Shown here: positions 1 to 35,522 of the stretch, in pieces
Layout of the letters: each line of letters begins with the position of its first letter
How positions within the stretch are numbered: the first letter of the stretch is position 1
From: Halorhabdus amylolytica
GTDB lineage: Archaea > Halobacteriota > Halobacteria > Halobacteriales > Haloarculaceae
Assembly: GCF_004944975.1 (NCBI RefSeq)
Contig: NZ_SPQG01000021.1
Coordinates: 1-35,522 of the forward strand
Direction: 5' to 3'
Length of the DNA: 35,522 bases
Program-made: the position numbers and the translations under genes
The notes under the pieces: generated by a model
What the model was told of the DNA's origin: nothing
Database searches by the model: none
The model's input: the letters and a program-made list of their open reading frames with translations, nothing else

Positions 1-32
1 TCGAACGCGCGATCGAGGGGGCAGACCGCTGA
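1..32 (+). CDS. Possible 3' end of an upstream gene (partial)
   Basis: Reading from base 3 the frame gives ERAIEGADR followed by a TGA at 30-32. The acidic residues and GC-ending codons are typical of coding sequence in this genome, but only nine codons are visible. The frame is inferred; the product cannot be named. Confidence 0.3.
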   Translation, partial: ERAIEGADR

Positions 33-158
33 ACGCTGGCGTCTAAACAAGGCCCTTTGTCTGTATTGAGCGATTCGCGAAATCAGAAGAGGGGTACGCC
101 AACCGTTCTATGACACCCTGGTACGACACTGACAGCGCCGTCTGTTTCCCCAGTCAAG

Positions 159-1346
159 CTAGTTTGTCGTCGTGATCTCGAGGACGTCACGGTGATCGAG
201 TTCCGTCCCCGCGCCGACCTGGCGTTCCGAGCGGACGTCGTGGGCGTGGAGAAAGCCCTCGCCGATGTCCGTATGCAGGAAGTACGCGAAGTCCTCGGCC
301 GTCGAGCCGTCGGGGAGGACGAAACAGTCCTGCAGGAACGTCCCGTCGTCCTTTGGGGCTCCAGAGCCGGGGAAGACGGCGATCGCACCCAGCACGTCGA
401 ACAGCGCCGTTTCGATGACGTTCTGGACGCCCGTCCCGCCGTATGCTCCAATGAACTCGCGGATCTCTTCGAGCCCAGCGGCCTTTTCCGCAGGGAGATC
501 AGCCGTCACCTCGAAATCTTCATCGCCGGGACGATAGTCGAGGACGCCCTGTTCGTCGCCGTTCTTCAGCGCTTTCTCGGCGTGGGCCGAAACGGGAACG
601 AACGTCAGGTGGTCGTAGTCGGGATCCGATGTCACCGCTTCCCAGTTGTCCTGTGCGGCCTCGGTGTCCATCTTGTTCGCCGCGATGACCATCGGCTTGG
701 TCCGCATCCTGATCTCGCGGGCCAGGGCTTCACGGTCTGTCTCGTCCCACGTTTCGGGATCGAGTTCGAGTCCCTCGCCGAGAATGACTTGCTTGATCTC
801 GTCGTCGCCGATGCCAAAGGCCGAGAGCTGTTCGGCCAGATCGACTTCGATATCGCCGTCGTCCCCGTTGTAGCCCGATCGGTATCGCTCGATGCCCTTC
901 TCGAAGATGTCGAGGTACCATTCGTCGAGTTCGTTCTCCAGGAAGTCGATATCCTCGCGTGGGTCGTGATCCGTCGTCGGCTCCCCTTCTAGATCCGTCT
1001 CGCCAGTGAAATCGACGACGTGGACGAGCACGTCCGCCTCGTTCAGATCCGAGAGGAATTGATTGCCGAGTCCCTTGCCCTCGTGAGCGCCGGGGACGAG
1101 CCCGGCAACGTCGACCAGTTTGGTCGGCACGAAGCGGACGCCGTCGGCACAGTACCCGTGGTTCGGGGTGCAGGTGTGGTCGAACTCGGGGGCCGCACAC
1201 TCGACGCGGACGTAGGCTTCGCCGACTGAGGGGTCGATCGTCGTGAACGGATAGGCCCCTTCAGGCACGTCGTTCATCGTCGCTGCGTTGAAGAACGTGG
1301 ACTTCCCGACGGAGGGCTTGCCCACGAGTCCGATCGTATAGCTCAT
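159..1346 (-). CDS. ychF: YchF/OLA1-family (Obg-related) P-loop NTPase
   Basis: A 395-residue member of the YchF family, cytosolic ribosome-associated P-loop NTPases of the Obg group. The G1 loop GKPSVGKS is at residues 9-16, the G3 region DVAGL at 79-83 followed by the family signature VPGAHEGKGLGN, and G4 is NKMD at 224-227. The C-terminal part (from about 300) holds the TGS-like domain ending in the HDVRSERQVGAGTEL segment. G4 reads NKxD, the GTP-type motif, whereas bacterial YchF and human OLA1 have NxxE and prefer ATP; GTP use is inferred. On the minus strand a CTAAAAC box (1371-1377, read as GTTTTAG) lies about 28 nt before the ATG, so the mRNA is probably leaderless. It is separated from the pilC-like gene by a palindromic element and is likely transcribed alone. 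Confidence 0.95.
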   Translation of the reverse strand: MSYTIGLVGKPSVGKSTFFNAATMNDVPEGAYPFTTIDPSVGEAYVRVECAAPEFDHTCTPNHGYCADGVRFVPTKLVDVAGLVPGAHEGKGLGNQFLSDLNEADVLVHVVDFTGETDLEGEPTTDHDPREDIDFLENELDEWYLDIFEKGIERYRSGYNGDDGDIEVDLAEQLSAFGIGDDEIKQVILGEGLELDPETWDETDREALAREIRMRTKPMVIAANKMDTEAAQDNWEAVTSDPDYDHLTFVPVSAHAEKALKNGDEQGVLDYRPGDEDFEVTADLPAEKAAGLEEIREFIGAYGGTGVQNVIETALFDVLGAIAVFPGSGAPKDDGTFLQDCFVLPDGSTAEDFAYFLHTDIGEGFLHAHDVRSERQVGAGTELDHRDVLEITTTN

Positions 1347-1370
1347 TGTCGACTAGCGGTCAACAGTCGG

Positions 1371-1377
1371 CTAAAAC
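1371..1377 (-). promoter_or_regulatory. TATA-like box of ychF
   Basis: GTTTTAG on the minus strand, centred about 28 nt before the ychF ATG. This spacing is the usual one for leaderless haloarchaeal genes. Confidence 0.55.
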
Positions 1378-1419
1378 GTTCCCAATCGAATCGCCAACGG
1401 GTGTACGTCCCACACTCTG

Positions 1420-1501
1420 ATACGGACTGCTGTAAGTCATTTCGGTATCGACCGCCCGCACTCGGGCGATCGTACCGGTAAACAGTTACAGCAGTCCGTA
1501 T
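1420..1501. repeat. 82-bp imperfect palindrome with 16-bp perfect terminal inverted repeats
   Basis: ATACGGACTGCTGTAA at 1420-1435 is the exact reverse complement of 1486-1501. The 50-bp interior is also largely self-complementary (CGCCCG / CGGGCG around the centre, CGGTA / TACCG further out), so the whole element could fold as one long stem. It lies between the end of the pilC-like gene and the ychF promoter. It could be a small palindromic repeat (MITE-like) or a transcript-processing or termination structure. No clear target-site duplication is seen at its ends. Confidence 0.75.
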
Positions 1502-1621
1502 GAAACGTTGTCTTCGAGTCGAGGGTTCTGGATCCAGTCGCGATCTTGTTTCCGTGTGGATGGGAGCAAACGACCACCTCGACCGACCGAGAGGACACGC
1601 GAGGGGGCGAGGTGACCACGC

Positions 1622-4045
1622 TCAGGACGCCGTTTCGAGCGGTTGGACCGTCGCTTCGACCGAGACGGTGCCGCCGGAGGTGTATGGCCGATCGCGGTCT
1701 CCGTCGTCGACGGTGAGTTGCTCGTCGCCGTTGGGATCGAGGTACGGGACGGCGACGAGGGTGATCCGGTCCGTTATCGCCCGATCCAGCTCGATCCTGA
1801 CTTCGTCGTATTGCCCCGGCGGAAGGTACGCCGAGTGACCGACGACCGGTCCATCCGCCGAGCCCTCGTGGATCACGACGAATCCACCTTCGGACGTCGA
1901 GACCGAATCGACCGTGACCGTGCGTTCGAGGACACCCTGGTCCCCGAAGGACAGGGAGGCGACCGGCGAGGCGACGAGCACGATCGCGAGATAGGCGATC
2001 GTCAGCAGGATCGCGGCGTGTTTCGCGCCGTCACGGAGGGTTCCCTCGCCGAGTTGTCCCGCGACGAACCCCGAGAGCGCACCCTGGATGAGCGCCGCGT
2101 GTAAGAAGATCAGCGTGTAGGCGGGTTTGTTGACCGATCCCAGACGGGCGAATGCGGAGACATCGACGCCCAATCGGTTTGATTCCGGCACCGGCACGTC
2201 GTCGGGGAGACTCGGGACGAGCACTTCCTCGACGGCGAAGATGATGACCAGGAACACGAGAAAGGAGACGTAGATGACGACCAGATAGGTGAACATCTGC
2301 TGGCGGCGTTCCCGGCGCATCCGGAGGTCCGAGCGGGCCTGCCTGGCGGCGATCCGCAACACTGGCCCCAGTTGTCCACTGGCTCGCATCGCGTTGGTCA
2401 ACAGCGTGACTACCCGGGCGATCGCTATCGTGTGGATCCGGCGGCCGAACCGCCGGAGTGCGTCCGTCGCGTTGGCTCCCAAGGAGATGTCAGTCCAGAT
2501 ACGGTCGACCTCGTCGGTCAGCACGCCGAGATCGGTGTCCCGGACGCGATCGAGGCTCTCGACGAAAGACATCCCCGCCTCGTTGAGGCTGGCGAGCCGT
2601 TCTAAGAGTTCGGGCGTGGCGGCCTCGATGCGATCGATGTGGCGGGTGTGCATTTCTCGGATGATCGCGTAAGTCCCGACGAGGAAAATCGTCACCTGGA
2701 CGATCACGTCGTCCGCGAGCCGGAGGTTGAACCCGTACTCGGTGACAGTCGCCGGCCCGCGCAGGGCGACCCACGCCAGCGCGATCGGGACCGTGAGATA
2801 GAAGATCCGCGTCGGGTTCCAGAGGACCGTCTGGACGGGACGGGTTGCGATGCGTTTGATCCGCTCGAGGCGATCGTAGAGTCGGAGTTGAGCGTGCCCG
2901 GTCACGGACCGCGCGGAGACCCCACCGTCAGTGCTGGCGGTCGGCGTTTCGGGCGCGGTGGTACTCCGGTCGTCCCCACGTTCGAGGGCGGTCAGGCCGC
3001 TTTCACGTGCGATCCCGAGTTCCGCGAGTTTCCCGTCCAGATAGACGACGAACAGGGCGTTTGCGAGGGGGACGATCAGGTACGCCAGCATCTGGAGGAT
3101 CGGGAGCGTGTCGGTGATCGTCAACCCGAAGACGAGCAGGATGGTGAACAGGAAGAGTATACCTGCGACCAGCACGGTGACGTAGGCCTCTGCGATCGTG
3201 GCGAGCAACTCCAGGACTTCGGCCTGGCGTTGCTCGGCCTCCTCCTGGAAGCGCTCGTACTGGTCTTCGAGGAAAGCGGGGATCCGCTGGCCACTGGCGA
3301 GCACGCTCGCCAGGTTCTCGCCGAACGTCCGAAAGGAGTCACTCGGCGAGCGGTAGGCCATCCGCCGGACGGCCGAGAGCATGTCCCGTCCGAACAGGTC
3401 CATCTCCCGGACGGCGACCCCGATCTCGTCGGCTGTGTCTCCGTAGATATCCTGGTTGCGACCGAGTGCTCGCATCACCTCGGGGAAGGCCAGTCCGCCG
3501 CGGGCCAGTGCGTAGGTGAACGCGACCGTTCGGGGGAGTGCTTCGTTGATCCCGCGCCGACGTACCTCGGCGTGGCTGGCCGGGAGTTGCCAGCGGGCGA
3601 CGTAGGTAAGGCCCGCCGCGGTGAGACCTACCACCACGCCGCCGACCGTCAAAAAGAAGGTCAGCTGTCCGGGTGCGAGGAGGATTTCGAAGTCCCGCCG
3701 ACCGAGGACGTCCCCCATGACCGAGGGAAGGTCGGCGAGCAGAGCCAGAACGGTCGGCAACGCTAGTAACGCGCCGCCGAGGGCGTAAACCCCGACGACC
3801 CCGCCGATCAGCGCCGCAAGCGCCGTATAGAGGTACGTCTTGGCGGCGTAGACGCGATAGGTCGTCCCTACGTAGGCCGCCTCCAGGCGACGCTGTCTCG
3901 CAGGCGAGGGTTCGACGTACCGGCTGAAGTATCGCCGGGAAATCCGAGTGAACAATCGATCCAGACGCGGACTGAGACGCGTCAGTACGACTGTCGCGGC
4001 GACGGCGAGTGCAACGATCAGCGGTCCCAGCCCTGCGGGGTTCAT
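1622..4045 (-). CDS. pilC: Type IV pilus/secretion membrane platform protein (T2SF family) with C-terminal surface-type domain
   Basis: An 807-residue membrane protein of the archaeal PilC/TadC type, the inner-membrane platform that works with a PilB-type ATPase. N-terminal membrane segments are followed by two T2SF-like halves: roughly 165-335 (RRGINEALPRTVAF onward, ending in hydrophobic helices) and 465-620 (ATPELLERLASLNEAGMSF onward). Further helices run to about residue 695. Residues 708-807 form a non-membrane domain (VTVDSV, GGFVVIH, LDPNGD, PYTSGGTVSVE) resembling DUF7282 modules that occur in haloarchaeal cell-surface proteins; that assignment is from memory. Its start is one base from the stop of the upstream ATPase gene, so the two form one transcript. 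The ATG at 4045 is supported by this tight spacing. Substrate pilins are not visible nearby. Confidence 0.88.
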   Translation of the reverse strand: MNPAGLGPLIVALAVAATVVLTRLSPRLDRLFTRISRRYFSRYVEPSPARQRRLEAAYVGTTYRVYAAKTYLYTALAALIGGVVGVYALGGALLALPTVLALLADLPSVMGDVLGRRDFEILLAPGQLTFFLTVGGVVVGLTAAGLTYVARWQLPASHAEVRRRGINEALPRTVAFTYALARGGLAFPEVMRALGRNQDIYGDTADEIGVAVREMDLFGRDMLSAVRRMAYRSPSDSFRTFGENLASVLASGQRIPAFLEDQYERFQEEAEQRQAEVLELLATIAEAYVTVLVAGILFLFTILLVFGLTITDTLPILQMLAYLIVPLANALFVVYLDGKLAELGIARESGLTALERGDDRSTTAPETPTASTDGGVSARSVTGHAQLRLYDRLERIKRIATRPVQTVLWNPTRIFYLTVPIALAWVALRGPATVTEYGFNLRLADDVIVQVTIFLVGTYAIIREMHTRHIDRIEAATPELLERLASLNEAGMSFVESLDRVRDTDLGVLTDEVDRIWTDISLGANATDALRRFGRRIHTIAIARVVTLLTNAMRASGQLGPVLRIAARQARSDLRMRRERRQQMFTYLVVIYVSFLVFLVIIFAVEEVLVPSLPDDVPVPESNRLGVDVSAFARLGSVNKPAYTLIFLHAALIQGALSGFVAGQLGEGTLRDGAKHAAILLTIAYLAIVLVASPVASLSFGDQGVLERTVTVDSVSTSEGGFVVIHEGSADGPVVGHSAYLPPGQYDEVRIELDRAITDRITLVAVPYLDPNGDEQLTVDDGDRDRPYTSGGTVSVEATVQPLETAS

Positions 4046-4046
4046 A

Positions 4047-5696
4047 TCAGGCGACGCTCACCTCGGCATCAAGTAACTCGAGGGCGGCTTCCTTATCGGC
4101 GTAGTACCTGTTGACGTGGGCGGTGAACCGGCGATAGTCCGTGACACCTTCCTCTCTGAGAGCGGTGAGGAACCGCTGGCGGTCACGGAGTTCCGAGAGC
4201 AGTTGTGCCTGGCTCCAGCCCCGTTCGTCACGGATCTCCTCGAGCAACGAGGACCCGTGTTCGGCGAAGGCGTCCCCGGTGGGGTTCCACTCGTAGACAT
4301 TGGCGTAGTCGAGTTCGCCAGTCCGCTGGTCGATCCCTTCGATCTCCGCCAGCACTTTCGCGCGCCGGACGCGCTCGTCGCCTCGGCGGGCCAGGACCTG
4401 GACCGCGAGCACGTCGAGACTTTGGACCATCTGGCGCGGGACGTTGATGGGTTCGTTCTCTAAGCGATTGATGACCGTCTGGACGGAGTCGGCGTGCATC
4501 GTCGAGAAGGTCGTGTGGCCGGTGTTCATCGCCTGAAAGAGCGTGATCGCCTCCTGGCCGCGCACCTCGCCGACGACGATGTACTCCGGGCGGTGACGCA
4601 GCGCCGACCGCAGCAGGTCGTACATCGTGATGTCGTCCTCGTCGAAGCGTTCGCGGGTGACACTCGAGAGCCAGTTGTCGTGATACAGCGACAGCTCGCG
4701 GGTGTCCTCGATAGTGAGAACCTTCGCCCGCGGCGGGATGAACATCGACACGGCGTTCATCGAGGTCGTCTTCCCGGCCGCCGTCCCGCCGGCAAACAGC
4801 AGTGACTTGTTGTGCTCGATCGCCAGCCAGAGGTACGCGAGCATCTCCAGGCTGAAGGTGCCGTACTCCAGGAGGTCGATCGGCGTGAAGGGATCCTCGG
4901 CATACTTCCGGATGGTGAACGCCGAGCCGTGTGGGGTCACTTCCGTTCCCAGTGCGAGTTCGATCCGCGAACCGTCGGGAAGCGTCGTCGAGACCATCGG
5001 GTCAGCGACGCTGATGTGCCGACCCGAGCGCTGGGCCAGCTGGATCACCGCGTCTTCGAGTTCCTCGGCGGAGAAGGAGACGTTCGTCTCGATGTCGGTA
5101 TAGCGATCGTGGTAGGCAAAGATCGGCAGGCCGGTCCCGTCACAGGAGATGTCCTCGATCGCGGGGTCGTGCATCAGCGGATCGATCTTGCCATAGCCCT
5201 GGAACTCCCGATAGAGGTAGTAGAACAGCCGGTGAACCGTCTCGGGACCGACGTCGACGCCGTACTCTTCTAAACGTGCCCGTAGTTCCGCGAGGATGGC
5301 GGTCTCGGGGTCCTCGTCGATGTCGTCGCGGTACAGCAGCGGTCCACGGACATCCTCGAAGAGGCGTTCGAGCAGGTCCCGCTGGAACGTATCGAGGTCC
5401 GGTTCGGCGACGTAGTAGTGGTGTTCGTCCTGCTCGGGGTCGTGATTGATCGACGCGAAGGCGTACGGCGCGTTCAGCCAGTAGCGTTCGATCTCTTCCA
5501 TCTCCGGGCGTCCATCGAAGGACACAAGGCGACCGTGTCGCGCCGGATCGTAGCGATCCAGTGGCACCCGCGACCCGGCGAGTACCCGAGTGATCCTGCC
5601 GAGCCAGTCTCGCACACCGGTCAGCCGGCCGGTCCCGTCCGAACGCTTCGCTCCCGACGACTCCTCCTCCGCGACGGTCTCGGTGGTGTCTGCCAT
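4047..5696 (-). CDS. pilB: Type II/IV secretion system ATPase (PilB/VirB11 family)
   Basis: A 549-residue hexameric-type secretion ATPase. The Walker A loop GGTAAGKTT is at 303-311, an Asp-box-like VLTIEDTREL at 326-335, the Walker B region YIVVGEVRGQEA at 372-383 and a His-box TGHTTFSTMHA at 392-402. The N-terminal 270 residues are the archaeal N-terminal domain that contacts the membrane platform. It should power assembly of an archaeal type IV pilus together with the following gene, which begins one base after its stop. Upstream, a TTTAAG-like box (5761-5767, minus) is about 67 nt from the ATG, and GGTGA (5703-5707) lies six bases before it, so this gene probably has a leader and a Shine-Dalgarno site, unlike most of its neighbours. 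Which haloarchaeal PilB paralogue it is cannot be decided. Confidence 0.92.
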   Translation of the reverse strand: MADTTETVAEEESSGAKRSDGTGRLTGVRDWLGRITRVLAGSRVPLDRYDPARHGRLVSFDGRPEMEEIERYWLNAPYAFASINHDPEQDEHHYYVAEPDLDTFQRDLLERLFEDVRGPLLYRDDIDEDPETAILAELRARLEEYGVDVGPETVHRLFYYLYREFQGYGKIDPLMHDPAIEDISCDGTGLPIFAYHDRYTDIETNVSFSAEELEDAVIQLAQRSGRHISVADPMVSTTLPDGSRIELALGTEVTPHGSAFTIRKYAEDPFTPIDLLEYGTFSLEMLAYLWLAIEHNKSLLFAGGTAAGKTTSMNAVSMFIPPRAKVLTIEDTRELSLYHDNWLSSVTRERFDEDDITMYDLLRSALRHRPEYIVVGEVRGQEAITLFQAMNTGHTTFSTMHADSVQTVINRLENEPINVPRQMVQSLDVLAVQVLARRGDERVRRAKVLAEIEGIDQRTGELDYANVYEWNPTGDAFAEHGSSLLEEIRDERGWSQAQLLSELRDRQRFLTALREEGVTDYRRFTAHVNRYYADKEAALELLDAEVSVA

Positions 5697-5702
5697 CCTG
5701 AA

Positions 5703-5707
5703 TCACC
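5703..5707 (-). promoter_or_regulatory. Shine-Dalgarno-like site of the pilB-like gene
   Basis: GGTGA on the minus strand, six bases before the ATG at 5696. Together with a TATA-like box about 67 nt upstream it supports a leadered mRNA. Confidence 0.45.
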
Positions 5708-5959
5708 CGGGACACGACCGGTCCGTGTCTGTTTCGTGTTGCGGATTGCGAGTCCAGGCACTTAAATTCGAACGGCCGATAATCACCGACGAGAACGCTA
5801 TCGAAACAGTGGGCGAATCGTCGTCGACCGGTCGCAAAATCGGGATTCCAGTCGGTGGCCGGACACTTCGCAGGGTGACGGAAGAGACTCATTGCTGGCG
5901 GCCGTTCCCTCCGTCGCCGTCACCTTCATGCCAATAGAACACATACCATCGATCACCGG

Positions 5960-6382
5960 ATGAAGCGCGAACACTTCAGCCTGAATGCCATTCCGGATCC
6001 GACCGCTACTGGCCAGCCACCGACCATCGAGATTACCTACGACGGGCCGACCGAGTCGCTTCACGATCGTCTTTCGACGCCCGGGGGCGATCGTCGGGGC
6101 GCCGAGGACGTGGATGTCGCCTACCGGTTGCGCGACGAACAGCGGGGAGTACTGGGGATCTCCGACCGCTTCACAGGTGCGTTCGTCTGTGAGATGGACG
6201 CCGACGCCGAGGTCGTCACCGACATCGTCTCGGCGGCCGAGAACGACGACGGTCGGTACTGCATCGAGATCGGGGGCGGGAAAGACATCTGGTCGGTCGA
6301 GAAGCGGACGTTACTGGTCTACGACGGCGACGGCCGCCTCCTGCGGACCTGCAGTCTCATCCCCGGTAGCGTCGAGCTGTGA
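5960..6382 (+). CDS. Small conserved haloarchaeal protein (DUF5793-like)
   Basis: A 140-residue acidic soluble protein, with no signal peptide and no membrane segment. The start MKREHFSL, the central GVLGISDRFTGAFVCE and the ending LLVYDGDGRLLRTCSLIPGSVEL match my recollection of the haloarchaeal family DUF5793, whose function is unknown. Two beta-rich halves with conserved DGRY and EKRTLLVYD are visible. It is divergent from the pilB-like gene, with a 263-bp shared intergenic region, and is followed by the sucCD unit after 204 bp with its own promoter, so it is probably monocistronic. No function is proposed. Confidence 0.8.
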   Translation: MKREHFSLNAIPDPTATGQPPTIEITYDGPTESLHDRLSTPGGDRRGAEDVDVAYRLRDEQRGVLGISDRFTGAFVCEMDADAEVVTDIVSAAENDDGRYCIEIGGGKDIWSVEKRTLLVYDGDGRLLRTCSLIPGSVEL

Positions 6383-6433
6383 CCTGCTTCCTCGTCGCTT
6401 CGGAACCGACGTCCTGGTCAGCGACCAGCCGGT

Positions 6434-6473
6434 TTTCTCGTTGCGATCACCGTCTTTCTCGTTGCGATCACCG
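6434..6473 (+). repeat. Two tandem copies of a 19-bp unit (period 21)
   Basis: TTTCTCGTTGCGATCACCG occurs at 6434-6452 and again at 6455-6473. It lies between the stop of the DUF5793-like gene and the sucC promoter. The T-rich starts could aid termination of the upstream gene. Confidence 0.6.
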
Positions 6474-6553
6474 GTCTTCCCAGTCACTGCCGTCCCGACT
6501 CCCTCAACCGGCAGGATCGGCCGGAAGTTTGGGAAACGGTAGCGAAAAGCGGG

Positions 6554-6560
6554 ATTTAAT
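6554..6560 (+). promoter_or_regulatory. TATA-like box of sucC
   Basis: ATTTAAT, preceded by a purine-rich BRE-like CGAAAAGCGGG, centred about 30 nt before the ATG at 6587. This implies an almost leaderless sucCD mRNA. Confidence 0.6.
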
Positions 6561-6586
6561 GCATCCCCGCCCCGCACGGTGGATAC

Positions 6587-7732
6587 ATGCGACTACACGA
6601 GTACCAGGCCAAACGCGTCTTCGCCGACGCCGGGATTCCGACCCCCAAGTCGGAACTGGCGTCGACTGTCGAGGAGGCCACTGAGGCGGCCGAGTCGATC
6701 GGCTATCCCGTCGCGATCAAAGCGCAGGTCCACGTCGGCGGGCGCGGGAAGGCTGGCGGGATCAAACTCGCCGACGACGCCGAGGAGGCTCGCGCGGCGG
6801 CCGGGGAGATCATCGGTATGAACCTGAAGGGATACGAGGTCGATCGGGTCCTCGTCGAGGCCGCTGTCGATTTCGTCAACGAACTGTACGTCGGCGTGAC
6901 GATGGACCGCGGCGCCGGCAAGCCCGTTGCCATGGTCTCGACGAAAGGCGGAGTCAACATCGAGGAGGTCGCAGCCGAGGACCCCGACGCTATCGCTCGG
7001 GAACACGTCGACCCCGCTTTCGGTCTCCATCCCTATCAGGCCCGCAAGGCCGTCTACGACGCGGGTGTCGACCGCGAGATCGCTGGCGACGTCGCGTCGA
7101 TCCTCTCGACGCTGTACGACCTCTGGGACGAGAAGGACGGCAGCGACGCCGAGATCAACCCCGTGATGATCACCGACGAGGGAGAGGTGATCGCCGCCGA
7201 CGCAGTCTTCAACGTCGACGACGACGCCCTGTTCCGCCAGTCCGAGATCGCCCAACTGCAGGGCGAGACAGGTGGTGACGACCTGGAGACGATGGCGGGC
7301 GAGTACGGCTTCGACTACGTCCGTCTGGACGGTAACGTCGGGGTCATCGGCAACGGCGCAGGCCTCGTGATGACGACCCTGGACATGGTCGATCACTACG
7401 GCGGGTCGCCCGCGAACTTCCTGGACATCGGCGGCGGCGCGAAGGCCGGCCGTGTCCGCAACGCCCTGGAGGTCGTCTTCGCCGACGACAACGTCGACAG
7501 CGTCGTGTTCAACATCTTCGGTGGGATCACTCGCGGCGACGAGGTCGCCCGCGGCATCAACGAGGCCTTAGCGGAGTTCGAGGAGATCCCTAACCCCGTG
7601 ACTGTCCGGCTGGCGGGCACCAACAGCGCGGAAGGCATGGAGATACTCAACACCGACCTCGTGACCGTCCAAGGAACCCTGGAGGAAGCGGTTCAGCGTG
7701 CCGTCGCCGACGCTCAGGAGGTAACAGCATGA
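6587..7732 (+). CDS. sucC: Succinate--CoA ligase (ADP-forming), beta subunit
   Basis: A 381-residue beta subunit of succinyl-CoA synthetase, which with SucD interconverts succinyl-CoA and succinate with NTP formation in the TCA cycle. The ATP-grasp start MRLHEYQAKRVFADAGIPTP, the nucleotide-binding KAQVHVGGRGKAGGIKLA, the metal-site region DAEINPVMI and the C-terminal GNGAGLVMTTLDM...NFLDIGGGA and FNIFGGITRGDEVA motifs are all present, and the length is normal. The last codons contain a strong Shine-Dalgarno sequence AGGAGGT (7716-7722), followed six bases later by an ATGA stop/start overlap. In this sequence that overlap opens a 28-codon frame rather than sucD itself. Confidence 0.97.
   Translation: MRLHEYQAKRVFADAGIPTPKSELASTVEEATEAAESIGYPVAIKAQVHVGGRGKAGGIKLADDAEEARAAAGEIIGMNLKGYEVDRVLVEAAVDFVNELYVGVTMDRGAGKPVAMVSTKGGVNIEEVAAEDPDAIAREHVDPAFGLHPYQARKAVYDAGVDREIAGDVASILSTLYDLWDEKDGSDAEINPVMITDEGEVIAADAVFNVDDDALFRQSEIAQLQGETGGDDLETMAGEYGFDYVRLDGNVGVIGNGAGLVMTTLDMVDHYGGSPANFLDIGGGAKAGRVRNALEVVFADDNVDSVVFNIFGGITRGDEVARGINEALAEFEEIPNPVTVRLAGTNSAEGMEILNTDLVTVQGTLEEAVQRAVADAQEVTA
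7716..7722 (+). promoter_or_regulatory. Strong Shine-Dalgarno site at the end of sucC
   Basis: AGGAGGT, six bases before the ATG at 7729. It lies inside sucC and serves the 28-codon frame. It presumably once served, or indirectly still serves, sucD. Confidence 0.65.
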
Positions 7733-7815
7733 GTTCTATCGCACGATTCGACACTCGCATCGCTCGGTCGACTGCGACTGATACCCTCATTCTCACCACG
7801 GGGTGGTTCGAATGA
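7729..7815 (+). CDS. 28-residue mini-ORF coupled between sucC and sucD
   Basis: ATG at 7729 overlaps the sucC stop (ATGA), the frame stays open for 28 codons ([10 protein letters not shown] ... TTGWFE), and its TGA at 7813-7815 overlaps the sucD ATG at 7812, again as ATGA. An AGGAGGT lies six bases upstream. The peptide is not recognised and is not notably acidic, unlike host proteins. It may be a real small protein, or only a translated linker that carries ribosomes from sucC to sucD after an 83-bp insertion. ATGAG occurs at both junctions (7729-7733 and 7812-7816). Confidence 0.5.
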
Positions 7816-8681
7816 GCGTCCTCGTAGACGAGGATACCCGCGTCATCGTCCAGGGGATCACCGGCGGCGAGGGCGAGTTCCACGCCGAGCAGATGATCGA
7901 GTACGGGACGAACGTCGTCGCCGGCGCGGTCCCGGGCAAGGGCGGTCAGGAGGTCCACGGAGTACCGGTCTACGACACAGTGAATCAGGCCGCCCGCGAG
8001 GCCGAGGCCGACGCCTCTGTCGTGTTCGTCCCGCCCGCTTTCGCTGCGGACGCGCTCTTCGAGGCGCTGGACGCACCCCTGGACGTCGTGGTCGCAATCA
8101 CCGAGGGGATCCCGACTCAGGACGTCAGCGAGGTATACGAACAACTCCGGCGCACGGACACACACCTCATCGGGCCGAACTGTCCGGGGATCATCACCCC
8201 CGGCGAAACGAAACTCGGTATCTTGCCTGGCAACATCTTCGAGTCCGGCGAAGTCGGGCTGATCTCCCGGTCGGGGACGCTCACGTACCAGATCGTCGAT
8301 AGTCTCACACAGCGGGGGATCGGCCAGTCGACGGCAGTCGGCATCGGCGGCGATCCAATCATCGGAACGGGGTTTATCGACGCCCTGGAACTGTTCGAAG
8401 CAGATCCCGACACGGAAGCCGTCGTCATGTGCGGCGAGATCGGCGGCGAGGACGAGGAGGAGGCTGCCCGTTACATCGCCGAATACATGGATACGCCGGT
8501 GGTCGGGTTCATCGCCGGTCGGACCGCCCCGCCGGGTAAACGCATGGGCCACGCCGGTGCGATCGTCTCCGGCAGCGGCACTGGCACCGCCGAGAGCAAG
8601 ATCCAGGCGCTGGAGAACGCCGGGGTTCCCGTCGCCGAAACGCCCGATGAGGTCGCCGATCTGGTCGAAGAAGTCCGTTGA
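7812..8681 (+). CDS. sucD: Succinate--CoA ligase (ADP-forming), alpha subunit
   Basis: A 289-residue alpha subunit of succinyl-CoA synthetase. The N-terminal CoA-binding Rossmann part begins [25 protein letters not shown], with the PGKGG segment and later [12 protein letters not shown]. The phosphorylated histidine lies in [19 protein letters not shown] near residue 240. The ATG at 7812 is preferred over an in-frame GTG at 7803, because it starts the conserved SVLVD sequence and forms an ATGA overlap with the preceding mini-ORF. Only a weak GGGGTGG precedes it, so translation probably depends on coupling. It is convergent with deoC. Confidence 0.96.
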
Positions 8682-8730
8682 CCGGGTCATCGAATCCTGG
8701 AGCCGAGCGACGGTGACCTGAACGATTCCA

Positions 8731-8752
8731 TTTTTGACACTCGTCTGTCAAA
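8731..8752. terminator. Probable terminator between sucD and the DeoC-like gene
   Basis: A T5 run (8731-8735) and a 7-bp inverted repeat TTTGACA / TGTCAAA (8733-8739 and 8746-8752) around a 6-base loop lie 50 bp after the sucD stop, in the convergent gap. Archaeal termination depends chiefly on T runs; the role of the stem is uncertain. Confidence 0.45.
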
Positions 8753-8861
8753 GAATCAGTCCGGACACATCCTTCGCGTTGAAACGTCTTCAGTGTCCAC
8801 GGAACCGACCCTATGTTCCCGGTCACTCGCCGTCGGACCGTTGTCGCGGTTCTTCGAGCGA

Positions 8862-9506
8862 TCAGGACCGGGAGTGGCGGTATTCTTCGACGATGCCGTC
8901 GCCACTCGACGTGCCGATTCGCGAGGCACCGGCGTCGAACATCGCCTTTGCCTGTTCCCAGGAGTCGACGTCCCCACTGGCTTTCACCGGGAGATATCGT
9001 GAAATTTGTTTCACATTTTCAGGTGTGGTTTCACCGCCGTTGAATCCAGTAACCGTCCCGAGGTACTCGGCGCCGGCGTCGGCCGCGAGCTTTGCGATCC
9101 GGTCAACTTCGCCGTCGCTCAACAGCGGAGCCTCCACGGTCACCGTCACCGGGAGCGACGTCGCGGCGATCACCTCGGCGATGTCTTCGCCCACTCCGTC
9201 GTCCTCTTCGGCCTTCAGGCGACCGACGTTCGGGACGACTTCGAGTTCGTCCGCGCCGTCCGCCCCGGCACGCTCGGCCTCGGCGGCCTTCATCGACGGG
9301 TCGTGTTGTCCGTGAGGGAAGCCGATCACCGTCGCTAGTCTGACTCCCGGCGCGTAGCTGTCGGCCAGCGAGACGTAACAGGGCGGGACGCGGGCGCCAG
9401 TGCCGTATTGGATCGCGACATCGAGCACCGCGATGACGTCCTCCGGCGTCGTCTCCGGCCCGAGGACGGTGTGTTCGATCCGCGAGGGGACGTCGTCGTA
9501 TGGCAT
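8862..9506 (-). CDS. DeoC/deoxyribose-phosphate aldolase-like protein lacking the Schiff-base lysine
   Basis: A 214-residue TIM-barrel protein of the DeoC family, which normally cleaves 2-deoxyribose 5-phosphate to glyceraldehyde 3-phosphate and acetaldehyde. Family segments are clear: RIEHTVLGPETTPEDV near the start, VPPCYV, VIGFPHGQ, NVGRLKAEE, YLPVKASGDV and ASRIGTSSGDGIVE. The site that reads KTSTG in active aldolases reads GTVTG here, putting Gly150 where the Schiff-base Lys belongs (Lys167 in E. coli). The Asp102 position is Glu89, while the Lys201 equivalent is kept as Lys175. It is therefore a divergent paralogue whose activity is in doubt. The ATG at 9506 is chosen because the family starts there and a TTATAT box (9537-9542) precedes it; an open frame extends further upstream through intergenic repeats. 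Confidence 0.85.
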   Translation of the reverse strand: MPYDDVPSRIEHTVLGPETTPEDVIAVLDVAIQYGTGARVPPCYVSLADSYAPGVRLATVIGFPHGQHDPSMKAAEAERAGADGADELEVVPNVGRLKAEEDDGVGEDIAEVIAATSLPVTVTVEAPLLSDGEVDRIAKLAADAGAEYLGTVTGFNGGETTPENVKQISRYLPVKASGDVDSWEQAKAMFDAGASRIGTSSGDGIVEEYRHSRS

Positions 9507-9536
9507 TGTCCTCCCCCGGAGGGGCGGCAGGCACCC

Positions 9537-9542
9537 ATATAA
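9537..9542 (-). promoter_or_regulatory. TATA-like box of the DeoC-like gene
   Basis: TTATAT on the minus strand, about 34 nt before the ATG at 9506. It also argues that the upstream part of the open frame is not translated. Confidence 0.5.
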
Positions 9543-9569
9543 CTCCACCGTACTCGGGGACCCGTCGCG

Positions 9570-9673
9570 GTCGCAGTTGCCGAACGGACTGGAGACGTGT
9601 GATCCCAACTGAGGGAGACGTGTCCTTCGGCACAACGGTTGTCGCAGTTGCCGAACAGACTGGAGACGTCTGA
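9570..9673 (+). repeat. Two 33-bp direct repeats in a divergent promoter region
   Basis: Copies at 9570-9602 and 9641-9673 differ at two positions only and are 71 bp apart. Each contains CAGTTGCCGAAC, then (G/A)GACTGGAGACGT. A further GGAGACGTGT lies between them at 9614-9623. They sit between the DeoC-like gene and the DUF63 gene and could be binding sites for a regulator. Phasing of 71 bp is close to seven helical turns. Confidence 0.7.
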
Positions 9674-9729
9674 CGCCGTTGGGCAGAGTGACCGGAAGCT
9701 TTTCCACATATGGCTCAGTGTCGAAATAT

Positions 9730-10581
9730 ATGGTCTTACCGAGTGGATTCGTCGTTCCGGATGTCCCGTATCTGGTGGCGCTAGGACTCGGTTCCCTTCT
9801 CACAACGTTGCTACTATGGGGGCTTGAGCCGCCGGTGACGAAAAACCACGTCTTCGCCTTCTCCCCCTGGATCGCGGTCGGCGGTATCACTCACGCGTTC
9901 TATCAGATTACTGTCCCGCCGGCGGTCACCAGTCCGCCGGGACTGTATCCGGAGTGGGTCGCGCCGCTGTTCTCGGCGCCCGCAGTGTACGTCACGCTTT
10001 ACGTCGTCGTCGGGATCGTCTGGCTGGTGCTCATCTTCGTGGGGGCGATCGGGGGGGCCCTCGACCGCACGCACCTGCATCTGGGGATTACCGGTCTCGG
10101 AGTGCTGGTCGTGTTCCTGACCGCGATGGTCTGGCAGGGTCTGGAGATCGGCCTCTCGCCGACGTGGCCGATCGTCGGGTTAGTGCTCGCAGTGCCGATC
10201 ACCGCCGTGGCGTACTTCCTGTTGAGTATCCGGTGGACGAGCGTGGTCGCCCAGACCGGACTGGCGGGCGCCGCAGTCGTCTTCGCGCACGTCTTCGACG
10301 GCGTGATCACTGCGATCGGTTACGACGTGCTCGGGGCGTCCGAGCGCACCCCGCTCCCGGCGGCGATCATGGCGTTCGCGGGCGACCTTCCGACCGCGGC
10401 GTATCTCGGCAGCGGCTGGCTGTTCGTGGTAATCAAAGTGATCGTCGCCACGCTCGTGGTTGCCGCTGTCGCGGATATCGTCGACGAACGTCCCGCTGCA
10501 GGGAGCCTCTTGCTAACCTTCGTAGCCGCGTTCGGCCTTGGACCGGCGACGAACAACTTCGTGTTATTCTTCCTCGGGTAG
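9730..10581 (+). CDS. DUF63 family integral membrane protein
   Basis: A 283-residue protein with about eight hydrophobic helices, matching the archaeal DUF63 family of unknown function. Recognisable parts are the N-terminal GLEPPVTKNHVFAFSPWIAVGGITHAFYQI, the central VFAHVFDGVITAIGYDVLG and the end DIVDERPAAGSLLLTFVAAFGLGPATNNFVLFFLG. The ATG at 9730 is preferred to an in-frame TTG at 9679, because the latter would add 17 residues not expected in the family and reach into the promoter region. A pyrimidine-rich TTTT (about 9699-9703) could be the TATA element. It shares a repeat-bearing upstream region with the DeoC-like gene. Confidence 0.88.
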   Translation: MVLPSGFVVPDVPYLVALGLGSLLTTLLLWGLEPPVTKNHVFAFSPWIAVGGITHAFYQITVPPAVTSPPGLYPEWVAPLFSAPAVYVTLYVVVGIVWLVLIFVGAIGGALDRTHLHLGITGLGVLVVFLTAMVWQGLEIGLSPTWPIVGLVLAVPITAVAYFLLSIRWTSVVAQTGLAGAAVVFAHVFDGVITAIGYDVLGASERTPLPAAIMAFAGDLPTAAYLGSGWLFVVIKVIVATLVVAAVADIVDERPAAGSLLLTFVAAFGLGPATNNFVLFFLG

Positions 10582-10670
10582 AGCCCGGTCCGATCACCAC
10601 TGACGACAGAAAGTGATTCGCGCGGCGTGGACATGGTGGTCGGTCCACTCTCCCGGCCGAACCGTGTGAG

Positions 10671-10676
10671 TTTTTA
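10671..10676 (+). promoter_or_regulatory. TATA-like box of the HPP-USP gene
   Basis: TTTTTA, about 29 nt before the ATG at 10703. Confidence 0.5.
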
Positions 10677-10702
10677 CGCTCCAATCCGACGACGGTCCAG
10701 AG

Positions 10703-12205
10703 ATGTCGAATCCGGTCGAGAAGGCGTATCGACGGCTCGAACGTCGCCTCGAACATCGGATCGCGGCGTTCCGCCGCTGGGTCGAGCACACCCAGAACCT
10801 GTTGCATCTGACGATTCTCGTCGTCATCCCGCTGTTGATGGGGGTCGTGACAGCGTTGTCGAACACAGTCGACGCGCTGCCGTATCTGCTGTTCCCACCC
10901 CTGGCGTCGGGGACGTACACGTTGTTCTCGGATCCGGAAGGAGAGAAGGCCTCGCCGCGACGGTTCGTCGGCGGACTAAGCGTCGGCGCGCTGTGTGGCT
11001 GGTTCGCGCTCGCCTTCGTGACGCGCTACTGGCAGCACATCCCGCCGGGCCAATACACCGTCAACGCCGGCGCAGTCGCGTTTGGTCTCTTCTTGACCGG
11101 CGTAGTGACGTGGACGCTCGACCTCCAGGAACCCTCTGCCTATTCCACCGCGCTGCTCGTTCACGTCACCGGGACGACCCAGCTCGGCTACGTCCTGAGC
11201 GTCACTCTCTCTTCGCTGCTTGTCGCCAGCGTCTTCCTCGTCTGGAGGGAAGGCTTCTACGAGAAACGTGCGGCATTGCTCTACGAGTCTATCCGTGGCG
11301 ACGATCACGTTCTCGTGCCGATGACGGGCGACCGAGCGGACGCGACTGCGATGCTGGGGGCCCGCCTGGCGGCCGCTCATGACGCCGGCAAAGTCGTCCT
11401 GCTCGACGTGGTCGACGACGAAGCGGTCGCCCGTGCCGAACGGGAGCTGCTCGACGCCCAGAGCAGTGTGACCGGCGAATCCCGGATGTCGGGGGTCGAT
11501 CGCGAGGCGATCCGGGAAGCCGGAGCGTTCGACGAGGCGGAACTGGACGACGTTGCCACGGGACAGGCGGTCTCGACGGTCGCGAACCGTCTGGAAGCGG
11601 CGGCCGACCGCATTGAGACGAAAGTCGGTGTCCCGACCGACGTTGCCGTCGCGGTCGACGGCGACTCCGCCGCCGCGACGATCTTGCAAGCGGCCCACGA
11701 GGCCAACTGTGATCTGATCGCGATCCCGTATGCCGAGCGATACGGTGGGCTCTCGCCGACGATCCGTCAGCTGTTCGGCGGTGACGTAGACGTTATCGTA
11801 CACCGCTCACGGGACGGCCGGACGCGCTGGAAGCGCGTCATGGTTCCCGTCCGCAGGGCCGGCGGGGTCGCCCACAGCATGATCGACTTTGCGACGCGCC
11901 TGGCGGGTCAGACAGGTCACGTCAGTGTCTGTCACTGTGTCGACCACCAGTCCCGGCGCCGCAAGGCCGAGGAGATGCTGGCCGATCTCGTCGAGACGGC
12001 GACCGGGCGCCTGGAGACGCGCGTCGCTGCTGCCGACCTTCAGGAGTTCCTCGCCGAGAACGCACCAGCCTACGACCTCGTGATAATCGGTGCGAGCCAG
12101 GACCGTAGCGGCGCCTCGCGGTTCGTCTCGCCGCCGACGTTCGAGCGACTTGCCGACGTCGAGACCGACGTGGCGATCGTCGATCGAAACTTCGAACAGG
12201 GATAG
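10703..12205 (+). CDS. HPP-family membrane protein fused to two universal-stress-like domains
   Basis: A 500-residue fusion protein. Residues about 30-180 hold four or five hydrophobic helices of the HPP type, with the marker LPYLLFPPLASGTYTLFSDPEG followed by ASPRRFVGG. From about 195 come two USP-like alpha/beta domains: HVLVPMTGD...DLIAIPYAE (195-370) and RVMVPVRRAGG...YDLVIIGASQDRSGASRF (372-500). HPP proteins are thought to be transporters (nitrite has been shown for a plant member); USP domains bind nucleotides in many families. A membrane transporter gated by its USP domains is an inference. It ends six bases from the convergent potassium channel gene. Confidence 0.85.
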   Translation: MSNPVEKAYRRLERRLEHRIAAFRRWVEHTQNLLHLTILVVIPLLMGVVTALSNTVDALPYLLFPPLASGTYTLFSDPEGEKASPRRFVGGLSVGALCGWFALAFVTRYWQHIPPGQYTVNAGAVAFGLFLTGVVTWTLDLQEPSAYSTALLVHVTGTTQLGYVLSVTLSSLLVASVFLVWREGFYEKRAALLYESIRGDDHVLVPMTGDRADATAMLGARLAAAHDAGKVVLLDVVDDEAVARAERELLDAQSSVTGESRMSGVDREAIREAGAFDEAELDDVATGQAVSTVANRLEAAADRIETKVGVPTDVAVAVDGDSAAATILQAAHEANCDLIAIPYAERYGGLSPTIRQLFGGDVDVIVHRSRDGRTRWKRVMVPVRRAGGVAHSMIDFATRLAGQTGHVSVCHCVDHQSRRRKAEEMLADLVETATGRLETRVAAADLQEFLAENAPAYDLVIIGASQDRSGASRFVSPPTFERLADVETDVAIVDRNFEQG

Positions 12206-12211
12206 AGCCAC

Positions 12212-13378
12212 TCACATGTCGTCTTCTTCCTCGACAGCGAGGATTCGATCGGCGATCGCCTCCATCCCTTCCCCACCCATTGCCGACTGAACGAGGAGGT
12301 GCCCGCCGATGACCGCCGGACTGATGACCGAATCCGCGCCGGCCCGGCGGAGCTTCTCGATGTTCTCCCGATCGGTCGCGGCGGCGACGATCCGGGCGTC
12401 GGGATTGAGCTGGCTGGCAGTCAGGATGGCGAGGGCGTCCTGGGCGTCGTCGTTGGTCGCCACGAGCACCGCGCGGGCACGGTCGATACCGGCCCGTTGT
12501 AGGGGTTCGTCGTCGCTAGGATCGCCGACGATCGCGTTGATGTCGCGCTTGCCGAGTGCGGTCGCGGCGTCGTCGTCCGGTGTGACGACGATGAAATCCA
12601 CCGTCGACTGGAGTTCTTCGAGGATCGGTTCCGTGAGGTCGCCGTAACCCAGCACGAGGACGTGATTCTCGAGCTGGTCGAGTTGTGAACGGGTCATGGT
12701 ACCGAGTGCTTTGGCGAAGCGGGCTTGGATCATTGGGCCGATCAGCGAGCCGAGCGCGAGCGCGAACGACGCCGTGCCGAGGACGACCACCGACAGGGCG
12801 AACAACCGCGCGCCGTCCCCGCTCGCCGGGATCACGTCACCGTAGCCGACCGTCGAGGCAGTCACGACGGTGTAGTACAGCGCGTCGGTGAGCGTCTCCA
12901 CGCCGCCGAACTCCTCGCGTAGCGCGTAGGTTCCGATCGTCCCGTAGGCCATCGTGCCGATTAGCGCCACCAGCGCGGCAAGCTGTGCCGTCGAGAGGTC
13001 GATCCGCCGGTCGAAGCGGCCGTAACTCAACAGGACAGTCGGCAGCGAGAGCACCGAGAGGGCGATCAGCGGGACCGAGGCGACGTTCGTCTGGACGAGT
13101 CCCTGGACGGCGGTCACCGGCAACAGAACGACAGTGGAGAACCACGCCCCACGGAGGCGGCGTCTGAGACCGAAGGCCGACGCGAGCATGAGAAACCCCG
13201 TCAACGCACTGGTGAAGCCGGCCGTCCGCTGGACTGCGGGGGGGATGAACGACGCGAGCGGCCCGGAGATCGACTGTGCGCCCACGTTGACCAGTCCCGT
13301 CGCGACCGAGAGAAGCGCCACGGCGGTCGTCAGGTAGATCGCCGGCTTCGGGCCGATCCAGTCCCGAACCTCGTCCAT
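12212..13378 (-). CDS. RCK-type (TrkA-N) potassium channel
   Basis: A 388-residue channel. Four N-terminal helices (about 13-120) precede a two-helix pore module carrying the potassium selectivity filter TVGYGD at 176-181. A cytosolic Rossmann/TrkA-N domain follows from about 238 (HVLVLGYGDLTEPILEEL, then DRARAVLVATNDDAQDALAIL). A C-terminal segment ends in an acidic tail. The channel should conduct K+ and respond to a nucleotide or ion bound to the RCK domain. The dinucleotide loop is GYGDLT rather than GxGxxG. The ATG at 13378 is preferred because an AGTAAAG box (13402-13408, read CTTTACT) lies about 27 nt upstream; the longer frame to 13438 would cross this promoter. Confidence 0.92.
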   Translation of the reverse strand: MDEVRDWIGPKPAIYLTTAVALLSVATGLVNVGAQSISGPLASFIPPAVQRTAGFTSALTGFLMLASAFGLRRRLRGAWFSTVVLLPVTAVQGLVQTNVASVPLIALSVLSLPTVLLSYGRFDRRIDLSTAQLAALVALIGTMAYGTIGTYALREEFGGVETLTDALYYTVVTASTVGYGDVIPASGDGARLFALSVVVLGTASFALALGSLIGPMIQARFAKALGTMTRSQLDQLENHVLVLGYGDLTEPILEELQSTVDFIVVTPDDDAATALGKRDINAIVGDPSDDEPLQRAGIDRARAVLVATNDDAQDALAILTASQLNPDARIVAAATDRENIEKLRRAGADSVISPAVIGGHLLVQSAMGGEGMEAIADRILAVEEEDDM

Positions 13379-13401
13379 ACCAGGGTACTCCGCGGGCCGG
13401 G

Positions 13402-13408
13402 AGTAAAG
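13402..13408 (-). promoter_or_regulatory. TATA-like box of the potassium channel gene
   Basis: CTTTACT on the minus strand, about 27 nt before the ATG at 13378. It supports the shorter start. Confidence 0.5.
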
Positions 13409-13509
13409 TCTGCCGGGACGTCCTGGCCAGTGAACCATGACGGGAACACTCCTCGGAACGAAACAGGGCGGCCGGTACTGATTTCAAACTGGCCGCGGTC
13501 GGTTCGAAT

Positions 13510-14742
13510 ATGCCATCGTTGCCGGTTGCGCTGCTGTTCGGCGTCTACCTCGGGATCCTCACGGGGATCATCCCCGCCCTGGTCGCCTGGGTTCTGGGGT
13601 TCCTGTTCAAGTATCTCACCGGCGTCACGCTCCCGGGGTTCGGTGTCGTCGTCCTCGGCGTCGCCCTGGCAGGGGTCAACGGCGGCCTGCTCGCGCTGGC
13701 GGACCCTTCGATCACGGGCTCGGCGAACGCGCCGTCGGTCGTCGTCGCCCTGCTGGTCATCATGATGATGGTGCTTTACGCCCACAGCAAGGGCGATCAA
13801 CTCGGGGCGACCACACCACGGAAGTTATCCCTCCGGAAACTCGGCGAGCGGACCCTGTCGTTGGACCTGATCGAGTCGGTCGGGAGCAACGAGGTCCGGG
13901 TCCGGGTGACCGGCGAAGTGGCCGATGTCGAGGGATATCCACCGCTGCCCGAGGGGCTGCGCGAGCAGATCCGAACCGGCGAGTGGACGTTCCCGGCCGA
14001 CCTCGACTTGCCGGAGCTGGAAATCCGGCTGGCCGAACGACTCACCAACGAGTACGAACTCGGCGATGTCTCGGTCTCGATCGACGAGCGCGGGCGGGCG
14101 ACCGTCGCCGCCGCGCCGCCGTTCTCGGGCCTGTCGAAACGGGTCGAGTCCGGCAAGCGTGCGGTCTCGGTCGACGCGTTCGTCCCGACCGGTCTCGCAC
14201 GCGGGGATGTGGCGACTGTCATGACAGTAGACACACAAGTACGTGGAACAGTTCTGAGCGCCAGATCGACCCGCAGCGACGGCTCCACGCCACCGTCAAC
14301 GGTGTCGGGAGACGAACCTGACGCGTCGATCGAGGGGGGACAGGAGCCGCCACCGGTCAGGGCACCGACGACGACGGGCGGCGACGGCCAGGTGACGGTC
14401 GCAGTCGGGCGGACTGACGCCGAGGCGCTGTTGCGCTCGGATCGAGCGACGATCATCGTCGAGGCGCGGGGAACCCGCCGGGAGTACGCGCTCATCTCGC
14501 TGCTCCGGCGGGCTGGCAAGCGGTTCCGTCGGGTGACTGTCCGCGCCGGGGGCGAACTCGCAGGCGAAACCCTCGGCACTGCCGGCCTCCGGGAACGGTT
14601 CGGCGTCGTCGTCCTCGCAGTCAGGGACGGGGGCGGCTGGCAGTTCGATCCGCCAGGAACGTGGGAACTCGAACCCGGGACGGAACTGTACGCTGTCGGG
14701 ACCCGGGACGCGCTGGACGAACTCGGGAAGGTGGTCGCATGA
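13510..14742 (+). CDS. Membrane protein with TrkA-C-type domain, first of a pair
   Basis: A 410-residue protein with three N-terminal hydrophobic helices (about 5-95), a central domain rich in VRVRVTGEVADVEGYPPLPEG and LDLPELEIRLAERL, a linker rich in Ser, Pro and Thr (about 250-295), and a C-terminal TrkA-C-like fold (320-410) ending LEPGTELYAVGTRDALDELGKV. Haloarchaeal homologues are commonly labelled TrkA-C potassium proteins. It has no Rossmann TrkA-N domain and no pore filter of its own, so it may be an accessory or sensor. The stop overlaps the start of the next gene as ATGA, indicating translational coupling, and it is divergent from the potassium channel. Confidence 0.82.
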   Translation: MPSLPVALLFGVYLGILTGIIPALVAWVLGFLFKYLTGVTLPGFGVVVLGVALAGVNGGLLALADPSITGSANAPSVVVALLVIMMMVLYAHSKGDQLGATTPRKLSLRKLGERTLSLDLIESVGSNEVRVRVTGEVADVEGYPPLPEGLREQIRTGEWTFPADLDLPELEIRLAERLTNEYELGDVSVSIDERGRATVAAAPPFSGLSKRVESGKRAVSVDAFVPTGLARGDVATVMTVDTQVRGTVLSARSTRSDGSTPPSTVSGDEPDASIEGGQEPPPVRAPTTTGGDGQVTVAVGRTDAEALLRSDRATIIVEARGTRREYALISLLRRAGKRFRRVTVRAGGELAGETLGTAGLRERFGVVVLAVRDGGGWQFDPPGTWELEPGTELYAVGTRDALDELGKVVA

Positions 14743-16520
14743 TCGCTCCCGTCGAGATATCGGTCGAGGTCGCTTCGGTGACGATACTCCAGATGTCCGG
14801 AGTGACGGCCAGACTACTAGACGCGGCCGCCCAGATCGGTGGGCTTGCCGTCCTCGCGGCGGCGGTCGCGGGCGCCGTCGCAATCGCCTTCCGGTGGTAC
14901 GCCCGCGAGCGGGTCTCGAACCCCCCGGCGGTCCTGCTCGGGGTGGCAGTCGTCGCGCTGTACCTGAACGCGACTACCGCACTCGGGCAGGTCATGGGGG
15001 GCGAGGCCGTGCTGAGCGTCCGGGTCGCGCTGTTCAACGTGATCGCTCTCTTCTCCGGGACCGTCGCGGCCCTCGTCGGAATCGCCGTCGGCGATCGGTT
15101 GGCCCGCACTGTACTCGGGGAGACTGGCCCGGTCGCCGTCGACGAGTCTCTCGGCCGCGTCGTCAGAGCCGTCGGTCGCGTCATTACCGTCGAGTTGCCC
15201 ACAGAGATCGACGACGTTCCGGGGTACGATCCAGTCGATCCTGACACGAAGGCAACCCTTGAGGGAAAGACCTTCGTCTTCCCGCGCGGGCTCACCGTCG
15301 AGGAGTTGCGCGACCGCCTGGCCCGTCGTCTGCGGGAGGACTACCGCGTCGGCCACGTCGACCTCGAACTCGATACCGATGGAACCGTCACACACCTCGG
15401 ACTCGGATCCCGGGCGGCGGGGATCGGCCCGTCATTGCCGCCCGAAAGTGCGGCGATGGCAATCCGGGCCGACCCTGCCCACGCGGCCAGTGCTGGCGAC
15501 CTCGTGCAGGTGTGGACTCGCGATCCGCAGACGCGGCTGCTCAACGCCGAGGTCAGAGGGACCGCCGGGGAGATCGTTACGATCGCGATCGACGCGGCCG
15601 ACGCGTCGAAGATCGATACCGACGAGCGATACAAACTCGTCACGTTACCCGTCGAAGAACGGGCCGATCGGGAGCTGACGGAACTGCTCCGGGCGGCCGA
15701 CGAGACGCTCGGGGTCGTCGAGGTGAGAGAGGGGAGTCCCCTCGTGGGTACTCCCATCGGGGCACTGGACGTGACAGTCGTCGCCGTCCATGCCGGCGGT
15801 CCGGAGGATCGGATCGAGGCGCTTCCCGAACGCGATCGCGTCCTTGCGGCCGGGGACTCGCTGTACGTGATCGCCCGACCGGAAACGATCCGCCGGATCG
15901 AATCAGCGGCGGACGCGACCCACGGAGTGGACGAGCGAGCTTCGAGCACTATCCCGCCAGGAGCCGAGCCAGGCCGCGATCCGTCAGCGACTGCACCCGA
16001 TCAGGACAGTCACGGTGACGAGTCACCGAGTGACCTCTCCGGTGATGAAACAACCAGTGTCACCGACGATGGAACGTCCGAGGAAGCGTCGGCGGTCGAC
16101 CCGGAACGGACAGACGAACCATCGCTTGAGGACGATCCAGAACGGACGGCGGAAAGTACCATCGAGGGGGAGGAGACCGGGGAGGTTGACGAGGAGCCGT
16201 CCGAAGATAGCCAGGAACGGGCAGGAGAGGACCCCTCCGGGGGCTTTGAGGAGCACGATGCGGGACAGAGGTCTACGGGGGAGTTCGGGGTATCCCCCGA
16301 CGGGGAAACGGATCAGACTGACGAGTGGACGTCCGAAGATATCGACCAGCACGAGCCCTCGTCCGAGGGTGCCTTCGAGGACCTCTCAGAGATGGATGAT
16401 CTGACCGACATGGAGGACCTCACCGATCGTGACGATCCGACTGACGCGGACGACGACCTCACCGATCGTGACGATCTGACTGACGCGGACGACGACCTCA
16501 CCGATCGTGATCGAGAGTGA
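14739..16520 (+). CDS. Membrane protein with TrkA-C-type domain and long acidic repeat tail, second of a pair
   Basis: A 593-residue protein parallel in design to the preceding gene. Helices at about 20-130 lead to a central domain (VITVELPTEIDDVPGYDPV, FPRGLTVEELRDRLARRL) and a TrkA-C-like domain (about 295-395, with VVEVREGSPLVGTPIG and LAAGDSLYVIARPETI). From about 405 to the end there is a disordered acidic tail of almost 190 residues. The tail ends in 13-residue repeats beginning DLTDRDD, encoded by 39-bp DNA repeats. The ATG at 14739 overlaps the previous stop. It is probably an accessory potassium or osmotic regulator; the tail may be an extreme salt adaptation or a flexible tether. 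Confidence 0.82.
   Translation: MIAPVEISVEVASVTILQMSGVTARLLDAAAQIGGLAVLAAAVAGAVAIAFRWYARERVSNPPAVLLGVAVVALYLNATTALGQVMGGEAVLSVRVALFNVIALFSGTVAALVGIAVGDRLARTVLGETGPVAVDESLGRVVRAVGRVITVELPTEIDDVPGYDPVDPDTKATLEGKTFVFPRGLTVEELRDRLARRLREDYRVGHVDLELDTDGTVTHLGLGSRAAGIGPSLPPESAAMAIRADPAHAASAGDLVQVWTRDPQTRLLNAEVRGTAGEIVTIAIDAADASKIDTDERYKLVTLPVEERADRELTELLRAADETLGVVEVREGSPLVGTPIGALDVTVVAVHAGGPEDRIEALPERDRVLAAGDSLYVIARPETIRRIESAADATHGVDERASSTIPPGAEPGRDPSATAPDQDSHGDESPSDLSGDETTSVTDDGTSEEASAVDPERTDEPSLEDDPERTAESTIEGEETGEVDEEPSEDSQERAGEDPSGGFEEHDAGQRSTGEFGVSPDGETDQTDEWTSEDIDQHEPSSEGAFEDLSEMDDLTDMEDLTDRDDPTDADDDLTDRDDLTDADDDLTDRDRE
16416..16517 (+). repeat. 39-bp coding tandem repeat, about 2.6 copies
   Basis: Units at 16416-16454 and 16455-16493 differ at a single base (CCG versus CTG), and a partial third unit follows from 16494. 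They encode the acidic DLTDRDD(P/L)TDADD repeat. Near identity at DNA level indicates recent duplication. Confidence 0.85.
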
Positions 16521-16565
16521 ATCCGGCCCGGAACGTTCATTCCGTCTGCGTCCCCCACGTCGGAT

Positions 16566-16847
16566 ATGGACGTTACCTGGCGGCTCTTTGCGACGTTGGG
16601 CGAAGCGGCCGACGACAACGAAGTAGTCATCGGCGTCTCGAAGGGGGCGACTGTCGCTGATGCGCTGGAGGCTCTCTTCGAGGAGTATCCCACCGTCGCC
16701 GAGGAGGCTCGCGACGAGGACGGTTCGGTCTACGAGCACGTCCGAACGCTTCACGAGGGGACGGACGTCGACGAGCCGCTCGCTTCGGAACGCGAGATCG
16801 AAGAAGGGGACGAACTGGCGTTGTTCCCGCCAGTCAGTGGCGGGTGA
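16566..16847 (+). CDS. samp1: Ubiquitin-like small archaeal modifier protein SAMP1 (MoaD-like)
   Basis: A 93-residue beta-grasp protein that starts MDVTWRLFATLGEA and ends ELALFPPVSGG. The C-terminal diglycine is the part that is adenylylated by the E1-like enzyme UbaA and then joined to lysines of target proteins or converted to a thiocarboxylate. The ending is the same as in Haloferax SAMP1 as I recall it, which also links it to molybdopterin synthase function as a MoaD. It lies 45 bp after the TrkA-C pair and convergent with gatD. No MoaE, UbaA or desampylase gene is nearby. Confidence 0.92.
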   Translation: MDVTWRLFATLGEAADDNEVVIGVSKGATVADALEALFEEYPTVAEEARDEDGSVYEHVRTLHEGTDVDEPLASEREIEEGDELALFPPVSGG

Positions 16848-16893
16848 GCCAAAGACCGGTTCGCGGGCGGGATCGACAGTCGTAGTCGGGATC

Positions 16894-18135
16894 TCAGTCC
16901 CAGGGGACCGACCGCTCGGTAATCTCCCCGGCTAGCGGTTCGCGCATGGCGCTCGCGGGGTCCTCACGGTTCTTGAGGACCCACATCAGCTTGACCATCG
17001 CCGTCCCTGGGAGCATGTCCTCGCCCTCGATTACGCCAGCGTCCAGCAGATCGCGGCCGGTGTCGTAGACGCGATCGCAGACGCGACCGTCGAGACACTG
17101 GCTGGTCATCACGACTGTCGTGCCGTCCTCGACGAGGCCGTCGATCCGGTCGATCCAGTCCGTGTTGACGTGACCCAGGCCGGTCCCTTCGATCACGACA
17201 CCCGCCGATCCCTCGACGGGATCGAGCATCGTCGGTTCCCCACCGGGAACGAACTTCACGAGATCGACGTCGGTTTCCAGGTCCTCCCGCAGTTCCAGAT
17301 CCGCCTCACCACGCTCCGCGTGATCCCGGCGGAACGTTATCTCCCGACTGTCGTACTCGACTTCGCCCAGCGGCTCCCGACCGATCGTCTCGAAGGCGTC
17401 CCGGCGGGAGGTGTGGTTCTTGCGGGCGCGCGTCCCGCGATGGAGCGCACAGACGTCGTCGCTCTCGGTCGCGTGCATACAGACCATGACCTCCGCGGCG
17501 TCGCTCTTGGCCGCCTCGACCGCACAGACGGCGTTCATCACGTTGTCGCTAGACGGGCGATCGGCGGAACGCTGGCTGCCGGTGAAGACGATCGGCACTG
17601 GAGTCTCGAGCATGAAAGAGATGGCGCTGGCGGAGAACGCCATGGTGTCCGTCCCATGCATGACGACGACGCCGTCCGCACCGGCCTCGATCTCCTCGTG
17701 GATGGCCCGCGCCAGGTCCACCCAGACGTCCGGGGTCATGTTCTCTGAGAGGATGTTCGCGACGACGCGGCCCCGATAGTTCGCCAGACCAGCGAGTTCC
17801 GGGACGGCCCGCAGGACATCCTCGGCGTCGAACTGGGCGGTGACAGCGCCGGTCCGGTAGTCGACAGTCGAGGCGATGGTTCCTCCGGTCGAGATCAACG
17901 AGATCGTCGGGAGGTCCTCGTCGAACTCGACGGCCGACTGCTCGCTTGTCTCTCCCGGTTCGATGTCGTAGACGTCCGATTCGAGGACGGTCGTCTCTGT
18001 ACCGCTGCGATCGACGCCGACGTTGTATCCACTCGGGAGTTTCACCACGATCGTCTCCTCACTCGAGGAGGGGAGGACGACCCCCTCGACGGACCGGTCC
18101 TCACGATCGACCCGCACACGATCTCCTGGGTTCAT
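16894..18135 (-). CDS. gatD: Glu-tRNA(Gln) amidotransferase subunit D
   Basis: A 413-residue asparaginase-like subunit of the archaeal GatDE complex, which converts misacylated Glu-tRNA(Gln) to Gln-tRNA(Gln); GatD releases ammonia from asparagine or glutamine for GatE. The N-terminal SH3-like domain (1-70) starts MNPGDRVRVD. The first asparaginase motif LISTGGTIAS lies near residue 80 and the second VVMHGTDTMAFSASA near 160. The C-terminal half carries VIEGTGLGHV and TSQCLDGRV. Length is normal. gatE is not in this window. A GTTTTAC box (18163-18169, minus) lies about 30 nt before the ATG, and a palindrome adjoins it. Confidence 0.95.
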   Translation of the reverse strand: MNPGDRVRVDREDRSVEGVVLPSSSEETIVVKLPSGYNVGVDRSGTETTVLESDVYDIEPGETSEQSAVEFDEDLPTISLISTGGTIASTVDYRTGAVTAQFDAEDVLRAVPELAGLANYRGRVVANILSENMTPDVWVDLARAIHEEIEAGADGVVVMHGTDTMAFSASAISFMLETPVPIVFTGSQRSADRPSSDNVMNAVCAVEAAKSDAAEVMVCMHATESDDVCALHRGTRARKNHTSRRDAFETIGREPLGEVEYDSREITFRRDHAERGEADLELREDLETDVDLVKFVPGGEPTMLDPVEGSAGVVIEGTGLGHVNTDWIDRIDGLVEDGTTVVMTSQCLDGRVCDRVYDTGRDLLDAGVIEGEDMLPGTAMVKLMWVLKNREDPASAMREPLAGEITERSVPWD

Positions 18136-18162
18136 GTACTCGCCGATACCGGGTCAGTTGAC

Positions 18163-18169
18163 GTAAAAC
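18163..18169 (-). promoter_or_regulatory. TATA-like box of gatD
   Basis: GTTTTAC on the minus strand, about 31 nt before the ATG at 18135. It is close to a 16-bp palindrome shared with the divergent gene. Confidence 0.5.
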
Positions 18170-18173
18170 CATC

Positions 18174-18189
18174 TTTCCCGGGCGGGAAA
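18174..18189. promoter_or_regulatory. Palindrome between divergent gatD and a membrane protein gene (candidate operator)
   Basis: TTTCCCGGGCGGGAAA has perfect 7-bp arms around a GG centre. It starts five bases from the gatD TATA box and overlaps the GGGAAAAGT that could be the core promoter of the plus-strand gene (ATG 18221). A protein bound here would control both directions. This role is an inference from position. Confidence 0.4.
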
Positions 18190-18220
18190 AGTCCATGTGG
18201 CTGGAACGCCCAGGTCACGT

Positions 18221-18715
18221 ATGGCCGAGCGTACCGAGGAACGAACGCGTGAGCGGTCCACTGGAGTGGATCTCGATGCTCTGTCGGAACTCGATGAGGG
18301 TGATCGCCACAGTGACGCCCCGACCGAGGCCGACGGCCGGCTGGATCGACTCCGGGGACGGCTGGGTTCGATATTCTCGTTGCGGTCGTTCCTCTTCGGG
18401 CTGATCGCGACCGTCGTCGGGGCCGTCGCGTTCGGATTGGTGATCCCCTTTTTCGGCTCGGTAGCCGCCCTGGGTGGAGTCTTCGCTGTCGCGTTCGCGT
18501 TCGGTGCCCTCGGAGGCCAGCGCCGGTATCTCGAACTCGGCCTGGCCGGCGCGGCGACGGCGGCGCTCGGGACGCTCACCGAGTTCCTGGTCGTCACACT
18601 GGTTGGCGGGAGTCAGCTGTTGGTCGTCTTTGGCGCGGGGAGCGGTCTCCTCGCGGCACTGGCCGGCCATTACTTCGGCCGGGATCTGCGGTCGGGCATG
18701 ACCCGTGAGGTCTGA
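18221..18715 (+). CDS. Small haloarchaeal membrane protein with acidic N-terminal tail
   Basis: A 164-residue protein that I do not assign to a family. The first 60 residues are charged and acidic (MAERTEERTRERSTG, then DALSELDEGDRHSD) and probably cytosolic. Four hydrophobic segments follow (about 62-82, 85-101, 107-125 and 129-148), rich in Gly and Ala, and the end is RDLRSGMTREV. ATG 18221 is preferred over an in-frame start at 18197, which would overlap the likely promoter. It is divergent from gatD and ends five bases from the convergent ArsR-type gene. Confidence 0.78.
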   Translation: MAERTEERTRERSTGVDLDALSELDEGDRHSDAPTEADGRLDRLRGRLGSIFSLRSFLFGLIATVVGAVAFGLVIPFFGSVAALGGVFAVAFAFGALGGQRRYLELGLAGAATAALGTLTEFLVVTLVGGSQLLVVFGAGSGLLAALAGHYFGRDLRSGMTREV

Positions 18716-18720
18716 GACGA

Positions 18721-19371
18721 TCAAACTGCGAGTGTCCACCCGTCGTCAGTCTGTTCGACAACGTCGCGGGATTGTAAGGTTTCGATGACGTCCTCGACCA
18801 CCGAGGGCGGGACCTCGACTTCGCGGGAAACCTTCTCGACATCGGTCGGCCCGTCGGCGAGTACGCTCATGACCTCGACGTAGAGACGCCGTTCGCCCTC
18901 CTCGATCTCGTCGCCGATCCGTTCCATGACGTCCGTCATGCGACCCTGCACCCACCGCTGGGCGAGCGAGAGTTCGTTCTGGAGGCGCCGCAACCGGCGT
19001 AACTCGACGGCGAGTTCCGAGAGGTCAGAGGCCCCGTCCGGATCGATGTCGATCGAGAGGTACTTCGTCGCGGTGATATCCAGACCGGAACTAGCCGGAT
19101 AGGCAGTCTTCGTCCCGAAGTCGTACGGCGATGCCGAGACTTCCAGACGGAACCCCCGTGAGATGTAGAAGTACTTCCGACGGCGTTCGTCGGTCCGACT
19201 CTCGACCAGTCCGGCCTCCTCGAGTTGCCGGAGGTGGTCGATGACCGCTTTCGGACTCACGCCGAGGTAGTCGCTGATCTCGGTGACGAAACACGGTTTG
19301 CGTGCCAGCAACCGCAGGATGCGCCGCCGGTTGGCGTTCCCCAGAAGATCCAGCAACTCGGCGGATTCCAT
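18721..19371 (-). CDS. ArsR-type winged-helix transcriptional regulator
   Basis: A 216-residue regulator. The N-terminal winged helix is clear: LLDLLGNANRRRILRLLARKPCFVTEISDYLGVSPKAVIDHLRQLEEAGLVES (about 5-58), followed by the wing DERRRKYFYIS. The rest holds a helical dimer region (LRRLRRLQNELSLAQRWVQGRM) and a second winged-helix-like segment at the C terminus (GPTDVEKVSREVEVPPSVVEDVIETLQSRDVVEQ). No metal-binding cysteine cluster is visible, so the ligand is unknown. A GTTATC box (19397-19403, read on the minus strand) and an imperfect dyad TTACGTGACGTTA (19372-19384) directly before the ATG suggest autoregulation. Confidence 0.88.
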   Translation of the reverse strand: MESAELLDLLGNANRRRILRLLARKPCFVTEISDYLGVSPKAVIDHLRQLEEAGLVESRTDERRRKYFYISRGFRLEVSASPYDFGTKTAYPASSGLDITATKYLSIDIDPDGASDLSELAVELRRLRRLQNELSLAQRWVQGRMTDVMERIGDEIEEGERRLYVEVMSVLADGPTDVEKVSREVEVPPSVVEDVIETLQSRDVVEQTDDGWTLAV

Positions 19372-19384
19372 TTACGTGACGTTA
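19372..19384. promoter_or_regulatory. Imperfect dyad at the ArsR-type gene start
   Basis: TTACGTGACGTTA has two ACGT half-sites in dyad around one base. It lies directly before the ATG, at the expected transcription start of a near-leaderless mRNA, a position suitable for autorepression. Confidence 0.3.
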
Positions 19385-19493
19385 CCGCTTCTCCTTGATA
19401 ACTCTGTCTGTCAGGATCGATAGAAAGCCGGCCATCTCACGACAGGACCATCACGTGTATCCCACGCACTGCCGAGAAAGAGTCGACCTTCGA

Positions 19494-20366
19494 TCAGCCG
19501 TCCGCCGGGCCGTCGTCCGATTGCTTGCCTTGCCGATCGTCCGGAGGCCCTGTCTTGTCATCGTCCGGTGGTCCCGTCTTGTCATCGTCCGGTGGTCCCG
19601 TTTTGTCATCGTCCGATGATCCTGTCTTGTCATCGTCCGATGATCCTGTCTTGTCATCGTCCGGTGGTCCCGTCTTGTCACTGGGTGGACCTGCCGTGCC
19701 GTTTCCCGGTGGTCCCCTCGACCGGTTCTCCGGGGGGCCGGTCACATTGTTGTCCGGCGGACCGGCGCGCACGTTGGCAGGCGGGCCACCCGGGACACCG
19801 GCCGGTGGACCGAGCGAGAGATTGCGGGCCATCGAGGCCACCTCGTGACCCGAGAGGTTCGCCGCGTTTGTGCGGAGTCGTTCGAGCCGCGTCGTGTTGA
19901 CTCCGACGCGATCACCGACGCGTTCGGTCTCGTCGATCGAATGCTGGAGGTTCCGAACGCGTGTCGTGAGGCGAGCGACCTCTCCAGCGGTGGCCGGATT
20001 ACTGACGTTGACTCCCTGGCCCTGTAGGCGATCGAGGCGCGCCTCGAGTCGCTGGAGACGGTTCGCGAGACGCTCGGTCCGGCGTTCGATCTGTCGAGCG
20101 GCTTTCGACGCGTTCTCGTCCACGCTCCGTACCCACATACCGGTCTCGATAGAGTCGTTCGCGGTGGCCGCGCTCGACTGCATGAAGGCGCTCATCCGAC
20201 TACCGAACGTGCCTTCGCTCGCGTTCTCCCCCTCTATCTGGGTGACACTGGCCTCCCCTGTCGCCGCCGATCCACCATCGACACCGGTCGTCGCATAGGT
20301 CAACGCCGGCCCGGCGACGAGCGACAGAACCACCAGCGAGACGACGAAGGCACCTCGTGGCTGCAT
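19494..20366 (-). CDS. Secreted coiled-coil protein with Gly-Pro-Pro repeat tail
   Basis: A 290-residue exported protein of unknown function. A Sec-type signal peptide (MQPRGAFVVS, hydrophobic 7-24) precedes a charged helical region (75-180) with heptad-like RLANRLQRLEARLDRL and later LTTRVRNL, expected to form a coiled coil. From about 185 the chain turns to Gly-Pro-Pro motifs with N-glycosylation sequons (NVT, NRS, NGT), then to five 8-residue units GPPDDDKT or GSSDDDKT at 233-272. The tail ends DDGPADG without an anchor. Related GPP-rich tails occur in haloarchaeal surface proteins. A GTTTTAG box (20391-20397, minus) lies 28 nt before the ATG. Confidence 0.8.
   Translation of the reverse strand: MQPRGAFVVSLVVLSLVAGPALTYATTGVDGGSAATGEASVTQIEGENASEGTFGSRMSAFMQSSAATANDSIETGMWVRSVDENASKAARQIERRTERLANRLQRLEARLDRLQGQGVNVSNPATAGEVARLTTRVRNLQHSIDETERVGDRVGVNTTRLERLRTNAANLSGHEVASMARNLSLGPPAGVPGGPPANVRAGPPDNNVTGPPENRSRGPPGNGTAGPPSDKTGPPDDDKTGSSDDDKTGSSDDDKTGPPDDDKTGPPDDDKTGPPDDRQGKQSDDGPADG
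19551..19670 (-). repeat. Five 24-bp coding repeats
   Basis: Five 24-bp units encode GPPDDDKT or GSSDDDKT (residues 233-272 of the secreted protein). Units are nearly identical at DNA level, so copy number may vary between strains. Confidence 0.85.
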
Positions 20367-20390
20367 GGGATTTCCTACGCCCCTGGCACA

Positions 20391-20397
20391 CTAAAAC
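20391..20397 (-). promoter_or_regulatory. TATA-like box of the secreted repeat protein gene
   Basis: GTTTTAG on the minus strand, 28 nt before the ATG at 20366. Confidence 0.5.
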
Positions 20398-20567
20398 GCC
20401 AGTGGCCGTTCGGAACCGTTTACTCACCGATGAAACGACACAAAACAGTCCAAGAGCGTTTATCGATCCGTCTAAATGGATATCAATCACGATTTCGCGT
20501 CGGTGGTCGAGAGAGTGCCGTCCCGTTCGTCGGAACGTCCCGACAGTGATCCGATTGCTGCCAAAGG

Positions 20568-20576
20568 TTTATATTA
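20568..20576 (+). promoter_or_regulatory. TATA-like box of the DUF5802-like gene
   Basis: TTTATATTA, about 33 nt before the ATG at 20605. It is the best TATA match in the window, and it excludes the upstream ATG at 20476 as the natural start. Confidence 0.65.
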
Positions 20577-20604
20577 CATGGTGTGTCACATGGTATTGAA
20601 TCGC

Positions 20605-20961
20605 ATGTTCGAACAGTTCTCGCGATCCTACTACCTGGGTCGGCTGTACGTCCAGCCGAACGAGGGTGACGCGCCAGCGATGTGCGAACGACAGCACCGG
20701 GCCGTTCGCCGGCAACTGTACGACGACGTCGGCGACAGCGAGCGACCGCCGCTCGTGATGAAACTCGGTTCGCGGCACTTCCCAGTGACGGGCGGGGAGT
20801 CCGTGCCCGCCGACACCCTCGCCGTTCCGCCCGTGATTTTGAGCGACTCCGGAGTCGAGCACCCGCCCTCGCTACGGGAGGTACTGTTGGCGACTGACGA
20901 TCGCGCCGAGCAGTTACTCTCGCTGTCTGGTGCCGACCGACCGGAGCCCGCCGGGATTTAA
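20605..20961 (+). CDS. Small conserved haloarchaeal protein (DUF5802-like)
   Basis: A 118-residue soluble protein. The opening MFEQFSRSYYLGRLYVQP, the middle PPLVMKLGSRHFPV and the ending PPSLREVLLATDDRAEQLLSL match my memory of the haloarchaeal family DUF5802, which has no known function. The start is set by the conserved MFEQFS and by the TATA box just upstream; the frame is open further back, but that part has no family similarity. Its stop codon lies within the TATA box of the next gene. Confidence 0.85.
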   Translation: MFEQFSRSYYLGRLYVQPNEGDAPAMCERQHRAVRRQLYDDVGDSERPPLVMKLGSRHFPVTGGESVPADTLAVPPVILSDSGVEHPPSLREVLLATDDRAEQLLSLSGADRPEPAGI

Positions 20962-20962
20962 G
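20956..20962 (+). promoter_or_regulatory. TATA-like box of the Vms1-type gene
   Basis: ATTTAAG, about 29 nt before the ATG at 20988. It overlaps the TAA stop (20959-20961) of the preceding gene, so one sequence serves both purposes. Confidence 0.5.
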
Positions 20963-20987
20963 CCGTTCGGCTCGTCGACATGGTGTA

Positions 20988-21878
20988 ATGCTCGACGACA
21001 TCCTGGGGAAGACTGAACTCAGGGAACGTATCGAAGACTTGGAGGAACGGAACGAGGACTTACAGCGACAACTCGACGCGGAATCGCAACGGCGGGTCGA
21101 CGCCGTCACTGCGCGCCAGGAGGCCCAGCGCGAGGTCAATCGCCTCCAGGACCGCGTCACGGAACTCGAAGACCGCGTCGAGCGCCTCCAGTCCGGCGAA
21201 CGTCGACTCGACTTCCGGCGTGAAGAGACACTTCGGGGCGAGCGACTCGACGTAGTTCTCTCGCGACTCGACTCGTTCGAGACGGGCGAGGAAGGGGCGC
21301 TTTCGGCGTACGTGGCCGACGGTTCACTCCCGGCACCCGTCAGTGACGCCTTCGGCGAACGGGCCGCACTCGTCTCGCGAGTGAGTCCCTGTTACGTCTT
21401 CGTCGACGACGCCGGAATGTGCAGCGTCGCGCTCGAACCGCCGATCGCGCCAGAGCCGTTCGTCACCTGGGATGAGGAGTTCCGCGTCGATCGATCGACC
21501 TTCCAGCCACAGGGTGAATACACGCTGGCGCTGATCCGGTCTGACCTGTTTGCCATGGGTGTCTACCGGGGGCGTGAACGGGTAGCTTTCCACGGGTTCG
21601 ACAGCGATCTCGGGCGAAATCATTCCAAGGGGGGATTCTCGCAGGCCCGCTTCGAACGATTGCGCGACGAGCGGATCGACGATCACCTCGAACGGTGCCG
21701 AGTAGCACTCCAAGAGCGCACCACGGACCGGCTCTACGTTGTCGGTGAACGGACAGTGCTCGACGAGGTGGACGAGGATGCCGACGTGACGGCGACGGTC
21801 GACGCGACCGGCGATCCGGAGCCGGCACTCGGAGACGCTTTCCGGGACTTCTGGACGACGACGCTGTACGCGATCTGA
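20988..21878 (+). CDS. Vms1/Ankzf1-type peptidyl-tRNA hydrolase (VLRF1 domain)
   Basis: A 296-residue protein with an N-terminal coiled coil (about 8-75) and a release-factor-like domain (85-296). The key signature is KGGFSQARFER: KGGFSQ at 214-219 with Gln219 in the place of the catalytic Gln of eukaryotic Vms1 and of the GGQ Gln of aRF1. In yeast, Vms1 frees nascent chains from tRNA on stalled 60S subunits in ribosome quality control. An equivalent archaeal role is an inference from family. The promoter is leaderless. The gene ends one base before the convergent GCS2-family gene. Confidence 0.85.
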   Translation: MLDDILGKTELRERIEDLEERNEDLQRQLDAESQRRVDAVTARQEAQREVNRLQDRVTELEDRVERLQSGERRLDFRREETLRGERLDVVLSRLDSFETGEEGALSAYVADGSLPAPVSDAFGERAALVSRVSPCYVFVDDAGMCSVALEPPIAPEPFVTWDEEFRVDRSTFQPQGEYTLALIRSDLFAMGVYRGRERVAFHGFDSDLGRNHSKGGFSQARFERLRDERIDDHLERCRVALQERTTDRLYVVGERTVLDEVDEDADVTATVDATGDPEPALGDAFRDFWTTTLYAI

Positions 21879-23417
21879 TCAGAGCCACTCGGCGAAGGTC
21901 TCTGTGCCCCGGCTCTGTGCCATGTACTCGCGCTGCATGGATTTGATCGCCGTGGCGAGGTCGTCACCATCGTCGAGATGCTCGCGGACCCGGTCTTTTT
22001 TCCACCGACTTGGCGTCGTTTGGCTCTCCCGGCGTGCTTCGATCGGCCCGAGGAGTTCGTCGATCCGGCCGTCCGCGAATCCCTGTTTACGGAGCCCACA
22101 GCGGGCGTACTCGAACACCTCTCCGAATATCGTGCTCGGATCGGATGTCTGTGTGCCGTCGACGCGGACCCACGCGAGATCAGCGCCAGGGCCGTCCTCG
22201 ACGGCCGCGTAGAAACTCTCCCGGGCGGCCTCGGCCGACAGTTCGGTGATCGGGTGTCCTGACGCGACGAGTCCACGGAGCAGGCCGGCCGTCAGCGCCT
22301 GGAGGGCGACAACGTCACGAACGGTGGGTTGGGTGGGCAGCGGGCGGTACTCGATCCGGATCGAGCGTTCGTCGCCGGCGCCAGCGACCGGATCGCCGCC
22401 GATCACCGCCCGCACCCACCGCCAGTAGGTCCCGCGTTTGTGTTCGAACTCGGGGAACGCGTCCCTGAACTCCTCGGACTCACCCTCGTCGTCGAGCCAC
22501 TCGCTGAGAAACGGCGCGTAGCGGTCGTCCGCGACGACCTGATCGATCACGTCGGCGGTCGCCTCGATGTCGTCGGGAACCCGGACCTTCGGATACTCGC
22601 TATGGTTGACTGACTGTTCGAAGACAGGGATCCGGAGTTCGTGTGGCGTCTCCGCCACTAACTTTCCGGGATCCGACACGTCGTCGTTGAGGTCAGGCGG
22701 CAGAAACGGCGAGTTGCTCGACAGGGCGAGAAGCGGGCCGAGCGTTCTGATCGCTGCGTTGTAGTACGCGGGAAAGTCACCGACGGATGGGATCTGGACA
22801 TGCGGCTGGATCGAAGTCGCCAGCGACTCGAAGAGGATCGTCGGGAACGTCCGGGACGTACCGGTAACGTTCATCGGGACCGCCCCGTCGACAAGTCCCA
22901 GCACCTCGTTGTCGATTGCGTAGTACCGCGGATCTGCGCGCATGTTCGTCGCCAGCGTGACGCCGTCGTGGATCCTGTGGGCGGAAAGATACGGTTCGCT
23001 CCCGCCCTCGGGGGGGACTGTCCACATCGCATCCAGGGCAACCCCGGCATCCGTGCCGAGTGCGTCTCCCGCCGCTTCGAGTGCGGTTTCGATCCCGATC
23101 CGCTGGGATTCGAACCCGCCCGGCCGGAGGGCCACTGGTTCAGTGTTGACCTCCGCGTTGTGCAGGCCGAGTTCCTTGCTGACCCGATCGCTGGCCCCGT
23201 AGACGGCGTCGGGTATCTCCCGTAGACTGGGAACGGATCCTTCGGTGGAGACAGCATAAACTTCCATCTCCAGGCCGATTGCGAAGTCTTCAGTCTCGAG
23301 ATCCTCCGTAGCAACGCGTTCCCGAAGATACTCCGCCTGCTCCTCGACTCGGTCGTCGAAGACCTGTCCGGCCTCTTCCGACAGTGATCGTCCCACGAGT
23401 TCGACCGGTGACGTCAT
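21879..23417 (-). CDS. GCS2-family carboxylate-amine ligase-like protein
   Basis: A 512-residue protein that resembles glutamate--cysteine ligases of the GCS2 family (ATP-dependent bond formation to the glutamate gamma-carboxylate). Supporting segments are the early FAIGLEMEVYAVS near residue 45, NAEVNTEPVALRPGG, the central MRADPRYYAIDNE, SIQPHVQIPSVGDFPAYYNAAIRTLGPLLALSSNSPF and the later IRIEYRPLPTQPTVRD. Haloarchaea use gamma-glutamylcysteine as a major thiol, but their known GshA is, as I recall, clearly shorter; this may be a paralogue with another substrate. The ATG at 23417 is favoured by a TATTTGTA box (23441-23448, minus) about 28 nt upstream. The longer frame to 23474 crosses it. 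Confidence 0.72.
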   Translation of the reverse strand: MTSPVELVGRSLSEEAGQVFDDRVEEQAEYLRERVATEDLETEDFAIGLEMEVYAVSTEGSVPSLREIPDAVYGASDRVSKELGLHNAEVNTEPVALRPGGFESQRIGIETALEAAGDALGTDAGVALDAMWTVPPEGGSEPYLSAHRIHDGVTLATNMRADPRYYAIDNEVLGLVDGAVPMNVTGTSRTFPTILFESLATSIQPHVQIPSVGDFPAYYNAAIRTLGPLLALSSNSPFLPPDLNDDVSDPGKLVAETPHELRIPVFEQSVNHSEYPKVRVPDDIEATADVIDQVVADDRYAPFLSEWLDDEGESEEFRDAFPEFEHKRGTYWRWVRAVIGGDPVAGAGDERSIRIEYRPLPTQPTVRDVVALQALTAGLLRGLVASGHPITELSAEAARESFYAAVEDGPGADLAWVRVDGTQTSDPSTIFGEVFEYARCGLRKQGFADGRIDELLGPIEARRESQTTPSRWKKDRVREHLDDGDDLATAIKSMQREYMAQSRGTETFAEWL

Positions 23418-23492
23418 TGAACGGCCGTTCGCCAGCGCGATACAAATACGTGGGTTCCCCGGCAGCCCCCACATCGACGTTCGGGATGACCC

Positions 23493-23933
23493 TCACTCGT
23501 CGGCGATGTCGACGACGAGGACGGGGATATCGGCGTTCTCGACAACCCGCTGGGTGACGCTGCCGAGGTTAGCGATCCGGTCGCGGCCGGTCCGGCCGTG
23601 GGTTCCCATGACGATCAGATCGGCGTCGATGTCCCCCGCGTATCGGAGGATGTCACGGTGCGGGATCCCCTTGCGGAGTTCTGTGACGACCGGGACCTCC
23701 GCTTTCTCGACCTGTGTCCGGAGGCGGTCCAGCGCGGCCTCGCCGTCCGTCTCGAGGGATTCGATCACCTCCTCTTGGGCCTCCTTCTCGGCGGCGAGGT
23801 ACATCCGCCGGTCGAGGACGTACAGCCCGTGGATCGTGGCGTCGTTGTCGGCGGCGATCGAGACGGCATGTTCCAGGGTCTTGCTCGTCTCACCACTGCC
23901 GTCGGTTGGAGCTAGAATGGTATCGTACATCAC
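23493..23933 (-). CDS. Universal stress protein (UspA family)
   Basis: A 146-residue single-domain USP. It starts (M)MYDTILAPTDGSGETSKTLEHA and ends with the ATP-binding signature VMGTHGRTGRDRIANLGSVTQRVVENADIPVLVV, so it is likely an ATP-binding dimer. Its physiological role cannot be read from sequence. Two adjacent ATG codons (23933 and 23930) are possible starts. A CTATTAC box (23957-23963, minus) lies about 27 nt from the first. Confidence 0.93.
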   Translation of the reverse strand: MMYDTILAPTDGSGETSKTLEHAVSIAADNDATIHGLYVLDRRMYLAAEKEAQEEVIESLETDGEAALDRLRTQVEKAEVPVVTELRKGIPHRDILRYAGDIDADLIVMGTHGRTGRDRIANLGSVTQRVVENADIPVLVVDIADE

Positions 23934-24025
23934 AGTCGAACCTACGGCCGCGTCTGTAATAGTTGTACATGCCGAAGGGATGCCGATAGAGAGGATCGCC
24001 GTCGGGTGAGTGTCGGCCGAAGCAC

Positions 24026-25882
24026 TCAGCGTCCGGTGAAATTGGGATGGTTCGAGACGTGACGTGGCAGGTACCGATGCTGCTGGGGTAACCCCTCGAC
24101 GTCTTGAAGGACCTGATCGCGAAGTTCCGCAAGGGGCATATCACGTTCCTCGTCGTCGGCCCGGACGTTGACGCCGAGTTCGTCGTCCTCCATCTCCCTG
24201 TCACCGATGACCACGTAATAGGGGACCCAGTCGGTCTCCGCACGGGCGATCCGCTTGCCGACCGATTCGTCGCGGTCGTCGACGTCGGCCCGGACGTCCG
24301 CCTCGGTCAATTCGTCGACGAGTCCCTCGCAGTACTCCAGGTGGGCGTCGGGATTGACGGGGATGAACCGGACCTGGGTCGGCGAGAGCCACGTCGGCAA
24401 CTGCGGAGTCTCCATCGTCGCGGCGTCCTCAAGCAGCGCGGCGAAGACGCGCTCGATGCCGCCGGAGGGCGAGTAGTGCAGGATCGGCGGATGGTGGCTA
24501 TCGGTCCCGTCGGTGTACTCGATGTCGAAGCGTTCGGCGCTCTCGACGTCGATCTGGACCGTCGGGTTCTCGATGGGCCGGCCGAGACCATCGATCGCGG
24601 CGAAGTCGATCTTCGCCGACCAGTAGTGATGGCGTTCGGGGAGGATCTCGATCAGGGCCGACTTCCCGAGGTCGGCGACGACGTTCTCGACCCACTGTTC
24701 GTTGTCCTCGTAGAACTCACGGGTCATCCGGATCGCCGGCTCGTAGTTGAGATCCAGATCCTCGGAGGTCTGGAGGGCAAGTTCGGCCTGCGTGCGGAGT
24801 TCCTCTCGGGCCTGCTCCATGTTCTCGGTTGCGGTGTGCATGTCCGGCATCGTAAAGGCCCGCAGGCGCTTGAGGCCGGTCACCTCACCCTTCTGTTCGC
24901 GCCGGAACGAGTAAGTCGACATTTCGTAGATCCGCAGCGGGAGGTCGTTGACCGAGATGTGCATGTCCCGCATGATCGAGAACTGGCCGAAACAGGCGGC
25001 AAAGCGCAGCATCATCCGGCGATCGCCCGATTCGAATCGGTACTGGCGCTCGCCGAACTTCCCGGCGTGTTCGTCGATCGCTCGCGCGCCCAGATCGTAC
25101 ATGATCGGTGTCTCGACTGGCATCCCGCCGTACTCGACGACGAGGTCGTTGACGTACTCCATCAGGGCGTCCCGGACGAGTTTACCACGGGGATACCACC
25201 GGAGGTTCCCGACGTCAGACAGGTCGTCGTAGCCGACGAAGCCCTTCTCCTGCATCAGGTCGACGTGAGGGGGTTCCTGGCCCTCGTTGCTGGTGATCCC
25301 CTCGACCTCGTCCTCGATGAATGAGACGAGATCCTCACCCAGGTTTTCCTTGGCCGCCACGGCGTCCTGCAGGTCGCCGTCCGGGGTCATCACTTTCCAC
25401 TCGCTGGGTTGCCGGTCCGGTTCTCCCTCTGTCTCACCCTCGTCCTCGTCGCGGTGGGCCGCGACGTGCCGGGAGAGTTCCGAGAGCGGGTGCCCTTTGC
25501 AGGAGACCTCGAAGGCCTTGTACCAGCCGAAGGGCGCCCGCAGAATCTCGTAGCCGGCCGCCTCCATCTCCGTCTCCAGGCGTCGCATGACTTCCTTGGC
25601 GGCGTCCGGTCCGGCGAGGTCGTCGCTGAGATGGGCGTAGGGATAAAGCACAACGTCGTTGGTGTTGAGCTGGCCGGCGACGTCTTCGAGTTCGGTGATA
25701 GCGTTCTCGACGACGCCGTCGAGGTCCTCCTCGTCGTCGCTCTCGACGCTGATGAAGACGGTTACACAGTCCTCCATGCGCCCCTCCATCGGGACGCCCT
25801 CCGTCTCGGCGAGGTCCTCTCCTCCCGCCATCTCGGTCGTCTCGAACTCCAGATGGTCCGAGTGGACGAACAGCAGTCTCAT
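24026..25882 (-). CDS. thrS: Threonyl-tRNA synthetase (archaeal type)
   Basis: A 618-residue class II synthetase charging tRNA(Thr). The N-terminal archaeal editing domain starts MRLLFVHSDHLEFETTE (1 to about 145); it is related to D-aminoacyl-tRNA deacylase and clears mischarged serine. The catalytic core shows the zinc-ligand segment RFAACFGQFSI, motif 2 in YSFRREQKGEVTGLKRLRAFTMPDMHT and motif 3 in HHPPILHYSPSGGIERVFAALLED. The C-terminal anticodon-binding domain follows (from about 505: PTQVRFIPVN onward). A TAAAAA box (25906-25911, minus) about 26 nt before the ATG indicates a leaderless mRNA. Confidence 0.97.
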   Translation of the reverse strand: MRLLFVHSDHLEFETTEMAGGEDLAETEGVPMEGRMEDCVTVFISVESDDEEDLDGVVENAITELEDVAGQLNTNDVVLYPYAHLSDDLAGPDAAKEVMRRLETEMEAAGYEILRAPFGWYKAFEVSCKGHPLSELSRHVAAHRDEDEGETEGEPDRQPSEWKVMTPDGDLQDAVAAKENLGEDLVSFIEDEVEGITSNEGQEPPHVDLMQEKGFVGYDDLSDVGNLRWYPRGKLVRDALMEYVNDLVVEYGGMPVETPIMYDLGARAIDEHAGKFGERQYRFESGDRRMMLRFAACFGQFSIMRDMHISVNDLPLRIYEMSTYSFRREQKGEVTGLKRLRAFTMPDMHTATENMEQAREELRTQAELALQTSEDLDLNYEPAIRMTREFYEDNEQWVENVVADLGKSALIEILPERHHYWSAKIDFAAIDGLGRPIENPTVQIDVESAERFDIEYTDGTDSHHPPILHYSPSGGIERVFAALLEDAATMETPQLPTWLSPTQVRFIPVNPDAHLEYCEGLVDELTEADVRADVDDRDESVGKRIARAETDWVPYYVVIGDREMEDDELGVNVRADDEERDMPLAELRDQVLQDVEGLPQQHRYLPRHVSNHPNFTGR

Positions 25883-25905
25883 ACCGAAAGCGTTCCGGCG
25901 GCCGG

Positions 25906-25911
25906 TAAAAA
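25906..25911 (-). promoter_or_regulatory. TATA-like box of thrS
   Basis: TTTTTA on the minus strand, about 26 nt before the ATG at 25882. Confidence 0.55.
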
Positions 25912-26067
25912 GGGTGCCGAATGCGGTTACGCGACCCCGACCTGTGGAATGTCTGTCGCGTGAACTATCCGTCGAGACGATCGACGATAGCTACCACCGT
26001 GAGAGACGCCAACAGCCACCAATCTATAAGTAGACTGGCTGAGAATAAATTATCCGGTGGAGTCAAC

Positions 26068-26301
26068 ATGGAAAAGAACGTCGGTGGAACGGACCGCATC
26101 GCTCGGCTCGTGGTTGGGGTCGTGTTGCTCGCCCTCGCGCTTGCAGGGTTCGCCGAACTGTTCACCTACGAGCTCGGACCGATCACGACGATGATCGGCT
26201 CGGCGATCCTCGCTGTGCTCGGCCTGATTCTCGTAGTGACAGGTGCCCTCCAGCAGTGTGTCATCAACGACCTGTTGGGAATCGACACCTATCGACCCTG
26301 A
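26068..26301 (+). CDS. Small DUF2892 (YgaP-like) membrane protein
   Basis: A 77-residue protein with two transmembrane helices. It starts MEKNVGGTDRIARLVVGVVLL, with the DUF2892 signature NVGxxDRxxR, and ends CVINDLLGIDTYRP. DUF2892 segments occur alone or fused to rhodanese domains (as in YgaP); the function alone is unknown. The ATG is placed by the family start and by GGTGGA (26056-26061) six bases upstream. A TATAAG box (26025-26030) lies about 40 nt upstream, so this gene appears to have a short leader with a Shine-Dalgarno site. Confidence 0.88.
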   Translation: MEKNVGGTDRIARLVVGVVLLALALAGFAELFTYELGPITTMIGSAILAVLGLILVVTGALQQCVINDLLGIDTYRP

Positions 26302-26363
26302 CCGCACAGCTGTAGCACAGGCCGTATTTTTCGACGTATGCTTCCACCGGAGAGTGTCGTCCG

Positions 26364-27191
26364 TCAGCTCTCTTCGTCCTTGAGGGTCTCCAGTTCCTCC
26401 TCGACGGCGGCCTCCTCACTTTCCTCCATATCGACGGATTCAGTTCCGTCAGTCGCCGAATCTGTCTTCCCGGCAGACTCCCCGGACGGCGCCTCCTCGC
26501 CCATCTCGGCTTTCAACGTCTCCAGTTCGGCGTCGACCTCGCCAGACGAGCGGACCTCCTCTAGCTCGCGATCGAGCTGGTCCTGGTCGGTGATCACGTC
26601 CTCGAAGGCGCCGGTGTCCCGAAGTTCGTCCATCGCGGCCGACCTGGCTTCCATTTCCTCCGTGCGCTCCTGTGCGCGTTCGATCGCCCGGCCGACGTCC
26701 TCGAACTCGTCACCTGCCCCGGACATGGCCTCGGAAACCCGAGCCGAGGCTTCGGCGGCCTCGTAGCGGGCCTTCATCGTCTCTTTTTTGGTGCGGAACT
26801 GCTCGACCTGACTCTGGAGTTCGTTCTTTTGCTCGACCAGCTGGTCCTGCTGGCGCTGGAGATCGGCGATCTGGCTCTCCAGGTCCTCGATCTGGTTCAT
26901 CTTCTGTTTTTTCTTCTCCAGAGCCTGCCGTGCGAGATCCTCACGGTCCTGTCGGACCGCTTCCCGCGCCTGGTCGTTGTGTTTCTCGACGTTCTCCTCT
27001 AGGCGACGCTTCTGGATCTCTAAGCGTTTCTTCTGGGTCGTCAGGTCGGCTATCCCCTGTTTGACGTCCTGAAGTTCGTCCCGAAGTTGTTCATAGGAGT
27101 AATCCAGGGTCTCGGAGGGGTCTTCCGCCCGATTGAGGAGAGCATTGACCTTCGAGCGGATGACGTAGGAGGCGCGCGAGAGGATTCCCAT
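26364..27191 (-). CDS. pspA: PspA/IM30-family membrane-associated coiled-coil protein
   Basis: A 275-residue, almost wholly helical protein. It starts MGILSRASYVIRSKVNALLNRAEDPSETLDYSYEQL, the PspA signature, and carries long charged helices (LEEQ-type repeats such as QIADLQRQQDQLVEQKNELQ). It ends with an acidic extension DSATDGTESVDMEESEEAAVEEELETLKDEES. Family members form ESCRT-III-like polymers on membranes and respond to envelope or salt stress. A TTTTAA box (27217-27222, minus) 28 nt before the ATG supports the 27191 start rather than a longer frame to 27272. Confidence 0.93.
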   Translation of the reverse strand: MGILSRASYVIRSKVNALLNRAEDPSETLDYSYEQLRDELQDVKQGIADLTTQKKRLEIQKRRLEENVEKHNDQAREAVRQDREDLARQALEKKKQKMNQIEDLESQIADLQRQQDQLVEQKNELQSQVEQFRTKKETMKARYEAAEASARVSEAMSGAGDEFEDVGRAIERAQERTEEMEARSAAMDELRDTGAFEDVITDQDQLDRELEEVRSSGEVDAELETLKAEMGEEAPSGESAGKTDSATDGTESVDMEESEEAAVEEELETLKDEES

Positions 27192-27291
27192 AGGGCTCTG
27201 TATGGGAGGGACGTTCTTAAAACTCTCACACGAGCCCACGTGGCCGGAAGACTGTGACAGCGATCGGCGCACCCGGTCGCTCCCGAAACGG

Positions 27292-27296
27292 TTTAG
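27292..27296 (+). promoter_or_regulatory. TATA-like box of pyrG
   Basis: TTTAG, about 26 nt before the ATG at 27320. It supports the start chosen. Confidence 0.5.
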
Positions 27297-27319
27297 GGGT
27301 GGGGCCGCCCACCGTCGGT

Positions 27320-28981
27320 ATGCCGAACGAGCCCGAAACCGATTACGACCCGGAGCTGGGCCGGAAGTTCATTTTCGTCACCGGCGGCGTGATGTCCGGT
27401 CTGGGAAAAGGTATCACTGCCGCGAGTACCGGCCGTCTGCTCGCCAACGCCGGGTTCGACGTGACAGCGGTCAAGATCGACCCGTATCTCAACGTCGACG
27501 CCGGGACGATGAACCCCTACCAGCACGGAGAAGTGTACGTCCTCAAAGACGGCGGCGAGGTCGACCTCGATCTGGGGAACTACGAACGCTTTCTCGACAT
27601 CGACATGACCTCCGATCACAACGTCACGACGGGGAAAGTCTATCGTGAGGTCATCGAGAAGGAACGCGCCGGCGATTATCTCGGTCGGACTGTCCAAATC
27701 ATCCCGCACATCACCGACGACATCAAGCGTCGCATCCGTGAGGTCGCCGAGGGAAGCGATGTCTGTATCATCGAAGTCGGCGGCACCGTCGGCGACATCG
27801 AAGGGATGCCCTATCTGGAGGCTCTCCGGCAGTTCGCCCACGAGGAAGACGAAGAAGACATTCTCTTTACCCACGTCACGCTCGTTCCCTACTCGAAGAA
27901 CGGCGAACAGAAGACCAAACCCACCCAGCACAGTGTCAAGGAACTCCGGTCGATCGGGCTCCAGCCGGACATTCTGGTCGGACGCTGTGAGGACAGGCTC
28001 GAACCCGACGTCAAGGAGAAGATCGCGCTGTTCTGTGACGTTCCTACGGAAGCCGTCTTCTCGAACCCGGACGTCGAGGACATCTACAAGGTTCCGCTGG
28101 TCGTCGAAGACGAAGGCCTCGACGAGTACGTGATGGACGAGCTGAACCTGAGTGCGGAAGCGGTGCCCACAGGCCAACGGGACAACGGCTGGCGCGAACT
28201 GGTCACTCAGGAGACGACGGGCTCGGTCGACGTGGCGCTGGTCGGCAAATACGGCCTCGAGGACGCCTACATCTCCATCCACGAGGCGCTGAAACACGCC
28301 GGACTAGAGACGAACGTCGATGTCGAGACGACCTGGATCCACTCCGAAGACCTCGCGGACGGCCACGACGGGCAACTCGAAGGCGTGGACGCGATCGTCG
28401 TGCCGGGCGGGTTCGGCTCTCGGGGCACAGAAGGCAAGATCGAGGCAACCCGCTACGCCCGCGAGAACGATGTTCCCTTCCTCGGGTTGTGTCTGGGATT
28501 CCAGATGGCTGTCGTCGAGTACGCCCGCAACGTCCTGCGTCTGGAGGGTGCCCACTCGGCGGAGATGGAGCCTGACACACCCCACCCCGTTATCGACATC
28601 CTGCCCGAGCAGGAGGGCGTCGAGGACATGGGCGGGACGATGCGACTCGGTGCTCAGGACACCGAAATCGACCCCGGAACGCTCGCGGCCGACCTCTATG
28701 GCGACACTACCTGTCGGGAACGACATCGCCACCGATACGAGGTAAACCCCGCCTACATCGAAGACATCGAGGACGCCGGCATGAACTTCTCGGGGATCTC
28801 GGGCCGACGTATGGAGATTCTGGAACTCGACCGGGATTCGCATCCGTACTTCCTCGGCACGCAGTTCCATCCCGAGTTCCGTTCGCGACCCACGCGGGCG
28901 TCCCCGCCGTTCGTCGGCCTCGTCGAGGCCGTCCTCGACGAACGCGGGGCCGACGAACGCGAAAGCGAATTGGAAGTCTGA
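27320..28981 (+). CDS. pyrG: CTP synthase (glutamine-hydrolysing)
   Basis: A 553-residue enzyme that aminates UTP to CTP with ammonia from glutamine. The N-terminal synthase domain holds the P-loop-like [20 protein letters not shown], then [22 protein letters not shown] and [21 protein letters not shown]. The C-terminal class I glutamine amidotransferase has the nucleophile Cys in [14 protein letters not shown] and the His/Glu pair in [11 protein letters not shown]. Length is normal. The ATG at 27320 is favoured over a longer frame because a TTTAG box lies about 26 nt upstream. It leads a co-directional set with a small protein, guaAb and a Rossmann-like protein. Confidence 0.97.
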
Positions 28982-29071
28982 GGCGGCCGCCAGCACTCTT
29001 TCTGCCGGTATTTCGGTGTGCCGATGGCGAACAGCCGGAGGTATTAGGGGCCACGGGGGCACACTGGTGGT

Positions 29072-29317
29072 ATGGACGATCTCCAGCAGTCCCTCCGAGA
29101 GGCCTTCGAGTCGAGTGGCTACGAAGTCGGTGACGTGAGTCGGAACCGCAACCAGGTCAGGGTCGTCCTCCTGGAGGAGAGTCCCGCAGCCGAGGACCTC
29201 CGAACGATCACCGAAGACGCCCTCGACGAGGATGGAATCTTCGGGCTGAACGTGACGACGGAGTCTGTCGACGGACGCGATGGCATGCAGACGGTCGTCT
29301 CGTTCCGAACGCGCTGA
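29072..29317 (+). CDS. Small acidic haloarchaeal protein of unknown function
   Basis: An 81-residue acidic protein, MDDLQQSLREAFESSGYEVG at its start and TVVSFRTR at its end, with an alternating beta/alpha pattern. I do not recognise a family with confidence. It sits between pyrG and guaAb and has its own TATTAG box (29042-29047) 28 nt before the ATG. The start is well supported by that spacing. Confidence 0.75.
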   Translation: MDDLQQSLREAFESSGYEVGDVSRNRNQVRVVLLEESPAAEDLRTITEDALDEDGIFGLNVTTESVDGRDGMQTVVSFRTR

Positions 29318-29452
29318 CGGGTCCAGAACCGAAAGTGCTTCGACGCCTCGCCGATGGACAGCCCAATCCCGTCAGATGCCGATCCGTGGATACGGAGAGA
29401 TCAACGGCTGAGGTACCCTCTTGGGACTCCAGTATCCGCCGTTTCACAAACG

Positions 29453-29459
29453 TTTTACT
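29453..29459 (+). promoter_or_regulatory. TATA-like box of the guaAb leader frame
   Basis: TTTTACT, about 26 nt before the ATG at 29481 and over 80 nt before the guaAb ATG. Transcription should therefore start at or next to the leader ATG. Confidence 0.55.
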
Positions 29460-29480
29460 GACCCACATACAGGTACTGAT

Positions 29481-29540
29481 ATGACCGTGACGACCGAACG
29501 AGTCGTTTTCTGTGCGGGTATCCCGTGGGGTGGTGGCTGA
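29481..29540 (+). CDS. 19-residue leader ORF coupled to guaAb
   Basis: ATG at 29481 opens [19 protein letters not shown], whose TGA (29538-29540) overlaps the guaAb ATG (29540-29542) as TGATG. The TATA box at 29453-29459 places the transcription start at this ATG, so the leader would be translated leaderlessly and ribosomes would reach guaAb by termination-reinitiation. A GGTGGTGG just before the overlap could act as a Shine-Dalgarno site. It could be a true leader peptide that tunes guaAb expression or a functional small protein. It is read from the sequence; translation is not shown. Confidence 0.5.
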
Positions 29541-30457
29541 TGGTCGACGTCGACTCCTTCGTCCCCGAGGCGAAAGCCGAGATCGCCGAGGCGATCGGCG
29601 ACGACGAGGCCGTCATTGCCCTCTCGGGCGGCGTCGATTCCTCGACGGCCGCTGCGCTTGCCTACGACGCCGTCGGCGATCAGCTCACGCCGGTGTACGT
29701 CGACACTGGCCTGATGCGTAAGGGTGAGACCGAACAGATTCGGGAGACTTTCGCGTACATGGACAGTCTCCGGATCGTCGACGCCAGGGAGCGGTTCCTC
29801 GACGAGCTTTCGGGAATCACCGATCCCGAGGAGAAGCGCCACGCTATCGGCGAGCAGTTCATCCGGGAGTTCGAGACCGTGGCCCGCGAGGTCGAGGCCG
29901 ACTACCTCGTCCAGGGGACGATCTATCCGGATCGAATCGAGAGCGAGGGGACGATCAAGTCCCACCACAACGTCGGCGGCCTGCCCGACGTCGTCGATTT
30001 CGAGGGGATCGTCGAACCAATGGCTGACCTCTACAAGGACGAAGTCCGCGAGGTCGCCCGCGATCTCGATCTGGAAGAGATCATAGCCGAGCGGATGCCG
30101 TTCCCTGGCCCTGGCCTCGCGGTCCGGATCATCGGCGAGGTTACCGAGGAGAAACTCGCCGTGGCTCGTGAAGCGAACCACGTCGTCGAGGAAGAACTCG
30201 AAGAGTATGATCCTTGGCAGGCCCTGGCAGCCGTAATCGGCAAGGCCACCGGCGTCAAGGGTGACAACCGTGTCCACGGCTGGGTCGTCGCCGTCCGGTC
30301 GGTCGAATCCCGCGACGGGATGACCGCCCGCGCCCAGGAGATCGACTGGGAAACCCTTCAACGGATCCAGAGTCGCATCACAGGCGAGAACGAGAACGTC
30401 TCGCGGGTCGTCTACGACGTGACCCACAAACCGCCCGCGACCATCGAGTACGAGTGA
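29540..30457 (+). CDS. guaAb: GMP synthase, ATP-pyrophosphatase (synthetase) subunit
   Basis: A 305-residue GuaAb subunit, which adenylates XMP and aminates it to GMP; in archaea the glutaminase GuaAa is a separate protein, absent from this window. The PP-loop [20 protein letters not shown] lies near residue 30, followed by [12 protein letters not shown], the TIYPDRIES segment, [20 protein letters not shown] and the C-terminal dimerisation domain ending [14 protein letters not shown]. The ATG at 29540 is chosen because MVDVDSF is the family start and because of the TGATG overlap with a leader frame. The next gene starts one base after its stop, so both share a transcript. Confidence 0.95.
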
Positions 30458-30458
30458 C

Positions 30459-30773
30459 ATGAAGGTCATCGTTGCCGGGACGGACGAGCGAGACATCGCA
30501 GCGGCGATACGAGCCGAAGGACACGAGGTGACGGTCGTCGACGTCGGCAACGGCGAGTCACTGACTGACGCCGGCATCGAAGAGACGGACGTCTACCTCC
30601 TGACCGAGATGGCCCAGGCCACCTCGATCGCCGTCGCCAAGGACTGCAACCCGGACCTGCGGATCGTCGTCTACGCCGAGGGGTCGCTCCCCGAGTTTGC
30701 GACGCGACTGGCCGATCTGGTGATCGATCCGGCCCTACTCGACCCCGAAGCGGTCGCAGAAGAGTTAGACTGA
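30459..30773 (+). CDS. Small Rossmann-like protein linked to guaAb
   Basis: A 104-residue alpha/beta protein, MKVIVAGTDERDIAAAIRAEGHEVTVVD, which looks like a short TrkA-N-like nucleotide-binding fold without a GxGxxG loop (it reads AGTDER). The end is acidic, LLDPEAVAEELD. I recall such haloarchaeal proteins under DUF7126. It starts one base after guaAb, so it is translated with it and may modulate or accompany GMP synthesis; that role is an inference. Confidence 0.8.
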   Translation: MKVIVAGTDERDIAAAIRAEGHEVTVVDVGNGESLTDAGIEETDVYLLTEMAQATSIAVAKDCNPDLRIVVYAEGSLPEFATRLADLVIDPALLDPEAVAEELD

Positions 30774-30783
30774 CGCCTGTCGA

Positions 30784-31455
30784 TCACAACCGCCCGGCGA
30801 GGTCGGACAGATGAACCCCTCCGCGTTCGACGAACGGTGTCCCGTGACCCATCGCCAGTATCTCGACGTCGAGATCTAGCTCTGCCAGACGTCGGATACT
30901 CGATTTGACGGCCCCGGTGTCGTGACTCAGCACCCACGGCGAGGACTCGATCCGACCGTCCGACTCCCGGAGGAGATCGCCGACGAACGCGACGGACCGC
31001 TCCTCGCTGACGAACGTCAGATGTCCGGGTGTATGGCCCGGCGTTCCGTAGACGTCGAGCCCGCCGATCCGATCGCCCTCAGCGACGGTCTCGACCGGCT
31101 GTTCGGGATCTGCGGCAATGAGACGACTCGCCCGCTGGAAGGCCGTCTTCCGGTTGTTCCATGGCGGATCCCGCTCGCCCCTGAGGATGGCACCGTCTGG
31201 ATCGCCCGCGTACACCGTGACGTCAGTCCCGAACCGGTTCAACGCACCGACGTGATCGAGATCGTAGTGTGTGAGGGCGATGCGAGAGACGTCGCGGGGT
31301 CTGAATCCCGCATCGTCCAGGTCATCGAGCAACGCTCCGCTCGTCCACGGCGCACCGGCGTCGATCAACGTCGCGTCTCCGTCGTCCTCGAAGAGATACG
31401 CGTTGACGCCCTGGAGATCGAACCACCAGATCCCATCAGCGAGTTCCGTGACCAT
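30784..31455 (-). CDS. Metallo-beta-lactamase-fold hydrolase
   Basis: A 223-residue MBL-fold protein. The metal motif is THYDLDHVG near residue 72, in which the second His of the classical HxHxDH is Asp (HxDxDH), a variant I believe is common in archaeal members. Other metal ligands lie in GTPGHTPGHLTF (His), FVGDLL (Asp) and AMGHGTPF (His). The substrate cannot be read from sequence; glyoxalase-II-like or lactonase activity is possible. ATG 31455 (MVTELADGIWWFD) is preferred to 31491, because the latter would start inside the promoter repeat. An AAAAAG-type box (31482-31487) lies about 29 nt upstream. The gene ends ten bases from the convergent Rossmann-like gene. Confidence 0.9.
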   Translation of the reverse strand: MVTELADGIWWFDLQGVNAYLFEDDGDATLIDAGAPWTSGALLDDLDDAGFRPRDVSRIALTHYDLDHVGALNRFGTDVTVYAGDPDGAILRGERDPPWNNRKTAFQRASRLIAADPEQPVETVAEGDRIGGLDVYGTPGHTPGHLTFVSEERSVAFVGDLLRESDGRIESSPWVLSHDTGAVKSSIRRLAELDLDVEILAMGHGTPFVERGGVHLSDLAGRL

Positions 31456-31466
31456 GTGGCACAGGT

Positions 31467-31534
31467 TGGGTTCGCGTCGAGAAAAAGTCACGCGTAGTCC
31501 TGGGCTCGCGTCGAGAAAAAGTCACGCGGTAGTC
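31467..31534. repeat. Tandem 34-bp duplication of the MBL gene promoter
   Basis: Two adjacent 34-bp units (31467-31500 and 31501-31534) share 28 bases that differ at one position, then differ by one inserted base. Each unit contains an AAAAAG (CTTTTT on the minus strand) core, at 31482-31487 and 31516-31521. The first is spaced correctly for the MBL start at 31455. Confidence 0.8.
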
Positions 31535-31595
31535 TCGGTCCGGGACCGTCCCGATTCGCCGTTCGTCGCCGACTGGTCTGTTGTCCCGATGTTCG

Positions 31596-32204
31596 TCAGT
31601 CCGCGCCATCATCGAGCAGTTCGCCGATCGTTCCGAGGAGCACGTCACCGGTTGCGAACGCGGCGGCGTCCGGGTCACCGGGGAGACAGAACACGGGGAC
31701 GCCGTCGCTGATCCCCGCTGTCGGTCGCATACTGACGACGTCAGTTCCGACCCGCTCGTGATAACTGACGCGGAACAGTTCGCCGAAACCCGGAAGCTGT
31801 TTGTCCAGTAGCGCCTCGACGGCCTCGACGGTCACGTCTGTCTCCCCGACGCCAGTCCCGCCGACCGTCACGACCGCCTCGACGTCGCGGCGTGTGACTG
31901 TTCGATCGACTGTGCCCTGGACGGCGTCGTAGCTCCCCTCGACGTGTTCGGTCTCGATCACGGTCAGTCCGTCCGCTTCGAGACGATCGCGAACCACGTC
32001 GCTCGCCGCTCGGGCGGACTCTGCGGCGTCGACGGTGAGGACACAGACCCCGGAGCGGTCGCGCGACGATGGCGATGTTCCCTCACCGGTTCGATCCTCT
32101 GTCTCGGTCGGATCTTCCGCGTCCTCCGGCTGGTTTATCTCCCCGTCCGTGTCGTCGTCCGTCGACGACCCGCGCCGGGTGTTCCGGGACTGGAAATCGA
32201 CCAT
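31596..32204 (-). CDS. moaB: MoaB/MogA-like molybdopterin-binding-fold protein with acidic N-terminal extension
   Basis: A 202-residue protein. After an acidic, probably disordered N-terminal extension (1-48) comes a MoaB/MogA fold: VCVLTVDAAESARAA, then TVGGTGVGETDVTVEAV, LPGFGELFRVSYHERVGTDV and VFCLPGDPDAA. Family members adenylylate molybdopterin before metal insertion, or bind it. GGTG and GFGELFR are kept, but the serine of PGS is Asp here and the opening is divergent. Its role in cofactor synthesis is therefore less certain than that of a standard MoaB. SAMP1, the MoaD-like protein, lies elsewhere in the window. The start at 32204 is by frame only. Confidence 0.8.
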   Translation of the reverse strand: MVDFQSRNTRRGSSTDDDTDGEINQPEDAEDPTETEDRTGEGTSPSSRDRSGVCVLTVDAAESARAASDVVRDRLEADGLTVIETEHVEGSYDAVQGTVDRTVTRRDVEAVVTVGGTGVGETDVTVEAVEALLDKQLPGFGELFRVSYHERVGTDVVSMRPTAGISDGVPVFCLPGDPDAAAFATGDVLLGTIGELLDDGAD

Positions 32205-32368
32205 ACGCCCGGTCGAACGTCCGCCTTGAAATGTTCCGCGGATCAGGCCCGTTCGCAGCCGCTGTCGACGCTACGGTTTTGGGTGTTGAGACCGAGCGAA
32301 TCGACATGGGACAGCTCGCCCCTCGATGGACGATCGATCGTCACAAAGCTGCCGAAACGTCGCCACAA

Positions 32369-32374
32369 ATTTAT
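32369..32374 (+). promoter_or_regulatory. TATA-like box of the small membrane protein gene at 32404
   Basis: ATTTAT, about 32 nt before the ATG at 32404. Confidence 0.5.
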
Positions 32375-32403
32375 GTCCCACCTTGTCGGTCGGATAACCA
32401 TCC

Positions 32404-32730
32404 ATGAATGACGAAGTCATCGATCCGACAGAATCCACCGGCGAGTCTCCGGAAGTCGACGACGGGATCACGACGGTCACAGAGGCGGCGGAGCCGGCCG
32501 AGAACACTGACTGGATCCGGGGTTGGCAGGTCTGGGTAGTGCTCGGGGTGCTGTTCCTGGCGTTTCTGGTCGTCCCGTGGGGGCTAATTCTCTTCCCCAC
32601 GATACGGAACATCGTTCGGATCGTGGGCTTCTCGTTCAGGGACGCCTATCTGGTCTTCCCTCTCGTCCCGGCGCTCGCCCTGGGCGCACTCGGCATCTGG
32701 ACGGCGCTTCGATCGCGGGGGCCGAACTGA
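32404..32730 (+). CDS. Small two-helix membrane protein
   Basis: A 108-residue protein, MNDEVIDPTESTGESPEV at its start, with an acidic cytosolic tail (1-40) and two hydrophobic segments (about 43-65 and 81-100). No family is recognised. It precedes a sensor kinase by 40 bp, and the kinase has its own TATA-like box, so co-transcription is possible but not needed. Confidence 0.72.
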   Translation: MNDEVIDPTESTGESPEVDDGITTVTEAAEPAENTDWIRGWQVWVVLGVLFLAFLVVPWGLILFPTIRNIVRIVGFSFRDAYLVFPLVPALALGALGIWTALRSRGPN

Positions 32731-32770
32731 GAGACGTACCTTTTTCCCGGTGTCTCTGTAAACGCCGGCC

Positions 32771-34498
32771 GTGTGGACGGTCTACCTCGCGCTCGTCCTG
32801 TTCGCCGCCATCCTCGGAACGGCGATCGCCCTCTACGCCATCGTTCATCGGGGAACGCCCGGTGCCGCTCCGCTCTCGTTACTGTTGCTCGGTGCTGCGA
32901 TGTGGTCGATCGCCGAGGGACTCTCTCTAGCCAACACTCCCCTCGATGCGACGCTGTTCTGGTTCTCGCTTCGACTCTCGATCAGCACTGTCGTCCCCCT
33001 GGCCTGGCTGTTGACGGCCGTCGAGTACACCGGTCACGGCCGTTCGCTCGAAACGAAACACCTGCTGGGATTGCTAATCGAGCCGCTCGCGTTCGTCGTA
33101 CTCGTCTGGACGAACGGATTACACGATCTCGTCTGGAGCGATCCGGAGCTTGTCTTCATCCGGGGCGTCGAGTATACGGGACTGATCGCCACGCGCGGGC
33201 TCGCCTTCTGGGGACACGTCGCCTATTCGTACGCGTTGATCACCCTGGGCGCGTTCCTGCTCGTGCGGACCTCTCTCCGGGCCGATGAGCTGTATCGTGC
33301 TCAGAGTACGGCGCTACTCGGAGCGATCGCCGTGCCGCTGGTCGCGAACGCGGCCTATCTGTTCCGGATAGCGCCACGGGGAATCGATCCGACTGGCGTC
33401 GCGTTCGTCGCCTCCGGAGTCATCATCACCGGCGCGATCCTCCGCAATGAGTTACTCACTGTCGCCGCAGGCACCCGTGAGATCGGACGCGACGAGATCG
33501 TCACGCGACTCGACGACCCGGTATTCATCCTCGACGAAAACCGCGTTCTCACCGATTACAATCGGGCCGGCAGTACTCTCCTCGACGCGTCCGGCCGAGA
33601 CGCCGTCGGCGACCGGCTCGCCGACCACCTTCCGACTGTGGCCGAAACGCTTCCCGAAGATACCGACGACGTACACTGTGTGACCGCGATCGAGCAAAAC
33701 GGCTCGGTTCGGAATTACGATCTCCAGGCGACACCCCTCGAACGCCCTTTCGATGCTGCCGACGGCCTGATCGTCAGCCTGCGGGACGTCACCGGACAGA
33801 TTCGTCGGGAACAACAATTGGATGTCCTCAACAGGCTGTTGCGTCACAACGTCCGCAACGAGATGAACGTCGTCCGCGGTCACGCGGAGCTGCTCGCGGA
33901 GGAACTCGAAGACCCGGACAAGTTGTCCCGGATCGACCCCATCGTCGAAACGGTCGACACAGTCACCGAGCGCGCCGAGAAAGTTGCCACGTTAACGCGG
34001 GCCTTCGAGGCCGACGAACCGGCGACGATCGATCTCGGGATTGTGTTGGGAGACGCGATCGAATCGGTTCGGACCGCCCGTCCGGCAGCGAGTTTCGAGT
34101 TCCAGGCGGCCGAGGAAGACCTCCGCGTCCGGGGGGCGACCTCGCTGGGCGTCGCCTTCGAGGAACTGTTCGAAAACGCTGTCGAACACAATGACGCGGC
34201 GGAACCGGCAGTCGTCGTCTCGATCGGAACTGACGGACCGCCCGACAGCGTGACAGTTCGGATAGCCGATAACGGTCCCGGAATCGACGAACAGGAACGG
34301 GCTGTCATCGAGGAAGGTCGCGAGACAGCCCTCCAACACGGCAGCGGCATCGGACTCTGGCTGGTCGCTTGGGTCGTCCGGACCTTCGGCGGGACGATCG
34401 ACTTCGAGGTCGACGACGGGACGACGGTCGTCGTCCGACTACCCCGCGCCGAGACGCCGGAGGGTCCCGACGGAAAAAATCAGGCTGACGCTTCGTAA
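32771..34498 (+). CDS. Membrane sensor histidine kinase (7TM N-terminal type, PAS)
   Basis: A 575-residue kinase. Seven hydrophobic helices (1 to about 225) form the histidine-kinase 7TM sensor domain, with SLLLLGAAMWSIAEGLSL and EYTGHGRSL. A PAS domain follows (about 235-345; RLDDPVFILDENRVLTDYN). The phospho-accepting His359 is in LRHNVRNEMNVVRGHAELL, and the ATPase domain has EELFENAVEHN (N box), IADNGPGIDE (G1) and HGSGIGLWLVAWVV (G2). No response regulator is adjacent. The start is a GTG at 32771; a CTTTTTC box (32740-32746) about 28 nt upstream supports it. Its end overlaps the convergent metallochaperone gene by 19 bp. Confidence 0.93.
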   Translation: MWTVYLALVLFAAILGTAIALYAIVHRGTPGAAPLSLLLLGAAMWSIAEGLSLANTPLDATLFWFSLRLSISTVVPLAWLLTAVEYTGHGRSLETKHLLGLLIEPLAFVVLVWTNGLHDLVWSDPELVFIRGVEYTGLIATRGLAFWGHVAYSYALITLGAFLLVRTSLRADELYRAQSTALLGAIAVPLVANAAYLFRIAPRGIDPTGVAFVASGVIITGAILRNELLTVAAGTREIGRDEIVTRLDDPVFILDENRVLTDYNRAGSTLLDASGRDAVGDRLADHLPTVAETLPEDTDDVHCVTAIEQNGSVRNYDLQATPLERPFDAADGLIVSLRDVTGQIRREQQLDVLNRLLRHNVRNEMNVVRGHAELLAEELEDPDKLSRIDPIVETVDTVTERAEKVATLTRAFEADEPATIDLGIVLGDAIESVRTARPAASFEFQAAEEDLRVRGATSLGVAFEELFENAVEHNDAAEPAVVVSIGTDGPPDSVTVRIADNGPGIDEQERAVIEEGRETALQHGSGIGLWLVAWVVRTFGGTIDFEVDDGTTVVVRLPRAETPEGPDGKNQADAS

Positions 34499-34677
34499 CC
34501 GGCGTCTTCGACGGCCGCGACGAGGGCGTCCGGATCTGCGTCGCCCTCGACTGTCGCTTGCTGGGCTTCGCGGTCGACACTCACGCTCGTGACGCCCGCA
34601 ACGTCTTCTAGAGCTTCGGTGACGGTCTGCTCGCAGTGTTCACAACTCATTCCCGTGACAGTGATCGTCAGTGCCAT
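34480..34677 (-). CDS. Heavy-metal-associated domain protein (copper chaperone-like)
   Basis: A 65-residue ferredoxin-like HMA domain. The metal site is MSCEHC with Cys12 and Cys15, in the sequence TVTGMSCEHCEQTVTEAL, and the end is DAGYEASA. Such proteins carry Cu(I) to P-type ATPases; the metal is an inference. An AAAAA element (34700-34704 on the minus strand) about 25 nt upstream suits a leaderless start. No copper ATPase is in the window. The 3' end overlaps the convergent kinase gene. Confidence 0.93.
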   Translation of the reverse strand: MALTITVTGMSCEHCEQTVTEALEDVAGVTSVSVDREAQQATVEGDADPDALVAAVEDAGYEASA

Positions 34678-34771
34678 GTTCGAAAGAAAGGGACTGGACT
34701 TTTTCCGGATTTCGCCTCAGAAAGCGAAACGAAATCGCGATCGAAGTGTCGATACGAAAGGCGACCTGAGA

Positions 34772-35335
34772 TCACTCGAAGTCGCGTCGCATCGCGATCT
34801 CGAACCAGGGGCACAGGCGGAGCTGACGGTACCACTCCGGGTTCTCCTGGAGGCGCTCGTATGGGACCCACATCAGGCCGGCCACTTCGGCGGGATCGGG
34901 ATCGAGTGTCCGATCAGTCAGCGTCGCCTGCAGGACGGAACAGACCTCCCATTCGAGACCCTCGTTCATGTAATAGCGTTTGTATTCGAACTTGTCCGTC
35001 ACGCGGAGGTCGTCGTACTGACCGGGCATGACGCCGAGTTCCTCCTCGAGTCGCTGGCGAGTCGCCTCGATCTGTGTCTGTCCGTCGACAGGGTGGGAGG
35101 CAACCGTCCCGTCCCAGTAGGTGTCCCAGAGACGCTTCTCCGGGGCACGCTGGGCCAGCAGGATGTTGTCGTCGGTGTCGAACAGCAGGGCCGTGAACGC
35201 CCGGTGGCGGATACCCTCGCCCGTGTGTGCGTCCAGGCGGTTGACCAGTTCCTCTTCGTTGTCTTCGGCATCGACCGCGATAACGTCCTCGCCCGCGTTC
35301 TCGTGAACCACCGTCGAGTCGGCCTCCGTGCTCAT
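34772..35335 (-). CDS. idi: Type I isopentenyl-diphosphate isomerase homologue (Nudix), catalytic Cys not conserved
   Basis: A 187-residue Nudix-like protein. It matches type I Idi in length and motifs: RHRAFTALLFDTDDNILLAQRA, WDTYWDGTVASHPVDGQT, the Nudix-like ATRQRLEEELG and EWEVCSVLQATLT. The enzyme would interconvert IPP and DMAPP for archaeal ether-lipid isoprenoids. Metal-site His44 and His81 and Glu128/Glu130 are present. The catalytic Cys67 of E. coli Idi (VCGHP) is replaced by Ala79 (VASHP), so either another residue serves, or the activity differs. An in-frame ATG at 35335 with TTTGA (35361-35366, minus) about 28 nt upstream is the likely start. Confidence 0.85.
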   Translation of the reverse strand: MSTEADSTVVHENAGEDVIAVDAEDNEEELVNRLDAHTGEGIRHRAFTALLFDTDDNILLAQRAPEKRLWDTYWDGTVASHPVDGQTQIEATRQRLEEELGVMPGQYDDLRVTDKFEYKRYYMNEGLEWEVCSVLQATLTDRTLDPDPAEVAGLMWVPYERLQENPEWYRQLRLCPWFEIAMRRDFE

Positions 35336-35404
35336 ACAGCTATCACGTAGGGAGGATGGTTCAAACAGTCTTCGACTCCCGCCCCCTCTGTTCCGTCGAC
35401 CTCA

Positions 35405-35522
35405 CCGACACCGCCTCATCACCCAACCCGCTCCTCGAGGATCAGCCACACTCGGCGGATCCTCGATCCTGCCGACACCGCCTCATCACCCAACCCGCTC
35501 CTCGAGGATCAGCCACACTCGG
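35405..35522. repeat. 67-bp tandem repeat at the window end
   Basis: A 51-bp sequence at 35405-35455 recurs without a mismatch at 35472-35522, separated by 16 bp, giving a period of 67. Within the unit CGAGGATC (35436-35443) and GATCCTCG (35458-35465) can pair around a 14-base loop. The array may continue beyond the window. It is intergenic upstream of idi. Confidence 0.85.

Follow-up and report, generated by a model that had tools for sequence, protein, structure and literature searches.

A haloarchaeal DeoC paralogue without the Schiff-base lysine is probably a folded pseudoenzyme

The window analysed here, 35,522 nucleotides in length, is the entire contig C14 of the 3.46 Mb Halorhabdus amylolytica genome. 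A deoC paralogue encoding a protein of 214 amino acids with a substituted active site (L001) was found on its minus strand at 8862..9506, where the open reading frame and its translation start with an ATG at 9506 and the stop codon ends at 8862. A TATA-like sequence, TTATAT, lies on the same strand at 9537..9542, approximately 31-36 nt upstream of the ATG, and is a candidate promoter element; T/A-rich TATA-like elements about 30 nt before the start were also present upstream of three other deoC copies described below (L004, L172 and L002). The intergenic region upstream of deoC additionally contains an imperfect direct repeat of 29 bases (9570-9598 and 9641-9669), the two units being 71 bases apart. 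The window protein scored 147 bits against the TIGR00126 deoC profile, above the cut-off of 117.3, and in the PDB its sequence matched chains of DERA and proteins designed on the basis of DERA.

Residues were mapped onto E. coli DeoC, taken from NC_000913 and aligned with related sequences. In the E. coli enzyme, Lys167 is the covalent residue, Asp102 and Lys201 take part in proton transfer, and Gly205 in phosphate binding (PMC8403123), while Cys47 is near enough to Lys167 for a cross-link to form between them (PMC6016325). A previous sequence-only reading of this gene had likewise named Lys167 as the Schiff-base residue, and had reported a glycine in its place, a glutamate in place of the proton-relay aspartate and a preserved second active-site lysine, all of which were borne out. 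On the minus strand, codon 150 (GGG, 9057..9059) specifies Gly in the motif GTVTG and aligns with Lys167; codon 89 (GAA, 9240..9242) specifies Glu and aligns with Asp102, a position at which all 151 aligned main-type rows have Asp; and codon 175 (AAA, 8982..8984) specifies the Lys equivalent to Lys201, which is Lys in 153 of 153. The alignment with characterised DeoC and haloarchaeal sequences, which the same reading had proposed, brought out further substitutions: Arg39 (CGC, 9390..9392) for the Cys corresponding to Cys47, Thr121 (ACG, 9144..9146) for the Lys corresponding to Lys137, Asp179 (GAC, 8970..8972) for the phosphate-site Gly corresponding to Gly205 (Gly in all 153 other main-type rows), Thr123 (equivalent to E. 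coli Ile139), Glu159 (G159E) and Thr160 (A160T).

The alignment of main-type haloarchaeal DeoC sequences held 154 rows, 153 besides the window protein. Position 150 was Lys in 151 of those 153, the exceptions being L172 (Gly) and L036 (Glu), and the Schiff-base lysine was thus absent from 3 of 154 related sequences, the window protein among them. Deviations were then counted at those columns on which at least 97% of 152 other rows agree, the part-deleted L036 being left out. The window protein deviated at 8 of 47 such columns, L172 at 7 of 48, L020 at 4, and all others at 0-2. The active-site losses are more than chance would give, since nearly all other sequences deviate at so few conserved positions.

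An AlphaFold2 model of the window protein had a mean pLDDT of 93.2; residues 151-160, which form the loop that follows strand 6, scored 78. With this model as query, VIA-align matched Bacillus halodurans DERA over 210 residues at 1.1 Å (Z 34.4), and solved DERAs in general at Z 33-34. By prediction, the DeoC TIM-barrel fold is intact, as the sequence-only reading had expected. That reading had offered three explanations for the missing lysine: a different reaction, the use of another lysine, or a role as a non-catalytic sugar-phosphate sensor. The second, by which the protein would still be a DERA with Lys175 or some other lysine forming the Schiff base, we consider highly improbable. Lys175 is kept at the canonical Lys201 position, but it is present in every DeoC examined and so is not a new replacement, and the nearby Lys137 equivalent has also gone. 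In addition, the proton-relay Asp and the phosphate-site Gly are changed, and exchange of Lys167 is reported in the literature to abolish E. coli DERA activity. We can say with good confidence, judging from the sequence, that the window protein no longer catalyses cleavage of deoxyribose-5-phosphate, because no imine should be able to form at position 150.

The genome carries two more deoC genes. One, on contig C8 (L002), is the second, canonical copy for which the sequence-only reading had suggested a search: it is 60% identical to the window protein, has the motif KTATG and keeps all catalytic residues. It is accompanied by two PNP_UDP phosphorylases, a cytidine deaminase and an IF-2B-type gene, for which ribose-1,5-bisphosphate isomerase would fit, and these surroundings form a coherent nucleoside-catabolism cluster. 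The other, on contig C4 (L223, about 4588-5290, minus strand), belongs to another subfamily (34% identical, KNSSG) and has genes for a nucleoside hydrolase and a PfkB kinase beside it. Its reading frame is interrupted by a TAG close to the start, and Gly stands where E. coli has Asp102; from its sequence, this copy may also be decaying. Contamination as the origin of a second copy is unlikely because sucC, which lies on the window contig, is single-copy in the genome. A search for DeoC on plasmids gave no match of 60% identity or more, and the matches listed were bacterial.

The locus was compared across six congeneric genomes (G001-G006). In G005, the only deoC of the genome (L004) is 67-68% identical to L001, its catalytic residues are intact, and the two copies share a neighbourhood of genes for a DUF63 protein, an HPP-Usp protein, a potassium channel and TrkA-C proteins. 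The other five congeners (G001-G004 and G006) have the DUF63/potassium-channel neighbourhood, whole or in part, with no deoC in it, and carry a C8-type deoC elsewhere. In the tree, L001 and L004 formed a clade (support 98/95) with branches of 0.97 and 0.30 changes per column, respectively, the L001 branch being 3.3 times the length of its sister's. A deoC near an MtaB-like radical SAM gene was found in G005 and also in another genus (G014, G165 and G033), which makes the mtaB/DUF63 site look like the ancestral deoC locus, and the window gene like the copy that belongs to it. Between deoC and the DUF63 gene of G005 (L034, about 9600-9820) lies a putative miniature transposable element whose inverted ends are GTGTTCAGATAAG ... 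CTTATCTGAACAC. The adjacency of sucD and deoC in the window (8681-8862) was not conserved; sucCD and the DUF63 locus are approximately 70 kb apart in G004, and a rearrangement breakpoint therefore appears to adjoin deoC.

The simplest account of these observations is redundancy: with another deoC present in the nucleoside cluster, most species lost the old one, and here its active site degenerated. Loss of function in a redundant copy fits both the presence of another, canonical deoC in the genome and the absence of any deoC at this locus in sister species, and is the plainest option, although it was missing from the explanations offered by the sequence-only reading. In its strongest form, the copy would be a neutral pseudogene whose first stop or frameshift is still to come, which we rate as possible but on the unlikely side. 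The long L001 branch and the syntenic locus without a copy in five congeners would agree with this, as would the in-frame TAG and the altered Asp102 position of the third DeoC. A further parallel is the main-type DeoC of G033, from the genus of G165 (L036; L220 8178-8792), in which about 65 central residues are missing in frame and Glu replaces the Schiff-base Lys. When neutral decay was simulated until 9 of 47 conserved sites had changed, the frame was stop-free in 31-45% of runs, and it was intact in 1-19% when indels were added at an assumed 0.02-0.1 per substitution, so the window copy could still be a young pseudogene. Against neutrality stand these limited fractions, the codon-position composition of the ORF, which is that of a gene, and the rejection of omega = 1 over the whole window branch (2 delta lnL 23 and 29), on which synonymous sites are saturated and which spans a functional period. 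The omega of this branch was 0.06, not significantly raised, and because of the saturation these tests cannot date the loss in the window copy.

Neutral decay also has to account for the second full-length copy without the Schiff-base lysine. L172, from G165, a genome of another genus in the same family (L219 8988-9698), occupies an otherwise conserved locus beside an MtaB-like gene and has Arg39, Thr121, Gly150 and Thr199 in common with the window protein, although its nearest relative is the lysine-containing L027 of its own genus (75% identical). Gene conversion between the two was considered and judged unlikely, because their Thr121 codons differ (ACG and ACC) and each copy is closest to its own genus. 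Among 8,460 pairs of main-type sequences less than 65% identical to each other, L001 and L172 were the sole pair sharing three residues absent from every other main-type sequence, and the most extreme pair for shared rare residues. Across 392 genomes taken from the order, a validated DNA pattern for lysine-less copies, which is blind to codons starting with A at position 150 and to altered spacing, matched in two, namely at L001 and L172; it detected no copy with a non-A-starting codon 150 in 170 genomes of another family (f4), and with position 150 left free it recovered 146 loci. In a neutral codon simulation at t = 0.2, approximately the observed number of changes, the probability of at least three identical replacements was about 1e-4 to 3e-3, rising to 1-5% with more changes (t = 0.4). 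Lys to Gly requires two bases to change and accounted for about 2% of the replacements in each lineage in the neutral codon model. The test was made post hoc and is based on two sequences, and we therefore treat the convergence as suggestive. Decay by itself may nevertheless be an incomplete explanation, since identity with L172 at Arg39, Thr121 and Gly150 is unlikely under pure drift (about 1e-3 or less).

The convergence raises the possibility that two haloarchaeal lineages independently made an Arg39/Thr121/Gly150 DeoC that handles a sugar phosphate or other anion without a Schiff base, perhaps by a charge swap in which an Arg of strand 2 takes the place of the Lys of strand 6. This repurposing of the site, charge swap included, seems to us unlikely taken as a whole. 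The rarity of the shared residues speaks for it, both copies matched by the DNA pattern having all three, as do the reach of E. coli Cys47 to Lys167 and the predicted intact fold; private changes are also concentrated at strands 4-7 and in residues 150-168. From its place beside the lost lysine, Arg39 could have a compensating or ligand-binding role. The two sites differ overall, however, as D89E, G159E, A160T and G179D are absent from L172 and V91M and S200P from the window protein, and the conserved gene partners reflect an inherited locus and nothing further. On the L172 branch, omega was 0.18 against 0.05 elsewhere (2 delta lnL 6.7), with omega = 1 rejected (5.2), but a raised value is also predicted by relaxed constraint. 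The stronger claim, that such proteins represent a recurrent Schiff-base-free haloarchaeal DeoC with a selected function as a sugar-phosphate sensor or regulator or in a non-aldolase reaction, we hold to be distinctly unlikely. Of the explanations in the sequence-only reading, a different reaction and a sensor have thus gained some support from the independent Arg/Thr/Gly copy in another genus, and the use of another lysine has gained none.

We conclude that the window protein is probably a DERA-dead paralogue, that is, a folded pseudoenzyme. It is a DeoC by sequence and fold, yet lacks two features by which DERA is defined as an enzyme; catalytic residues are lost, the predicted fold is kept, and the genome holds a paralogue that is active as judged by its residues. 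The other two lysine-less copies, in G165 and G033, likewise share their genomes with another, lysine-containing DeoC, and G033 has an apparently intact DeoC of another subfamily. In the course we propose, the residues and frame come from sequence and the barrel from prediction, and we infer the order of events. Once the lineage had a deoC in the C8 nucleoside-catabolism cluster, the ancestral copy at the mtaB/DUF63 locus would have become redundant. Most congeners would then have lost this old copy, while G005, which has no other deoC, kept it intact. In the present genome, its Schiff-base Lys, its proton-relay Asp and some of its phosphate site would have been lost, with frame, promoter-like element and barrel preserved. 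The outcome would be either drift toward loss or retention of the folded barrel, which, with Arg39 beside Lys175, might for example bind a phosphorylated or anionic ligand non-covalently. The convergence favours some selection and the redundancy favours decay; on balance, we place drift somewhat ahead of retention.

Automatic annotation would label this gene deoC and assign to it a reaction that is almost certainly beyond the protein. If the Arg/Thr/Gly replacement was selected, the gene is a small natural experiment in the reuse of a class I aldolase barrel after loss of the covalent lysine; if it is decaying, it is an intermediate in the replacement of an old deoC by the copy within the nucleoside-catabolism cluster. 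The intact syntenic orthologue L004 offers a direct swap comparison. A literature search covering few subscription papers returned no DeoC pseudoenzyme, the match obtained being concerned with microcompartments.

Compared with known systems, the window protein resembles DERA (DeoC, EC 4.1.2.4, TIGR00126) in family score, length, TIM-barrel, the Lys201 equivalent and most conserved columns, and differs from it in lacking the equivalents of the Schiff-base Lys, the proton-relay Asp, Lys137, Cys47 and Gly205. Its closest counterparts, L004 by identity and neighbourhood and L002 by identity, both hold Cys39, Asp89, Lys121, Lys150 and Gly179, which the window protein does not. L172 shares its Arg39, Thr121, Gly150 and Thr199, but keeps Asp89 and Gly179. 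The structure search also returned Kemp eliminase KE70 designs (e.g. 3npu, 8fmd), at 22-23% sequence identity. These are man-made proteins on the E. coli DeoC scaffold, and they resemble the repurposing considered here in that a DeoC barrel is put to a non-aldolase reaction, with the difference that in KE70 this was done by design.
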